Positions 1-64,000 of a stretch of DNA of 64,000 nt are shown one piece after another (position 1 is the stretch's first letter; every line of letters begins with the position of its first letter). The translations under genes and the position numbers were made by a program. Under the pieces are notes generated by a model, which was not told where the DNA came from, searched no databases, and saw only the letters and a list, made by a program, of their open reading frames with translations. The stretch lies in NCBI RefSeq assembly GCF_003001815.1, contig NZ_PVMZ01000003.1, forward strand, positions 558,001 to 622,000, given 5' to 3'. Origin of the DNA: Actinoplanes italicus (GTDB taxonomy: Bacteria > Actinomycetota > Actinomycetes > Mycobacteriales > Micromonosporaceae).

Positions 1-759
1 GCGCTGCCGTCGTCCGGTGTCGCGGTCCTGAACGCGGACGACCCGCTGGTGGCCGCCATGGCGTCGCGTACCTCCGCCTCCGTGGTCCTGGTCGGGTCGA
101 CCGGGTCGCTCACCGCCTCGGACGTCACGCTCGACGCGGCCGGTCGTGCGTCGTACACCCTCTCCGACGGTTCCCGGACCGGCGTCGTCCGGCTCGCCGT
201 GGCCGGCGAGCACCAGGTCGCGAACACCCTCGCCGCCGGTGCCGTGGCGCTGGCGGCCGGGATGACCTTCGAGGAGCTGGTCGTCGCACTCGGCGAGGTC
301 GGCATCGCCTCCGAGCGCCGGATGGACGTCTTCACCCGGCCCGACGGCGTCACGGTCGTCGACGACTCGTACAACGCCAATCCGTCCTCGACCTCGGCCG
401 CCCTGCGGGCGCTGGCCGCGATGGGTGAGGGCAGACGCACCACCGCCGTCCTCGGCTTCATGGCCGAGCTCGGTGAGCACGAGGTGTCCGGACACGCTGA
501 GGTCGGCCGGCTCGCCGCCGAGCTGGGCGTGGACCGGCTGATCGCGGTGACCGGCAAGGCGGGTCCGATCCTGGACGGCGCGGCCGGAGTGGACGGGTGG
601 CGGGGTACGGGGCTCCTCGCCGCAGACCAGGCCGCCGCGATCGAGATTCTGCAAGCGGACCTGCGCGCCGACGACGTCGTGCTGGTCAAGGGTTCCCGCT
701 ACCGCACATGGGATGTCGCCGACTGGCTGCGGCACCCCGAGGAGGTTCAGCCCACGTGA
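1..759 (+). CDS. murF: UDP-MurNAc-tripeptide--D-alanyl-D-alanine ligase, 5' truncated by window edge
   Basis: This is the C-terminal 252 residues of MurF, the cytoplasmic ATP-dependent ligase that adds D-Ala-D-Ala to the UDP-MurNAc tripeptide. The frame is open from base 1, so the N-terminal substrate domain and the P-loop lie outside the window. Visible are the stretch [11 protein letters not shown], the central-domain segment [13 protein letters not shown], typical of MurF, and a Rossmann-like C-terminal domain containing [11 protein letters not shown]. The stop overlaps the mraY start (GTGA), implying coupled translation. Family identity is secure from the DDSYNANP motif and from mraY directly downstream. 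Confidence 0.95.
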
Positions 760-1874
760 GGGCAGTCATCGTCGCGGCCGCGGTCGCCTTTCTCATCTCG
801 CTCTTCGGTACGCCCCTCGCGATCCGGGTCTTCTCGGCGCTTAAGGCCGGCCAGCCGATCCGGACCATCGGCCCGCAGACCCACCTGGGCAAGCGGGGCA
901 CCCCCACGATGGGCGGCGTGGCGTTCATCCTCGCCACCCTGTTCGCGTACGCCGCCGGGCACCTGGCGCTGACCACCCTCCCGGAGCGGCAGATCGCCCA
1001 GGAGAAGCCGACCATGACCGCGCTGGTCCTGCTCGGTCTCTTCGTGTTCTGCGGCGCGGTCGGCTTCATGGATGACTTCCTCAAGGTGCGCAAGCGCAAC
1101 TCGGACGGTCTCAGCGCCAAGGGCAAGCTCCTCGGACAGCTGGTGATCGGCACCGTGTTCGGTATCGCCGCGCTGTACTTCCCGAGCACCAACGGCCAGA
1201 CCGTGGCCAGCGAGAAGATCTCGTTCATCCGCGACGTGAGCTGGCTGGACGTCGGCAAGGTCGGCTCGGTCATGGTGTTCGTCTTCGTGATCATGGCGAT
1301 GTCGAACGGCGTGAACCTCACCGACGGCCTCGACGGTCTCGCCACCGGCGCGTCGATCCTGGTCCTCGGCGCCTACTCGCTGATCGGCTTCTGGCAGTAC
1401 CGGCACTGGTGCGGTGACAACGACTACGTCGGTGACCCCGGCTCGTCGACCGCGCTGCACTGTTATCAGGTCCGGGACCCACTGGAGATCGCGATGATCG
1501 CGGCGGCCGCGGCCGCGGCCTGTGTCGGCTTCCTCTGGTGGAACACGAACCCGGCCCGGATCTTCATGGGCGACACCGGCGCGCTGGCGCTGGGCGGCCT
1601 GATCGGCGGACTCGCCGTGGCCACCCGGACCACGCTGCTCTCGGTCATCATCGGCGGCCTCTTCGTGATCATCACGATGTCCGTGGTCATCCAGATCATC
1701 TCGTTCAAGACCACCGGCAAGCGGGTCTTCCGGATGTCACCGTTGCAGCACCACTTCGAGCTGGCCGGATGGAGCGAGGTCAACATCGTGGTCCGGTTCT
1801 GGATCATCGCGGGCATCTGCGCCGCGATCGGTCTGGGCCTGTTCTACAGCGAGCACCTGGCGGTCATGGGCTGA
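756..1874 (+). CDS. mraY: phospho-N-acetylmuramoyl-pentapeptide transferase
   Basis: MraY (372 residues) transfers phospho-MurNAc-pentapeptide to undecaprenyl phosphate at the inner face of the membrane, making lipid I. The polytopic protein carries the family motifs MDDFLK (aspartate pair and lysine), [22 protein letters not shown] and [11 protein letters not shown] near the C-terminus. A hydrophilic loop between membrane segments around residues 205-235 contains two cysteines. The GTG start at 756 overlaps the murF stop; an in-frame upstream extension overlaps murF fully and is not credible. It is followed by a strong hairpin rather than by murD, which is the usual next gene in actinobacteria. 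Confidence 0.96.
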
Positions 1875-2183
1875 TCCCGGCCCGCGAGTCACCGAGGGGG
1901 TTGCGGCCGGCGGGCCGCAACCCCCTCGTGCATGAGGCCGGATGCCTTCCGGAATCCGCCGGTACGGCCAATCCGCCCCGTGAGGCGCCGGTCCCTTCTT
2001 AGGCTGTGGTCGGACTGTGACGATCCCGTCGGATCGTGCTTCGCCGAGATGACCCGGCCGCGCTGCACGTTGTCCTACCTGCGTCAGTCGTGAACCCCTT
2101 GCTCGCCCGATGGTCGGGCGCGGGACGGGGGGCGACCGCGGCCACCGGTCCTCGGACTTGCAACCGCAGAGGATGGAACAGCA
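1875..2183 (+). other. intergenic region between mraY and the collagen-like gene
   Basis: This 309-base gap holds the terminator-like hairpin at 1893-1928, a short perfect palindrome (ACGATCC, four bases, GGATCGT; 2020-2037) that could be an operator, and a purine-rich Shine-Dalgarno (AGAGGA) just before the ATG at 2184. No murD remnant is recognisable in any frame; the gap is far too short for the gene of roughly 1.4 kb. Confidence 0.6.
1893..1928 (+). terminator. strong hairpin after mraY
   Basis: Perfect 16-bp stem (1893-1908 with 1913-1928) closed by a four-base loop, 19 bases after the mraY stop. No T-tract follows, which is common for actinobacterial terminators. It would separate murF-mraY transcription from the collagen-like gene. 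Confidence 0.8.
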
Positions 2184-2993
2184 ATGAGGACACGTGTCCT
2201 ACTCGCCTCGGCCGGAGCCGTGGGCATCGCCCTGGCGACCGCAACCGTGGCGTCCGGCGCGGGCCTGGCCAACGCGAACACCGGTGCGTCGGCCGTGGTG
2301 CCGCCCGCTCCGGTCGCCGTACCGGCCGACATCAGAGCCTGCATCAACCGGCAGACCGGCGCGATGCGCTGGGTGCCTCTCAGCACGACCCGCTGCCCTT
2401 CGGGGGAGCGACTCATTGAATGGGACGAGATCGGTCCGAAGGGTGCCACCGGGGCCAGAGGTGTGGCCGGCCCTGCCGGCCCTGCCGGTGCTGCCGGCCC
2501 GGCAGGACCCGAGGGTTCTGAAGGTCCGCGAGGCATGCCGGGACCGGCGGGTTCCGCTGGACCTGCGGGTTCCGCTGGACCTGCGGGTTCCGCCGGGCCC
2601 GCGGGCTCGGCCGGGCCCGCGGGCCCGTCCGGCCCAGCGGGAAGCGTGGGGGCCCAGGGCGCACCCGGGCAGATGGGTGCGCCGGGTCCGTCCGGTCCTC
2701 CCGGTCCGTCGGGTTCTCCAGGTCCGTCCGGTCCTCCAGGTCCGTCGGGCTCTCCAGGTCCGTCCGGTTCTCCAGGTCCTGAGGGCCCGTCCGGTCCTCC
2801 CGGTTCTCCGGGTCCTGAAGGTCCGTCCGGTCCTCCCGGTTCTCCGGGTCCCGAGGGTCCGTCCGGTTCTCCGGGTCCTGAGGGTCCGTCCGGTTCTCCG
2901 GGTCCTGAGGGTCCGTCCGGTCCTCCCGGCCCTGAGGGTCCGTCCGGTCCTCCCGGCCCTGAAGGACCGCCCGGTCCTCCGGGTACCCCATGA
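2184..2993 (+). CDS. secreted collagen-like (Gly-X-Y repeat) protein
   Basis: This 269-residue protein begins with a signal peptide (MRTRVLL followed by an Ala/Gly-rich hydrophobic stretch to about residue 29). Residues 48-81 form a short module with two cysteines (ACINRQTG ... TTRCPSGER), a type I recall in front of many actinobacterial collagen-like repeats. From residue 84 to the end the chain is unbroken Gly-X-Y, about 62 triplets, largely variants of [12 protein letters not shown], which should form a triple-helical rod. No C-terminal sorting motif or transmembrane anchor is visible, so it is probably secreted. The gene sits where murD is expected and is flanked by hairpins on both sides. 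The length of the repeat probably varies between strains because the DNA repeat is highly self-similar. Function unknown; matrix or adhesion is only a guess. Confidence 0.85.
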
Positions 2994-3090
2994 ACGGACG
3001 TCCGGTGAGGCGACATTCATGGACCTCTGTGCCGGATCGGTCGGGTCGTAACCACCGCATGCGCTGATCCGCACGGGAAGTTTCTCCGTG

Positions 3091-3121
3091 GGGCCGGCGG
3101 ACCGGATGTGTCCGCCGGCCC
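3091..3121 (+). terminator. strong hairpin after the collagen-like gene
   Basis: Perfect 12-bp GC stem (3091-3102 with 3110-3121) with a seven-base loop, about 100 bases after the collagen-like stop and 80 bases before ftsW. With the 1893-1928 hairpin it isolates the collagen-like gene as its own transcription unit; ftsW must then have its own promoter between 3122 and 3201. Confidence 0.75.
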
Positions 3122-3201
3122 GTGGCGTACATGACAATTGCGGATGCGACACGCCATCGACGGTGTGCGTCCATGTGTGGACATCGGACGATGATGGGGG
3201 T

Positions 3202-4629
3202 ATGGCGGACGACCGTTCTCAAATGGCCCGCCCGTCACTGAGCCGGCAGCTCCTGCCCGCGGTGCACGGGCTGCTGGCCAGACCCCTGTCGTCGTACTAC
3301 CTGTTGATCGCCAGCTGCGGCCTGCTGCTGATGATCGGGCTGACCATGGTCTTCTCGGCCACCAGCGTGAAGGCCTACGCGAAGACCGGAAACGCCTTCA
3401 CCGAGATCAGCAGCCAGGCCGTGTACGCGCTGCTCGGCCTGGTCGCGTTCTGGATCTTCCAACGGCTGCCCGCGGTGACCCTGCGAGCCATCAGCAAGGT
3501 CGTGCTGGGTGTCGCGATCGTGCTGCTCACCCTGCTGGCCACGATCAGCGGTCTCGCCTCGATCGATGTGCTCGACCCGAAGGACCCGCACATCGGCCCG
3601 ATCGCGGCCGATCTGAACTGGTTGTTGATCGGGTCGTTCAGCATCCAGCCCGGCGAGCTGGCCAAGCTCGGCATCGTGCTCTGGGGCGCCGACATGATCG
3701 CCCGCAAGGGGCCGAACCTGGGTCACTGGCGTGAGCTGGCCATGCCGCTCTTCCCAGTCGTCGGCCTGCTCTTCATCCTGGTCGGGTACAACGACCTGGG
3801 CACCATGCTGGTGCTGCTGGCGCTGATCGTCGGCCTGCTCTGGGCGGCCGGTGTCCGGCTGCGGGTGTTCGGCGCGCTGGGCGTGCTGGGCCTGGCCGGT
3901 GTCGGCCTGCTGATCGCGGCCGCCTCCCGCGGCGCGGGTTCCGGTGCGGCCGAGGCGGAGAACTACCGATGGCGCCGTCTGACCTCCTTCCTGGAACCGC
4001 TGGAGCAGTGCGACACCTCCAGCCCGGCCGGTGAGTACTGCTATCAGTTGATCCAGGGCCGCTCGGCGATCTTCGAGGGCGGCTGGTTCGGCGTCGGCCT
4101 GGGGGAGAGCGCCCTGAAGTGGGGCTGGGTGCCGGAGGCCGGTAACGACTTCATCTTCGCGATCGTCGCCGAGGAACTCGGGGTGGTCGGCTGCAGCGTG
4201 GTGCTGGCTCTGCTCTCGGTGCTGGCGTACACCGGCTTCCGGATCGCCCGCCGGGTCGGCGACCCGTTCCGTCGTCTCGCCGCCACCGCGATCACCACCT
4301 GGCTGGTCGCGCAGGCCGTGATCAACATGGGCGGCGTGGTCGGTCTGCTGCCCATCACGGGCCTGCCGTTGCCGTTCATCTCCGCTGGTGGCACCGCCCT
4401 TGTGGTGACCATGGCGGCGGTCGGCATCCTGGCGTCGTTCGCCCGCGCGGAGCCCGAGGCGTCGCGAGCCCTGAACGCCCGTCCGACGCCTCGATGGGTA
4501 CGGCTAGTCTGGGCCCCGCTGCCGCCGCTCCCCCCGCCGCGGCGGCCGGGTGAACAGCGTGCCGGTGCCCCGAAGAAGGCGTCCGGTGCCAAGCCGCCCG
4601 CGGGCGTGGGGGAGGGAAGGAGACGGTGA
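3202..4629 (+). CDS. ftsW: SEDS-family peptidoglycan glycosyltransferase FtsW
   Basis: FtsW (475 residues) is the membrane glycosyltransferase that polymerises septal glycan with its partner class B penicillin-binding protein. Around ten hydrophobic segments are visible, beginning with SSYYLLIASCGLLLMIGLTMVFS. The SEDS signatures NMGGVVGLLPITGLPLPFIS and GGTALVVTMAAVGIL occur near residues 375-415, and AEELGVVGC near 325. The C-terminus is a basic, proline-rich cytoplasmic tail. The ATG at 3202 follows GGGGG closely; longer in-frame starts add a non-hydrophobic lead and are unlikely. Its TGA overlaps the murG ATG. A RodA paralogue is the alternative, but position between mraY and murG favours FtsW. 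Confidence 0.93.
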   Translation: MADDRSQMARPSLSRQLLPAVHGLLARPLSSYYLLIASCGLLLMIGLTMVFSATSVKAYAKTGNAFTEISSQAVYALLGLVAFWIFQRLPAVTLRAISKVVLGVAIVLLTLLATISGLASIDVLDPKDPHIGPIAADLNWLLIGSFSIQPGELAKLGIVLWGADMIARKGPNLGHWRELAMPLFPVVGLLFILVGYNDLGTMLVLLALIVGLLWAAGVRLRVFGALGVLGLAGVGLLIAAASRGAGSGAAEAENYRWRRLTSFLEPLEQCDTSSPAGEYCYQLIQGRSAIFEGGWFGVGLGESALKWGWVPEAGNDFIFAIVAEELGVVGCSVVLALLSVLAYTGFRIARRVGDPFRRLAATAITTWLVAQAVINMGGVVGLLPITGLPLPFISAGGTALVVTMAAVGILASFARAEPEASRALNARPTPRWVRLVWAPLPPLPPPRRPGEQRAGAPKKASGAKPPAGVGEGRRR

Positions 4630-5732
4630 TGGGTCCGCTGCGGTCGGTCGTGCTCGCCGGAGGAGGCACCGGCGGTCACATCTATCCGCTGCTCGCCTTC
4701 GCCGACGCGCTGCGACGCCACTTCCCGGACATCCGGATCACCACCCTGGGCAGCCCCAAGGGCATGGAGAACGAGCTGATCCCGGCGGCCGGTTACGACC
4801 TGAGGGTCATTCCGGCCTTCCAGCTTCCCCGGACGCTCAACCTCGATCTGCTGCGCACGCCGGACCGGATGTACAAGTCCGCGCACGCGGCCGGCGAGAT
4901 CATCGACGAGGTGCAGGCCGAGGTGGTCGTCGGCTTCGGCGGGTACGTGTCGGTGCCGGCCTACCTGGCCGCGTGGCGCCGTGAGATGCCGATCGTGATC
5001 CACGAGGTGAACGTGCCGGCCGGCGTCGCGAACCGGATGGGCATGAAGTTCACCAAGCGGGTCGCCGTCGGCTTCCCGCACCAGCTGGAGCAGGCCGAGG
5101 CACTGCGCAACGCCCGGCTGGTCGGCGTGCCACTACGCACCGGGATCACCCAGATGGACCGGCCCGCGCTGCGCCCGCAGGCGCTCTACCACTTCGGGCT
5201 GCGCCCGGACCTGCCGGTGCTGTTCGTCTCCGGCGGATCTTCGGGCGCCCGCACGATCAACCTGGCGGTGGCCGCGGCGGCCAAGCGGCTCGCGCACGCC
5301 GGCATCCAGGTGCTGCACGTGCAGGGCGGGCGCAACGACCCGTTCGACGTGCCGAAGGATCTTCCGGTCCCCTATGTGGTGGTGCCCTACCTGTCCGACA
5401 TGCAGCTCGGCTACGCTGCCGCCGACCTGATGCTCTGCCGCGGCGGGGCGATCACGGTGGCCGAGACGACCGCGCTCGGCATGCCGGCGATCTACGTGCC
5501 GTACCCGTTCAGCAACCAGGAGCAGCGCCGCAACGCGCTGCCCGTGGTCGAGTCCGGGGGCGGCATGCTCGTCGACAACAGCGAGCTGACGCCGGAGTGG
5601 ATCGAGAACAACATCATCCCGCTGGCCAGGGACCGGCAGCGGCTCGCCGCGATGGGCAGTGCCGCGGCCCGGTACGGCCGTCGTGACGGTGACGAGCAAT
5701 TGCTGCGCTTCGTTCTCGAAGCGGTGAGCTGA
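4629..5732 (+). CDS. murG: undecaprenyldiphospho-muramoylpentapeptide beta-N-acetylglucosaminyltransferase
   Basis: MurG (367 residues) adds GlcNAc to lipid I to form lipid II at the inner membrane face. The GT-B signatures are clear: the N-terminal glycine-rich loop GGGTGGHIYPLLAF, the segment HEVNVPAGVANR, and the UDP-GlcNAc site RGGAITVAETTALGMPAI followed by YPFSNQEQRRNA. The ATG at 4629 has AAGGAG six bases upstream; a GTG three bases earlier is possible. Start and ftsW stop overlap (TGATG). Confidence 0.96.
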   Translation: MGPLRSVVLAGGGTGGHIYPLLAFADALRRHFPDIRITTLGSPKGMENELIPAAGYDLRVIPAFQLPRTLNLDLLRTPDRMYKSAHAAGEIIDEVQAEVVVGFGGYVSVPAYLAAWRREMPIVIHEVNVPAGVANRMGMKFTKRVAVGFPHQLEQAEALRNARLVGVPLRTGITQMDRPALRPQALYHFGLRPDLPVLFVSGGSSGARTINLAVAAAAKRLAHAGIQVLHVQGGRNDPFDVPKDLPVPYVVVPYLSDMQLGYAAADLMLCRGGAITVAETTALGMPAIYVPYPFSNQEQRRNALPVVESGGGMLVDNSELTPEWIENNIIPLARDRQRLAAMGSAAARYGRRDGDEQLLRFVLEAVS

Positions 5733-5758
5733 GTGAGCTTTATCGAGGGAGTGGAACT

Positions 5759-7195
5759 GTGAACACGGCGGAGCTGACGCCGGCCGGTGAGATGACCGCC
5801 GAGGACCTGGGCAGTGTGCACCTGATCGGGATCGGTGGGGTCGGCATGGCCGGCCTGGCCCGGCTCCTGCTCACCCGGGGTGTGCCGGTCTCCGGTAGCG
5901 AGCTGCGCGAGTGGCCGGCCCTGGCCGCCCTGCGCGCGCTCGGCGGCACCATCCACATGGCGCATGAGGCGTCCAACCTCGACGGCGTGGACACGGTGGT
6001 CTACTCGACCGCGATCCCGCAGGACCACCCGGAGATGGTGGAGGCGCGCCGCCGCGGGCTGCGCGTGCTGCACCGCTCGGAGGCGCTGGCCGCGGCCATG
6101 ACGGACCGGAAGACGATTGCGGTGGCCGGCACCCACGGCAAGACCACCACCACCTCGATCATGACGGTGATCCTTCAGCACGCCGGGCAGGATCCGTCGT
6201 TCGTGATCGGCGGTGAGATGTCGGCCGCCGGGTCGAACGGGCACCACGGCACCGGTCCGCACTTCGTGGCCGAGGCCGACGAGCACGACCGGACGTTCCT
6301 GATCTATCGGCCGCACGTCGCGATCATCACCAACATCGAGGGCGACCACCTCAACAACTGGGGCGACCTGGAGACGCTGAAGGCCGGGTTCCTCGAGTTC
6401 GGCGGTCTGTCCGACGGGTTCGTGGTGACCTGCGCGGACGGTCCGGGCACCGAGGAACTCGTCGAGGGCTTGAAATCCCAGGGCAAGACCTTCTACACGT
6501 ACGGCGAGTCGCCCGGCTCTGACCTGCGGATCTTCGACATCGTCTCCTCGGCGAGCGGCGTACGTTACCGGGCGGAGCTGCACGGGCAGCCGCTCGGCGA
6601 GATCAAGCTGGCGCTGCCCGGCGCCCACAACGCGCTGAACAGCGCGGCCACCGTGCTGACCGCATTGAAGCTGGGCGTCGAGCTCACCAAGGTGACCGAG
6701 GCCCTGGAGTCCTTCCCGGGGGTGCGGCGCCGCTTCGAGCGCAAGGGCATCGCCGCCGGCGTCCGGGTGTACGACGAGTACGCCTACCACCCGACCTCGG
6801 TCAAGGCGGCGCTGCGCACGCTGCGCGAGGTGGCCGGGGACGGGCGCCTGCTGGTGGTCTTCCAGCCGTACCGCGTCTACCGGACCCGTGACCTGGAGGC
6901 CGACCTGGCCGAGGGCCTGGCGGTCGCCGACGAGGTGATCTGCATGGAGGTCTTCGGTCCGGGGGAGACCCGAGGTCCGGGGGAGGGCGGCCGGTCGCTG
7001 ACCGCCGCGATCGACCTGCCCGCCGACCGCAAGGTCTTCGTGCCGGACTGGGAGGACGTGCCGGCCGAGGTGGTCCGGCGCAGCCGTCCCGGTGACGTGG
7101 TGGTGACGATGGGCGCCCCGCCGATCTCGCTGATGGGCGACGAGCTGCTGTCCGCTCTGGCCGAGGCCGACCACCGCCCGGACCTGGTGGGCTGA
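5759..7195 (+). CDS. murC: UDP-N-acetylmuramate--L-alanine ligase (divergent C-terminal motifs)
   Basis: MurC (478 residues) ligates L-Ala to UDP-MurNAc, the first peptide-forming step. It has the N-terminal Rossmann motif GIGGVGMAGLA, the P-loop VAGTHGKTTTTS (near residue 125) and EADEHDRTFL. In the C-terminal half the usual DDY-x-HHP motif reads DEYAYHP (residues 339-345) and the usual FQPH-x-YSRT reads FQPYRVYRT, so two histidine positions are tyrosines. I believe close relatives share this form, but cannot check. GTG start at 5759 with GAGGGAG upstream. It lies 26 bases after murG and 5 before ftsQ. Confidence 0.93.
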   Translation: MNTAELTPAGEMTAEDLGSVHLIGIGGVGMAGLARLLLTRGVPVSGSELREWPALAALRALGGTIHMAHEASNLDGVDTVVYSTAIPQDHPEMVEARRRGLRVLHRSEALAAAMTDRKTIAVAGTHGKTTTTSIMTVILQHAGQDPSFVIGGEMSAAGSNGHHGTGPHFVAEADEHDRTFLIYRPHVAIITNIEGDHLNNWGDLETLKAGFLEFGGLSDGFVVTCADGPGTEELVEGLKSQGKTFYTYGESPGSDLRIFDIVSSASGVRYRAELHGQPLGEIKLALPGAHNALNSAATVLTALKLGVELTKVTEALESFPGVRRRFERKGIAAGVRVYDEYAYHPTSVKAALRTLREVAGDGRLLVVFQPYRVYRTRDLEADLAEGLAVADEVICMEVFGPGETRGPGEGGRSLTAAIDLPADRKVFVPDWEDVPAEVVRRSRPGDVVVTMGAPPISLMGDELLSALAEADHRPDLVG

Positions 7196-7200
7196 CGCCG

Positions 7201-7968
7201 GTGGCCGGCGGGGGCACGCGCAACTGGCGGCTGGTCCGGGCCGACACGGACGCCGTACCGCCGTCGGCCCGGCGTTTCATGGCCCGGGCCCGGCAGCGGC
7301 GTCTGCGTGCCGCCATGCCCTGGCTGATCGGTGCCGGTGTGCTGCTGGTCGCGGGCGGGCTGGCCTGGGTGGTCTACGGCACCTCGGTCTTCGGGGTCCG
7401 TGACGTCCGGGTGGTCGGCGCCGTCACCCTGACCGCGGACGAGATCCGCTCCGCCGCGGCCGTGGAGCCGCTCAGGCCGCTCGCACGCGTCGATCTGGAC
7501 GGTGTCGGCGCGCGGGTCCGCGGCCTGCCGGCTGTGGACCGTGTGCTGGTCCGGCGCAGCTGGCCGTCGGCCGTGGTGGTCGAGGTCGTGGAGCGCACCG
7601 CGGTGGCCGCGGTGCCCGCGCAGGACCGGTTCCTGCTGATCGACGACGAGGGCGTGCCGTTCCGGGCGGTGGCCACTGTGCCGGAAGGGCTGCCGCTGGC
7701 CCGGCTCGCCACCCCGGGCGCCGGCGACGGGAACACCGGCTCGGCCCTGACCGTGCTGGCCGCGCTCAGCGAGGAACTGCGCGATCAGCTGGTGGCCATC
7801 TCGGTGCCCTCACCGGTGCAGATCCGCCTCGAGTTGCGCAAGGGGCGCGTGGTCATCTGGGGTGACGACACCAAGAGCGAACGCAAGAGCACCGTCGCGA
7901 CCGTGCTGCTCAAGCAGAAGGGCGACGAGATCGATGTGAGCGCTGTGAAAGTGGTGACCATTCGCTGA
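7201..7968 (+). CDS. ftsQ: cell division protein FtsQ
   Basis: FtsQ (255 residues) is a bitopic divisome protein linking early and late components. After a basic cytoplasmic tail of about 35 residues comes one membrane segment (WLIGAGVLLVAGGLAWVVYG), then a POTRA domain starting at VRDVRVVGAVTLTADEI and an FtsQ-type beta domain with SWPSAVVVEVVERTAVA. The GTG start at 7201 lies 5 bases after murC. Position between murC and ftsZ is the standard one. Confidence 0.93.
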   Translation: MAGGGTRNWRLVRADTDAVPPSARRFMARARQRRLRAAMPWLIGAGVLLVAGGLAWVVYGTSVFGVRDVRVVGAVTLTADEIRSAAAVEPLRPLARVDLDGVGARVRGLPAVDRVLVRRSWPSAVVVEVVERTAVAAVPAQDRFLLIDDEGVPFRAVATVPEGLPLARLATPGAGDGNTGSALTVLAALSEELRDQLVAISVPSPVQIRLELRKGRVVIWGDDTKSERKSTVATVLLKQKGDEIDVSAVKVVTIR

Positions 7969-8124
7969 CCATGCGGTTAATCGGACAAAGCGTGATGAAC
8001 GCAATAAAAGGTTCAAGGTTACGGGTGAGTCGGATACTCACCTCCTAAGCGCTCGCGACACGCCGCCCGGGGTCTTTGGTTGCGGCGGCATGTCCGCATA
8101 CGTTGCGTCGAGAGGTTCGACTGG

Positions 8125-8153
8125 TTGACATAACTCTGAACCTCTAGTAGAGG
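8125..8153 (+). promoter_or_regulatory. candidate ftsZ promoter
   Basis: TTGACA (8125-8130) is followed after 17 bases by TAGAGG (8148-8153); an overlapping TAGTAG (8145-8150) is a second -10 choice. It lies about 110 bases before the ftsZ ATG in the 294-base ftsQ-ftsZ gap, which also holds a 7-bp hairpin at 8024-8042 (GGTGAGT / ACTCACC). A dedicated ftsZ promoter here is typical of actinomycetes. Confidence 0.45.
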
Positions 8154-8262
8154 GTGAGGGTTTCCTCGCCCTCCCTTGTAGGACAGCGGATGTCGAAGTG
8201 CGGTTCCCGGGACCGCAGGGGCCGTCGACATCCGCCAACCCCGGAAGGGAAGGCTGAGCCCG

Positions 8263-9390
8263 ATGACACCTCCGCACAACTACCTCGCGGTCATCAAGGT
8301 CGTCGGCATCGGCGGTGGCGGCGTGAACGCTGTCAACCGCATGATCGAAGTTGGGCTCAAGGGTGTGGAGTTCATCGCGATCAACACCGATGCCCAGGCA
8401 TTGTTGATGAGCGACGCCGACGTCAAGCTGGACGTCGGCCGGGAACTCACCCGTGGCCTGGGCGCCGGCGCCCAGCCCGAGGTCGGCAAGAACGCCGCCG
8501 AGGACCACCGGGACGAGATCGAAGAGGTGCTCAAGGGCGCCGACATGGTCTTCGTCACCTGTGGCGAGGGCGGCGGTACCGGCACCGGCGGCGCGCCCGT
8601 GGTCGCCAACATCGCGCGCAAGCTGGGCGCCCTCACGATCGGCGTGGTGACGCGACCGTTCAACTTCGAGGGCAAGCGGCGCCAGGTGCAGGCCGAGGCC
8701 GGCATCGACGAGCTGCGCAACCAGTGCGACACCCTGATCGTGATCCCGAACGACCGGCTGCTCGCGCTCGGCGACCGCGGCATCAGCATGATGGACGCGT
8801 TCCGTCAGGCCGACCAGGTGCTGCTCTCCGGCGTCCAGGGCATCACCGACCTGATCACCACGCCGGGTCTGATCAACCTGGACTTCGCTGACGTGAAGAG
8901 CGTCATGAGCAACGCCGGCAGCGCCCTCATGGGCATCGGCAGCGCCCGTGGCGACAACCGCGCGGTCGAGGCCGCCGAGAAGGCGATCTCCAGCCCGCTG
9001 CTGGAGCAGAGCATGGACGGCGCCCGCGGCGTGCTGCTCTCCATCGCCGGCGGCTCGGACCTCGGCCTCTTCGAGATCAACGACGCGGCGCAGCTGGTGA
9101 CCGATGCGGCCCACCCGGACGCGAACATCATCTTCGGTGCGGTCATCGACGACGCTCTCGGTGACGAGGTGCGGGTCACCGTGATCGCGGCCGGCTTCGA
9201 CGCGGGTGCGCCCGCCTACCGGCCGTCCGAGCCGGCCCGCAAGGTGCCGGCGCCGTCGACCGGGAGCCACCTGCCCCCGGTCCCGGCCACGCCGGTCGCC
9301 CCGCCCCCGTCGACGACCACCCCGCCGCCGCGCAGCCGGGTGCTCTTCGACGACGTCGACGTGCCGGACTTCCTCAAGAACGGCTCGTGA
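8263..9390 (+). CDS. ftsZ: cell division GTPase FtsZ
   Basis: FtsZ (375 residues) is the tubulin-like GTPase that forms the cytokinetic ring. It has the N-terminal [16 protein letters not shown], the GTP loop [10 protein letters not shown] (about residues 103-112), NFEGKRR, the T7-loop segment [11 protein letters not shown], a proline-rich linker and the conserved C-terminal peptide DVDVPDFLK that binds SepF and other partners. The ATG at 8263 is preceded by a purine-rich GGAAGGGAAGG site. The next gene is yggS 34 bases on; the pgeF/ylmD gene often found between them is absent. Confidence 0.98.
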
Positions 9391-9424
9391 CGCTTTCTCC
9401 CGTACCCCCGAAAAAGGTTGAAAT

Positions 9425-10132
9425 TTGACCGGCACCGGACGGCGCGCCGAGCTCGCCGCCTCTCTCGAACGGGTGCGGGAGCGCATCGCGCGTGCCTGCC
9501 TGGCGGCCGGAAGGCCACCGGACGCGGTGACCCTCACCGCGGTGACCAAGACCTACCCGGCGAGCGACGTCCTGTTGCTCGCCGGGCTCGGCGTCACCGA
9601 CGTGGGCGAGAACCGCGATCAGGAGGCCTCCGGCAAGGTGGAGGCGGTGCGCGGCGGCGGAGTGGGCCTGCGCTGGCACTTCGTCGGCCGGGTGCAGCGC
9701 AACAAGGCGAGATCGGTCGTCGCGTACGCCGACGTGGTGGAGTCGGTGGACTCGGTGCGCCTGGCCGAGGCGCTGGGCCGGGCCGCGGCGGATCGTGAGG
9801 TGCCGCTCGAGGTCCTCATCCAGCTGAGCCTCGACGGCGACCCGGCGCGTGGGGGCGTGACCGGTGATGATCTCTGGCGGGTATCTGACGCAGTGGTGTC
9901 GTCGCCGGGGCTGCGGCTGGGTGGGCTGATGGCGGTGGCGCCGCTCGGCGAGGACCCCGGCCAGGCTTTCGCCCGGCTGGCCGTCATCGCTGGTGAGATG
10001 GCCTCCCGCCACCCCGGTTCGACGACCGTCTCGGCGGGTATGAGCGGCGACCTCGAGGCCGCGATTCTGCACGGGGCGACACACGTACGGATCGGTACTT
10101 CTTTACTCGGGATGCGAAACTCGCTGCGGTAG
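9425..10132 (+). CDS. yggS: YggS/PLPBP-family pyridoxal phosphate homeostasis protein
   Basis: This 235-residue protein belongs to the family of PLP-binding, fold-type III proteins that buffer pyridoxal phosphate. The PLP lysine is Lys42 in TAVTKTYPA; VGENRDQEA (often GENRVQE) and the WHFVGRVQRNKAR phosphate-site segment follow. C-terminal MSGDLEAAILHGATHVRIGTS is also characteristic. The start is TTG at 9425 behind AAAAAGG. In Gram-positive bacteria this gene regularly sits between ftsZ and sepF. Confidence 0.92.
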   Translation: MTGTGRRAELAASLERVRERIARACLAAGRPPDAVTLTAVTKTYPASDVLLLAGLGVTDVGENRDQEASGKVEAVRGGGVGLRWHFVGRVQRNKARSVVAYADVVESVDSVRLAEALGRAAADREVPLEVLIQLSLDGDPARGGVTGDDLWRVSDAVVSSPGLRLGGLMAVAPLGEDPGQAFARLAVIAGEMASRHPGSTTVSAGMSGDLEAAILHGATHVRIGTSLLGMRNSLR

Positions 10133-10348
10133 CCTTGCGGCGGGCAGCAAACTACACAGGTGTTGTTCAACGCGACGAACCGGCACGGGTCTCGCATTGG
10201 ACGACGCGGCGTCGTAACGGGACGTTGGGTCGAGGTCCGATTCGGATCCGATCCTCCGGCTCGTAAGGGGGGACGCGGCACGCCGAGGGGGCGCGCGCCG
10301 CACAGCGGACGGAGGTGGGGGCATGGACTCTCGGTCGGGAGGGGTGGC

Positions 10349-11083
10349 ATGAGCGGCGGCGCATTTCGCAAGGCGGGCGTCTGGCTCGGCCTCGTCGAGG
10401 AGGACGACGACCGCGGGTACGACGACCGCGCTTACCGGGAGAGTTCCTACCGTTCGCGTGAACGCGACCGGGATCGTGATCGTGACCGCGATCGTGACCG
10501 GGACCGCTACTCCAGTGACCGTTACTCGGACGAGTTCGCCGAGGACGACGACGAGGAGGAGCGCACCGTCCCGCGGGCGCGCACCGAGCGCCGCGAGCGT
10601 GAGCGGATCGCCGCCCGCGCCGACCTGGACCGGGAGGAGAGCGAGCGTCTCGATCGGGCGAGCGTCCGCTCCATCACCCGGCCCGCGCCGGCGCCCGAGC
10701 AGTCCGCGGCGCTGACCTACTCCACCCGTGAGAACCTCGCGCTCAAGCCCCAGCCGGTGGCCCACCCGCAGCCGGTGCACCAGCGGCCGGCCGAGGAGGA
10801 GCAGCGGTACCAGATCACCACGCTGCACCCGACCACGTACCGGGAGGCGCGGACGATCGGCGAGCACTTCCGCGACGGTGTGCCAGTGATCATCAATCTC
10901 ACCGAGATGGACGAGTCGGACGCCCGGCGCCTGGTCGACTTCGCCGCCGGGCTGGCTTTCGGCCTCCGGGGTACGATCGAGCGCGTCACCAACCGGGTCT
11001 TCCTGCTCTCTCCGGCGAATGTCCAGGTCACCGCGGAGGACAAGGCCAAGATCGCTGAAGGCGGCTTCTTCACCCAGGGCTGA
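10349..11083 (+). CDS. sepF: cell division protein SepF
   Basis: SepF (244 residues) anchors FtsZ to the membrane. The N-terminal amphipathic anchor is [15 protein letters not shown]; a long charged linker follows with a near-perfect Arg-Asp alternation (residues about 45-57) and Arg/Glu-rich stretches. The globular SepF domain starts around residue 155 ([20 protein letters not shown]) and includes [29 protein letters not shown]. The ATG at 10349 was chosen because it yields the standard [10 protein letters not shown] start; an upstream in-frame extension has no family features. A 216-base gap precedes it. Confidence 0.95.
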
Positions 11084-11191
11084 TCGGACCTCGCAGTCGA
11101 TCGGTTCCGGGCGGTGGCCGCCCGGCGATCGTGACCCCGAGGCTGACCTGAGACCCGGATTTGATTGACCCGAACGAGGGATCCACCTGAC

Positions 11192-11497
11192 GTGCTGTCG
11201 ATCGTGCTCCAGATTCTCTACATATCGCTCTACCTCTTCTTCATCGTGCTGCTGGCCAGGTTCGTGCTGAGTGCGGTGCTCCAGTACGGACGGCGCTGGC
11301 AGCCGAGCCGGGGCGCGTCGGCCGCACTCGAGACCGTGTGGAGCGTCACGGATCCGCCCCTCAAGGCGTTGAGGCGTGTGATCCCACCGCTGCGCATTGG
11401 TAACGTGAGTTTGGACCTGGCTTCCATCGTGCTGCTGGTTATCCTGTTCGTGCTCATGGACGTGGTACTCGCAAGATTGATCGTGAACTACAGCTAG
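11192..11497 (+). CDS. YggT-family membrane protein (SepG-like)
   Basis: A 101-residue protein with two hydrophobic segments: residues 1-24 ([23 protein letters not shown]) and a C-terminal one ([21 protein letters not shown]). Between them the family pattern [15 protein letters not shown] is clear. YggT proteins next to sepF/divIVA include Streptomyces SepG, which helps place FtsZ. The GTG at 11192 gives a protein starting just before the first helix; a TTG 27 bases upstream would add an unconserved lead. Confidence 0.88.
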
Positions 11498-11540
11498 ACA
11501 GCAGCCCCAACCGCGGCCGCGACTGACCCGAGGAGTTTCG

Positions 11541-12356
11541 ATGCCGCTGACCCCGGCCGACGTTCATAACGTCGCCTTCAAGAAGCCCCCGATCGGCAAG
11601 CGGGGGTATGACGAGGAGGAGGTCGACGCCTTCCTTGACGAGGTGGAGCGCGAGCTTGCCCGTCTCATCGAGGAGAACAACGAGCTGCGTGCGCAGGTGG
11701 AGCGCGGCGGTCGTGGTGGCGCACCGGCCGGCCCGAGTGCCGACCCCCGGCTCGCGGCCGAGCTCAACGACCTGAAAGCGCAGCTGGACCGCGTGCAGCG
11801 GGACAAGACGGCGGCCGAGCAGGCGGCCCGTCAGATGCAGGCCGAGCTGGAGCAGGTCCGCGCTCAGGGCCCCGGCCCCGGCGCTGCCGCGAGCGGTGCG
11901 GACGGCGAGCAGCAGGCCCTGCGCGTCCTGATGATGGCCCAGCGCACCGCCGACGACCACGTCGCCGACGCGCGCCGTGAGGCCGACAAGCTTCTCTCCG
12001 ACGCCCGCTCCAAGGCGGAGGAGGTCACCCGTGAGGCGCGGGCCAAGGCCGACGCCCTCGAGCGCGACGCCCGCCAGCGCCACCAGGAGGCCATGGGCGG
12101 CCTGGACGCGAAGCGGACCGCGCTGCAGAAGCACATCGAGGAGCTGAAGCAGTTCGAGCGGGAGTACCGCACTCGCCTCAAGGCCTACCTGGAGAGCCAG
12201 CTGCGTGACCTGGACGGTCGTGGTCAGGGCCTCGAGGCCGAGCTGACGCGGGCCGACTCGGGCCGCGCCGTCGGTGGTTCCGGTGGCCTGGCCGCGGCCG
12301 GTCTCGCCGGCTCCTACAGCGGTGGCCGCACCAACTCCATCGAATCGGGCCGCTGA
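11541..12356 (+). CDS. divIVA: DivIVA/Wag31 polar growth protein
   Basis: The 271-residue protein starts with the DivIVA membrane-binding domain ([35 protein letters not shown], seen at residues 2-36), then a coiled coil, a Gly/Pro/Ala-rich linker around residues 55-115, and a second long coiled coil rich in Ala/Glu/Arg. In actinobacteria this protein directs apical growth and hyphal branching and is essential. Standard SD (GAGG) precedes the ATG. It closes the division part of the cluster. Confidence 0.96.
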
Positions 12357-12389
12357 CCCCGGCCCACCGCACCGCGACGAGGATGAGCC

Positions 12390-13223
12390 ATGATCGTTGC
12401 TAGTCTCCTGCTCATCCCCGTCGCGGTTCTGTTTCTCGCGTTGGGCCTGGTCAACGGCTCGAGCAGTCTTCTCATAACCTCGATCGTGGTCAGCCTGCTG
12501 GCCGCGGTCGCTCTGGTCATCGGCACCCGTCAGGCCGCCGCCCGTCGTGCGGCGGAGACGTCCGAGGCGGCGCACGTCCGGGTGGGCCGGCCCGATCGTC
12601 GCGCCGGGCACGACCCTGATTTCGACGAGCCGGTGGCCCCCGCTCCCGCCTTCGCCGAAGATTCTGCCTCCGCGCCGGCACCCACCGCAGGCGAATCCGT
12701 CCACTACGAGGAACCCGCCGGACGGCCCTCGGCGGCCGACGTGGACGAGGCCCGCGCGGCCGGGGCACGAGACACCTCCACCCGTCTGGGTGACCGTGGA
12801 GGGTCCTCGGTGCCGGTCGGCGCAGACTATGCCGATTCTGACTCGGCGGATGATTCCGCTTCCCGATCCGCCGGGCTGTCCGCGGACGACGGTGCCGATG
12901 AACACGCCTGGCGGCCCGCCGCGGCCGCTGCCGAGACGCCCGAGCCGGCCGACGAGTTCGCCGACCCGGATGATGACGATCCGGACGACGAACCCCTGCC
13001 GCAGTCGGTGCGTCCCGCTGACGCCGTGATGGTCGCGCGCTTCGACACCGAGGTGCTGGTGGTCGACGGGCGGCCCCGCTACCACATGGCCGACTGCCCG
13101 CACCTGGTCGGCCGGCTGACCGAGCCGCTGCCCGCCAATGAGGCGGTCGAGCTCGGGTTCAGTCCGTGCGGCCTGTGCCGGCCGGTCGACCGGCTGGTCG
13201 CGGCGGTCGCGCAGCAGCGGTGA
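12390..13223 (+). CDS. conserved membrane protein with C-terminal Cys/His motif, function unknown
   Basis: The 277-residue protein has two N-terminal hydrophobic helices (residues 1-20 and 26-46), a long acidic, disordered middle rich in Asp/Glu/Ala/Pro, and a compact C-terminal domain of about 65 residues. That domain has H-x3-C-x-H (YHMADCPHL) and later GFSPCGLC, a spacing reminiscent of the small zinc-binding tails seen on some secreted nucleases and Ada-like proteins. Metal binding is inferred from the Cys/His pattern only. Its stop overlaps the DUF167 start (GTGA), and it lies just behind divIVA, so a cell-envelope role is plausible but unproven. Confidence 0.75.
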   Translation: MIVASLLLIPVAVLFLALGLVNGSSSLLITSIVVSLLAAVALVIGTRQAAARRAAETSEAAHVRVGRPDRRAGHDPDFDEPVAPAPAFAEDSASAPAPTAGESVHYEEPAGRPSAADVDEARAAGARDTSTRLGDRGGSSVPVGADYADSDSADDSASRSAGLSADDGADEHAWRPAAAAAETPEPADEFADPDDDDPDDEPLPQSVRPADAVMVARFDTEVLVVDGRPRYHMADCPHLVGRLTEPLPANEAVELGFSPCGLCRPVDRLVAAVAQQR

Positions 13224-13522
13224 GTTCGCGGGTTCCCGGAGTCTCCGTGCCGGTCCGGGTGCGCCCGGGCGCCGGCCGGACCCGGGTGGGCGGTCGCTAC
13301 GACGGCCCGCACGGTCCGGCCCTGATCGTCGCGGTGGGTGCGCCCGCGGTGGACGGCAAGGCGACCGAGGCGGTGCGCCGGGCGCTCGCCGCCGCGCTGG
13401 GGGTGCGGCCGGCCGAGGTCTCGCTGCGGCTCGGCGCGACCAGCCGGGACAAGGTCTTCACCGTGACGGCCCCGGAGAGTGTTTGGGAGAGCCGGCTCAC
13501 CGAGCTTCGCGACGACGGATAG
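13220..13522 (+). CDS. DUF167/YggU-family protein
   Basis: A 100-residue protein with the DUF167 pattern: VPVRVRPGAGRTRVGG near the N-terminus, LIVAVGAPAVDGKATEAVRRALA, and SLRLGATSRDKVFTV. Members are small alpha/beta proteins of unknown function, often in division or yggT neighbourhoods. The GTG start overlaps the preceding stop, which supports this start over longer in-frame ones. Confidence 0.85.
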   Translation: MSSRVPGVSVPVRVRPGAGRTRVGGRYDGPHGPALIVAVGAPAVDGKATEAVRRALAAALGVRPAEVSLRLGATSRDKVFTVTAPESVWESRLTELRDDG

Positions 13523-13858
13523 TGGTCACTCGGTCACTTCGGGTTCAAAGCTGGCAATTCCATGAGTGTCCGAGCATTTTGGTGCCGTTTGTCCTTTCTG
13601 GTGAGTGATGGCGGGTTGTCCGGCTACTTCACGTTCCGTATTCTTGCCACCCTCCGGAGTGCGCGGCTGTTTTCCAGCCGCGCCGTTTGTGCAGGTAGGG
13701 GAAGATCTACGGCGGCGAACGAGGCCGCCCGCCGGACCCGGGCGCCCACGGGGCCCGGACACCACGGGGACAGACCAGGGAACGGCGCGGCCCGGCGAAT
13801 CGGCCGCCCGGTTCCGCAGACCGCTGATCGCCGCCGCACGGCGGCCGAGGGAGCGACG
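13523..13858 (+). other. intergenic region between the DUF167 gene and the dksA-like gene
   Basis: 336 bases without a convincing gene. It contains the TTGTCC/TATTCT promoter candidate and a GC-rich leader. A longer reading frame continuing into the dksA-like gene from 13562 has no family features before residue 100, so it is taken as leader. Confidence 0.5.
13616..13644 (+). promoter_or_regulatory. candidate vegetative promoter upstream of the dksA-like gene
   Basis: TTGTCC (13616-13621) and TATTCT (13639-13644) are separated by exactly 17 bases, a good match to a housekeeping-sigma promoter. It would give a leader of about 200 bases for the zinc-finger gene at 13859 and could serve lspA and rluD. 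It sits in a locally less GC-rich patch. Confidence 0.5.
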
Positions 13859-14278
13859 ATGGCCAAGGCAACGGAGACCCGGCCCGATACGACTGGAGCC
13901 GCCGCCGAGCGGACCCGGAGTGAGGCGGAGACCGAGCAGATCCGGCAGGCGCTGGTCGCGCGGCTCGACGAGTTGCAGGCCGAGTACGATCAGTCGCTCA
14001 GTGAGATCACCGAGCTGCAGCGCGAGCGGCTGGCCGACTCGGCCGGGGACGACCAGGCCGACACCGGCACCAAGACGTTCGAGCGGGAGCAGGAGATCAC
14101 GCTGGCCAACAACCTGCTCGAGCGGATCACACAGGTCGAACGCGCGATCGATCGTCTCGGGCAGGGCAACTACGGTTGGTGTGAGCGGTGCGGCACCCAG
14201 ATCCCGGTCGAACGGCTGGCTGCGTTCCCCTCCGCCACTCTCTGTGTCTCTTGCAAGCAGTTGGAGGAACGACGCTGA
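13859..14278 (+). CDS. TraR/DksA-type C4 zinc-finger protein
   Basis: A 139-residue protein with an N-terminal coiled coil (residues about 20-75, QIRQALVARLDELQAEYD...) and a C4 zinc finger, CERC ... CVSC, near the C-terminus, after GNYGWCERCG. DksA-like proteins bind the RNA polymerase secondary channel; in actinobacteria the paralogue next to lspA is of unclear role. The ATG is preceded by GAGGGAG. Its TGA overlaps the putative CTG start of lspA, and it carries the Shine-Dalgarno of that gene inside its last codons. Confidence 0.85.
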   Translation: MAKATETRPDTTGAAAERTRSEAETEQIRQALVARLDELQAEYDQSLSEITELQRERLADSAGDDQADTGTKTFEREQEITLANNLLERITQVERAIDRLGQGNYGWCERCGTQIPVERLAAFPSATLCVSCKQLEERR

Positions 14279-14862
14279 ACGCCGACGAACAGGCCACGCG
14301 GGGGTTCACCACCCGTGCGGTGGCCGTCCTGGCCGCGACCGCGGTCATCGCCGTGGCGGTCGACCAGTGGGTCAAGCACCTCTCCACCGAGAATCTGGAT
14401 CCCGGCGAGCCGGTCCGGATCCTCGGTGGTCTGGTCTATCTGTCGCTGCTGCGCAACAGCGGAGCGGCGTTCAGCTTCGGCAGTGACTACACCTTCATCT
14501 TCCCGGTGATCACCCTCGTGGTGGTCGGCGTGATCGTGTGGCTGGCGACCCGGCTGCGGTCGGTGCCGTGGGCGCTCTCGCTGGGACTGGTGCTGGGTGG
14601 TGCCCTGGGCAACCTGGGCGACCGGCTGTTCCGTGCGCCGGGGCCGTTCCACGGTCACGTGGTCGACATGATCAGCGTGTTCGCGCCGTACGGCGAGAAG
14701 TTCGCCGTCTTCAACATCGCGGACAGCTGCCTCACGGTCGGGGTCTGCCTGGCCGTGGCGCTCGAGCTGACCGGTCGTCAGCGGGACGGCACCCGTCTGG
14801 TGAGCGAGAAGAAGAAGGCCGACGCGGCCGGCCAGACGACCGAAGAGGGAAGTACAGCGTGA
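14275..14862 (+). CDS. lspA: lipoprotein signal peptidase II, probable CTG start
   Basis: LspA (195 residues) cleaves prolipoprotein signal peptides after Lgt (at 53.5 kb here) adds lipid. Four hydrophobic segments are visible; the catalytic aspartates lie in GNLGDRLFR and [11 protein letters not shown], and [10 protein letters not shown] is conserved. The start is unusual: the only well-placed Shine-Dalgarno, GGAGGA at 14263-14268, lies six bases before a CTG (14275) that overlaps the preceding TGA as CTGA, like the other NTGA junctions here. Alternatives are a TTG at 14251 or a GTG at 14320, neither with a ribosome site. C-terminal tail is Lys/Asp-rich. Confidence 0.92.
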
Positions 14863-15788
14863 GCGGACAGCGATCCCTGCCGGTGCCGGACGGGCTCGAC
14901 GGGATGCGGCTGGACCAGGCCGTCTCGCGGCTGTTCGGCCTGTCCCGGACCGCGGCGGCCACCCTCGTCGAGTCGGGTGACGCGCTGGTCGACGGCATTC
15001 CCCGGCCCAAGTCGGAGAAGGTCGCGGCCGGTTCCTGGCTCGAGGTGACCCTGCCGTCGCCGGTCGCCGCCCCGGCCGTGGTCGCCGAGCCGGTGCACGG
15101 TCTCGGCATCATCTACAGCGACGACGACATCGTGGTGGTCGACAAGCCGGTCGGCGTCGCCGCGCACCCGAGCCCCGGCTGGACCGGCCCCACCGTGATC
15201 GGCGGTCTGGCCGCCATGGGGCAGAACGTCGCCACCAGCGGCGCCGCCGAGCGGCAGGGCGTCGTGCACCGGCTCGACGTGGGCACCACCGGCCTCATGG
15301 TGGTGGCCAAGAGCGAGCAGGCGTACTCCTTCCTGAAGCGGGCCTTCAAGGAACGCGAGGTGGAGAAGCGGTACCACGCGGTGGTCCAGGGACACCTGGA
15401 CCCGCTGCGGGGCACCATCGACGCGCCGATCGACAGGCACCCGACCGCCGATTGGAAGTTCGCGGTCATGTCCGACGGGAAGCCGAGCGTCACCCACTAC
15501 GACACGCTCGAGGCGTTCCGGTCGGCCAGCCTGGTCGACGTACGGCTGGAGACCGGCCGGACGCACCAGATCCGGGTGCACATGTCGGCGATGCGGCACC
15601 CGTGCGTGGGCGACACGGCGTACGGTGCCGACCCCACCCTCGCCGCCCGGCTGAAGCTCGGCCGGCAGTGGCTGCACGCACGGGAGCTGGCGTTCGTCCA
15701 CCCCCGGACGTATGAGGAGGTGCGGTTCGTCAGCGATTACCCTGACGACCTGAAATACGCGCTGGACGTCCTTCAGGACGCCGGCTGA
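14859..15788 (+). CDS. rluD: RluD-family 23S rRNA pseudouridine synthase
   Basis: The 309-residue enzyme has an N-terminal S4 RNA-binding domain ([23 protein letters not shown]) and the RluA/RluD catalytic domain with the catalytic aspartate in [16 protein letters not shown], then [12 protein letters not shown]. It isomerises uridines in large-subunit rRNA. The GTG start overlaps the lspA stop (GTGA). The lspA-rluD pairing is conserved in actinobacteria. Exact rRNA target cannot be read from the sequence. Confidence 0.92.
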
Positions 15789-15803
15789 CCGTCGGGAGTA
15801 CAC

Positions 15804-16805
15804 GTGGGCCCCGCTCCTCGTATGCGGGCAGTCCTCGTCGGGTTCGGGGGCGCCGCGCTCCGGTTGCAGGTCATGGCCGGAGTGGCGCTGGCCGCTATCG
15901 TCGCCCTGGTTCTGGTGGTCCTCTGGGCCGATCGGGAGCTCCCGGCCGATGACGAGGCCGGCGACGTGCTCCGGGTGGGTGTCGTGGAGGGCCAGTCGGT
16001 CGCCGGCTATCTGAGGTCCTCCCGGGACGAGCTCGCCCGGCTCACCGGCCCGTCGGCCCCGGTCGGTGGCGAGACGTGGGCGCTGGTCGCCTTCAAGCGG
16101 TACACGGCCGCCGACGGCCTGCCCGCGATGCTCGCGGGCGCCCAGGTGGCCCAGGTCTACACGCGGGTGCCCCTGGAGGAGACCCGGACCCCGGTGGTGC
16201 GGATCCCGGTGGTGGTGCTGCCCGGCGACGTCACCACGGGCATGCTGCACGCGGCGCAGGCCCGCGACCGGGAGCGCGCCGACTATCAGCGGCTGAGCGG
16301 GGCGCTGACCGGTGAGGGGCGCAACGAGGTACGGCTGCGGGCGGCGTACGAGAGTGCGGCGCGGGTGGCCGGCGAGGAGGCCGCGTCGTACCGGGCCGGC
16401 TGTGACTGCGTGTTCGCCGCGGTCGTCCGGGCCACGCCGGCCGTGCTCGACGGGATCTCGGCCCGGCCCTGGGTGCGGGTGGTGGATCCGGCACCGGAGG
16501 TGCGGCAGCTGGATCGCACCGAGTTCCGCCCGCCGCTGCCGGAGGAGGTGGACGTGGTGTCGCCGGAGCCGTCCGCCGTGCCATCCATGCCGGTGAGCGT
16601 TGCCCCGGCCACCCCGCCCCCGTTACCGTCGTCGATCGAGGTAGATGTGACATCTGCCTCACCAGACATTTCAGCTCCGACACCGTCGTCCGCCGTATTC
16701 CCTTCCGAGGGTTCGGGTGCCGTACCCTCGGCAGCGGATGCGAGTCCAGCTCATGAGGGAAGGGGCGGGTCTCCGGGGGCATCCGGTGGAGAACCCGGCC
16801 GTTAG
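15804..16805 (+). CDS. membrane-anchored protein of unknown function
   Basis: I do not recognise a named family. The 333-residue protein has one hydrophobic segment near the N-terminus (residues 23-45, VMAGVALAAIVALVLVVLW), so the rest is probably extracytoplasmic. The middle (residues 50-235) is a folded-looking domain with VLRVGVVEGQSVAGYL, a repeated pattern in which VTTGMLHAAQARDRERADY aligns with a cysteine pair GCDCVF near residue 198. The last 90 residues are Pro/Ser/Val-rich and disordered. It begins with GTG 15 bases after rluD, so it likely shares that transcript. A gap of about 150 bases separates it from the ParA-like gene. Confidence 0.65.
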   Translation: MGPAPRMRAVLVGFGGAALRLQVMAGVALAAIVALVLVVLWADRELPADDEAGDVLRVGVVEGQSVAGYLRSSRDELARLTGPSAPVGGETWALVAFKRYTAADGLPAMLAGAQVAQVYTRVPLEETRTPVVRIPVVVLPGDVTTGMLHAAQARDRERADYQRLSGALTGEGRNEVRLRAAYESAARVAGEEAASYRAGCDCVFAAVVRATPAVLDGISARPWVRVVDPAPEVRQLDRTEFRPPLPEEVDVVSPEPSAVPSMPVSVAPATPPPLPSSIEVDVTSASPDISAPTPSSAVFPSEGSGAVPSAADASPAHEGRGGSPGASGGEPGR

Positions 16806-16952
16806 GTTTTCCGGGACGTGGTCGTGTGATCAAGAACGACCGGGGGATGGGCGGTCGGTCGGTGGCCCGAATAGGGTCTCATCCGTAGCCTGTCAGGGGC
16901 GAGCGACACCATCGCCGTGAATGATGCCGGGTAGGCGCAGAAAGGACGAGCC

Positions 16953-18419
16953 GTGGACGGGACCGAGACCGGCTGGGGCCGGCCTGCGGAACCAGCCCCG
17001 CGCTGGCGGGCGCTGCTCGACCGTGCCCGGCACGCCGGCCGCAGCGAGGAGCCGGAAGAGGCGCCCAAGCAGCCGGAGACGCAGCAGCAGCAACAGCAGT
17101 GGGGCCAGCAGCTGCCGACCCGTGGCTCGGCGTCGGTGGGCCGTCCGGTCAATCCGCTCGACCCGCGGCAGGCGCCTCAGCAGCCGGGCGCCTTCGAGCG
17201 TCAACCGGCCGAGCCGCAGCGTCCCGCTGTTCCGCAACGGCCGATCAACCCGCTCGATCCGCGCTGGCAGGGCCGGCGCGAGCCCGAGCAGCACAGCTTC
17301 TTCGAGCCGACGCCGCGATCGCAGCCGCAGCAGCCGGCGCAGCAATCCCCGCCCGTGCCGCCGGCCCAGCAGCCGCCGTCGGCGTATGGGTACACGCAGC
17401 CCGCCAACGGTTACGCCCCACCGGCTCCGAACGGTTACGCCCAGCCCGCTCAGGCCTACGCACCCCCGCAGGCGTACCCGCAGGCCCCCGCGCCGGCCCA
17501 GCCACAGATGCCGGCACCGTCGCCGCAGCCGGCTCCCGGCCGCGCCGCCGCGCCGGTCTCCCCGGCCCCGGCGGCCGCCCGGATCGAGTGGCGGCAGACG
17601 CGCTCCGAGGACGGCATGGACCGCGCCGTCTCGATCATGCGGCGCAAGCTCGGCAAGCCACGGGTGCTGGCCTTCGCCAATCCCAAGGGCGGCGTGCACA
17701 AGACCACCGCGACCGTGCTGGCCGCGGCCACCATCGGCAGCGTCCGCGGCCGCGGTGTGCTCGCCTGGGACGACAACGAGCTGCGCGGCACTCTCGGCCT
17801 TCGGGCCGGCAGCGCCCGGCACGCGCGGACCATAAAGCACCTGCTGGCGGATCTGATGCGGATCGAGAGCCTGCACGGTGACGCCCTGCTCCAGGAACTG
17901 GACGCCTACCTGCGGCACGCCTCCGACGGCTCCTACGACGTCCTGGCCGGCGAGGAGAACCCACGGTTCGCCCAGCGCCTCGACCAGGGCACCGTGCGCC
18001 GGGTGATGGACCTGCTCCGGCGGACCCACGACGTGATCTGCGTCGACACCGGCAACAACGTGGAGAGCGTCAACTGGCAGACCGTGATGCGGTCGGCCGA
18101 CCAGCTGGTGATCACCACGGTCCCCCGGGAGGACGCCGCCTTCACCGCCGACTGGATGCTCGACGTTCTGGAGGAGGGCGGGCAGGGCGACATGGTGGCC
18201 AACGCCGTGACGCTTATCTCGTGCCCGTCGCCGGGCAATCTGCCGCTGCTGGAGGACTTCAAGCGGCACTTCGCGACCCGGACCAGGGCGGTCGCCGTGG
18301 TGCCCTACGACCCGGCTCTCGAGGTCGGTTCCTCGATCGAGTACGGCGACCTGCAGCAGGAGACGAGGCAGGCCTGGCTCCGCGCGGCGTCGGTGATGTT
18401 GGAGCCCTTCGCGGAGTAG
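16953..18419 (+). CDS. ParA/MinD-like ATPase with disordered N-terminus and altered P-loop
   Basis: The 488-residue protein has a Gln/Pro-rich disordered N-terminal half, including a poly-Gln run and two copies of RP[V/I]NPLDPR near residues 66 and 97, followed by a MinD/ParA-type domain from about residue 205. The deviant Walker A reads NPKGGVHKTT: the glycine usually preceding the lysine is His249. Later segments VLAWDDNELRGTLGLR and ICVDTGNNVESVNWQ occupy the switch positions. Such ATPases position chromosomes, septa or envelope machines; nothing here identifies the cargo, and no parB-like partner is adjacent. It precedes dnaE by 60 bases. Whether the histidine allows ATP hydrolysis is uncertain. 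Confidence 0.75.
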   Translation: MDGTETGWGRPAEPAPRWRALLDRARHAGRSEEPEEAPKQPETQQQQQQWGQQLPTRGSASVGRPVNPLDPRQAPQQPGAFERQPAEPQRPAVPQRPINPLDPRWQGRREPEQHSFFEPTPRSQPQQPAQQSPPVPPAQQPPSAYGYTQPANGYAPPAPNGYAQPAQAYAPPQAYPQAPAPAQPQMPAPSPQPAPGRAAAPVSPAPAAARIEWRQTRSEDGMDRAVSIMRRKLGKPRVLAFANPKGGVHKTTATVLAAATIGSVRGRGVLAWDDNELRGTLGLRAGSARHARTIKHLLADLMRIESLHGDALLQELDAYLRHASDGSYDVLAGEENPRFAQRLDQGTVRRVMDLLRRTHDVICVDTGNNVESVNWQTVMRSADQLVITTVPREDAAFTADWMLDVLEEGGQGDMVANAVTLISCPSPGNLPLLEDFKRHFATRTRAVAVVPYDPALEVGSSIEYGDLQQETRQAWLRAASVMLEPFAE

Positions 18420-18479
18420 GTTCTGTCGTACGCCGGGGCTAGGCTTCTCTGCGCTGTCATTTGGAAGAGGGGGTTCCGG

Positions 18480-21400
18480 GTGTCTGACTCGTTTGTGCAC
18501 CTGCATGTGCACACAGAGTATTCAATGCTCGACGGGGCGGCCCGGATCAAGGAACTTCTCGCGGAGGCGAAGCGGCTCGGCATGCCGGCCGCGGCGATCA
18601 CCGACCACGGCAACATGCACGGCGCCTACGACTTCTACACGCAGGCAAAAGCCGCCGGTGTGACCCCGGTCATCGGCGTCGAGGCCTATGTCGCGCCGGA
18701 GTCCCGGCTGGACAAGAAGCGCATCAAGTGGGGTCGGCCGGAGCAGAAATCGGACGACGTCTCCGGTAACGGTGCGTATACGCACATGACCATGTGGGCG
18801 CGCAACGCGGTCGGTCTGAAGAACCTCTTCCGGCTCAACTCACGCGGCTCCATGGAGGGCCAGCTCGGTAAGTACCCGCGCATGGACTTCGACATCATCG
18901 CGGAGCACGCCGAGGGCATCATGGGCACCACCGGCTGCCCGTCCGGCATCGTGCAGACCCGGCTGCGGCTGGGTCACTTCGACGAGGCGCTGAAGTCCGC
19001 CGCGAAGTACCAGGAGGCGCTCGGCAAGGAGCACTACTTCCTGGAGATCATGGATCACGGCCTGTCGATCGAGCGGCGGGTCCGCGACGGCCTGCTGGAG
19101 ATCGGCAAGAAGCTCAACATCCCGCCGCTGGTCACCAACGACTCGCACTACGTGCACGAGGAGCAGTCTGCGGCGCACGACGTGCTCCTGTGCGTGCAGA
19201 CCGGCAGCAACGTGGCCGACCCCAACCGGTTCCGCTTCGACGGTTCCGGCTACTTCGTGAAGTCGGCCGATCAGATGCGCGCCGTCGACTCCTCAGAGGC
19301 CTGGCAGGAGGGTTGCCGCAACACCCTGCTGGTGGCCGAGAAGGTGGACACCGAGGGGATGTTCACCTTCAAGAACCTGATGCCGCGGTTCCCGATCCCG
19401 GACGGCTTCACCGAGGAGGAGTACTTCCGGCACATGGCCTTCGAGGGGTTGCGCAAGCGCTTCCCGGACGGCATCCCGGAGTCCCACGTCAAGCAGGCCG
19501 ACTACGAGCTGGGCGTCATCATCTCGATGGGCTTCCCGGCGTACTTCCTCGTGGTCGCCGACTTCATCCAGTGGGCCAAGGACAACGGCATCGCGGTGGG
19601 ACCGGGCCGTGGCTCGGCGGCGGGTTCGCTGATCGCGTACGCCATGGGCATCACCGACCTCGACCCCCTCCCGCACGGCCTGATCTTCGAGCGGTTCCTG
19701 AACCCCGAGCGTGTCTCGATGCCCGATGTCGACATCGACTTCGACGACCGGCGGCGGGCCGAGGTGATCCGCTACGTGACCGAGAAATGGGGCGAGGACA
19801 AGGTCGCCCAGATCGCCACGTTCGGCACGATCAAGGCCAAGGCCGCCATCAAGGACTCGGCCCGGGTGCTGGGTTACCCGTTCGCGGTCGGCGACAAGAT
19901 CACCAAGGCGATGCCGCCGGACGTCATGGGCAAGGGCATCACCCTCGGCGGCATCTTCAACAAGGAGGACAAGCGGTACAACGAGGCCGGCGAGGTCCGC
20001 GGGCTCTACGAGACCGACCCCGACGTCAAGAAGGTCATCGACACCGCGCGCGGCATCGAGGGCCTGATCCGGCAGACCGGTGTGCACGCCGCCGGCGTCA
20101 TCATGTCCGCCGAGCCGATCATCGACCACATCCCGCTCATGCGCCGGGCCAGCGACGGCGTGATCATCACGCAGTTCGACTATCCGACGTGCGAGACGCT
20201 CGGCCTGCTGAAGATGGACTTCCTCGGCCTGCGCAACCTGACCATCCTCGACGACGCCAACCGGAACGTCGAGCTCAACCACGGTCAGAAGCTCGACCTG
20301 CTGAAACTCCCGCTGGACGACCCGAAGGCGTACGAGTTGCTGGCCCGCGGCGACACGCTGGGCGTGTTCCAGCTCGACGGCGGGCCGATGCGTTCGCTGC
20401 TGCGCCTGATGAAGCCGGACAACTTCGAGGACATCTCCGCCGTCCTGGCGCTGTACCGTCCCGGCCCGATGGGCGTCGACTCGCACACCAACTACGCGCT
20501 TCGTAAGAACAAGCTCCAGGAGATCACCCCGATCCATCCTGAGCTGGAGGAGCCGCTGCGCGAGATCCTCGAGCCCACGTACGGCCTGATCGTCTACCAG
20601 GAGCAGGTGCAGCGCGCCGCGCAGATCCTCGCCGGCTACAGCCTCGGCCAGGCCGACCTGCTCCGCCGCGCCATGGGTAAGAAGAAGAAGGAGATCCTCG
20701 ATAAGGAGTTCGTTCCGTTCCGGGACGGCTGCCGCGAGCACGGCTACTCCGACGAGGCCATCCAAGCGGTGTGGGACGTGCTGGTGCCGTTCGCCGGCTA
20801 CGCGTTCAACAAGGCGCACTCCGCCGCGTACGGCCTGGTCTCCTTCTGGACCGCCTACCTGAAGGCGCACTACCCGGCCGAGTACATGGCCGGTCTGCTG
20901 ACCAGCGTCGGCGACGACAAGGACAAGATGGCCATGTACCTGGCGGAGTGCCGCCGCATGGGCATCCAGGTGCTGCCACCGGACGTGAACCAGTCGGCCG
21001 GGCCGTTCACCCCTGTCGGCAAGGACATCCGGTTCGGTCTGGGCGCGGTCCGCAACGTCGGCGGCAACGTGGTCGAGGCGATCGTCCGCTGCCGCAAGGA
21101 GAAATCCGAGTACGCCGACTTCTACGACTTCCTGTCCAAGGTCGACGCGGTGGCCTGCAACAAGAGGACGATCGAGTCGCTGATCAAGGCGGGCGCGTTC
21201 GACTCGATGGGGCACAGCCGCAAGGGCCTGCTGGCCGTGCACGCCGAGGCCATCGACGCGTACGCGGACGTCAAGCGCAACGAGGCGGCCGGCCAGTTCG
21301 ACCTGTTCGGGGCGTTCGGCGACGACGCCGGCGGCGGCTCGGCCGGCGTCACCATGCCGCCGATCGCCACCGCCGAGTGGGACAAGCGCGACAAGCTGGC

Positions 21401-22013
21401 CTTCGAGCGGGAGATGCTCGGGCTCTACGTGTCCGATCACCCGCTCGCCGGCCTCGAGATGATGCTCGCGAACGCGGCCGACACCAGCATCGCGGCGCTC
21501 AACGAGGAGGGCTCGGTCCCGGACGGCCAGGTCGTCACACTCGCGGGCATCCTCACCGGCGTCCAGCGGCGGATCACCAAGCAGGGCAGGTCGTGGGCCT
21601 CGGCCACCCTGGAGGACCTGGCAGGCGGCGTGGAGGCGCTGTTCTTCCCCAACACGTACGAACTGGTCGGGCAGTACATCGCCGAGGACGCCATCGTGGT
21701 CGTCAAGGGCCGGATCGAGCGTCGTGACGGCGCCGCCCGGATCATGGCGATGGACATGTCCATGCCCGACATCACCCACAACCCGGACAGCAAGCCGGTC
21801 ACCCTGACGATGCCGATCACCCGGTGCACCCCGCCGCTGGTCGACGAGCTCAAGGAGATCCTGGTGAGCCACCCGGGCGACACCGAGGTGCACGTCCATC
21901 TGCAGAACGGCAGCCGGACCACGGTCATGCGGCTCGGCGGAGTCCGGGTCGCGGCGACACCGGCCCTGCGCGCCGACCTCAAGATGATCCTCGGCCCCTC
22001 CGCCGTCGCCTGA
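18480..22013 (+). CDS. dnaE: DNA polymerase III alpha subunit
   Basis: DnaE (1177 residues) is the replicative polymerase. The N-terminal PHP domain starts [19 protein letters not shown]; the polymerase active site includes [19 protein letters not shown] and [12 protein letters not shown] with the catalytic aspartates, and [13 protein letters not shown] helix-hairpin-helix region and a C-terminal OB-fold ([19 protein letters not shown]) follow. Length matches the DnaE1 class. GTG start at 18480 follows GAGGGGG. Confidence 0.97.
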
Positions 22014-22042
22014 CGTCCCGGCCGATCTGGAAGGATCAAAGG

Positions 22043-23053
22043 GTGGCGTACCCGACTGAGCAGCCGGCCGGCCCGTCCCAGCCTCCGGAGGGACCCGAAC
22101 CGGGTGTGCCCGTCGCGCCGGGCCCGCTCGGCTCGGTCACCGACTGGCGGCAGTGGCTCCGGATGGAGGGCCCGCCCCGCCCGTGGCGGCGCTCGCTCGC
22201 CGCCGGGGCCGGTGCCGCCGTGGCGATCATCGTGCTAGGCGTGCTCCTCGGCCTGCTCTGGGCGTGGCTCGCGCCGGCCGTGCCAGTGATCAACGGGGGC
22301 GACGCCGGGGTGCTGGTCACCGACCCCTCGCCCGAGCAGTACATCGCCGCCGACGGCTGGTTCACCCTGCTCGGCCTCGGGTTCGGCCTGATCGTGACGG
22401 TCGGTTCATGGCTCGTGCTGCGCCGCGACCGCGGGCCGTACCTGCTGTTCGGCGTCGTGGGCGGCGCCTTCGTGGCCGGTCGCTGGGTCGCCCCGGCGGT
22501 CGGCGAGTGGCTCGGGCGCGACGCCTACGACCACTGGCGGGAGACCGCGGCGCAGGGCGCGACCTATCTGGCGCCGCCGGAGCTGCAGTCGCTCGGGCCG
22601 AAACTGGTGCCGGCGTTCATCGCGGCGATCGTGCTGACCCTGCTCGCCGGCTGGTCCAACGACCCGGACCTCGACCATCCGGGCGCGCATCCGGGTTATG
22701 GGGCCAACTACGGATACCCGCCGTACACCACGGACCCGGCCGTGCCTTACCCACCCGCCGACTACGCGCCACCCGCCGGCGCCGACCGGTACGCACCACC
22801 TGCAGGCACTGGCCCGTACGTGCCGCCTGCCGGTGCCGGGCCGTACGTGCCGCCTGCCGGTGCCGATTCGTATGTGTCGCCTGCCGGTGCTCGCCCGTCC
22901 TCGCCGCCTGTCGGTGCCGATTCGTACGAGCCGCCTGCTGGTGCCGAACCCCGTACCCCGCCTGCCGGAGCGGGGGAGGGCGGAGCGGTGCTCGAGACGC
23001 CGCCGCGGGAGGGGCCGGCCGGTCAAGGAACCCGGCTCGGCGGGGACGCGTAG
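22043..23053 (+). CDS. DUF2567-like membrane protein with C-terminal nonapeptide repeats
   Basis: The 336-residue protein has four hydrophobic segments (about residues 55-80, 115-135, 140-160 and 195-215); the combination LLWAWLAPAVPVI ... EQYIAADGWFTLLGLGFG resembles the DUF2567 family of actinobacterial membrane proteins, from memory. From about residue 230 the tail is Pro/Tyr/Ala-rich, ending in six or seven nine-residue repeats of the type YVPPAGAGP encoded by 27-base DNA repeats. The GTG at 22043 follows AAGGA. Function unknown. Confidence 0.65.
   Translation: MAYPTEQPAGPSQPPEGPEPGVPVAPGPLGSVTDWRQWLRMEGPPRPWRRSLAAGAGAAVAIIVLGVLLGLLWAWLAPAVPVINGGDAGVLVTDPSPEQYIAADGWFTLLGLGFGLIVTVGSWLVLRRDRGPYLLFGVVGGAFVAGRWVAPAVGEWLGRDAYDHWRETAAQGATYLAPPELQSLGPKLVPAFIAAIVLTLLAGWSNDPDLDHPGAHPGYGANYGYPPYTTDPAVPYPPADYAPPAGADRYAPPAGTGPYVPPAGAGPYVPPAGADSYVSPAGARPSSPPVGADSYEPPAGAEPRTPPAGAGEGGAVLETPPREGPAGQGTRLGGDA
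22777..22975 (+). repeat. 27-bp coding tandem repeat in the DUF2567-like gene
   Basis: Roughly seven imperfect copies of a 27-base unit encode YxPPAGAxP. Copies differ mostly by single bases; the units keep the reading frame, so copy number can change without breaking the gene. Confidence 0.6.
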
Positions 23054-23151
23054 CCCGGGAGTGACAACCCAGCCCCGACGGTCGCGCTGGGGCTGCGTTC
23101 ACACGCCATTTCAAGCACCAGAGGAACGTCCGCAGGCTCCCCTCCCGCTCG

Positions 23152-23192
23152 CGTGGTGATCGGCGGTGCACATATGGGCGCAGGTCACCACG
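23152..23192 (-). repeat. 41-bp palindrome-ended repeat, copy 1
   Basis: Read on the minus strand this 41-base element begins CGTGGTGACCTGCGCCCA and ends GATCACCACG. It has the same length, the same CGTGGTGA/TCACCACG ends and the same left core as the two copies at 34469-34570. Its right end merges into the 59-bp array. Confidence 0.65.
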
Positions 23193-23371
23193 TTGCCGAG
23201 CCGGGCGGCGTGTGTGGTGGTCTGTGGTGTGGGTGGGCGCAGGTCACCACGTTGCCGAGCTGGGCGGCGTGTGTGGTGGTCTGTGGTGTGGGTGGGCGCA
23301 GGTCACCACGTTGCCGAGCCGGGCGGCGTGTGTGGTGGTTCGTGGCGCGTATGTGGGCGTAGGTCACCACG
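23176..23371 (+). repeat. 59-bp tandem repeat array
   Basis: Units start at 23176, 23235 and 23294 with periods of 59, 59 and 61 bases, and a partial fourth at 23355. Units 1 and 2 differ by one base; unit 3 diverges at its end. Each unit begins GGGCGCAGGTCACCACG, the complement of the left core of the 41-bp element. Confidence 0.85.
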
Positions 23372-23410
23372 CGGCGAAGGCGGTGAGAAGGCAGCCGACG
23401 CGAGGAGGCG

Positions 23411-23482
23411 GCCCGACGCGGGAAGGTAGCCCGACGCGGGAAAGTGGCCCGACGCGGGGAGGCAGCCCGCCGTGGCGAAGGT
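23411..23482 (+). repeat. 18-bp tandem repeat
   Basis: Four copies at 23411, 23429, 23447 and 23465, each beginning GCCCGACGCGGG; the last is degenerate. No function visible. Confidence 0.7.
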
Positions 23483-23544
23483 TCCCCGCGTCGGGGAAGG
23501 CGGCCAGGACTGTGGAACGCGGCCGGGGAGGAAACGGCGCAGCG

Positions 23545-24252
23545 TCAGTTGGGGCTGGCCGGACGGGCCAGATCGGAGAGCGGGACCGGGACGGCACGGA
23601 CCCGGGCCAGCAACCCGGCCTCACGGTTGAGCAGCCGCAACTCGGCGCGGAGGCGGGCCGCCGTGTCCGGCATGGCCAGCAGCATCTGGCGTTCCTCGAC
23701 GGTGAGCTGGGCGGTCGCCGCGATCAGGTGGGACAGGACGGTGGGATCGTCGGGCACCTGCTCGAGGACCTCGCTGTTGGGACGCAGCAGTTCGAGGTAG
23801 GCGCGGAAGGCCGTCAGCACCCGCGGGGCCAGCAGCTGCGACGCCGCGCTCGGTTCCTCGTCGTCGGGCAGCCAGCGGACCTCGGCCGTGAGGTACGGCT
23901 CGGCGCCCTGCTCGACGCTGACCACCGAGAACCGGCGGCGGCCGACGGTCATGATGTCGAAGCGGCCGTCGGGCAGCTCGGTGACATGCCTCAGCTCGGC
24001 CGTGCAGCCCACCTCGTAGAGGTCGGCCGCACCGACCGGGGGCGTGGGGGCGGCGCCGTCCTCACCGGGCTCGGGCGCGACCTCACTGCCATGCCTGAAG
24101 GTGACCACGCCGAACTCGTGCGGTGTCCCCTCCGACTTGGCCACCAGCTCACGCACGAGGGTGCGATAACGCTCCTCGAAGATGTGCAGGGGCAGCACGA
24201 GACCGGGGAAGAGCACCGTGCTCAGCGGGAAGACCGGCAGCCGATCGCTCAC
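23545..24252 (-). CDS. LON peptidase substrate-binding-domain protein
   Basis: A 235-residue protein whose whole length resembles the N-terminal substrate-recognition domain of Lon (LPVFPLSTVLFPGLVLPLHIFEERYRTLV at residues 5-33; then GCTAELRHVTELPDGRFDIMTVGRRRF). No AAA or protease domain follows, so it is a stand-alone member, common in actinobacteria, of unknown role. GTG start at 24252; no Shine-Dalgarno but a TAGGCT hexamer six bases upstream suggests a leaderless transcript. It is divergent from hisD. Confidence 0.85.
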   Translation of the reverse strand: MSDRLPVFPLSTVLFPGLVLPLHIFEERYRTLVRELVAKSEGTPHEFGVVTFRHGSEVAPEPGEDGAAPTPPVGAADLYEVGCTAELRHVTELPDGRFDIMTVGRRRFSVVSVEQGAEPYLTAEVRWLPDDEEPSAASQLLAPRVLTAFRAYLELLRPNSEVLEQVPDDPTVLSHLIAATAQLTVEERQMLLAMPDTAARLRAELRLLNREAGLLARVRAVPVPLSDLARPASPN

Positions 24253-24258
24253 GCTCTC

Positions 24259-24264
24259 AGCCTA
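24259..24264 (-). promoter_or_regulatory. leaderless -10 hexamer for the Lon-domain gene
   Basis: TAGGCT on the minus strand, six bases before the GTG start, with no ribosome site between. Confidence 0.5.
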
Positions 24265-24347
24265 GTCGGCCCACGACCATGGTCAACCCGCCGCATCCCA
24301 ACGCCTGGGCCGGCCACTCACCTCCGAAACCCGGTTGGGCGGCCGCA

Positions 24348-24353
24348 TAGACT
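24348..24353 (+). promoter_or_regulatory. leaderless -10 hexamer for hisD
   Basis: TAGACT followed by six bases and the GTG of hisD. No Shine-Dalgarno lies in between, so transcription probably starts at the start codon. No clear -35 is visible. Confidence 0.5.
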
Positions 24354-24359
24354 GGTCGG

Positions 24360-25712
24360 GTGCTGAATCGGATCGACCTGCGCGGCTCCCACCGGGACCC
24401 TCGCGGACTGCTGCCCCGTGCCCAGCTCGACGTCTCCGTGGCCGTCGAGAGTATTCGCCCGGTCGTCGAGGCGGTCCATGAGCATGGCTTCAGCGCGATC
24501 CGGGAGGCGACCGAGAAGTTCGACGGCGTCACCCTGGAGCGCCTGCGCGTGCCTGCCGAGGCCATCGCCGCGGCCGAGTCGGCGCTCGAGGACGACGTGC
24601 GCGCCGCGCTGCTCGAGGTGATCAAGCGGGCCCGCAAGGTGCACGCGGACCAGCGCCGCACCGACGTGACCACCCAGGTGGTCGACGGCGGCACGGTCAC
24701 CGAGCGCTGGGTTCCGGTTCGCCGGGTCGGCCTCTACGTGCCGGGCGGTCTGGCGGTCTACCCGTCGACCGTGGTGATGAACGTGGTGCCCGCCCAGGAG
24801 GCCGGCGTCGAGGGCCTAGTGGTGGCGTCGCCGCCGCAGGCGTCCAACGACGGCCTGCCCGACTCGCGGGTGCTCGCCGCGTGCGCCCTGCTCGGGGTCA
24901 CCGAGGTCTACGCCGTCGGTGGCGCGCAGGCGATCGCGATGCTGGGCTACGGATCCGACGGGGCGGACGAGGGCGATCGGTGTGAGCCGGTCGACGTGAT
25001 CACGGGACCCGGCAACATCTGGGTGACCGCGGCCAAGCGGCTCCTGCAGGGCCGTGTCGGGATCGACGCCGAGGCCGGGCCGACCGAGATCGCCATCCTG
25101 GCCGACGACACGGCCGACCCGCGGCACGTCGCGGCCGACCTGATCAGCCAGGCCGAGCACGACCCGCTGGCCGCGAGCGTGCTGGTCACGCCGTCGGCCG
25201 AGCTCGCCGACGCGGTCGAGGCGGAGCTGGAGAAGCAGGTCCGGACCACCAAACACACCGAGCGGGTACGCACGTCGCTGACCGGCGAGCAGTCCGGTGT
25301 GGTCCTGGTCGACGACCTGGAGCAGGGCCTCCGCGTGGTCGACGAGTATGCGGCCGAGCACCTGGAGATCCAGACCCGCGACGCGCGCGAGTGGGCCATG
25401 CGGGTCCGCAACGCGGGCGCGATCTTCGTGGGCGCGTGGGCGCCGGTGTCGCTGGGTGACTACGCGGCCGGGTCCAACCACGTGCTGCCGACCGCCGGGT
25501 GCGCCCGGCACTCGTCCGGGTTGTCGGTGCAGTCGTTCCTGCGCGGCATCCACGTCGTGGAGTACACCGAGGACGCGCTGCGCGACGTCGCGGGCCACGT
25601 GGTGGCGCTGGCGAACGCCGAGGACCTGCCCGCGCACGGTGACGCAGTTCAGGTTCGCTTTCAGTCCGATTTTCGGGCGGCGGGCGGGGCGGTTGGACGG
25701 GGACTCCAATGA
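24360..25712 (+). CDS. hisD: histidinol dehydrogenase
   Basis: HisD (450 residues) performs the last two NAD-dependent oxidations from histidinol to histidine, using zinc. Visible signatures: [61 protein letters not shown] and [17 protein letters not shown], containing the histidines of the active site. It heads the his operon; the TGA overlaps the hisC ATG. Confidence 0.97.
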
Positions 25713-26785
25713 CGACGATCGACGATCTGCCCATCCGGGACGATCTGCGGGGCCAGACGCCGTACGGCGCTCCGCAGCTCGACGTCGCGGTCCGGCTGAA
25801 CACCAACGAGCACGCCTTCGCGGTCCCGCAGCCGGTGATCGAGGAGATGCGCAAGCGGCTCGACGCCGAGCTGGCCGACCTCAACCGCTACCCCGATCGG
25901 GACGCGGTCGGCCTGCGGACCGATCTGGCCTCCTACCTCGGTCACGGCCTGGGCTTCGAGAGCGTGTGGGCGGCCAACGGGTCCAACGAGGTGCAGCAGC
26001 AACTGCTCCAGGCGTTCGGCGGCCCGGGGCGGACGGCGCTCGGCTTCGGACCGTCCTACTCGATGCACCCGCTGCTCGCGGCCGGCACCGGTACCCGCTG
26101 GATCGGCGCGCTGCGTGACCCCGACTTCGGGCTGCGGGCCGACGCGGCGGTCGCCGAGATCCACCGGCACGATCCCGACCTGGTCTTCCTCTGCTCGCCG
26201 AACAACCCGACCGGCACCGCTCTCGACCCGGCGGTGATCGACGCGGTCCTCGGTGCGGCGCGGGGCATGGTGCTGGTCGACGAGGCCTATTTCGAGTACG
26301 CCCGGACGGGCACCCGCAGCGCGATCGAGCTGCTGCCCGGCCACCCACGCCTGGTGGTGACCCGGACGATGAGCAAGGCGTTCGGTTTTGCCGGCGGCCG
26401 CCTCGGCTACTTCGCCGCCGATCCGGCCGTGGTCGACGCGGTGCAACTGGTCCGCCTGCCGTACCACCTGAGCGCGCTGACCCAGGCCGCCGCGCGGGCC
26501 GCCGTTTCGCAGAGCGCCGCGCTACTGGCCACGGTCGAGCAGATCAAGGTGCAGCGCGACCGGATCGTCGGCACCCTGCGCGGGCGGGGTGTCGCGGTGG
26601 CCGACAGCGACGCCAACTTCGTGCTGTTCCGCACCGGCGACGACCAGAAGGCCGCCTGGCAGGCGTTCCTCGACCGGGGCGTCCTCATCCGCGACGTCGG
26701 CCTGGCGGGCTGGCTGCGGGTCACCGCCGGCACCGAATCCGAGACCACCGCTTTCCTGAACGCCGCCGAGGAGATCTTGCTGTGA
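25709..26785 (+). CDS. hisC: histidinol-phosphate aminotransferase
   Basis: HisC (358 residues) is a PLP-dependent class I/II aminotransferase converting imidazole-acetol phosphate to histidinol phosphate. Visible: [26 protein letters not shown] and the PLP lysine Lys223 in [15 protein letters not shown], with the late arginine in [13 protein letters not shown] start overlaps the hisD stop; the stop overlaps hisB. Confidence 0.96.
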
Positions 26786-27393
26786 GCCGTGTGGGCCGCA
26801 TTGACCGCGTCACCAACGAGACCAAGGTGCTCGTCGAGATCGATCTCGACGGCACCGGCAAGGGTGACCTGCACACCGGGGTCGGCTTCTACGACCACAT
26901 GCTCAACCAGCTCGCCAAGCACGGCGGGTTCGACCTCACCGTGCGGACCGAGGGCGATCTGGAGATCGACTCGCACCACACCATCGAGGACACCGCGATC
27001 GCGCTCGGCGAGGCGTTCGCGCAGGCCCTCGGGGACAAGAGGGGCATCCGGCGGTACGGCTCCGCGACGATCCCGATGGACGAGGTGCTGGTCCGCGCGG
27101 CCGTCGACCTGTCCGGCCGGGCGTACGTGGTGCACGACGAGCCGCTGCTCGTGCCGTACATCGGTCCCGTCTACGCGACCAGCATGACCCGGCACATCTT
27201 CGAGGCGTTCGGTCACGCCGCCAAGGTGACCCTGCACGTGGACGTGCTGCGGGCCAGCCGTCCCGGCGGGCACCCGGACGCGCACCACGTGGTGGAGGCC
27301 CAGTTCAAGGCGTTCTCCCGGGCGCTGCGCGAGGCCGTCGAGATCGACCCGCGCAATGCCGGTGCGCTGCCGTCCACCAAGGGGGTCCTGTGA
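26782..27393 (+). CDS. hisB: imidazoleglycerol-phosphate dehydratase
   Basis: HisB (203 residues, single-function form) dehydrates IGP. Both metal-binding histidine motifs are present: [16 protein letters not shown] and [15 protein letters not shown], plus [21 protein letters not shown] start overlapping hisC; stop overlaps the next small gene. Confidence 0.96.
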
Positions 27394-27548
27394 TCTCCCT
27401 GGCGTTGTTCGCGCTGGCCGGCATCCTGCTCGGCGGCGTGATCCAGCTGGTCAAGTCGGACGCGACGAAGTTCAGCGTCGGCATCACGGCGGTGCTCGCG
27501 GTGCTGGCGGCGGCAGGCGGGTTCGCCTGGTGGCCGGGGGAGGCCTGA
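27390..27548 (+). CDS. small two-helix membrane protein in the his operon
   Basis: A 52-residue protein starting GTG, overlapping the hisB stop (GTGA) and the hisH start (TGATG). It has two hydrophobic stretches ([19 protein letters not shown] and VGITAVLAVLAAAGGFAWW) around a short charged SDATKF loop. Tight coupling at both ends is strong evidence of translation. I recall small membrane proteins at this place in other actinomycetes; no function known. Confidence 0.75.
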   Translation: MISLALFALAGILLGGVIQLVKSDATKFSVGITAVLAVLAAAGGFAWWPGEA

Positions 27549-28159
27549 TGAACGTCGTCATCCTCGACTACGGCTCGGGCAACCTGCGGTCGGCGGAGCG
27601 GGCGGTGGCCAGGACCGGTGCGGACGTGACCGTCACCAGCGACCTCGCGGCTGCCGCCGAGGCGGACGGCCTGGTGGTGCCGGGTGTCGGGGCGTACGCG
27701 GCGTGCATGGCCGGGATCGAGGCGCTGAACGCCGGTCCGGTCATCGCCGAGCGTGTGGCGGCCGGGCGGCCGGTCATCGGGATCTGTGTCGGGATGCAGA
27801 TCCTCTTCGAGTCGGGCGTGGAGCACGGGGTGGAGACCAAGGGGCTCGGCCTGCTGCCGGGTTCGGTCACGAAACTCTCCGCCGAGCGGATCCCGCACAT
27901 GGGCTGGAACACCGTCGAGGTGCCGTCCGGGTCCCGGCTGCTGGGTGGACTCACTCCGGACACCCGGTTCTACTTCGTCCACTCGTACGCCGCCCAAGAT
28001 CTTGATCTTCTGAAGAACGCCCTGGTGACCACCGCGAACCATGACCTGCCGTTCGCGGCCGTGGTCGAGGCGGGTCCGCTCAGCGCCGCGCAGTTCCACC
28101 CGGAGAAGTCGGCGGACGCGGGGTTCGCCCTGCTCAGCAACTGGGTCGCGACGCTTTGA
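27548..28159 (+). CDS. hisH: imidazole glycerol phosphate synthase, glutaminase subunit
   Basis: HisH (203 residues) is the glutamine amidotransferase that feeds ammonia to HisF. The class I triad is visible: the nucleophile cysteine in GICVGMQILFE, and histidine/glutamate in AAQFHPEKSADAG. It begins VVILDYGSGNLRS. ATG start at 27548 inside TGATG. Its partner hisF lies 3 kb downstream, beyond hisA and an inserted regulator-transporter pair. Confidence 0.96.
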   Translation: MNVVILDYGSGNLRSAERAVARTGADVTVTSDLAAAAEADGLVVPGVGAYAACMAGIEALNAGPVIAERVAAGRPVIGICVGMQILFESGVEHGVETKGLGLLPGSVTKLSAERIPHMGWNTVEVPSGSRLLGGLTPDTRFYFVHSYAAQDLDLLKNALVTTANHDLPFAAVVEAGPLSAAQFHPEKSADAGFALLSNWVATL

Positions 28160-28473
28160 GCAAGGAACGCGCGAAACGCCGGGCCGAGCGGCTCGCCGTT
28201 CTGGAACAGGAGAAGGCCGTGCGGGCCCGGCGGGTCGCCCGCCGGGAGCGCCGGGAGTCCCTCCTGCGCCGCCTGAAGCCGCGTTTCGGGCGGGACGGCC
28301 GTCTCTATCACCGCACCCGGCGCCAGCGGATCGGCATTGTCGTCGTCACGCTGCTGGCCGTCGTCGCGGTCTGGACGCTCATCCCGGACCTGCCACTGCG
28401 CATCATCCTCACCGCCATGCTCGTTCTCGCCGTGCCGGCCCTCGTCGTCGTGGTGCTCGGCCGCCGCGCCTAG
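28156..28473 (+). CDS. small basic membrane protein in the his operon
   Basis: A 105-residue protein with an N-terminal half rich in Arg/Lys/Glu (probably a helical cytoplasmic segment) and two C-terminal hydrophobic helices (residues about 60-76 and 81-99). The TTG start overlaps the hisH stop (TTGA). No family recognised. Operon position suggests co-expression with his genes, not necessarily a role in the pathway. Confidence 0.75.
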   Translation: MSKERAKRRAERLAVLEQEKAVRARRVARRERRESLLRRLKPRFGRDGRLYHRTRRQRIGIVVVTLLAVVAVWTLIPDLPLRIILTAMLVLAVPALVVVVLGRRA

Positions 28474-28491
28474 CTTCGATTCAGGAGAAAC

Positions 28492-29211
28492 ATGACCCTG
28501 CAACTGCTGCCCGCCGTCGACGTCGCCGACGGCCAGGCCGTCCGCCTGGTTCAGGGCGCCGCCGGTTCCGAGACCGCGTACGGCGACCCGCTCGAGGCCG
28601 CTCTGGCCTGGCAGAACGACGGCGCCGAGTGGATCCACCTGGTCGACCTGGACGCCGCGTTCGGCCGCGGATCGAACGCGGAGCTGCTCGCCGACGTGGT
28701 CCGGCGCCTCGACGTGAAGGTGGAGCTGTCCGGTGGCATCCGTGACGACGAGTCGCTGACCCGGGCGCTGTCGACCGGCGCCCAGCGGGTCAACATCGGC
28801 ACCGCCGCCCTGGAGGACCCGGAGTGGTGCGACCGGATCTGCGGTGAGTACGGCGACCGCGTCGCGATCGGCCTGGACGTGCGCGGCCGCACCCTGTCCG
28901 CGCGGGGCTGGACCCGTGACGGCGGCGACCTGTACGAGGTGCTGGCCCGGCTCGACAAGGCGGGCGCCTCCCGTTATGTCGTCACCGACATCACCAAGGA
29001 CGGCACCATGCGCGGCCCGAACCTGGACCTGCTGCGTGAGGTGTGCGCCGCCACCGACAAGCCGATCATCGCGAGCGGTGGCGTCTCCACGCTCGACGAC
29101 CTGCGCGCCCTGGCGACACTGGAGCCGGTCGGGGTCGAGGGCGTGATCGCGGGCAAGGCGCTCTATGCGGGCGCGTTCACCGTACGAGAAGCTCTTGCCG
29201 TTCTCGGTTGA
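28492..29211 (+). CDS. priA: phosphoribosyl isomerase A (HisA, probably dual HisA/TrpF)
   Basis: This 239-residue TIM barrel starts [20 protein letters not shown] with the catalytic aspartate, has [11 protein letters not shown], and the second-half [20 protein letters not shown] and [15 protein letters not shown]. In actinobacteria lacking trpF this enzyme, PriA, isomerises both ProFAR and PRA. No trpF is seen beside trpE, trpC, trpB and trpA in this window, consistent with that. AGGAG precedes the ATG. Its last 35 bases overlap the convergent lysR gene. Confidence 0.93.
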
Positions 29212-30085
29212 TCTTCCAGGCCTCACGTAGTGCCTGTTCGGCGGCCCGGATCGCGGGCCGGGCCGCCGCCGAGTCACGCCAGGCGAGCACGACTCGGCGG
29301 GTGGGGATCGGATCGACCCGGACGGCTCGCGTGCCCGGCGGCAGCTCCGCACGGGCCAGCCGGGGAATGAGGCCGACGCCGAGTCCGGCCGCGATCAGGG
29401 TCAGCTGGGTCTCGAACTCGCCGACCTGAAAGTCCGGGATCACCCCGGGCAGGCTGCGGATCAGATACTCGTAGCAGACGTCACCGGCTCGGACGCCGAT
29501 CCAGCGCTCGTGCCGGGCGTCCTCCAGCGTCGCCTTGCCACGAAGACGGTGGTCGGCCGGCACGATGAGGTCGGCATGGTCCTCGCCGAGTGTGACTTTC
29601 GTTATCCCCTCGGGATAGCGGAGCGCCACCTCGGGCCAGTCGTCCAGGACGGCCAGGTCGACGTGCCCCCGGCGGAGCAGCTCCACGCCCTCGTGTGGAT
29701 TGACCTCGAGCACGCTGATGCCGAGTCCCGGATGGGCGTCGGTCAGCTTCCGCAGCGCGTGCGGCAGCAGGGCCCGGCACGCGGTCGCGAAGGTGGAGAC
29801 GGTGAGCCGCCCGGTGACCGTGTCGCGGTGGGCGGCGAGCGCGGTCTCGGCCTCCTGCAGGCTGGTCAGCACCCGTTCGGCGTGGTCGGCGAGGATGCGG
29901 CCGGCCTCGGTGAGGCGTAGCCTCCGGCCGTCCTTCTCCACCAGCGTGCTGCCGGTCTCCCGCTCCAGTTTGGTCAGCTGCTGGGAGACCGCGGACGGGG
30001 TGCAGCGCAGGGCCTCGCCCGCGGCCAGGACCGTGCCGTAACTCGCCACCGCGTGCAGCGCACGCAGCCTGCCCAGGTCAATCAT
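29177..30085 (-). CDS. LysR-family transcriptional regulator
   Basis: A 302-residue LysR protein: winged helix at residues 1-60 ([39 protein letters not shown]) and an effector-binding domain with [21 protein letters not shown] and [11 protein letters not shown]. It is divergent from the EamA transporter, the classic layout for a LysR regulator and its target. A palindrome at 30084-30100 overlaps its start codon, suggesting autorepression. Start appears leaderless (TAGCAT six bases upstream). Effector unknown. Confidence 0.9.
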
Positions 30086-30112
30086 GTAGCGATGCTACAT
30101 CCTCGATGTAGG
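30084..30112. promoter_or_regulatory. LysR-type operator between lysR and eamA
   Basis: Perfect palindrome ATGTAGC-GAT-GCTACAT (30084-30100), with a third half-site ATGTAGG at 30106-30112. The palindrome contains the LysR start codon and, on the minus strand, the TAGCAT -10-like hexamer six bases before it. A site so placed would block lysR transcription and activate or repress the transporter. Confidence 0.6.
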
Positions 30113-30157
30113 TTATTTTGCTGGTGCTTAACGGTCCAGCAGCGCGAGGCTGGATCC

Positions 30158-31042
30158 ATGAGAGCTCGTGACCTGGCTCTGGCGGTCGCCGTGGCGGCCG
30201 TCTGGGGCTTCAACTTCGTCGTCATCCACGTCGGCCTGGACGCCTTCCCGCCCCTGCTCTTCTCGGCTCTCCGGTTCGCGCTTGCCGCGTTCCCCGCCCT
30301 GCTGCTCGTCGGCCGCCCACAGGTGGCGTGGCGCTGGGTGATCACGGTCGCGCTGGTCCTCGCGGTCACCAAGTTCAGCCTGCTCTTCATCGGCATGGAG
30401 GCGGGCATGCCGGCCGGGCTGAGCTCTCTCGTCCTGCAGAGTCAGGCGATCTTCACGATGATCTTCGCGGTGCTGCTGCTCCGCGAGCGGCCGCGTCCCG
30501 TACAGCTGGCCGGTCTTGCCGTCGCGGTTGCCGGCCTGATCCTCGTGGCGACCCGCACGACCGCACCGCTGCCCGCCTTCGTGCTGGTCGTCGGCGCCGC
30601 CGCGGCCTGGGGGCTGTCCAACGTCGCCACCCGCAAGGCGTCCCCGCCGGACACGCTGCGGTTCATGGTCTGGGTCAGCGCCGTGGCGACCGGCCCGCTC
30701 GTCGTGCTCACCCTGATCTTCGACGGCCCGGCGGCCGACCTCGCCGCCCTGCGCGCGATCGACACCCGGGCGGTGCTGTCGCTGCTCTACATCGCGCTGA
30801 TCTCCACGCTCGCCGGGTTCGCCGCCTGGGGCTTCCTGCTCAAGAAATACGGTGCGGCGACCGTCGCGCCCTTCTCGATGCTCGTCCCGTTCTTCGGCAT
30901 CGCGTCGGCCGCTGTGTTCCTCGGCGAGCCGGTGCAAGCGATCGAGGTGGCCGGCGGTGTCCTCGTGGTCGGCGGCGTGCTCCTGGGATTGGTCAGGGCC
31001 CGCCCGGTGGCCACGAAGGAGCTGGCTAGGGTGGGGGCATGA
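30158..31042 (+). CDS. EamA/DMT-family exporter
   Basis: A 294-residue protein with ten predicted helices in two EamA repeats: [21 protein letters not shown] at the start, and the second repeat beginning [21 protein letters not shown]. The family exports amino acids and metabolites such as cysteine or O-acetylserine; the substrate here is not readable. ATG at 30158 follows GCGAGG. Its stop overlaps the hisF ATG (ATGA), so hisF may be read from this transcript; a histidine-related substrate is conceivable but is inference. Confidence 0.88.
31027..31032 (+). promoter_or_regulatory. leaderless -10 hexamer for hisF
   Basis: TAGGGT six bases before the hisF ATG, inside the end of the eamA gene. 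GGGGG just after it could instead act as a ribosome site, so this one is the least certain of the series. Confidence 0.35.
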
Positions 31043-31800
31043 CGGTCGCGGTTCGTGTGATTCCCTGCCTGGACGTGGACGCCGGACGGGTGGTGAAGGG
31101 CGTCAACTTCGTCGACCTGCGCGACGCCGGCGACCCGGTGGAGCTGGCCTCCGCGTACGACGCGGCCGGTGCCGACGAGCTGACCTTCCTGGACGTGACC
31201 GCCTCCTCCGACGACCGCGGCACCATGCTCGACGTGGTGCGCCGGACCGCCGAGACGGTGTTCATCCCGCTCACCGTCGGCGGCGGCGTCCGCTCCCCGG
31301 AGAATGTGGACGTGCTGCTGCGGGCCGGTGCCGACAAGGTTGGTGTGAACACCGCGGCCATCGCCCGGCCGGAGCTGATCAGAGAGATCGCCGAGCGGTT
31401 CGGCAACCAGGTGCTGGTCCTCTCGCTGGACGTGCGCCGGTCGGCCGAACAGCCCAGCGGCTGGGAGGTCACCACGCACGGCGGGCGGCGCAGCGCGGAT
31501 CTCGACGCGGTCGAGTGGGCGGCGCGGGTGGCCGAGCTCGGTGCCGGGGAGATCCTGCTCAACTCGATGGACGCCGACGGGACCAAGGCCGGGTTCGACC
31601 TGCCGCTCATCCGGGCGGTGCGGGCCGTCGTCGACATCCCGGTGATCGCCAGCGGCGGCGCCGGTGCGGTCGAGCACTTCGCGCCCGCGGTCGAGGCCGG
31701 TGCCGACGCGGTGCTGGCGGCCAGCGTCTTCCACTTCGGCGACCTCACCATCGGCGAGGTCAAGGAGAGCCTGCGCTCGGCGGGCAACCCGGTTCGCTGA
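31039..31800 (+). CDS. hisF: imidazole glycerol phosphate synthase, cyclase subunit
   Basis: HisF (253 residues) is the TIM-barrel cyclase that makes IGP and AICAR with HisH. It starts [19 protein letters not shown] with the catalytic aspartate, and has [29 protein letters not shown] with the second aspartate, and [12 protein letters not shown]. It overlaps the upstream transporter by four bases. Confidence 0.96.
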
Positions 31801-31806
31801 CGGCTC

Positions 31807-32235
31807 TCAGCGGCCGTCGGCCAGTCTCAGGCTGTATTCGCGTACCGCCGCGTTGTAGGCCTGATCGTCCAGCGACCAGTCCGCCTCGCCCGGCTCGGCC
31901 AGCCGGTTCAGCTGTGTCTGCAACGTCATCACCGCGGATGACAGGCCGCTGAACGGCCGCGTCCGCCAGAGCTGCTCACCGGGCGGGGCGACACGGATCA
32001 GGTCGTCCTCCGCGATGATCAGCCCGGCACCGGCGAGACGGCGCACCGAGGTCTCCAGCTCTTCCCGGCTCGGCACGCTGTGGTGCAGGAAATCGGCCGC
32101 GGCCAGCACGTCGGCCAGGGCCGCGCCGGTCACCGGCAACGCGGCGTGCAGTGCCCGGTCGCGTTCCAGGCGCTCGGCGATGACCGCGGAGACGAAGATC
32201 CATGCGTCGTTCCAGTTCCAGCCACCGGCCCCCAT
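31807..32235 (-). CDS. hypothetical protein, possible winged-helix fold
   Basis: A 142-residue protein starting GAGGWNWNDAWIFVSAVIAE. The middle, with regularly spaced leucines (LADVLAAADFLHHSVPSREELETSVRRLAGAGLI), looks like a winged-helix DNA- or protein-binding domain; no family recognised. ATG at 32235 is preferred over an upstream in-frame start with an atypical lead. It ends six bases from hisF, convergent. Confidence 0.6.
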   Translation of the reverse strand: MGAGGWNWNDAWIFVSAVIAERLERDRALHAALPVTGAALADVLAAADFLHHSVPSREELETSVRRLAGAGLIIAEDDLIRVAPPGEQLWRTRPFSGLSSAVMTLQTQLNRLAEPGEADWSLDDQAYNAAVREYSLRLADGR

Positions 32236-32288
32236 GCCGCAATGATGCCGTGCGGTGACGTCACCGGGAAGCGAATGTGTCCGGAAGA

Positions 32289-32942
32289 TCACTGGGGGCC
32301 GGTTGCGGGGCCGACAGCTTCGGTGGTGTCACCGGGAATCGGAAGATCACTGGGGACCGATTGGGGGACCAAGAGCTTCGGAAGGAACAGGTGCACGAGC
32401 GGCCCGATCGCCAGCGCGTACGCGATCGTGCCGACACCGACCGTCCCACCCAGCAGGAAGCCGGCTCCCAGAACGGTCAGTTCGATCCCGGTCCGGATCA
32501 CCCGCAACGACACCTTCGGGAACCGTGCGGCCAGACCGGTCATCAGTCCGTCGCGCGGTCCTGGACCCATCCGGCTGCCCAGGTAGAGACCGGTCGCGAA
32601 GCCGTTGAGCAGGATCCCGGACACCAGCAGGCCGACCCGGGCCGGCACCGCCTCACCGGTCGGCAGCAGTGCCAGCGAGACGTCCGCCGCGAAACCCACC
32701 ACCACCAGATTGGCCACCGTCCCGAATCCCGGCCGCTGACGCAACGGAATCCAGAGCAGAAGGACGGGTACGCCCACGAGCAGCACGATCCACCCGAAGC
32801 GGATCCCGGTCACCTCGGAGAGTCCCTGGTGGAAGACGTCCCACGGGTTGAGCCCGAGACCCGACTCGATCATCAGCGCGGTGCTGACGCCGTAGAGCAC
32901 AAGCCCCGCGAAGAGCTGGGGGAGGCGACGGTACAGGTTCAT
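32289..32942 (-). CDS. YczE/YitT-family membrane protein
   Basis: A 217-residue protein with five or six hydrophobic helices and the YczE pattern: LYGVSTALMIESGLGLNPWDVFHQGLS near the start and GSRMGPGPRDGLMTGLAAR in the middle. Function unknown; YczE proteins are often encoded beside MocR-type regulators, as here (divergent gene at 33002). The ATG at 32942 gives NLYRRLPQLFAGL; a start seven codons earlier is possible. The direct repeats at 32959-32986 lie in its promoter. Confidence 0.85.
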   Translation of the reverse strand: MNLYRRLPQLFAGLVLYGVSTALMIESGLGLNPWDVFHQGLSEVTGIRFGWIVLLVGVPVLLLWIPLRQRPGFGTVANLVVVGFAADVSLALLPTGEAVPARVGLLVSGILLNGFATGLYLGSRMGPGPRDGLMTGLAARFPKVSLRVIRTGIELTVLGAGFLLGGTVGVGTIAYALAIGPLVHLFLPKLLVPQSVPSDLPIPGDTTEAVGPATGPQ

Positions 32943-32958
32943 AACAGCCACTCTTGAT

Positions 32959-32986
32959 GCCAATCCGCCAATGCTAAAGTGCCAAT
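32959..32986. promoter_or_regulatory. GCCAAT direct repeats, putative MocR operator
   Basis: Three direct copies of GCCAAT at 32959, 32967 and 32981 fill the 59-base gap between yczE and the MocR gene, with TAAAGT (32975-32980), a possible -10 for the regulator, between copies 2 and 3. MocR regulators are known to bind direct repeats near their own promoters. Confidence 0.6.
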
Positions 32987-33001
32987 TCAGTGGAGGTGGC
33001 T

Positions 33002-34456
33002 ATGACTACGTCGGTTCGTGGAGACCAATTGGCCCGGCTCCTGGGTCGGTGGCATTCGTTGCCGGGCCGGCGGCGCAGCCCCGACTATGCCGCGCTCGCC
33101 GGAGCGGTCCGCGGTCTGCTCTCCGACGGGCGGCTCGCCCTCGGCGTACGACTGCCCGCTGAACGCGAGCTCGCCGAAGCCCTCGCCATCAGCCGCACCA
33201 CCGTGTCCGCCGCCTATCGCGCCCTCCGCGAGACCGGCCACCTCGCCAGCCGCCGCGGCGCCGGCAGCTGGACCACCCTGCCCAACGGGCACCGGGTCGC
33301 GTCCTCCGGTCTGTGGACGCCCGACGACGACCTCGACATGATCGACCTCGGCTGTGCGGCCTCGGCCGCGCCGGTCGAACTCGTCCCGGCCGCCCGCGCC
33401 GCCGCCGACGACCTGCCCCGATACCTCGGCAGCGCCGGTTACCACCCGACCGGCCTGCCCGAGCTGCGCGCCGCCGTCGCCGAGGCCTACACCACCCGCG
33501 GCGTGCCGACCTCACCCGAGCAGATCCTCATCACGAGCGGCACCCAGCAGGCTCTCGACCTGGTGCTACGCCTGTCCGTGCCGGTCGGCGCGACGGTTCT
33601 CGTCGAGACGCCCACCTATCCCAACGCGCTCGCCGCGCTCGCCGCCCGCCGCGCCCGGATCAGCACCCACGGCCTCGACATCGAAGCCGGGTGGGACGGC
33701 GAGATGCTCCTCGGGGCACTGCGTCAGACCAAACCCCGGATGACGTACGTGATTCCCGAGTTCCACAATCCGACCGGCCACCTCATGCCCACCGAGCTGC
33801 GCGAACGGCTCGTGGCGACGGCACACTCGGCCGGCACCGACCTGATCGTCGACGAGTCCTTCGTGGACCTGCCGCTCGACGACCCCGCGATGCCGCCACC
33901 CGTCGCCGTCTTCGACCGGCACTCCCGGGTCACGTCGATCGGCGGCATGAGCAAGGCTTACTGGGGTGGACTGCGGATCGGCTGGGTGCGCGCGTCCGCT
34001 CCGCTCGTGCAGCGGCTCGCCGCCATCCGGGTCGGTGTCGACATGGCCAGTCCCGTGCTGGAGCAGCTGGTGGCCGTACACCTGCTCAGGATCGCCGACG
34101 AGATCGTCTCCGCCCGCCGTGCCCAGCTGCGGTTCCGGCGTGACACCCTGGTCGCCGCCCTGCGTTCACAGTTGCCGGAGTGGCGTCTCGTCGTGCCGCG
34201 CGGGGGTGTCACCCTGTGGGCCGAACTCGACGGGCCGATCTCCAGCGCACTGTCGCGCGCCGCCGAGGACGTGGGGGTGCGGCTGGCGCCCGGGCCGCGG
34301 TTCGGGCTCGACGGCACGCTGGAGCGCTTCCTGCGCCTGCCGTTCACGCTGCCCGCCGACGATCTCGCCGAGGCCGTCCGCCGTATCGCCTCGGTCCGTC
34401 ACGACCTGGACCACGCGGCCCGCCCCACCTGGCGTACCCCGGTGGTCATCACCTGA
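33002..34456 (+). CDS. MocR-family (GntR/aminotransferase-like) PLP-dependent regulator
   Basis: The 484-residue protein has an N-terminal GntR winged helix (LLSDGRLALGVRLPAERELAEALAISRTTVSAAYRALRETG) and a fold-type I aminotransferase-like domain from about residue 110. PLP-site features: ITSGTQQALDLVL, PEFHNPTGHL, LIVDESFVDLPL and the Schiff-base lysine in SIGGMSKAYWGGLRIGW. Such proteins act as PLP-sensing regulators. ATG at 33002 has GGAGG upstream. Probable target: the divergent yczE gene. Confidence 0.92.
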   Translation: MTTSVRGDQLARLLGRWHSLPGRRRSPDYAALAGAVRGLLSDGRLALGVRLPAERELAEALAISRTTVSAAYRALRETGHLASRRGAGSWTTLPNGHRVASSGLWTPDDDLDMIDLGCAASAAPVELVPAARAAADDLPRYLGSAGYHPTGLPELRAAVAEAYTTRGVPTSPEQILITSGTQQALDLVLRLSVPVGATVLVETPTYPNALAALAARRARISTHGLDIEAGWDGEMLLGALRQTKPRMTYVIPEFHNPTGHLMPTELRERLVATAHSAGTDLIVDESFVDLPLDDPAMPPPVAVFDRHSRVTSIGGMSKAYWGGLRIGWVRASAPLVQRLAAIRVGVDMASPVLEQLVAVHLLRIADEIVSARRAQLRFRRDTLVAALRSQLPEWRLVVPRGGVTLWAELDGPISSALSRAAEDVGVRLAPGPRFGLDGTLERFLRLPFTLPADDLAEAVRRIASVRHDLDHAARPTWRTPVVIT

Positions 34457-34468
34457 CCCCCACTCCCG

Positions 34469-34509
34469 CGTGGTGATCTGCGCCCACGGGTGAGCCGTAG
34501 TTCACCACG
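34469..34509 (+). repeat. 41-bp palindrome-ended repeat, copy 2
   Basis: Starts CGTGGTGATCTGCGCCCA and ends GTTCACCACG. It lies 13 bases after the MocR stop. It matches copy 3 at 36 of 41 positions. Confidence 0.7.
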
Positions 34510-34529
34510 TGTGTCGTGTCCCGCTTGTG

Positions 34530-34570
34530 CGTGGTGATCTGTGCCCACTGGCGAGCCGCGGTTCACCACG
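34530..34570 (+). repeat. 41-bp palindrome-ended repeat, copy 3
   Basis: Starts CGTGGTGATCTGTGCCCA and ends GTTCACCACG, 20 bases after copy 2 and three bases before the end of the convergent gene at 34574. Same length and orientation as copy 2. Confidence 0.7.
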
Positions 34571-34573
34571 CAG

Positions 34574-35017
34574 TCAAGGAAGCCAGGTGCTGTCTCGCAT
34601 CAGGGTCCGGCCGGGGATCTCGTTCGCCTCACGCCAGGCCTGGATCCGGGTCGGGCGGAGGACCAGGAAGACGTAGTCGGGGCCGGCCGTGCGGGGATCC
34701 CAGTCGTTCTGGGCGGCGTAGGCCTCCCCGACCTCGTGCGCCTCCCCGACCGGAAGCCGGCGTTCCAGGACCGCGTCGATCATGATCACGTCGCGGGTGG
34801 GGCCGATGCCGATGCGGGCCCTGCCGGTGCTGATCAGGCTCTTCGCGGTGGGTGAGGCGCCGTCGGTGGCCGCGATGAGGCGCTCCTCGAACCAGGCCAG
34901 CGTCAGCGGGACCAGGTACGGGCCGTCGGTGGCGACCCAGGCGTCGAGCACAGGCGCCGCCAGCCGCGCCAGGGTGTCGGCCTTGCGCTGTTCTCTTGAT
35001 CGCGCGACGTCACTCAT
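34574..35017 (-). CDS. pyridoxamine 5'-phosphate oxidase-like (flavin split-barrel) protein
   Basis: A 147-residue single-domain protein; LDAWVATDGPYLVPLTLAW, then LISTGRARIGIGPTRDVIMIDAVLE, matches the split-barrel fold of FMN or F420-binding oxidoreductases, which are numerous in actinobacteria. Substrate unknown. ATG start at 35017 with TAGGCT six bases upstream and no Shine-Dalgarno. Confidence 0.7.
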   Translation of the reverse strand: MSDVARSREQRKADTLARLAAPVLDAWVATDGPYLVPLTLAWFEERLIAATDGASPTAKSLISTGRARIGIGPTRDVIMIDAVLERRLPVGEAHEVGEAYAAQNDWDPRTAGPDYVFLVLRPTRIQAWREANEIPGRTLMRDSTWLP

Positions 35018-35023
35018 CGGCCC

Positions 35024-35029
35024 AGCCTA
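35024..35029 (-). promoter_or_regulatory. leaderless -10 hexamer for the split-barrel gene
   Basis: TAGGCT on the minus strand six bases before the ATG, identical in sequence and spacing to the site of the Lon-domain gene. Confidence 0.5.
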
Positions 35030-35526
35030 GAGAGCTTCCGGGAGCAGGGTCTCCGGCGGGCCGCGCCGTGGCTGAGTCGCCTCACGACCCGCCCCGGGGT
35101 ACGGTCCGGCGGGCTCCTGGCCGGGCGGGTGGTGGGTTGGCCGGGTCGTCGCTCGTCGACGGCTCTGCCTTCCAGGCGCGTCCGTTCCCGCTTCTGCTGC
35201 CTGGTCTTGCTGATCTTGTGCAGGCGTTGCCGCTTAGGTTGATCTTGTGCGATCGCCGCCCGGGTGGGAATGGTTTCCCACCTCTGCCGCCGCCCATCAA
35301 TGCGACAGAACTTGTGAGGTTCGGCCGCCATCCTCGACCCGAATCTCACAAGATCTGGACGACGGCACTATGGGACGGAGGCGGCGGTACGGCGCAGCCG
35401 GGGACGGGAGGCTACGCCCGTGAGGCGCCTTGGGGCCGTTCCGGGCCGCCCGCGTCGCGTCCGTGGCCCCGGTTCGTGAAAGGTGCGGTTGTGGGGCCCG
35501 TAGCCGTACCGGAGAAGGAGAAAGAA

Positions 35527-35562
35527 CGAGGCCGGCGGACCGTGAGTGGTCCGCCGGCCTCG
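35527..35562 (-). terminator. intrinsic terminator of fadD
   Basis: Perfect 15-bp stem (35527-35541 with 35548-35562), six-base loop, 13 bases after the fadD stop on the minus strand. The minus strand then reads TTCTTTCTCC, a T-rich tract as in classical terminators. Confidence 0.88.
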
Positions 35563-35575
35563 AGCACGCAATGGG

Positions 35576-37399
35576 TCAGATCTGGGCGAGGCTGCCCTCG
35601 TACATCTTGTCGATCTGCGACGCGAAGTTGGTCTCGACGCTGCGGCGCTTGATCTTCATCGAGGGGGTCACCTCGCCGGCCTCGATGCTGAGGTCGCGGG
35701 GGAGGATCGCGAACTTCTTGACGGTCTCCCAGCGGTTCAGCTTGGCGTTGAGCTCCTTGATGTAGCCCTCGACCAGCGCGTGCGTCTCGGGCGCCGCGAC
35801 GATCTCGTCGTAGCTCTTGCCCGCCAGCGGACCGGTCGCCGCCCACGTCTTGATGGCTTCCTCGTCGAGGGCGATCAGCATGGTGACGAAGTTGCGGTTC
35901 TGGCCGATGACGACCGCCTGCGAGGTGTACGGGCAGACCGCCTTGAACGAGCCCTCGATCGCCGACGGGGCGATGAACTTGCCGCCCGAGGTCTTGACCA
36001 GATCCTTCTTCCGGTCGGTGATCTTCAGGTAGCCGTCGGCGTCAAGCTCACCGATGTCGCCGGTGCGCAGGAAGCCGTCCTCGGTGAACGCCTCCGCGGT
36101 GGCCTCGGGCAGGTTGTGGTAGCCCCGCATGACGGGCGGGCCCTTCATCAGGACCTCGCCGTCGCTGTCGATGCGGACCTCGAGGTCGCCGAGCGGCTGG
36201 CCGACCGTGCCGATCTTGAGCTTGCCGCGCCGGTTGACGAAGTTCGCGGCGCAGGCCTCGGTCATGCCGTAGCCCTCGAGAATCTGCAGGTTCGCGGCGG
36301 CGAAGAACTCGGAGATGTCGCGGCTGAGCGCTGCCGAGCCGCTGACCAGCACCTTGATGTTGCCGCCGAGCTTCGCCTGGAGCTTGGAGAAGACCAGCTT
36401 CTCGGCGATCGAGTACTGGAACGCGAGGCCGGCCGGGATCGGCTTGCCGGCCTGCTGCAGCGCCACCCGCTTCTTGCCGGTTGCGACCGCCCAGCTGAAG
36501 ATCTTGGGCTTGAGGCCGCTGCCGGAGAGGCCGCTCGTGACGGTCTTGTTGTAGACCTTCTCGTAGATGCGGGGCGGGGCGCACATCAGGCTCGGCTTGA
36601 TCACCGCGAGCAGGTCGATCAGCTTGTCGACGCGGCCGTCGACGTAGGTCGGCACGCCCACGTGCAGGATGCCGCAGAGCAGCGTCTTGCCGAACGCGTG
36701 CGACATCGGCAGCCACAGGTAGTGCAGGTCGTCGGGCGAGAACAGGCCGAGGTCCTGCTGTGCCACGCCCTCCCAGGTCCAGCCCTTGTGCAGCAGCTCG
36801 ACGCCCTTGGGGCGGCCGGTGGTGCCGGAGGTGTAGATCAGGGTGGCGACGTTGTCCGGGCCGATCTGGGCCAGCACGTCGTCGATCAGGCCGGGCTCGC
36901 GGGTCAGCGCCGCGGCGCCGAGCTGCTCCAGCTCGGCCAGGGTGATCTGCGGCGGCGTGGCGCCGGAGTCGGCCGGGCCGTCGATCAGCACGACCTTGGT
37001 CACCGCGGTCTCGGCGCCGGCGATCTTGAGCGCCTGCTTCGCGTTCTCGGCGATCAGGATCTTGGAACCGGAGTCGGACACGATGAACGACGTGTCCTCG
37101 GGCTCGGTGGTCGGGTAGACCGTGGTCGCGGCCGCACCGGCCACGTTGATTCCCAGGTCGACCAGGATCCACTCGAGGCGGGTGTTGGACAGGATCGCGA
37201 CCCGGTCCTCCAGGCCGATGCCCAGCTCACGCAGGCCGGCGCCGATGGCCCGGGTGCGTTCGCCGACCTGGCGCCACGTCAGCCAGGCCGGTCCGCTGTC
37301 GTCAGCGTTCGGCCCGGCGAGCGCCTTGGCGTCCGGGGTCTTCGCCACGCGTTGGAAGAGCATGTCCGGGATCGACCGGTAGGGAACCTGGAGAGCCAT
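35576..37399 (-). CDS. fadD: long-chain fatty acid--CoA ligase (AMP-binding)
   Basis: The 607-residue adenylate-forming enzyme activates fatty acids to acyl-CoA. Motifs: LIYTSGTTGRPKGVELLH (P-loop), GYGMTEACAANF, LRTGDIGELDADGYLKITD and RKKDLVKTSGGKFIAPSAIE, containing the C-terminal catalytic lysine region. It is the long-chain type with an N-terminal domain beginning LQVPYRSIPDMLFQR. Several fadD paralogues are usual in actinobacteria, so the exact substrate is open. ATG at 37399; strong terminator downstream. Confidence 0.93.
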   Translation of the reverse strand: MALQVPYRSIPDMLFQRVAKTPDAKALAGPNADDSGPAWLTWRQVGERTRAIGAGLRELGIGLEDRVAILSNTRLEWILVDLGINVAGAAATTVYPTTEPEDTSFIVSDSGSKILIAENAKQALKIAGAETAVTKVVLIDGPADSGATPPQITLAELEQLGAAALTREPGLIDDVLAQIGPDNVATLIYTSGTTGRPKGVELLHKGWTWEGVAQQDLGLFSPDDLHYLWLPMSHAFGKTLLCGILHVGVPTYVDGRVDKLIDLLAVIKPSLMCAPPRIYEKVYNKTVTSGLSGSGLKPKIFSWAVATGKKRVALQQAGKPIPAGLAFQYSIAEKLVFSKLQAKLGGNIKVLVSGSAALSRDISEFFAAANLQILEGYGMTEACAANFVNRRGKLKIGTVGQPLGDLEVRIDSDGEVLMKGPPVMRGYHNLPEATAEAFTEDGFLRTGDIGELDADGYLKITDRKKDLVKTSGGKFIAPSAIEGSFKAVCPYTSQAVVIGQNRNFVTMLIALDEEAIKTWAATGPLAGKSYDEIVAAPETHALVEGYIKELNAKLNRWETVKKFAILPRDLSIEAGEVTPSMKIKRRSVETNFASQIDKMYEGSLAQI

Positions 37400-37429
37400 A
37401 TGGGGCGCCGCCTTAAACCATCAACGGGG

Positions 37430-37451
37430 GGTAAGTAACCGGAGTGTTACC
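37430..37451. promoter_or_regulatory. imperfect palindrome in the fadD-pfkB divergent region
   Basis: GGTAAGTAACC / GGAGTGTTACC, two 11-base half-sites matching at 7 of 11 positions with complementary GGTAA and TTACC ends, about 30 bases before fadD. It resembles an operator for a TetR-type regulator of fatty-acid genes; this is inference. Confidence 0.35.
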
Positions 37452-37545
37452 GAAGGGTAATGTGTGTTCGGCACCACGGCTAGAGCTGAACGTTTCCATC
37501 CTAGCCAGCCGGAGTGCCGGGTCCAGGCCTGTGCTGATGCCGCAT

Positions 37546-37551
37546 TACGTT
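37546..37551 (+). promoter_or_regulatory. leaderless -10 hexamer for the PfkB-family gene
   Basis: TACGTT six bases before the ATG at 37558, with no ribosome site; it supports that start over the ATG at 37537. Confidence 0.4.
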
Positions 37552-37557
37552 GTGGAC

Positions 37558-38460
37558 ATGACGTTCCTGGTGATCGGCGGTACCGGTATCGACACCGTGG
37601 TGCCCGTGGCGGACCTGCCGGTGCTCGCCGCCGACTCGGCACGGCCGCAGGGCCCCATCGAGGATCACGTCTCCCACACCGGCACCTGCGTGGCGCTCGC
37701 GTTGCATGCGCTCGGTGAGCGGGTCACGGTGATCGACACGGTGGGTGACGACGAACCGGGTCGCCGGGTGCGTGCCGCGTTCGAGGGATGGGGTATCGGC
37801 CTGCGGGCAGCGCCGGCCCCGGCGGGTACCCGCCGGGCGGTCAACCTGATGAGCCCGGACGGCCGGCGGCTGTCGCTGTACGACGGACGCGACGTTCCGG
37901 GATACCGCCTGCCCGAGAAGTACCACCGGCCGCTGCCCGACGGGATCCGGCACGTCCACGTCACGATCATCGACTGGGCCCGCCACCTCATCCCGGAGCT
38001 GCGGGCGGCCGGTCTCACCGTCTCCACCGACCTGCACGACTGGGACGGCGACAACCCGCACCACCTCGACTTCGCGCTCGGCGCGGACGTCGTCTTCGTC
38101 AGCGGGGTGCAGCTGGCCGCCGGAGCCGCCGGGCGGATCCTCGCCGACGGCGTGGCGACCAGGGTCGTCGTCACCAACGGCGGGGAGGGCGCCGACCTCC
38201 ACACCCGCGACGGGGTCACCCACCGGGACGCGGTCGATCCGGGCGCGCCGATCGTCGACACCAACGGGGCCGGGGACGCGTTCGCGGCCGCGTTCCTGAG
38301 CGCCTGGCTGTCCGGTTCGGGTGACGACGAGTGCCTCGATCAGGCGGTGGTCGCCGGGGCGTACGCCTGCACCGCCCCCGTCGGCGCGGGCGCCTTCATC
38401 GATCGAGCGGGACTGGACGCCGCCGGGCTGCCTGGTACGCCAGAGCGCCACCCGCGATAA
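37558..38460 (+). CDS. PfkB-family carbohydrate/nucleoside kinase
   Basis: A 300-residue ribokinase-fold protein. It has the N-terminal LVIGGTGIDTVVPVADLP, a GTCVALALHALGERVTVIDTVGDDEPG segment, and the C-terminal PfkB signature IVDTNGAGDAFAAAFLSAWL with the catalytic aspartate in the GAGD loop. The sugar or nucleoside substrate cannot be told. The last 65 bases overlap the convergent permease gene. Confidence 0.87.
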   Translation: MTFLVIGGTGIDTVVPVADLPVLAADSARPQGPIEDHVSHTGTCVALALHALGERVTVIDTVGDDEPGRRVRAAFEGWGIGLRAAPAPAGTRRAVNLMSPDGRRLSLYDGRDVPGYRLPEKYHRPLPDGIRHVHVTIIDWARHLIPELRAAGLTVSTDLHDWDGDNPHHLDFALGADVVFVSGVQLAAGAAGRILADGVATRVVVTNGGEGADLHTRDGVTHRDAVDPGAPIVDTNGAGDAFAAAFLSAWLSGSGDDECLDQAVVAGAYACTAPVGAGAFIDRAGLDAAGLPGTPERHPR

Positions 38461-39616
38461 CCAGGCTGAGCAGGGCAGTCGGCCCGTTCAGCCAGAGCAG
38501 TGCGACCACGGCCGCGAACGCGGTCCCGGCCACCACGCGGGACCCGCCACCGGGCAGCAGGCGCAACGCGGCCGCCGTGCCGATCACGTACACCAGGGTG
38601 AAGCAGCCGGTCACCAGCAGGGCGGCGGTGTGCAGGCCGATCGGCAGCAGCACGGCCGCGACGCTGCTCAGGAAGATGAAGGTCAGCGAGCGGCGCTGCG
38701 CACCGAACACCCGGGCCGGCAGTGCGCTCTCGGCGGCCAGCGCGACCCCGAGCCTGCTCGCTCCGGCGAAGTACGCGTTGACCGCGCCGAGGGTCAGCAC
38801 CACGGCCACGACGGCGGTGATGACCCGGACCGGGCCGCCGAGCCCGATCGCCAGCAGGTCGGCCAGCGGTGCCCGGCTGCCGGCCAGCCCTGGACCGAGT
38901 GCCAGCACGCTGACCGTGGCGACGGCGAGGTAGAGGACACCGACCACGGCGACCGCGATCAGCGTGGCCCGGGGCACGTCGCGGCGCGGGTCCCGGTACT
39001 CGCCGGAGAGTGAGGACAGCGCCTCCCATCCGGCGAAACCCCAGACCAGCAGGGCGGCGGCCGCGCCGACTCCGGTCCAGCCGTGCGGGGCGAACGGGGT
39101 CAGGTTCGACCAGCGGGCGTGCGGCAGGGCGGCGATCACGGTCACCACCAGCAGCACCGCGAGCGAGACCGAGAGGACCACCTGGACCCGCCCGGACACC
39201 TTCAGGCCGAACCAGTTCATCGTGTACGCCGTACCGACGATCACCACGAAGGTGGCGAGCTCGGTGGCCCGGCCGCCACCGAGGACGTCGGAGACGTACC
39301 CGCCGGTGAAGCCGACCGCGACCGGCGCGCCGAGCGGGACCGCGAAGTAGAAGCACCAGCCGACCGCCGCCGAGACCCGAGGGCCGAACGCCATGCCGGC
39401 GTACGTGGAGACACCGCCGCCGTCCGGATACCGGGCGCCGAGGGCGGCGAACGTCCAGGCCAGCGGCGCGGACAGGACGATCAGGGCGATCCAGGCGACC
39501 AGCGACGCGGGCCCGGCCGCGTCGGCGGCGAGCGCGGGCAGGGAGATCAGCCCGGTGCCCAGGACGGCGCCGACGGAGAGCGCGGCGCCCTGGGAGACGG
39601 ACAGGTCGGTCTTCAA
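38396..39616 (-). CDS. APC-family amino acid permease
   Basis: A 406-residue transporter with eleven or twelve hydrophobic helices. It begins LKTDLSVSQGAALSVGAVLGTGLISLPALAA, where GTGLISLP is the typical unwound-helix motif of amino acid-polyamine-organocation transporters, and has LVWGFAGWEALSSLSGEYRDPRRDVPRATL. The TTG start at 39616 overlaps the stop of the upstream gene (TTGA); the reading frame stays open much farther upstream but that portion is antisense-like Arg/Pro-rich and unrelated. Substrate unknown. Confidence 0.87.
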   Translation of the reverse strand: MKTDLSVSQGAALSVGAVLGTGLISLPALAADAAGPASLVAWIALIVLSAPLAWTFAALGARYPDGGGVSTYAGMAFGPRVSAAVGWCFYFAVPLGAPVAVGFTGGYVSDVLGGGRATELATFVVIVGTAYTMNWFGLKVSGRVQVVLSVSLAVLLVVTVIAALPHARWSNLTPFAPHGWTGVGAAAALLVWGFAGWEALSSLSGEYRDPRRDVPRATLIAVAVVGVLYLAVATVSVLALGPGLAGSRAPLADLLAIGLGGPVRVITAVVAVVLTLGAVNAYFAGASRLGVALAAESALPARVFGAQRRSLTFIFLSSVAAVLLPIGLHTAALLVTGCFTLVYVIGTAAALRLLPGGGSRVVAGTAFAAVVALLWLNGPTALLSLVIAGGALAYQAARRRPVPLDR

Positions 39617-40239
39617 ACCCCGAGGCGGGCGGTACGGAGACGCTCGGCCACGTCGGCAGCGCCCTCCAGGGTCACCCGGGCGGCGCGCTGCCGGCCGAAG
39701 AAGAAGACGGCGATCTCGCCCACGTCGCCGATGATCCGGATCTGGGGTTCGGCACCGTTGCGGATCGCGGGCAGGCCGGTCGCCTCGATCGAGGCGGTGA
39801 TCTTCAGACGGCTCAGGGCGGCCCGGGAGATCAGCTTCAGGTTGCGCCAGAGGGTGGTCTCGAGCTCCCTGTCGAGCTGCCGCGGCTCCCACGTGCCGCC
39901 GCCGCGGCGGACGTCCTCGTGGTGGATGAACATCTCCATGGTGTTGGCGAGGGGGTCGACCACCGGGTTGCTCACCGGGCTCCACACCGGCGGGGTGCGG
40001 AGCTGAGAGATCAATTGGTCGTACGGCAGCGCGGCACGGGCCAGCCGCACCTTCTCTCCGTGCTCGGCGAGGGGCTTGATCAGGAGGCCGACAGCCGAGT
40101 CCGGCCGCCGCTCGCGGACCACGATGTGTGCCGCGAGGTCGCGCGTGGTCCACCCCTCGCAGAGCGTCGGAGCGTCCGGGCCCTCGCTCAGCAGCAGGTC
40201 GGCCAGGAGTTCCCGCTCGGCGCGGGCGTAGTTGGTCAT
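39613..40239 (-). CDS. TIGR03085-like / DinB-superfamily (mycothiol-type maleylpyruvate isomerase-related) protein
   Basis: A 208-residue protein beginning TNYARAERELLADLLLSEGPDAPTLCEGWTTRDLAAHIVVRERR: the pattern CEGWT-x-DLAAH-x2-RE is characteristic of actinobacterial members of the mycothiol-dependent metal-binding DinB-like superfamily. ANTMEMFIHHEDVRR supplies two further histidines for a metal site. Reaction unknown. The ATG at 40239 is chosen from homology; TACGAT lies seven bases upstream. Translationally coupled to the permease. Confidence 0.85.
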   Translation of the reverse strand: MTNYARAERELLADLLLSEGPDAPTLCEGWTTRDLAAHIVVRERRPDSAVGLLIKPLAEHGEKVRLARAALPYDQLISQLRTPPVWSPVSNPVVDPLANTMEMFIHHEDVRRGGGTWEPRQLDRELETTLWRNLKLISRAALSRLKITASIEATGLPAIRNGAEPQIRIIGDVGEIAVFFFGRQRAARVTLEGAADVAERLRTARLGV

Positions 40240-40363
40240 GCAGCCGATCGTAAGCGACACATGACGATGTAATCGTGGCCACAATGTAAATGGGTGCGCA
40301 GTGGGCAAGGATGGACCGGTAAGGTCGGATGTGCCGACGAATGCTTACCAGTCAGGTAGGAAT

Positions 40364-42127
40364 GTGACCAGCAGGACCGGCAATGACGTGCTGGTACGGG
40401 GGCTGCGGGTGCTCGGCCGGGCGATCCGGACGGAGCCACGGCTCTTCACCGTCAGCGCGATCGGCAGCAGCTTCTTCGGATTCCTGATCATTGCGAACTC
40501 GTACGTCGTGGGCGCGATCATCGGCGATGTCGTGGTGCCCGCCTTCGCCGAGCACCGTGTCGGCTCGGGCGGCCTGGCTCTCGCCGTCGCCGCGCTGCTC
40601 GGACTCAGCGTGCTGCGGATCGCCAGCATCTGGGCCCGCCGGCTGGGCGCCGGGTTCATGCAGTTCCGCCTGCAGGCCCGATACCGGCGCGCCGTGACTC
40701 GCCGCTACCTGTCGCTGCCGCCGGAGTGGCACCAGCGGCACGCCACCGGATCCCTGCTCTCCAACGCCGGCTCCGACGTCGAGGCCGCGTTCGCGCCGAT
40801 CGCGCCGCTGCCGTTCGCGGTCGGCACGATCGTGATGATCGCCGGGGCGGTGGTCGCGCTCTTCCTCACCGACTGGGTGCTGGCCCTGGTCGGGGTCGCG
40901 CTGTTCCCGGCCCTGTTCGCGCTGAACTTCTTCTACTCGCGCCGGATGTCACCCCGCCAGATCCACGCCCAGCGGATGCGGGCGAAGGTCGCCGCGGTGG
41001 CGCACGAGAGCTTCGACGGCGCCCTGGTGGTCAAGACGATGGGCCGGGAGGCCGACGAGTCCCGCCGGTTCGGGGTGTTCGTCTCCGAGCTGCGTGACGC
41101 GCTGGTCGCGGTGGGCCGGCTGCGCGGTGTCTTCGACCCGCTCATGGAGAGCCTGCCCAGCGTCGGCACGCTCGCCGTGCTGCTGCTCGGCACCTGGCGG
41201 CTGCAGGCCGGCGCGATCACGGTGACCGAGGTGGTCAGCGTCGCGTTCCTGTTCACCGTGCTGGCGTTCCCGGTGCGGGCGATCGGCTGGGTGGTCGGCG
41301 AGCTGCCGCGCAGCGTCGCCGGCTGGGAGCGGGTCGAGTCGGTGCTGTCCGCGGAGGGCGACCTGGAGTACGGCTCCGGTGAACTGCCCGGCACCGGTCC
41401 CGCCGAACTGCGCTTCGACCGGGTCGGATACCGGTACGCCGACGGCCCGCCCGTGCTCACCGACGTGACCTTCACCGTCCCGGCCGGCAAGACGGTGGCC
41501 CTGGTCGGCGCGACCGGCTCCGGCAAGTCCACGATCGCGGCGCTCGCCATGCGGCTGGTCGACCCGGAGTCCGGCGCGGTCTCCCTGGACGGCATGAAAC
41601 TGCCCGATCTGTCGGCGCCCGAGCTGGCCGGGGCGACCGCACTGGTCCCGCAGATCCCGTTCGTCTTCGACGACACGATCCGCGGCAACGTGGCCCTGGA
41701 CCGGCCCGGCATCGACGACGACCGGGTCTGGGCGGCGCTGCGGCTGGCCCAGGCCGGCGGGTTCGTCGGCGGGCTGCCCGGTCAGCTGGACACCGAGGTC
41801 GGCGAGCGGGGCACGTCGCTGTCCGGCGGGCAGCGGCAGCGGCTCACGCTGGCCCGGGCGCTGGCCGGCCGGCCCCGGCTGCTGGTGCTCGACGACGCGA
41901 CCAGCGCGGTCGACCCGCGGGTGGAGGCCGCCATCCTCGGCGCGCTGCGCGAGTCGGGCACGTCGCTGCTGGTGGTCGCCTACCGGCGGGCCAGCATCGC
42001 GCTCGCCGACGAGGTGGTCTACCTGCATCAGGGCCGGGTGGTGGCCACCGGCACGCACGCCGGGCTGATGGCGACGCAGCCGGGTTACCGGGATCTGGTC
42101 ACGGCGTACGAGAAGGCTGACAAATGA
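40364..42127 (+). CDS. ABC exporter half-transporter, degenerate ATPase site subunit
   Basis: A 587-residue half-transporter: six-helix type I exporter domain (about 20-310), then an ATPase domain. Walker A is GATGSGKST and the signature LSGGQRQR is canonical, but Walker B reads LLVLDDATSAVD: Asp511 replaces the catalytic glutamate, and the H-loop histidine is Tyr540 (VVAYRRAS). That is the pattern of the degenerate subunit of heterodimeric exporters. Start at GTG 40364 (AGGTAGGA upstream) is preferred; GTG at 40331 or 40301 is possible. The stop overlaps the next gene, its likely partner. Confidence 0.9.
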   Translation: MTSRTGNDVLVRGLRVLGRAIRTEPRLFTVSAIGSSFFGFLIIANSYVVGAIIGDVVVPAFAEHRVGSGGLALAVAALLGLSVLRIASIWARRLGAGFMQFRLQARYRRAVTRRYLSLPPEWHQRHATGSLLSNAGSDVEAAFAPIAPLPFAVGTIVMIAGAVVALFLTDWVLALVGVALFPALFALNFFYSRRMSPRQIHAQRMRAKVAAVAHESFDGALVVKTMGREADESRRFGVFVSELRDALVAVGRLRGVFDPLMESLPSVGTLAVLLLGTWRLQAGAITVTEVVSVAFLFTVLAFPVRAIGWVVGELPRSVAGWERVESVLSAEGDLEYGSGELPGTGPAELRFDRVGYRYADGPPVLTDVTFTVPAGKTVALVGATGSGKSTIAALAMRLVDPESGAVSLDGMKLPDLSAPELAGATALVPQIPFVFDDTIRGNVALDRPGIDDDRVWAALRLAQAGGFVGGLPGQLDTEVGERGTSLSGGQRQRLTLARALAGRPRLLVLDDATSAVDPRVEAAILGALRESGTSLLVVAYRRASIALADEVVYLHQGRVVATGTHAGLMATQPGYRDLVTAYEKADK

Positions 42128-43977
42128 ACCTTTTGCAACGTGGCGAGGCCCGGGCCACCCGCCGCCGGACGACGAACCCGAGCCTTCAGGCTCGAAGCCA
42201 GGTTGAAAAAGGTTCATCGAGCGACGTCGGAGCCCTTGCCACCTTCCGGCGCGGGCTGGCCCTGTCGCCCGAGCTGCGTACCGGGCTGGCCGGCACGATC
42301 GCCCTGGCGATCCTGCAGATGTCCGGCCGGGTGGCCGTGCCGATCGCCGTGCAGCAGGGCATCGACCACGGCATCAACGGGCCCGGCGGCCCGGACACCC
42401 GGCTGGTGCTCGGGATCGTGGCGCTGACTCTGATCGCGCTGGCCGTCTCGACGTTCTGCGGGTATCTGATGACCCGGCGGCTCTTCACGGTCACCGAGAC
42501 CGCGCTGGGCGGCATCCGCTCGCGGACCTTCCGGCACATCCACGATTTGTCGATGCTGCACCAGCAGTCCGAGCGGCGCGGCTCCATGGTGTCCCGGGTG
42601 ACCGGTGACGTCGACCAGATCTCGGTGTTCCTGCAGACCGGCGGCGTGCAGCTGCTGCTCGCCTTCGGGCAGCTGGTCGTCTCCACGGTCGTCATGTTCG
42701 TCTACTCGTGGCAGCTCACGATCGTGGTGCTGCTCGCTTTCGGGCCGGCGGTGGGAGTGATCCGGCTGTTCCAGAAGCGACTGGCCGCCGCCTATCGCAC
42801 GGTCCGCGAACGAAGCGGTGTGATGCTCGGCACGGTGGCGGAGAGTGTGGTGGGCGCCACGGTGATCCGTTCGTTCGGGGTCTCCGGGCGCACCGGCCGG
42901 CGCCTGGACCACTCCATCGACGACCTCCGGAAGGCGCAGCAGCGGGCCATGCGCACCAGCGTCGCCAGTTTCTCCAGCGGTGAGCTGAGCGGTGGACTGG
43001 CACTGTCCGGAGTGGTGGTCGCAGGTGTCCTGCTCGGAGCCGGCGGTGACCTCACGGTGGGCCGGCTGACCGCGTTCCTGTTCCTGGTGACGCTCTTCAT
43101 CCAGCCGGTGCAGATCGCCACCGAGCAGCTCAACGAGGCGCAGAACGCGGTCGCCGGGTGGCGGCGCATCCTCGACGTGCTGGACGTCGACCCGGACGTG
43201 GCCGACCCCGACGACGAGGGTGTCGAGCTTCCGGCCGGCCCGCTGTCGGTCCGCTTCGACGACGTGTCGTTCCGCTATCCGGGCGGGCCGATCGTGCTGT
43301 CGCACGTGGACCTGGAGCTCGAGGCCCGCAGGAAGTACGCGGTGGTGGGGGAGACCGGCAGCGGCAAGACGACGTTCGCCAAGCTGCTCACCCGGCTCAT
43401 GGACCCCGCCGAGGGCACGGTGCTGCTGTCCGGGGAGCCGCTCACCGGGGTGCGTTTCTCGTCCCTGCGGTCGCGGGTGGTGATGGTGCCGCAGGACGGG
43501 TTCCTGTTCGACGCGACGATCGCCGAGAACATCCGCTTCGCCGAGCCGTCGCTCACCGACGAGCAGCTGCGAGTGGCCTTCACCGAGCTGGGGCTCGGGG
43601 ACTGGCTCGACGGTCTGCCGGCGGGGCTCGAGACGGCGGTGGGCGAGCGTGGCGAGTCGCTCAGTGTGGGCGAGAGGCAGCTGGTGGCGCTGGTACGCGC
43701 GTACGTCGCCGATCCCGATCTGCTGGTGCTCGACGAGGCGACCAGTGCGGTCGACCCGGCCACCGAGGTGCGGCTGCAGTACGCCCTGGACCTGGTGACC
43801 CGTGGCCGGACCACGGTCGCCATCGCGCACCGGCTCTCCACGGCCCAGTCCGCGGACGAGGTCATCGTGGTGGATGCGGGCCGCGTCGTACAACGCGGCC
43901 CGCATGCCCGCCTCGTCGCCGAGGAGGGTTCGATCTACGCCAAGCTCTACGCCAGCTGGTTGGAACAGACACGCTGA
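42124..43977 (+). CDS. ABC exporter half-transporter, catalytic subunit
   Basis: A 617-residue half-transporter. Six hydrophobic helices, then an ATPase domain with Walker A GETGSGKTT, canonical Walker B LLVLDEATSAVD with the catalytic glutamate, and canonical H-loop IAHRLSTAQ; its signature is altered, LSVGERQ instead of LSGGQ. Combined with the preceding subunit this gives one consensus and one degenerate ATP site. The ATG overlaps the upstream stop (ATGA). Drug or lipid export is the usual role; cargo unknown. Confidence 0.92.
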   Translation: MNLLQRGEARATRRRTTNPSLQARSQVEKGSSSDVGALATFRRGLALSPELRTGLAGTIALAILQMSGRVAVPIAVQQGIDHGINGPGGPDTRLVLGIVALTLIALAVSTFCGYLMTRRLFTVTETALGGIRSRTFRHIHDLSMLHQQSERRGSMVSRVTGDVDQISVFLQTGGVQLLLAFGQLVVSTVVMFVYSWQLTIVVLLAFGPAVGVIRLFQKRLAAAYRTVRERSGVMLGTVAESVVGATVIRSFGVSGRTGRRLDHSIDDLRKAQQRAMRTSVASFSSGELSGGLALSGVVVAGVLLGAGGDLTVGRLTAFLFLVTLFIQPVQIATEQLNEAQNAVAGWRRILDVLDVDPDVADPDDEGVELPAGPLSVRFDDVSFRYPGGPIVLSHVDLELEARRKYAVVGETGSGKTTFAKLLTRLMDPAEGTVLLSGEPLTGVRFSSLRSRVVMVPQDGFLFDATIAENIRFAEPSLTDEQLRVAFTELGLGDWLDGLPAGLETAVGERGESLSVGERQLVALVRAYVADPDLLVLDEATSAVDPATEVRLQYALDLVTRGRTTVAIAHRLSTAQSADEVIVVDAGRVVQRGPHARLVAEEGSIYAKLYASWLEQTR

Positions 43978-44007
43978 CCGGGGGTCCCCGGTGAGATGAG
44001 CGCGTCG

Positions 44008-44041
44008 CTCGCAGCGGCCGCGGTGATGCGACCGCTGCGAG
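44008..44041. terminator. bidirectional hairpin between the ABC exporter and rpsD
   Basis: Perfect 10-bp stem CTCGCAGCGG / CCGCTGCGAG with a 14-base loop in the 101-base convergent gap. Confidence 0.55.
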
Positions 44042-44078
44042 AGGCCCGCCATTTCAGCGATTCAAGAGCCGGAACTGC

Positions 44079-44687
44079 CTATCGGGCGTAGTACTCGACG
44101 ACCATCTGCTCGTCGCACAGCACCGGGATCTCGGACCGCTGCGGGGCCCGGATCACGGTGGTCCGCAGCTCCTCCAGGACGGTGGAGAGGTACGGCGCGG
44201 TCGGGCCGTCGATGTGCGTGCCGGTCGCCGCGATCTGGAACGGCGGCTTCTGCCGGCTGGTCTCCTTGACCTCGATGACCTGGCCGGGCTTCAGCTTGTA
44301 GCCGGGACGGTCCACCTTCTTGCCGTCCACGGTGAAGTGGCCGTGCACCACGAGCTGGCGGGCCTGGTAGATGGTCCGGGTGAAACCGGCGCGGAACACC
44401 GTGGCGTCCAGACGGCGCTCGAGCAGCGTGACCATGGTCTCGCCGGTCTTGCCCTCGGCCTTGTGGGCGGCGTCGTACGCGGCCCGCATCTGGACCTCGC
44501 TGATGTTGTACTGGTGGCGCAGCCGCTGCTTCTCCAGCAGACGGACCTGGTAGTCGGAGGCCTTACGACGGCCACGGCCGTGCACGCCCGGCGGGAACGG
44601 CCGGCGCTCGAAGTACTTGACGCACTTACGCGTCAGAGGGATTCCGAGGGCCCGCGAGAGCTTCGCCTTGGGTCGGGAGTTGTTCAA
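44079..44687 (-). CDS. rpsD: 30S ribosomal protein S4 (probable second copy)
   Basis: S4 (202 residues) binds 16S rRNA in the small subunit. N-terminal NNSRPKAKLSRALGIPLTR...YFERRPFPPGVHGRGRRK, the S4 domain RLDATVFRAGFTRTIYQARQLVVHGHFTVDGKKVDRPG and C-terminal CDEQMVVEYYAR. Only one cysteine occurs near the N-terminus, so it is the zinc-free form. The TTG start at 44687 has AGGAG seven bases before it; a longer frame reaches 44759 but crosses the operator. It stands alone, away from any ribosomal operon, and its promoter region has iron-box-like sites, so I infer a conditionally used paralogue; if the genome has no other rpsD that would be wrong. Confidence 0.9.
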   Translation of the reverse strand: MNNSRPKAKLSRALGIPLTRKCVKYFERRPFPPGVHGRGRRKASDYQVRLLEKQRLRHQYNISEVQMRAAYDAAHKAEGKTGETMVTLLERRLDATVFRAGFTRTIYQARQLVVHGHFTVDGKKVDRPGYKLKPGQVIEVKETSRQKPPFQIAATGTHIDGPTAPYLSTVLEELRTTVIRAPQRSEIPVLCDEQMVVEYYAR

Positions 44688-44701
44688 CTGCGATCTCCTG
44701 T

Positions 44702-44740
44702 TACGGTTAGCCTTGCCTAACTTAGGTAAGCCTAACCGGT
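44702..44740. promoter_or_regulatory. two DtxR/IdeR iron-box-like operators
   Basis: Known iron-box consensus: TWAGGTWAGSCTWACCTWA. Plus-strand 44722-44740 matches at 16 of 19 positions (first 16 bases exact, TTAGGTAAGCCTAACC). Minus-strand 44702-44720 matches at 17 of 19 (TTAGGCAAGGCTAACC core). They sit back to back in the 70-base gap between rpsD and the DUF2470 gene, so one metal-sensing repressor could control both. Confidence 0.75.
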
Positions 44741-44757
44741 GCCCGGAGGTGCTCGTC

Positions 44758-45495
44758 ATGCAACCCAGTCCCGCCGAGATCGCGCGTACTCTCGCCGCCG
44801 GTCACCTGCCCGCCGTCGCCCACATCGCGTGCCGTCCGGGACCGACTCCGGTCCGGCACGTGACCGACGCGCAGGGACGGGTACTGCTGCTCGTGCCACG
44901 CGAGGGTACTCTCGCCGGGGCATTGCGCCCACAGGACGGTAACGACGACACCGCACTCGTTCTGGACATCCGAGACGTGCCGCCCATGGCGACGTCGCCG
45001 TCGCTCGGCCGGATCTGGGTCAGCGGCTGGGCCGCGAAACTCGAGGGCGACGACGCCAGGGCCGCCGCGCTGGACTACGCCGACACCGACGCCTGCGGCG
45101 ATCTGCTCGACATCGGTGAGAGTCAGTCGCTCTACCGGATGGAGGTCGCCGAGGTCCGCTACGAGCGCAACGAGAAGCTCGTGGAGATCGACCCGGACGA
45201 CTACGCCGAGGCCACCCCGGACCCGCTGCGTGCCGTCGAGTTCGATCTGATCGCCGACCTGGCCGACCACCACATGAGCGAGATGAGCGACTACGTGCGC
45301 CGCCAGCTCGGCAAAGAGGCGCGGCCGGGAGACGAGCCCAAGGTCGTACGGATGGACCGTTACGGATTCGTCGTGCGGATGGGCGGGCGCAGTGCCCGCC
45401 TGGCCTTCCCCCGTCCGGTGACCGACCGCCACGACCTGGCGCACCTGCTCCACCCGATCCTCTGCCGCCGCTGCTGCAACAGCAGCGCCGCCTGA
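44758..45495 (+). CDS. DUF2470-domain protein (HugZ-like, heme-related)
   Basis: A 245-residue protein with an N-terminal half resembling a flavin/heme split barrel (AHIACRPGPTPVRHVTDAQGRVLLLV) and a C-terminal DUF2470-type domain (FDLIADLADHHMSEMSDYVRR ... VRMDRYGFVVRMGGRSARLAFPRPVTD), as in HugZ-type heme-utilisation proteins. The C-terminus has the cysteine cluster CRRCC. Iron or heme metabolism is supported by the iron boxes just upstream. ATG at 44758 has GGAGG eight bases ahead. Confidence 0.8.
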   Translation: MQPSPAEIARTLAAGHLPAVAHIACRPGPTPVRHVTDAQGRVLLLVPREGTLAGALRPQDGNDDTALVLDIRDVPPMATSPSLGRIWVSGWAAKLEGDDARAAALDYADTDACGDLLDIGESQSLYRMEVAEVRYERNEKLVEIDPDDYAEATPDPLRAVEFDLIADLADHHMSEMSDYVRRQLGKEARPGDEPKVVRMDRYGFVVRMGGRSARLAFPRPVTDRHDLAHLLHPILCRRCCNSSAA

Positions 45496-45512
45496 GGTCA
45501 CACCGACGAGGC

Positions 45513-45559
45513 GGGCCCCCACGGCCGACCTTCTGCCGCCGTCATGGCCGTGGGAGCCC
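45513..45559. terminator. hairpin 1 in the DUF2470 convergent gap
   Basis: Arms 45513-45526 and 45546-45559 pair at 13 of 14 positions (core CCCACGGCC / GGCCGTGGG), 19-base loop. Confidence 0.5.
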
Positions 45560-45565
45560 GTCTTC

Positions 45566-45601
45566 GAGCCCTGCCACCCGGTGCCGCGGGTGGCAGGGCT
45601 C
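45566..45601 (+). terminator. hairpin 2: terminator after the DUF2470 gene
   Basis: Perfect 15-bp stem (45566-45580 with 45587-45601), six-base loop, followed by ACAACTTTTG. It can also stop the convergent transcript from the minus strand. Confidence 0.75.
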
Positions 45602-45630
45602 ACAACTTTTGTGGCGCTCCAGGAGCGTTC

Positions 45631-47319
45631 CTAGAGGGAGAGGATCCGCTCCAGGAACTCCCGGTACCCGCGCATCGCCATCCGCATGCTCTCGGTGTCC
45701 GGGGTGTCGGTGCCGCGCAGCGGGTCCAGCTCGTCCCGCTCGGCCAGCAGCACCTCGGTCAGTTCGTTGACCGCGTCGGTGAGCAGGTCGTGAGCCCGGG
45801 TCAGGGCGGTGACCGGGTCGTCGACGAACTCCGCCTTGACCTCGTGCCAGGCCGCACGGAAATGCCGGGCCGCGTCCTCGTCCCAGACGGTGCGGCCGAT
45901 CACCGGCTCGTCGGCGTTGTCGGCCGGGCCCGTCTCCTCGGCGGCCGCGGCGCGGCGACCGGTCCGGCGGATGGGCTCCGCGTCCTCCAGGCTGGCCGAG
46001 CGGCGTGCCGCCGGAGCGGCCGTCTCCTCGGCGATCTCCTCACGGGCGCGCCGGGCGGGCGGCGCCGGCGGGAAGGTGAGGAACTCCGAGGGCGGCGTGA
46101 CCGAACCGGCCGGCGGAGCCGCCGGAGTGACGGACGCCACACCGAACGCCTCGGTCGGGCGGCCCAGGCTGTAACCGGCCGGCGCGAAGCCGTAGCCACC
46201 CTCCGCAGCCGCCGGCAGACCGGCGTAACCGCCGCCCTCGCCCGGCTCGCCGAGGTCGATGGTCAGATCCGGCGGGGTCCGGGTCGCCGGGATCTGCACC
46301 GAGGCGGACGCGGAGACCGGAGCGCTCGGGCCCTGAGCGGGGGAGACCGGCGCGGGAGTCGCCGGGTCGGCCGGCTCGGGCGCCTGGCCCGGCATGCCGG
46401 ACACCGGCTGCAGGTTGCCGGCCGGGTGGTCGGGGGTGAAATCCGCGACCGAGTACGGATTCGGCGGGTACGCCGGTGACACCGGAGCACCGGAGACCGG
46501 ACCCGCCGACACCGGTGGAACCGGCTGCGTGAGGCCGGGCACGGACGCCCAGCCGGCGGCCGCGCGCGGCGGGTCGGCCGGAACCTGCCCCGGCGACTCC
46601 TCGACCGGCTCGCCCGTCCCGTCCGGGTGGGCCTCGCCGGTCTGCGCGTAACCGGGCGCGCCTGCCCGTCCGTTCATGTCCTCACGTCCGTTCTCGTCGC
46701 TGGGTCCCGCCACCTCGGCGGCCTCCTGGCCGGCGTCCGGCGGAGTCTGGTCCGCGGGCTCGTCCGCCGGTGTGGCACCGGCCGTCTCCTCGTCGGTCGG
46801 CTCGTCACCGACCTGAGACTCACCGGCCGGGGAAGCGCCGTCCTCGGACTCCGCGTCCTCGGAATCGTCGCCGTCCCGTCCGCCGAAGAGGAACCTCCCG
46901 GTACGTCCTCCGAGGCCGAAGCCACCGTAGGCGTCCTCGGACTTTACGTCCTGAGCGGGTTCCGTCCCGTCGTCCGGAGGTACGGAGTGATCAGTATCGC
47001 CGTGCCGTTCCGCCTCGGGTGGGCCGGACACCGGACGCTCGGCGGCGGGCTGGCTGCGCGGGCCGCCACGGGTCGCCGCCCGGTTCAGTCCGAACGGGTC
47101 GGCCGCGCCGCCCGGATGGCGTGCCGCCGAGGCGATCGGCGCCAGTGGCGGGATCGGCCGGCTGCGGAAAGTACCCAGTGGGGAGCCGTTGAGCAGGTCG
47201 GCCGGAGTCGCCGGCGGCTCCTCACCGGTGCTCGTGACCTCGGGCTCCGGGCGCACCTGCCAGAAGCGGGCGAGGCCGTGCGAGGGCCGGGTGTTGTCGG
47301 GGCTGGACGTCGGCTCCAT
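45631..47319 (-). CDS. large disordered protein with conserved C-terminal helical domain
   Basis: The 562-residue protein is Pro/Ala/Glu/Gly-rich and probably disordered for about 470 residues. The last 85 residues form a compact, mostly helical domain: [42 protein letters not shown], then [19 protein letters not shown] recall this helical domain at the C-terminus of other actinobacterial proteins of unknown function. No signal peptide or membrane helix. ATG at 47319 is preferred (MEPTSSPDN). Divergent from hisI. Confidence 0.65.
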
Positions 47320-47527
47320 CTGGCGTTCACCACTCCCGTTGCAAGGCCGCGCCCGCCGGGATGCCTCAGTCCGCACACCGGGCGGCGGGCGCCGGGCAGT
47401 CAGGCACGTACCGCGCTTCCCGGGCGACGGTACCGCTGAAGGATCGCGAGCACACCCCCGGTTACCGGATCGTGGGCCCTCTGCGGGTCGTTACGGCCCG
47501 CCGGACCGATGGGGGAGAATCGCGTCC

Positions 47528-47893
47528 GTGGCCGTACCCGATGTAGAGACCTCCCTGGACCCGGCGATCGCCGCCCGCCTCAAGCGCACGCCCGACGGCC
47601 TCGTCGCGGCGATCGTGCAGGAGCACGGCAGCGGCGACGTCCTGATGCTCGCCTGGATGGACGACGAGGCGCTGCGGCGCACGCTGACCACCGGCCGGGC
47701 CACCTACTGGTCCCGCAGCCGCGGGGAGTACTGGGTGAAGGGCGCCACCTCCGGCCACCACCAGCACGTCAAGCGGGTCTCATTGGACTGTGACGGCGAC
47801 GCGCTGCTGGTCACCGTCGTGCAGACCGGCGCGGCCTGCCACACCGGCACCCACACGTGCTTCACCGACGACCTGCCCGTGGAGGAGAAGTGA
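47528..47893 (+). CDS. hisI: phosphoribosyl-AMP cyclohydrolase
   Basis: HisI (121 residues) opens the purine ring of PR-AMP in histidine synthesis. Signatures: [42 protein letters not shown] and the zinc-site CHTGTHTCF. It is separate from the main his cluster, 16 kb away, and directly coupled to trpE by a GTGA overlap, a his-trp linkage seen in many actinomycetes. GTG start at 47528 after GGGGGAG. Confidence 0.95.
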
Positions 47894-49392
47894 CCAGCGG
47901 AGCCACCTTCCCCGACGAGGCCGGGTTCCTCGCGGCCGACAAGCGGGTCGTCCCGGTCACCCGCAAGCTGCTGGCCGACGGCGAGACCCCGGTCGGTGTC
48001 TACACCAAACTGGCCGGTGGGCCGGGCACCTTCCTGCTCGAGTCCGCCGAGCAGGGTCTGGCCTGGTCGCGCTACTCCTTCATCGGTGTCCGGAGCGCCG
48101 CGACGCTGGTCGAGCGGGACGGCGAGGCGGCGTGGCTGGGCACGCCGCCGTCGGGTGTGCCGCTCGGCGGCGACCCGGTGACGGCGCTGCGCGAGACGGT
48201 CGAGGCCCTGACCGGGACGCTCGACGAGACCCTGCCGCCACTGACCGGCGGCATGGTCGGCTACCTCGGCTACGACCTGGTCCGGCGCTTCGAGAAACTG
48301 CCCTCCACCGCCGCCGACGACCTGCACCTGCCCGAGCTGGGCATGATGCTCGCCACCGACCTGGTGGTGCTCGACCACCACGAGGGCTCGGCACTGCTGG
48401 TCGCCAACGCCGTGATGGACGAGAACGCCGACGACGCGGCCCGCCGTGCCGCGTACCACCAGGCGGTCGGCCGGCTCGACGCGATGACCACCGCGCTGTC
48501 GCGGCCCACCCCGCCGATGGTCTCCACGGTGGACCGCCGGCCCGCCGACGAGCCGATCAGCCGAACCCTTCCGGGTGAATATCAGAAGGCGGTCGAGGAG
48601 GCCAAGGAGGCCATCCGGGCCGGCGAGTGCTTCCAGATCGTGGTGGCGCAGCGGTTCGAACGGCCCACCGACGCGAACCCGCTCGACGTCTACCGGGTGC
48701 TGCGGGCCACCAACCCGAGCCCGTACATGTACCTGCTGCGCTTCGACGACTTCGACATCGTCGGCTCGTCGCCGGAGGCACACCTCAAGGTGAGCGCCAA
48801 CCGGACCGCGCTGCTGCACCCGATCGCCGGCACCCGCTGGCGCGGCGCCACCCCCGAGCAGGACGCGGCGCTCGCGGCCGAGCTGCTGGCCGACCCGAAG
48901 GAGCGCTCCGAGCACGTCATGCTCGTCGACCTGGGCCGTAACGACCTGGGCCGGGTCTGCGAGCCGGGCTCGGTGGAGGTGCCGGAATTCGCCCGGATCG
49001 AGCGGTACAGCCACGTCATGCACATCGTGTCCACGGTGGTCGGCCGGCTGCGTGACGACCGGACCGCCTTCGACGCGCTGGCCGCGACGTTCCCGGCCGG
49101 CACCCTCTCCGGCGCGCCCAAGGTCCGGGCCATGGAGATCATCGAGAGCCTGGAGCCGACCCGGCGTGGCCTCTACGGCGGCACGGTGGGCTACTTCGGC
49201 TTCGCCGGCGACATGGACATGGCGATCGCCATCCGGACGGCCCTCCTCAAGGACGGCGTCGCGTACGTCGGCGCGGGTGCCGGCATCGTGGCCGACTCCG
49301 ATCCGGCCGCCGAGGAGCAGGAGACCCGGAACAAGGCCGCCGCCGTCCTCGCCGCGATAGCCTCCGCGGAAACCCTGCGCGCCGCCCGATGA
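47890..49392 (+). CDS. trpE: anthranilate synthase component I
   Basis: TrpE (500 residues) makes anthranilate from chorismate and glutamine-derived ammonia. The N-terminal LLES (in [10 protein letters not shown]) is part of the tryptophan feedback site; the catalytic half includes [38 protein letters not shown] and [15 protein letters not shown]. The glutaminase component trpG is not beside it. GTG start follows GGAGGAG and overlaps hisI. Confidence 0.96.
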
Positions 49393-49907
49393 GACGTGAC
49401 CACCTGACCGCCGTCGCGTCGTGCCTGGCCGGCGCGGGACTGGCCCTGTTCGCGGCGACCCGGGTCTGGGCGGTCCGGGTGGAGCAGCGGCCCGGACTGA
49501 CCGATCTGCGCACCGAGCAGACCGGGGCGGACGTTCAACCGTGGCTGATCGGCCTGGCCGTGGTCGCGCTGGCCGGGACGGGAGCGCTGCTGGCCACCCG
49601 CGGCGTGGCCCGCCGGGTGCTGGGGGTGCTGCTGGCGCTGACCGGCGCGGGTGTCGCGGCCGGTGCGGTGCTCGCCCGGGCCGGCGTCGACCCGGGGGCG
49701 GCGGGCCCCGCGGGCTCGGCGTGGCCGGTGGCGTGCGTCCTGGGCGGCGCGGCGGTGGCGGTGGGCGGCGTGCTCGCCGCGCGTCACGGTCACCTCTGGT
49801 CGGCGATGTCCTCGCGGTACGAACGTCGCCCGGCCCCGGCGTCGCTGGACGAGGGCCGCGAACTATGGGACGCCCTGGACCGTGGGGACGACCCGACAGC
49901 CCGCTGA
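49389..49907 (+). CDS. Trp-biosynthesis-associated membrane protein (TIGR02234 type)
   Basis: A 172-residue protein with four hydrophobic helices, starting LTAVASCLAGAGLALFAATRVWAV and ending with a cytoplasmic tail RYERRPAPASLDEGRELWDALDRGDDPT. The tail pattern and position after trpE fit the actinobacterial membrane family associated with trp operons. Function unknown. ATG overlaps the trpE stop. Confidence 0.85.
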   Translation: MRRDHLTAVASCLAGAGLALFAATRVWAVRVEQRPGLTDLRTEQTGADVQPWLIGLAVVALAGTGALLATRGVARRVLGVLLALTGAGVAAGAVLARAGVDPGAAGPAGSAWPVACVLGGAAVAVGGVLAARHGHLWSAMSSRYERRPAPASLDEGRELWDALDRGDDPTAR

Positions 49908-49955
49908 GCGGTGGCGTTGCCGGGCGGTGGTGTTACCGGGCGGTGGCGTTACCGG
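49908..49955 (+). repeat. 16-bp tandem repeat x3
   Basis: Three direct copies of GCGGTGGCGTTACCGG-like units at 49908, 49924 and 49940 (one and one base differences), directly after the membrane-protein stop and abutting the end of a convergent small gene. A fourth partial GCGG follows. Confidence 0.75.
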
Positions 49956-50236
49956 GCGGCGCCGGTCAGTGTGCCGGCGCGACGGCGGCGGGCCGGCTCG
50001 GCGGCCATCATCGCGGCGACCGCGCGGGCCGTCTCGGCACGGGCGGCCGCGCGGGCCCGGTCGGCCTGGATGGCGTCCCACGCGTTGTCCCGGGCCGTCC
50101 GCACGTTGTCGGAGCCGACGACGGCGCGCTGCACCCCGGTGGCGACCTCGGCGGCCACCGAGACGAGGGCTCGGGAGACGGCGAGGAAATTCATCTGCTG
50201 GGTTGACTCGGTGGCCATGGGGTCGACTCCGCTCAT
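49949..50236 (-). CDS. small alanine/arginine-rich protein, hypothetical
   Basis: A 95-residue protein (MSGVDPMATESTQQMNFLAVSRALVS...) predicted to be almost entirely helical, ending in a basic tail. It runs against the trp genes. I recognise no family; codon use looks ordinary for this genome. The ATG at 50236 or the second ATG at 50218 are both possible; neither has a clear ribosome site. Real-gene status is moderately supported by regular helical composition only. Confidence 0.5.
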   Translation of the reverse strand: MSGVDPMATESTQQMNFLAVSRALVSVAAEVATGVQRAVVGSDNVRTARDNAWDAIQADRARAAARAETARAVAAMMAAEPARRRRAGTLTGAAR

Positions 50237-50542
50237 CGTCCGGCTGGCTGACGGCGTACTGGACGCCGGGACAAGTCTGCCCGAGTCACATGATGGTGGA
50301 GTCGTATTTCCGCACGGTGACGCTCGTGTCAACGTGAAGTGGTATCGGCCGAACGGTGGAGGGGGCCCAGCACAACGGCGAGGAGGCCGGTCGCACGATG
50401 TGAGCGACAAGACATCGGCGATGAGCAGCCTGGCATTATGCCGCAGTCCATTCCGTGAGGCGCGCCATACCCCCAGGAGGTCGTCACCCCCCGTGACCTC
50501 CTAGCATCAGGCCGAAGACACCCGGAGAGGGGAGTCATTACG
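50237..50542 (+). other. trpC upstream region
   Basis: 306 bases between the divergent small gene and trpC. It contains the C-loop hairpin and TAGCAT hexamer described separately. No Trp-rich leader peptide and no T-box-like structure could be seen. Confidence 0.5.
50475..50507 (+). promoter_or_regulatory. hairpin/palindrome overlapping a trpC -10 candidate
   Basis: AGGAGGTC (50475-50482) pairs with GACCTCCT (50495-50502); an alternative inner pairing GTCAC / GTGAC leaves a five-C loop. The right arm ends on the first base of TAGCAT (50502-50507), a -10-like hexamer 35 bases before the trpC GTG. A repressor operator or an RNA hairpin are both possible. Confidence 0.45.
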
Positions 50543-51409
50543 GTGACATCCGATCAGGCGGAAGCGGGCAGTGGCGGATCCGCGCGCGCAGCGGCTTCGC
50601 AGAACGTTCTCGAGGAGATCCTCGCCGGCGTCCGAGAGGACGTAGCGGCACGTCAGGCACAGGTGCCGCTGGAGCGGGTGCGTGAGCTCGCGGCGGCGGC
50701 CCCGCCCGCGATCGACGCGTACGCGGCATTGCGCAAGCCCGGGGTGGCGGTGATCGCCGAGGTCAAGCGGTCGTCCCCGTCCAAGGGCACGCTCGCCGAC
50801 ATCCCCGACCCGGCCGAGCTCGCCGGCGAGTACGCGGCCGGCGGCGCACGCTGTATCAGCGTGCTGACCGAGGGCCGCTGGTTCGGCGGCTCGCTGGACG
50901 ATCTCGCGGCGGTCCGTGCGGCCGTGAAGATCCCGGTGCTGCGCAAGGACTTCGTGGTCTCCAGTTATCAGGTGCACGAGGCACGCGCCCACGGCGCCGA
51001 CCTGGTGCTGCTGATCGTGGCGGCGCTCGAGCAGAACGTGCTGGTGGGCCTCCTGGAGCGCATCGAGTCGCTGGGCATGACCGCCCTCGTCGAGGTGCAC
51101 AACGAGGAGGAGGCGGACCGGGCACTCGAGGCCAACGCGAAGGTCATCGGCGTGAACGCCCGTGACCTGCGCACCCTCGAGGTGGACCGGTCGGTGTTCG
51201 AGCGGATCGCCCCCGGCCTTCCGCAGAACGTCGTGAAGATCGCCGAGTCCGGCGTCCGCGGCCCGCACGATCTGATCCGGTACGCGTCGGCCGGTGCCGA
51301 CGCCGTGCTGGTGGGCGAGGGCCTGGTGACCCAGAAGTCGCCGCGCGACGCGGTGGCCGAGCTGGTCAACGCCGGTAACCACCCGGCCACGCCGAGGCCC
51401 GTTCGATGA
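50543..51409 (+). CDS. trpC: indole-3-glycerol phosphate synthase
   Basis: TrpC (288 residues) is the TIM barrel that forms indole-glycerol phosphate. Signatures: [32 protein letters not shown] with the catalytic lysine and phosphate-site serines, [28 protein letters not shown] and [22 protein letters not shown]. An extra N-terminal stretch of about 20 residues precedes the core. GTG at 50543 follows GGGGAG. Stop overlaps trpB. Confidence 0.96.
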
Positions 51410-52647
51410 GCGCGCCGAGTCTGCCGGACCTGGCCGGGCACTTCGGCCGGTTCGGCGGCCGGTTCGTGCCCGAGGCCCTGATCAAGGCCCTCGACGAGCT
51501 GGACGCGGCGTACCGGTCGGCGAAGCAGGACCCGGAGTTCCAGGCCCGCTTCCAGGACCTGCTGCTCAACTACGCGGGTGTGCCGTCGCTGCTCTACCGG
51601 GCGACCCGGCTGTCCGAGAGGCTCGGCGCCGACATCTGGCTGAAGCGTGAGGATCTGAACCACACCGGCGCCCACAAGGTGCGCAACGTGCTGGGTCAGG
51701 CGCTGCTCGCCAAGCGGATGGGCAAGCCCCGGGTGATCGCCGAGACCGGCGCCGGTCAGCACGGTGTCGCGAGCGCCACGGCGGCCGCGCTGCTCGACCT
51801 CGAGTGCGTGGTCTACATGGGCGAGATGGACACCGAGCGCCAGGCGCTCAACGTCGCCCGGATGCGGATGCTCGGCGCGACCGTGATCCCGGTGACGAAC
51901 GGTTCCCGGACCCTCAAGGACGCCCTCAACGAGGCGCTCCGCGACTGGGTCACCACCGTCGACACCACCCACTACCTGCTGGGCACGGCGGCTGGGCCGC
52001 ACCCGTTCCCGGAGCTGGTGCGCGACTTCGTCGGCGGCATCGGCGTCGAGGCGCGGGCCCAGTGCCTGGACCAGATCGGCCGGCTGCCCGACGCGGTGGC
52101 CGCGTGTGTGGGCGGCGGGTCGAACGCGATCGGCATCTTCCACGCGTTCGTGCCCGACGAGGGTGTCCGTCTCTACGGCTTCGAGGCCGGCGGCGACGGC
52201 GTGGAGACCGGCCGTCACGCGGCGTCGATCACCGGCGGCTCGGTCGGCGTGCTGCACGGCAACCGCACCTATCTGCTGCAGGACGAGGACGGGCAGACCA
52301 TCGAGTCGCACTCGATCTCGGCCGGCCTGGACTATCCGGGTGTCGGCCCGGAGCACTCCTGGCTGCACGACACCGGCCGGGCGGTCTACGAGCCGGTCAC
52401 CGACGCCGAGGCGATGGCCGCCTTCCAGCTGCTCTGCCGTACCGAGGGGATCATCCCGGCGATCGAGAGCTCGCACGCACTCGCCGGCGCCGCGAAGATC
52501 GCCCCGCGCCTGCGCGAGGAGCTGGGCCGGACGCCGACGATCGTGGTGAACCTGTCCGGGCGCGGTGACAAGGACGTGCACACGGCGGGCGCGTACTTCG
52601 GCATCCTGGACCAGGCCGAGACGATCGTCCCGGGGGAGAACACGTGA
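51406..52647 (+). CDS. trpB: tryptophan synthase beta chain
   Basis: TrpB (413 residues) condenses indole and serine with PLP. It begins [14 protein letters not shown]; the PLP lysine is Lys91 in [17 protein letters not shown]; phosphate-binding [13 protein letters not shown], and [17 protein letters not shown]. This is the standard TrpB1 type. ATG overlaps trpC; stop overlaps trpA. Confidence 0.97.
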
Positions 52648-53444
52648 GTATCGCGACCACGTTCGCCAAGGCGAAGGCGGAGAATCGGTCGGTGCTGGTC
52701 GGCTGCATGCCGGCCGGGTTCCCGACGGTCGACCACAGCATCGAGCAGATGATCGCGATGCACGAGGCCGGCTGCGACGTGATCGAGGTCGAGCTGCCGT
52801 ACTCGGATCCGGTGATGGACGGCCCGGTGATCCAGAAGGCGAGCGACATCGCCCTGGCGAACGGCGTCCGTACCCGGGACACCCTGAAGATCATCGACGC
52901 GGTCGCGTCGGCCGGCGCCACGGTCGTGCTGATGACCTACTGGAATCCGATCGAGAAGTACGGCGTCGACGCGTTCGCCCGTGACCTGGCCGCGGCCGGG
53001 GCCACCGGCCTGATCACGCCCGACCTGATCCCGGACGAGGCGGCCGAGTGGATCGCCGCCTCCGACGCCCACAAGATCGACCGGACGTTCCTGGTGGCGC
53101 CCAGCTCCACCGACGAGCGGATCGCGATGACCCTGGAGAACTGCCGGGGCTTCGTCTACGCGACGGCCCTCATGGGTGTCACCGGCGCCCGTAAGAGCGT
53201 CTCCTCGCAGGCCCCCGACCTGGTGGCCCGCATCCGCGCCGTCGACCCCGCCATCCCGGTCGGTGTCGGCCTCGGCGTCGGCAACGGCGAGCAGGCCGCC
53301 GAGGTCGCGGCGTTCGCCGACGGGGTCATCGTCGGCAGCGCGCTGATCCGCTGTGTCCTGGAGGCGGAGGACCGCGCCACCGGCCTGGCGAACCTGCGCT
53401 CGCTCAGCGCCGAGCTGGCCGGCGGCGTGCGCACACGCCGCTGA
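52644..53444 (+). CDS. trpA: tryptophan synthase alpha chain
   Basis: TrpA (266 residues) cleaves indole-glycerol phosphate. The catalytic glutamate lies in [20 protein letters not shown], the aspartate in [14 protein letters not shown], and the phosphate site in [20 protein letters not shown] start overlaps trpB (GTGA). Confidence 0.96.
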
Positions 53445-53456
53445 GACACTGCTGAG

Positions 53457-53480
53457 GGCATCGGCGAATTTGCCGGTGCC
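53457..53480 (+). terminator. hairpin after trpA
   Basis: GGCATCGGC / GCCGGTGCC, nine pairs with one G-T wobble and a GAATTT loop, 13 bases after the trpA stop. No T-tract. Confidence 0.4.
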
Positions 53481-53523
53481 CTGGGCATCACAGGGTGGCT
53501 TCCCAGCGGTAGCGTGTGCACCC

Positions 53524-54627
53524 GTGATTATTGCCGCCATTCCCAGCCCCACCGAGTCGGTCTGGCATGTGCTCGGATTCCCGATCCGCGCCTACGCGCT
53601 CTGCATCATCCTCGGCATGGTCGCCGCGACGCTTCTGCTGGAGCAGCGGCTGCGGCATCGCGGGGTGGCGCCGTGGACCTCGCTCGACATCGTGGTGTGG
53701 GCGGTGCCGTTCGGCATCGTCGGCGCGCGGATCTACCACGTGATCACCTCGCCGCAGGACTACTTCGGCACCGGTGGTGAGCCGATCCGGGCGCTGTACA
53801 TCTGGGAGGGCGGCCTCGGCATCTGGGGCGCGGTCGCCGGTGGTGCGGTCGGCGCGCTGATCGCGGCCCGTCAGATCGGCCTGCCGCTGAGCATCATCGC
53901 CGACAGCCTGGCGCCGGCGCTGCCGGTCGCGCAGGCGATCGGCCGGCTGGGCAACTGGTTCAACAACGAGCTGTACGGCAAGGTCACCACGCTGCCGTGG
54001 GGCCTGGAAGTGCACGAGATGGACTCGGCCAACCCCGGTCACGCCGTGATGATCGACGGCGAGCCGGTGACCCGGCCCGACCTCTATCACCCGACTTTCG
54101 CGTACGAGCTGATCTGGAATCTCGGTGTCGCGGCGATGGTCTGGCTGCTGGACCGCAAGTTCAAGTTCGGCCGTGGCCGTGCCTTCGCCCTCTACGTGAT
54201 GGGCTACACCGCCGGCCGCCTGTGGATCGAGATGCTGCGCGTCGACGAGGCGAACACCTTCTTCGGCATCCGCCTCAACGTCTTCACCTCGATCATCATC
54301 TTCCTGGGCGCCGCGATCTACTTCGCCGTCGTCCGCGGACCGCGCGGCTACGTCGTCCCGATCGACGCCCCGGACACCGCGCCCGATCCGTCCGCCGAGG
54401 GTGACAGCGACGTCTCGCAGGTGGACGTGACCGCCGCCAAGGGCGACGCCCGCAAGGTGCCGGTCGCGTACCGGGTGGTGAGCGAGGCCCAGTTCCACGA
54501 GTACGAGCAGACCGGGATCCTGCCGGCAGAGGACAAGCCCGCCGAGAAACCCACGGAGAAGCCCTCGGAGAAGGACGAGTCGGTCTCCGCCACGGTCGGC
54601 GACGCCGACGACAAAGACGAGAGCTGA
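53524..54627 (+). CDS. lgt: prolipoprotein diacylglyceryl transferase
   Basis: Lgt (367 residues) transfers diacylglycerol to the lipobox cysteine in the membrane, the step before LspA. Seven hydrophobic helices; conserved WEGGLGIWGAVAGG and the Lgt signature IGRLGNWFNNELYGKVT with the essential arginine and asparagines. A cytoplasmic C-terminal extension of about 80 residues is rich in Asp/Glu/Lys, ending in repeated EKP units. GTG start at 53524 with TAGCGT eight bases upstream. Confidence 0.95.
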   Translation: MIIAAIPSPTESVWHVLGFPIRAYALCIILGMVAATLLLEQRLRHRGVAPWTSLDIVVWAVPFGIVGARIYHVITSPQDYFGTGGEPIRALYIWEGGLGIWGAVAGGAVGALIAARQIGLPLSIIADSLAPALPVAQAIGRLGNWFNNELYGKVTTLPWGLEVHEMDSANPGHAVMIDGEPVTRPDLYHPTFAYELIWNLGVAAMVWLLDRKFKFGRGRAFALYVMGYTAGRLWIEMLRVDEANTFFGIRLNVFTSIIIFLGAAIYFAVVRGPRGYVVPIDAPDTAPDPSAEGDSDVSQVDVTAAKGDARKVPVAYRVVSEAQFHEYEQTGILPAEDKPAEKPTEKPSEKDESVSATVGDADDKDES

Positions 54628-54635
54628 TCTCCTCC

Positions 54636-55823
54636 ATGCGTACGGCCGTGGTGGTGGGCGCGGGGATGGCCGGCCTGGCCGCCGCGGGCGCGTTGTCCCG
54701 TTCCGGCTGGCGGGTCACCATCCTGGAGCGGGCCGAGCGGGTCGCCGCCCCACCGACCGCGGTCGTGCTGTGGCCCAACGGCCTGCGTGCCCTGCAGTCC
54801 CTCGACCCGGACGGCGGCTGGCCGGCGATCGCGTCGCCGCTGCCGGACGGCGGCGTCCGGCGACCGGACGGACAGTGGCTGGTCGCGCCCCGTGCCCGCT
54901 CCGGCGCCGGGCCGTCTCCCGCGGCAGCGCACGTGGAGGACGTCTACGACGCCCTGGTCGCCGGCCTCGGTGACGTGGAGATACGTACCGGCTTCGACAC
55001 GTCGGTCATCCGGACCACGCCGGGCTCCCGGCCGGTGGTCGGCGACGGCCGCACCACGATCGAGGCCGACCTGCTGATCGGCGCCGACGGCATCGACAGC
55101 CGTGTTCGTGCCTCGGTCGCGCCCGAGTCGGTGGCCGTCGGCTCCGGCTTCGCCGCCTGGCAGGCGGTCATCCCCGGCTTCCGGGTGCCGAGACTCGACG
55201 GTGACCGCTGCGTCGGCGGCGAGACACTGGGCGCCGGTTACCGGTTCGTCGCGATCCCGCTCGGTGATCACGCGGCTGGTCGCGGTGGCGTCTACTGGGT
55301 GGCCACGGCCGCAGGCGCGCCCCGCCCGGAGTCGGCCGCCACCCAGCTTTCCCTGTTGCGCCGCTGGTTCGCGGGCTGGCACGAGCCGGTCGGTGCGCTG
55401 CTGGAGGCCACGCGGGCCGAGGATCTGGTCCCGCAGGGCGTCCGCGAGCTCCGGCCGCTGCCCCGCGCCTACGGTTTTCCGGCCGGACCGGGCGGTGTGG
55501 TCCTGATCGGCGATGCCGCGCACGCCATGCCGCACCATCTGGGCCAGGGCGCCTGTCTCGCCTTCGAGGACGTGGCGACCCTGCGCGGGCTGGTCGCCGA
55601 CGCCGAGCCGGGTTCCGCGCTGAACGCGGCGGTCGAGAACTACAGCCGCCTGCGCCGGCCGCGCACCACCACCGTGGTCCGGCAGAACCGGCGGATGTCG
55701 GCGGTGGTCCAGGCCCGCGGCCGGCTCGCGCTGCGCGCCCGTGACGCCGCGCTCAACCACATGCGCCCGCGGATGCTGGCCCGTTCCCTCGATCCGTCCT
55801 CGGATTGGACGCCACCCGAATAG
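54636..55823 (+). CDS. FAD-dependent monooxygenase (PHBH-like)
   Basis: A 395-residue flavoprotein: FAD Rossmann motif VVVGAGMAGLAAAGALSRSG at the start, DLLIGADGIDSRVRASVAP in the middle and the second FAD motif VLIGDAAHAMPHHLGQGACLAFEDV. The family hydroxylates aromatic or polyketide substrates using NAD(P)H and oxygen. The substrate cannot be told; it follows lgt by 8 bases and may be on the same transcript. Confidence 0.9.
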   Translation: MRTAVVVGAGMAGLAAAGALSRSGWRVTILERAERVAAPPTAVVLWPNGLRALQSLDPDGGWPAIASPLPDGGVRRPDGQWLVAPRARSGAGPSPAAAHVEDVYDALVAGLGDVEIRTGFDTSVIRTTPGSRPVVGDGRTTIEADLLIGADGIDSRVRASVAPESVAVGSGFAAWQAVIPGFRVPRLDGDRCVGGETLGAGYRFVAIPLGDHAAGRGGVYWVATAAGAPRPESAATQLSLLRRWFAGWHEPVGALLEATRAEDLVPQGVRELRPLPRAYGFPAGPGGVVLIGDAAHAMPHHLGQGACLAFEDVATLRGLVADAEPGSALNAAVENYSRLRRPRTTTVVRQNRRMSAVVQARGRLALRARDAALNHMRPRMLARSLDPSSDWTPPE

Positions 55824-56247
55824 CACTTCGGGAAAAGGCCATCCGGTTCACTTCCGGCAATGCGTCATTTCGGCGCTGCAATTCTTACGGTACGCACGTG
55901 GGCGCGCACAACCGCACCATTGACGTCCCGTCAGTGCGGCGCGACGAGGGTGGTCCATGCGGCCCCAGCGCGACCGCCGGGGCTGAGGCGCCGGGTCACC
56001 GGCTGTCGCGTCGAACCCCGGCTGGGTCATGCCGCTGTCTCAGCGAGCCTGAGACAGCAGTAGGACCCGGCCGGGGGTTGCATGATCATTCTGCGGGACC
56101 CGGAGGATGGAAGATCTCACACTGCGGTTCACTCGTTCGAAACGGTGGTGGGCGGCCGTGGAGTCTCCGGCAGGTAAGGACCCAAACCACTTGAGCTCCT
56201 TACTGCGTACCATCATGTGGGAACTGTGAGGGATTCGCCGAAGGCGG
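55824..56247. other. intergenic region between convergent flavoprotein and GNAT genes
   Basis: 424 bases between convergent genes. The only distinct structure I see is a hairpin at 56034-56058 (GCTGTCTCAG / CTGAGACAGC, five-base loop). A GTTCGAAAC at about 56146 recalls a tRNA T-loop but no cloverleaf can be formed. A small RNA or unrecognised short gene cannot be excluded. Confidence 0.45.
56034..56058. terminator. hairpin in the 55.8-56.2 kb convergent gap
   Basis: Perfect 10-bp stem with a five-base loop (CGAGC); symmetrical, so it may stop both convergent transcripts. Confidence 0.5.
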
Positions 56248-57120
56248 TCAGAGGCCCGCGGCCGCCGGCTCGCCGATGCAGGCCGTGCCCGCCCGGCGGA
56301 AGCCGACCCGGGTGTAGAGCCGGGCCACGTCGTCGTCGCCCGCGGACAGGAAGACCAGGTTGACGCCGTCGGCCAGCAGCCGCCCGGCCAGCGTGGCGGT
56401 GAGCTGCGAGGCGTAGCCGCGACGACGCGCCGACGGCAGGGTCGCGACCCCGACGATCTCGGCTACGTCGCCGACCCGCTGGCTGGTCGCGGTGGCCACG
56501 ATGCCGTCGACTGGCGACTCGGCCACCGCGGTCAGGTAGTTCCCGCTGTCGAACATGTCACGCGCCTGCTCCACCGCTCCAGCGCTCAGCGGCTCGGAGG
56601 CATCCCGCTCGTGGGGGCCGGCACCGTCGATGACCAGCGTTTTCTCGACCGCTTCGAGCGGCGCCTGGTGGGCCGGGGCGGCGAATCCGAGCCGGGCCAC
56701 GCTGCGCGCGGCGAGCAGGTCCGCGGCGAACGACGGGTGGGCCGGGTCCAGCCACCGGACGCCCGCGTCGCGCATTGGCAGGTCCGGGACGAGGGCCGCC
56801 GGGTCCAGCGCGAGCAGCGGGGCGAGCAGCACGTCGAGGCCCGCCGAGCGGGCGACCGCCAGCAGGTCCGGCGTGGTCTCGTGCACCCACTCGAAGCTCT
56901 CGGGCAGCCCGAGCTCGCGTTGCCGGGCGCGGACCGCTGTGATGTCGGCCGCTGAGGGGGTGTGCGAACCCACGATCGGCCGTGCATAGTAGGGCCAGCC
57001 GTCTCCCTCGCGGATGAAGAGAACGAGAGACCCGATCTCCTCGGTCCGCGTCCAGGGTCGGGGTAAAGCGTCGTAGAACCGCTCGAGTCGGTCGAAGAGG
57101 TCGGAATCCGCTGGCGCCAT
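56248..57120 (-). CDS. GNAT-family N-acetyltransferase
   Basis: A 290-residue protein with a C-terminal GNAT domain: ESPVDGIVATATSQRVGDVAEIVGVATLPSARRRGYASQLT, in which RRRGYA is the acetyl-CoA pyrophosphate loop, then NLVFLSAGDDDVARLYTRVGFRR. The N-terminal 150 residues form a separate domain, as in other two-domain actinobacterial members. Substrate unknown. ATG at 57120; TAGTCT lies four bases upstream. Divergent from gltB. Confidence 0.85.
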   Translation of the reverse strand: MAPADSDLFDRLERFYDALPRPWTRTEEIGSLVLFIREGDGWPYYARPIVGSHTPSAADITAVRARQRELGLPESFEWVHETTPDLLAVARSAGLDVLLAPLLALDPAALVPDLPMRDAGVRWLDPAHPSFAADLLAARSVARLGFAAPAHQAPLEAVEKTLVIDGAGPHERDASEPLSAGAVEQARDMFDSGNYLTAVAESPVDGIVATATSQRVGDVAEIVGVATLPSARRRGYASQLTATLAGRLLADGVNLVFLSAGDDDVARLYTRVGFRRAGTACIGEPAAAGL

Positions 57121-57311
57121 CGCGCGAGACTACCGGTCGACGCACCGGCTGTGCTATTCAGTTCGTCCGCGTACCGATGCGTGAACGGTGCGAGGTGTGA
57201 TCAATCCGCATCTGGCGGAGATCAGAGGCTCTTAACGTAGACTCAAGAGACTTTGCAGGGCCGACGTCGTCCCGACCTCAGAATGAAACACCAGTGACGA
57301 CAGGAGGCCCG

Positions 57312-60300
57312 GTGGCATATCCGCACCCCCAGGGGCTTTATGACCCTCAGACGGAGCGAGACGCCTGTGGTGTCGCATTCATTGCCGACATTCACGGCCG
57401 TCGCTCCCACGATGTGGTGGCCAAGGGCCTGTCCGCGCTGATCCGGCTCGATCACCGGGGCGCGCGGGGCGCCGAGCAGAACACCGGTGACGGCGCCGGC
57501 ATCATGATCCAGGTTCCGGACGAGTACTACCGCGCCGAGGCCGGCTTCGAGCTGCCGCCCGCCGGTCAATACGCGACCGGCCTCGTGTTCCTCCCCACGG
57601 ACCCCGACGATGCGGCCCGTGCCATCAAGGTCTTCGAGAAGTACGTGCTCGTCGAGGGCGGCGAGGTGCTCGGCTGGCGCGACGTGCCGGTCGACCCGTC
57701 CGACCTGGGCGCGACCGCCGAGGACGCCCGGCCCACGATCCGCCAGGTGTTCCTGTCCGCGCACCGGCTCGTCGACGCGCCCGCCGGCCCGGCCGGTGAG
57801 GCCCTGTCCGGCCTCGAGCTGGACCGGGTGGCGTTCTGCATCCGCAAGCAGGCCGAGCGCGAGACCTCGCAGCGCGGCGTCGCGGCGTACTTCCCCTCGC
57901 TGTCCTCGCGGACCGTGACCTACAAGGGCATGCTGACCCCGGAACAGCTCCCGGCGTTCTTCCCGGAGCTGTCCGACGAGCGGGTCTCCAGCGCCATCGC
58001 CCTCGTGCACTCCCGGTTCTCGACCAACACCTTCCCGTCGTGGCCGCTCGCCCACCCGTACCGGCTGATCGCCCACAACGGTGAGATCAACACGATCCGC
58101 GGCAACAAGAACTGGATGGCCGCGCGCGAGGCGCTGCTGGCCACGCCGAACCTGCCGGGCAACATCAAGCGGCTCTTCCCGATCAACTCGCCGGAGGCGT
58201 CCGACTCGGCGAGCTTCGACGAGGTTCTCGAGCTGCTGCACCTGGGTGGCCGCAGCCTGCCGCACGCGGTGCTCATGATGATCCCCGAGGCGTGGGAGAA
58301 CGACCCGGAGATGGAGCCGGCCCGCCGCGCCTTCTACCGGTTCCACGCGAGCCTCATGGAGCCGTGGGACGGCCCGGCCGCCGTGGCGTTCACCGACGGC
58401 ACGGTCATCGGCGCCGTGCTGGACCGCAACGGCCTGCGTCCCGGCCGCTGGTGGCACACGAAGGACGGCCTGGTCGCGCTCGGTTCCGAGGCCGGCATCA
58501 TCGACGCCGACCCGGCCGACGTGGTGGCCAAGGGCCGCCTGCAGCCCGGCAAGATGTTCCTGGTCGACACCGAGGCCGGCCGCATCGTCCACGACGGTGA
58601 GATCAAGGCCGAGCTGGCCGCCGCCGAGCCGTACGCCGACTGGCTGCACGCCGGCCTGATCGAGCTCAACGATCTGCCCGCACGTGAGCACGTGATCTAC
58701 ACCCACGACTCGGTGACCCGTCGTCAGCAGGTGTTCGGGTACTCCGAGGAGGAGCTGAAGATCCTGGTGGCGCCGATGGCGCGCCTCGGTGCCGAGCCGC
58801 TCGGCTCGATGGGCACCGACACCCCGATCTCGCCGCTGTCCACCCGTCCGCGGCTGCTGTTCGACTACTTCCACCAGCTGTTCGCGCAGGTCACCAACCC
58901 GCCGCTGGACGCCATCCGGGAGGAGTTGGTCACCAGCCTGGCGGCGACGATCGGGCCCGAGGGCAACCTGCTCAAGCCGGGCCCGGCCAGCTGCCGGCAG
59001 ATCGTCATGCCGTACCCGGTGATCGACAACGACGAGCTCGCCAAAATCCTCTCCATCGACGAGGACGGCGACCTGCCCGGCTTCAAGGCGGTCCGGGTCT
59101 CCGGGCTCTACCCGCTGCGCGACGGCGCGGCCGGCATCAAGGCCCGGCTAACCCAGATCTGCCGCCACGTGTCGGAGGCCATCGAGGACGGCGTACGCAT
59201 CCTCGTGCTGTCCGACCGCGACTCCAACGCGGACCTGGCGCCGATCCCGTCGCTGCTGCTCACCGCGGCCGTGCACCAGCACCTCGTGCGCGAGCAGACC
59301 CGTACCCAGGTGGCTCTGGTCGTCGAGACCGGCGACTGCCGCGAGGTGCACCACGCCGCCACGCTGATCGGCTTCGGCGCGGCCGCGATCAACCCCTACC
59401 TCGCGTTCGAGAGCGCCGAGGACCTGATCGCCACCGGCGCGCTGGTGGGTGTGGAGCCGCGCAAGGCGGTCCGCAACTACATCAAGGCGCTCAGCAAGGG
59501 CGTTCTGAAGATCATGTCCAAGATGGGCATCTCGACCGTCTCGTCGTACTGCGGCGCCCAGGTGTTCGAGGCCGTCGGCCTGGACAACAAGCTGCTCCAG
59601 CGCTACTTCGCGGGCACCTCCGGGCGGATCGGCGGCGTCGGTCTCGCGGAGATCCACGCCGAGGTCAAGGCGCGGCACGAGAAGGCGTACCCGGCGAACA
59701 AGGCCGAGCGTGCACACCGCCGCCTCGAGGTCGGCGGTGAGTACCAGTGGCGCCGCGAGGGTGAGCTGCACCTGTTCAACCCGGAGACCGTCTTCCTGCT
59801 GCAGCACGCCACCCGTAGCAAGCAGTACGACGTCTTCCAGCGCTACACCGGCAAGGTCAACGAGTTGTCCGCCGAGGCGGGTCACCTGCGTGGCCTGTTC
59901 CGCTTCGAGTCGGACCGCCCCGCGATCGACATCTCCGAGGTCGAGCCGGCCTCCGAGATCGTGAAGCGGTTCTCGACCGGCGCGATGAGCTACGGCTCCA
60001 TCTCGGCCGAGTCGCACGAGACCCTGGCGATCGCCATGAACCGGCTCGGCGCCAAGTCGAACACCGGCGAGGGCGGCGAGGACGTCGAGCGGCTGTACGA
60101 CCCGGAGCGCCGTTCCGCGATCAAGCAGATCGCCTCCGGCCGGTTCGGTGTGACCAGCGAATACCTGGTCAACGCCGACGACCTCCAGATCAAGATGGCG
60201 CAGGGCGCGAAGCCCGGCGAGGGTGGCCAGCTGCCCGGCAACAAGGTGTGGCCGTGGATCGCCAAGACGCGGCACGCCACCCCGGGCGTCGGCCTCATCT

Positions 60301-61865
60301 CGCCGCCGCCGCACCACGACATCTACTCCATCGAGGACCTGGCCCAGCTGGTCCACGACCTCAAGATGGTCAACCCGCAGTCGCGGGTGCACGTCAAGCT
60401 GGTCAGCGAGATCGGCGTGGGCACCGTGGCGGCGGGTGTCGCCAAGCTCAAGGCCGACGTCATCCTGATCTCCGGCCACGACGGCGGCACCGGTGCCTCC
60501 CCGCTGAACTCGCTCAAGCACGCCGGCACCCCGTGGGAGCTGGGCCTGGCCGAGGCACAGCAGACGCTGCTGCTCAACAAGCTGCGTGACCGGGTCACCG
60601 TGCAGGTCGACGGCCAGCTCAAGACCGGCCGCGACGTAGTGGTGGCCGCCCTGCTGGGCGCCGAGGAGTTCGGGTTCGCGACCGCTCCGCTGATCGTGTC
60701 CGGCTGCATCATGATGCGTGTCTGTCACCTGGACACCTGTCCGGTCGGCATCGCCACGCAGAACCCGGTGCTGCGCGAGCGCTTCACCGGCAAGCCGGAA
60801 TTCGTCGAGAACTTCTTCATGTTCCTCGCCGAAGAGGTCCGCGAGATCCTCGCCGAGCTGGGCTTCCGCAGCATCGACGAGGCGATCGGCCACGCCGAGA
60901 TCCTCAACGTGACCGAGGCCGTCGACCACTGGAAGGCCAAGGGCCTCGACCTGTCGCCGGTGCTCTACGTGCCCGAGCTGCCCGAGGGTGCGGCCCGCCG
61001 CGGTGTCGTGGCCCAGGACCACGGTCTGGAGAAGGCGCTGGACAACCGGCTCATCGAGCTGGCCCAGCCGGCCCTCTCCGACGGCCTGCCGGTCCGTGCG
61101 GAGCTGGTCGCCACCAACGACCAGCGCAGCGTCGGCGCCATGCTGGGCGGCGAGGTGAGCCGGCGGTTCGGCGGCAACGGCCTGCCCGACGACACCATCT
61201 CCTTCACCCTGCGCGGTACCGGTGGCAACTCGTTCGGCGCCTTCCTGCCGCGCGGTGTCACCCTGCGGCTGATCGGCGACAGCAACGACTACGTCGGCAA
61301 GGGCCTCTCCGGCGGCCGGCTGATCGTGCGCCCGGCCGAGGACGCGCCGTTCACGGCGGAGGACAACACCATCGCCGGCAACACCATCCTGTACGGCGCG
61401 ACCGGCGGCGAGATCTTCCTGCGCGGCAAGGTCGGCGAGCGGTTCGCGGTCCGTAACTCGGGCGGCTCGGCCGTCGTCGAGGGCGTCGGCGACCACGGCT
61501 GTGAGTACATGACCGGTGGCGTCGTGGTGGTCCTCGGCCCGACCGGGCGCAACTTCGCGGCCGGTATGAGCGGCGGCAAGGCGTTCCTGCTGGACCTGGA
61601 CCAGTCGCTGGTCAACCCGGAGCTGGTCGACCTGGGCCCGCTCACCGACGACGAGCGCGACCTGCTGCGCTCGCTGATCGAGAAGCACCACGCGGAGACC
61701 GACTCGGGCGTCGCGGGCCGGCTGCTCAAGGACTGGAGCACCGCGGTCGAGCGGTTCACCGCCGTGGTGCCGCGCGACTACAAGCGCGTCATGGAACTGA
61801 TCAGGACCGCCGAAGCCGCCGGTCGCAACGTGGACGAGGCGGTCATGGGAGTCACCAGTGCCTGA
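57312..61865 (+). CDS. gltB: glutamate synthase (NADPH) large subunit
   Basis: GltB (1517 residues) uses glutamine and 2-oxoglutarate to make glutamate. The class II amidotransferase nucleophile is Cys19 in [14 protein letters not shown], to be exposed by removal of an 18-residue propeptide; [15 protein letters not shown] residues ([12 protein letters not shown]) follow. The FMN domain includes [18 protein letters not shown] and [18 protein letters not shown], the 3Fe-4S cysteines lie in [19 protein letters not shown], and the C-terminal GXGXG beta-helix begins near [15 protein letters not shown] at 57312 with GGAGG upstream is preferred to a GTG 18 bases earlier. Overlaps gltD by 8 bases. 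Confidence 0.97.
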
Positions 61866-63330
61866 CCCTAACGGTTTCCTCCGCTACGAGCGGCAGCTGC
61901 CGAAGCGCCGGCCCGTGCCGGTGCGGATCCTGGACTTCAAGGAGGTCTACCCGCCCGCGGGCGAGGAGCTGATCCGCGACCAGGCGACCCGCTGCATGGA
62001 CTGCGGCATCCCGTTCTGCCACGACGGCTGCCCGCTGGGCAACCGCATCCCGGACTGGAACGACCTGGTCCGCACCCAGCAGTGGGAGGCGGCGGCGGAC
62101 TCGCTGCACGCCACCAACAACTTCCCGGAGTTCACCGGGCGGCTCTGCCCGGCGCCCTGCGAGGCGGCCTGTGTGCTCGGCATCGGCGACGACCCGGTGA
62201 CGATCAAGCAGGTCGAGGTGGAGATCGCGAACCACGCGTTCGACCTCGGCTTCGTCAAGCCGCAGCCGGCGCCGTCGGCCTCCGGCAAGTCGGTCGCGAT
62301 CGTCGGCTCCGGCCCGGCCGGGCTGGCCGCCGCGCAGCAGCTGGCGCGGGCCGGTCACGCGGTCACCGTCTACGAGCGCGACGACCGGATCGGCGGCCTG
62401 CTCCGGTACGGCATCCCCGACTTCAAGATCGAGAAGCACGTCATCGACGCGCGGCTCGCGCAGATGTCGGCCGAGGGCGTCGAGTTCCAGACCGGTGTCG
62501 AGGTGGGCGTCGACATCACCGCCGACGATCTTCGTGACCGGTACGACGCGGTCCTGCTCGCCGCCGGCGCGCTGGCCGGCCGGGACACGCCGGACACGCC
62601 GGGCCGCGACCTGAACGGCGTGCACCTGGCCATGGAACACCTGGTTCCGGCCAACCGGATCGTCGCGGGTCTGGCCGACACCACCCCGATCGACGCCAAG
62701 GGCAAGCACGTCATCATCATCGGCGGTGGTGACACCGGGGCCGACTGCCTCGGTGTGGCCCACCGCCAGGGTGCCGCGTCGATCACCCAGCTCGACCAGT
62801 ACCCCCTTCCGCCCGAGCTGCGTACCGGCGTCAAGGACCCGTGGCCGACCTGGCCGCTGATCCTGCGCAACTACGCCGCGCACGAGGAGGGTGGCGAGCG
62901 CGTCTTCGGCGTGGCCGTGCAGGAGTTCGTCGGCGACGGGAACGGCAACCTGGTCGCTATCCGCATCGCCGACGTCTCGGTACAGAGGATCAACGGCGTG
63001 CGCACGGTCAGCGTCACTCCCGGCAGTGAGCGCGAGTTGCCCGCCGACCTGGTCCTTCTCGCGATCGGATTCGAGGGTACGGAGGACCAGCCGCTGCTCG
63101 CCCAGTTCGGGCTGTCCCGCAACCGGCGCAACGTGCTGGACGCGGACAAGGGCTGGCAGACCGGTGCCGAGGGCGTGTTCGTGGCGGGTGACATGCACAA
63201 GGGCGCGTCGCTGATCGTGTGGGCGATCGCCGAGGGCCGGGCCGCTGCCGCCGCCATCCACTCGTACCTGGGCGCTGCCGGGGAACTGCCGGCGCCGGTC
63301 CGTTCGGACTCGCAGCCGCTGTCCGTCTGA
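61858..63330 (+). CDS. gltD: glutamate synthase (NADPH) small subunit
   Basis: GltD (490 residues) passes electrons from NADPH to GltB. N-terminal 4Fe-4S cysteines: [20 protein letters not shown] and [15 protein letters not shown] site [20 protein letters not shown] and NADPH site [14 protein letters not shown], then [26 protein letters not shown] start lies inside the gltB end. Confidence 0.97.
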
Positions 63331-63783
63331 CCCCATTCGCAATGCGGGCCCGTCACTTTCACGGTGGCGGGCCCACTGCTTTTCGCGGGGTGCCACCAAA
63401 ACGCCCGTTAATTGACGAACGGGGCGTTGACGCAATGTCGGGTGTCGATCGCCATTGATCGTGCGGCACGGTGGGAGGGTGGCGGCGTCCGGCGGCCGTG
63501 TCCGGACGGTCCCGGAACGGGACTCCGCATCGACCCACCTGGATACGGTCTGCCGGAGATCCGCAGGTGGCGGTACGCGCCAGCCGTACCAGAAGAAGGG
63601 GTTGGGGCATGTGCCGACGGGCGCCGTGAGGGGACCGCTAGGCTGGAGCGGCGGTCGCTGAAGCCCGCGGACGACGCAGCGCATCCCCGCCGACGGCGCG
63701 GGTTGACCGCGCCGTCGACACCCGCAGTTCATGCCGAGGACCGGGGTCGGCCGCCGGGCCGCCCCAGGAGAAGGACTAGCCTG
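63331..63783 (+). other. gltD-pyk intergenic region
   Basis: 453 bases. Besides the gltBD terminator it contains TAGGCT (63639-63644), a possible -10 for pyk, and a good ribosome site (GGAGAAGGA) just before the ATG at 63784. No convincing gene seen. Confidence 0.45.
63346..63374 (+). terminator. terminator of gltBD
   Basis: GGGCCCGTCAC / GTGGCGGGCCC, 11 pairs including one wobble, seven-base loop, 16 bases after the gltD stop, followed by ACTGCTTTTC. Confidence 0.75.
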
Positions 63784-64000
63784 ATGGCCGTGACACGCCG
63801 CGCAAAGATCGTCTGCACGATGGGCCCCGCCACCAAGTCACCCGAGCGCATGCTCGGACTGGTGGAAGCGGGCATGAACGTGGCCCGGATGAACTTCAGC
63901 CACGACACCCGGGAGAACCACCGGGAGATGTACGAGCTGGTCCGCGCCGCCGCCGAGCAGGCCGATCGCCCGGTCGCCATCCTCGCCGACCTCCAGGGCC
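63784..64000 (+). CDS. pyk: pyruvate kinase, 3' truncated by window edge
   Basis: The first 72 residues of pyruvate kinase, which makes ATP and pyruvate from phosphoenolpyruvate. It starts with [21 protein letters not shown] and continues [17 protein letters not shown] and AILADLQG, the A-domain motifs with the conserved substrate-binding arginine. ATG at 63784 or GTG at 63790 (TAGCCT seven bases before it) are both possible starts. Confidence 0.95.

Follow-up and report, generated by a model that had tools for sequence, protein, structure and literature searches.

Why should a gene for a ribosomal protein lie behind binding sites for an iron repressor? The question is raised by a locus in a 64,000-nt stretch of the Actinoplanes italicus genome (the window; contig NZ_PVMZ01000003.1, positions 558,001 to 622,000), where genes for ribosomal protein S4 and for a HugZ-like heme protein diverge, and the 70 nt between their start codons enclose two 19-bp DtxR/IdeR-type boxes separated by a single base (Table 1).

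Table 1 Features of the divergent S4 locus, in window positions
Feature	Position	Strand	Remarks
Cysteine-free (C−) ribosomal protein S4 gene	44079..44687	−	202 aa, TTG start
AGGAG, probable ribosome-binding site of the S4 gene	44695..44699	−	From sequence; 7 nt from TTG
DtxR/IdeR-type box 2, S4-proximal	44702..44720	.	15/19 to consensus
DtxR/IdeR-type box 1, HugZ-proximal	44722..44740	.	15/19 to consensus; register kept in close relatives
GGAGG, probable ribosome-binding site of the HugZ-like gene	44745..44749	+	From sequence
HugZ-like heme-protein gene, C-terminal DUF2470, divergent partner of S4	44758..45495	+	ATG start

Scanned from codon 2 on, the window S4 gives a full-length match above the curated cut-off for bacterial uS4 (RpsD), with 221.3 bits to NCBIfam NF003717 (cut-off 116) and 202.4 bits to TIGR01017 (cut-off 177.2), and both the Pfam Ribosomal_S4 and S4 domains are matched. 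Genes of Actinoplanes aureus, A. xinjiangensis and others share 98% identity with it. As the original prediction had it, this is a solitary, zinc-free S4 gene: aligned with the four-cysteine S4 of the same genome, the protein has none of the four zinc/Fe–S cysteines, and one other cysteine. It also lacks part of the loop between the cluster cysteine positions. Loss of the cluster cysteines and a shortened loop are the features of the C−(IV) class of S4 as defined in PMC3087516. The start codon is most likely the TTG at 44687; an ATG, GTG or TTG occurs at exactly this position in 13 of the 15 relatives compared. With this start, both boxes lie outside the S4 coding sequence. An ATG at 44759 would give a 226-aa open reading frame that crosses both boxes, and is an unlikely start. 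Elsewhere in the window, two adjoining MsbA-like ABC exporter genes, probably encoding a heterodimer, occupy 40301–43977, and hisI (phosphoribosyl-AMP cyclohydrolase), trpE and a gene for a Trp-operon membrane protein adjoin at 47558–49907 as a mixed histidine–tryptophan cluster.

The divergent partner is, as predicted, a HugZ/DUF2470-like gene. Its product matches Pfam DUF2470 at the C-terminal end (33.5 bits; cut-off 22), and its AlphaFold model (pLDDT 94.1) is closest among PDB folds to two heme-binding split-barrel proteins, At3g03890 (with heme) and MSMEG_6519 of M. smegmatis (E 7e-14 to 4e-13). A split barrel combined with DUF2470 marks it as a HugZ-like heme protein. HugZ is the name that we presume to apply, and none of the best 50 PDB matches listed for the model is named HugZ or HutZ. 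On the basis of the modelled fold, we predict a role in the recovery of iron from heme. In family f19, the HugZ-like protein encoded by the divergent gene at seven loci (L261–L267) has diverged strongly and looks shortened (profile E 8e-12 to 2e-23).

Two near-consensus boxes had been predicted, with scores of 16 and 17 of 19; both are present, but each matches TTAGGTTAGGCTAACCTAA, which we take to be the DtxR/IdeR consensus, at only 15 of the 19 positions. The boxes nevertheless exceed chance expectation: at a cut-off of 14/19, none of 3,960 dinucleotide-block shuffles and none of 195 control blocks passed. A scan of the 11.15-Mb genome for TTAGGTWAGGCTAACCTAA with up to three mismatches returned 13 strand matches at 10 places, one of them the S4-proximal box, and the reversed motif, used as a control, returned none. 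The HugZ-proximal box has four mismatches to TTAGGTWAGGCTAACCTAA and so falls outside these 10 places. Five of the other nine adjoin genes for siderophore-interacting proteins (two) or periplasmic-binding proteins of the iron–siderophore type (three); the remaining four lie near genes for a PLP decarboxylase, an acetyltransferase, an M48 peptidase and a TIG-domain protein. The PLP-dependent decarboxylase gene preceded by an iron box (L219, G000:C6:181213) is a possible siderophore-synthesis gene. Only one protein in the genome has a DtxR metal-binding domain, and it matches the NCBIfam model 'iron-dependent transcriptional repressor DtxR' with 321 bits (cut-off 290). The locus therefore has both marks of a DtxR/IdeR regulon, the upstream box and a DtxR of the iron type encoded in the same genome. 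A sigma-70-type scan of 43900–45700 found no promoters and no terminators, a negative result of little weight in an actinobacterium.

The genome search suggested in the original prediction did find a second rpsD, so the single-copy case that was to refute the prediction does not apply; a Pfam S4 family search gives two S4 genes in all. The second copy lies in the alpha operon (infA-rpsM-rpsK-rpsD-rpoA) and encodes a protein 39% identical to the window S4, with cysteines at 9, 12, 26 and 31 (CX2CX13CX4C). This motif is present at 75 of the 77 four-cysteine-type loci examined, some of which share a genome. The two genes have the layout of a metal-switched C−/C+ pair, in that the C+ copy, with its cysteine motif, is in the main operon beside rpsK and rpoA, and the C− copy follows a metal-repressor site, here two DtxR-type boxes. 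In two further genomes (L395 and L396 in G112 and G091), the four-cysteine S4 frame is interrupted after the cysteine region; as the completeness of these assemblies is 95 and 89, sequencing error is possible.

What the four cysteines hold bears directly on which metal should control the alternative copy. In Thermus, the four-cysteine site of uS4, earlier called a zinc finger, was confirmed by long-wavelength diffraction to carry a [4Fe–4S] cluster (PMC6555806), and the Fe4S4 assignment is restated in PMC10450194. The three best PDB matches to the four-cysteine S4, which were the ones aligned, all lack the cysteines. By analogy with Thermus, we predict that the alpha-operon S4 of A. italicus carries a [4Fe–4S] cluster. 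Because the Thermus site holds Fe4S4, iron control of a cysteine-free S4 makes sense, whereas zinc control would not, a link that the original prediction did not draw.

Two sites with a DtxR motif, together with another S4 that has four cluster-type cysteines, make the window S4 a likely iron-sparing replacement. We hypothesize, with a probability of roughly 0.7, a DtxR-controlled switch by which iron-starved cells exchange an Fe–S S4 for a cluster-free one. When iron is present, iron-loaded DtxR would occupy the paired boxes and silence both divergent genes, and ribosomes would be built with the alpha-operon S4 carrying its cluster, as extrapolated from Thermus. When iron is low, DtxR would release the boxes, the HugZ-like protein would help to recover iron from heme, as its fold suggests, and new 30S subunits would take up the cluster-free S4. 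Four iron atoms would be saved per ribosome, and assembly could continue when clusters cannot be made.

Comparative genomics bears on this proposal. The survey comprised 198 genomes with an S4 of the window-type clade (112 from f1, the family of the window, and 86 from outside it), drawn from two samples, one of 150 genomes at family level and one of 296 at class level; some species overlap with the named genomes described below. A box was scored when at least 14 of 19 positions matched within 250 nt upstream of S4. Four-cysteine copies were sought with a separate query of their own, and genomes were classed as dual (both S4 types) or single (cysteine-free S4 only). Excluded from the counts were class-survey matches weaker than E 4.6e-57 (among the matches listed), family genomes with a weak second S4 match (for example, G002, G012 and G141), class genomes with two weak matches (for example, G409, G200 and G218) and G391 (copy-tested). 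The dual class includes G112 and G091 despite their interrupted four-cysteine reading frames.

A box precedes the cysteine-free S4 in 115 of 120 dual genomes versus 15 of 78 single-S4 genomes. Within f1 the counts are 90/95 and 0/17 (p 5e-16, a value that, like those that follow, overstates independence because the genomes are related and were counted without a tree). Outside f1, all 25 dual genomes (families f4, f18, f19, f20, f30 and f41) are boxed versus 15 of 61 single-S4 genomes; the difference recurs among the related genomes of f20 (4/4 versus 7/23; p 0.019) and of f18 (8/8 versus 5/15; p 0.0027). By genus, every sampled dual genome is boxed in 42 of 45 genera and none is in one, and 14 of 21 genera with single-S4 genomes have no box at all. 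A box paired with a cysteine-free S4 occurs in seven families of actinobacteria, and its occurrence goes with that of the four-cysteine S4, which strengthens the original proposal that this S4 gene is under iron-box control. Five dual genomes fall below the box threshold (G022, G053, G089, G074 and G127, the last scoring 13); in dual genome G061, the box lies 157 nt from S4, beside HugZ. At four dual loci (L157, L168, L182 and L175; three in genus g23 and one in g24), the cysteine-free S4 has neither a box nor a HugZ-like neighbour.

The box is not a mark of dual genomes only, an idea that we rejected given the 15 single-S4 genomes that retain it. These belong to f20 (seven), f14 (three) and f18 (five), and their boxes lie 41–61 nt before the only S4; judged by upstream sequence, the seven f20 genomes appear to be Streptomyces-like. 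Among the named actinobacterial loci (L003–L057), a box scoring 14/19 or better lies no more than about 110 nt from the S4 start at 54 of 55, the exception being that of Pilimelia. Copy number in 21 of the genomes carrying named loci was two in 16 and one in Pilimelia terevasa and four Streptomyces, all four of which retain the box at −41. At 25 non-actinobacterial loci (L058–L082), no Fur box before S4 stood above shuffles (lowest fraction 0.075), and most of these S4 genes look to be of the alpha-operon type by their immediately upstream sequence. A search for dual S4 in 43 genomes of a Bacillota class matched 39 and gave three second matches, all split or marginal.

The harder issue is whose box it is. 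Because a HugZ-like divergent neighbour, detected by iterated profile, accompanies 127 of the 130 boxed loci, the two potential targets are inseparable nearly everywhere, and because all 15 boxed single-S4 genomes have such a neighbour, HugZ appears to be a target in its own right. The boxes could therefore serve the heme gene only, with the cysteine-free S4 gene only adjacent and transcribed from an unregulated promoter of its own. This would suit the expected place of heme-iron recovery in an iron regulon and the resemblance of the modelled fold to heme-binding proteins, and the single-S4 genomes fit it well: 15 of the 16 with a HugZ-like neighbour are boxed within 250 nt of S4 (in the 16th, Pilimelia, the box is farther away), as against 0 of the 62 without one. 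An only S4 cannot be silenced by iron, and therefore the box in these genomes must serve HugZ alone or repress weakly; S4 there would have to evade repression by means of a second promoter, weak binding or a box that acts on HugZ only. Several observations nevertheless speak for S4 as an additional target. Two dual genomes, G014 and G017, have a box directly before S4 and no HugZ-like gene in the 1,700 nt upstream, where an open frame instead runs towards S4. In G014 (L150), the boxed S4 is just upstream of infA-rpsM-rpsK, and the four-cysteine gene lies about 3 kb away or less on that contig; six single-S4 genomes examined (genera g12 and g14) have S4 at a similar place without a box. Among all loci lacking a HugZ-like neighbour, a box is found in three of seven dual versus none of 62 single-S4 genomes (p 0.0007, from related genomes; p 0.0066 without G171, which the profile scored as HugZ-free but which has a short neighbour resembling a fragment of HugZ). 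In Pilimelia, which has no four-cysteine S4, a 16/19 box lies at −461 beside the HugZ-like gene and the S4 start is about 440 nt from it; here the only S4 seems, from the layout, to have moved away from the box. An independent S4 promoter would also be hard to fit into the 70-nt gap unless it overlapped the boxes or lay within the HugZ gene. We therefore consider it unlikely that HugZ is the sole target, although the box may also serve this gene, and in many loci chiefly so. In f18, ten single-S4 genomes without HugZ (L276–L278, L291, L386, L387 and L389–L392) score 11–13/19 at about the same place, and these sites look like decayed boxes.

Two other explanations assign the S4 gene a different purpose. 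A zinc-sparing paralogue of the Zur type, with zinc on the four-cysteine S4 and a box that is incidental or answers to another metal, would agree with the classification of that S4 as zinc-binding and with the Zur regulation of other actinobacterial C− paralogues, both given in PMC3087516. The same paper reports, for the S4 paralogues it covers, including those of Salinispora, a search for Zur sites that found none; our own scan of the window locus and of dual genomes G022, G053, G089 and G074 reached at best 8/15 to a presumed Zur consensus, so that no upstream Zur box marks the gene, and the only DtxR-family protein in the genome is of the iron type. Zinc sparing is accordingly a very improbable reading. 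S4 is also a fidelity protein of the ribosome, and iron stress might call for ribosomes that decode or assemble differently, with loss of the cluster as a side effect. An identity of only 39% between the two S4 proteins is compatible with such a change, as is the lower H2O2 sensitivity of an error-prone E. coli S4 mutant (PMC8141631), but a change in fidelity cannot be read from sequence, and because the box goes with the four-cysteine form, substitution is indicated instead; we give the altered ribosome scant credence.

An iron-sparing ribosome switch, whose control is shared with a heme-iron gene, is the best explanation of the conserved pair, the chief doubts being the 15 boxed single-S4 genomes and the HugZ-like gene as a shared target. 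By extension, though with somewhat less assurance than for the switch itself, we think it probable that ribosomes form a regulated store of iron, in which a DtxR-controlled, cluster-free S4 replaces the Fe4S4 form in at least seven actinobacterial families and spares four iron atoms per ribosome; the conserved iron control would then be genomic evidence that the uS4 cluster is physiological and not a purification artefact. If so, the cluster matters in living cells, and ribosomes would, from general knowledge, be a major iron pool: a cell holds 10^4–10^5 ribosomes, each with four irons in this reckoning. The switch would also explain the regulation of the S4 paralogues, which Chen et al. left open in 2009 (PMC3087516). 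Zinc-saving swaps of ribosomal paralogues are known; among the matches listed in the open-licence PMC literature, we found no report of an iron-controlled or iron-sparing cluster-free S4.

The proposed switch resembles the C−/C+ switching controlled by Zur, described for S14, S18, L28, L31, L32 and L33 (PMC3087516), in that a metal-binding copy is normally used and a cysteine-free copy stands elsewhere behind a metal-repressor site, but here the site is of the DtxR/IdeR (iron) type, the protein is S4 and the predicted cofactor is [4Fe–4S] rather than zinc. The S4 pairs of Salinispora and Frankia were described by Chen et al., who reported no Zur site by S4; in contrast to our reading, the cysteine site was taken there to bind zinc, and the word 'iron' does not occur in the main text (PMC3087516). 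A 2004 prediction of the Corynebacterium diphtheriae DtxR regulon does include an operon with rpsD (Table 3 of PMC524172), although this rpsD belongs to a long operon running from secY through the alpha operon rather than being a cluster-free paralogue in its own right. HugZ/HutZ-type heme proteins, to use the names presumed here, share with the window protein the split barrel, DUF2470 and heme-binder folds; unlike them, the window gene stands head-to-head with a gene for S4.
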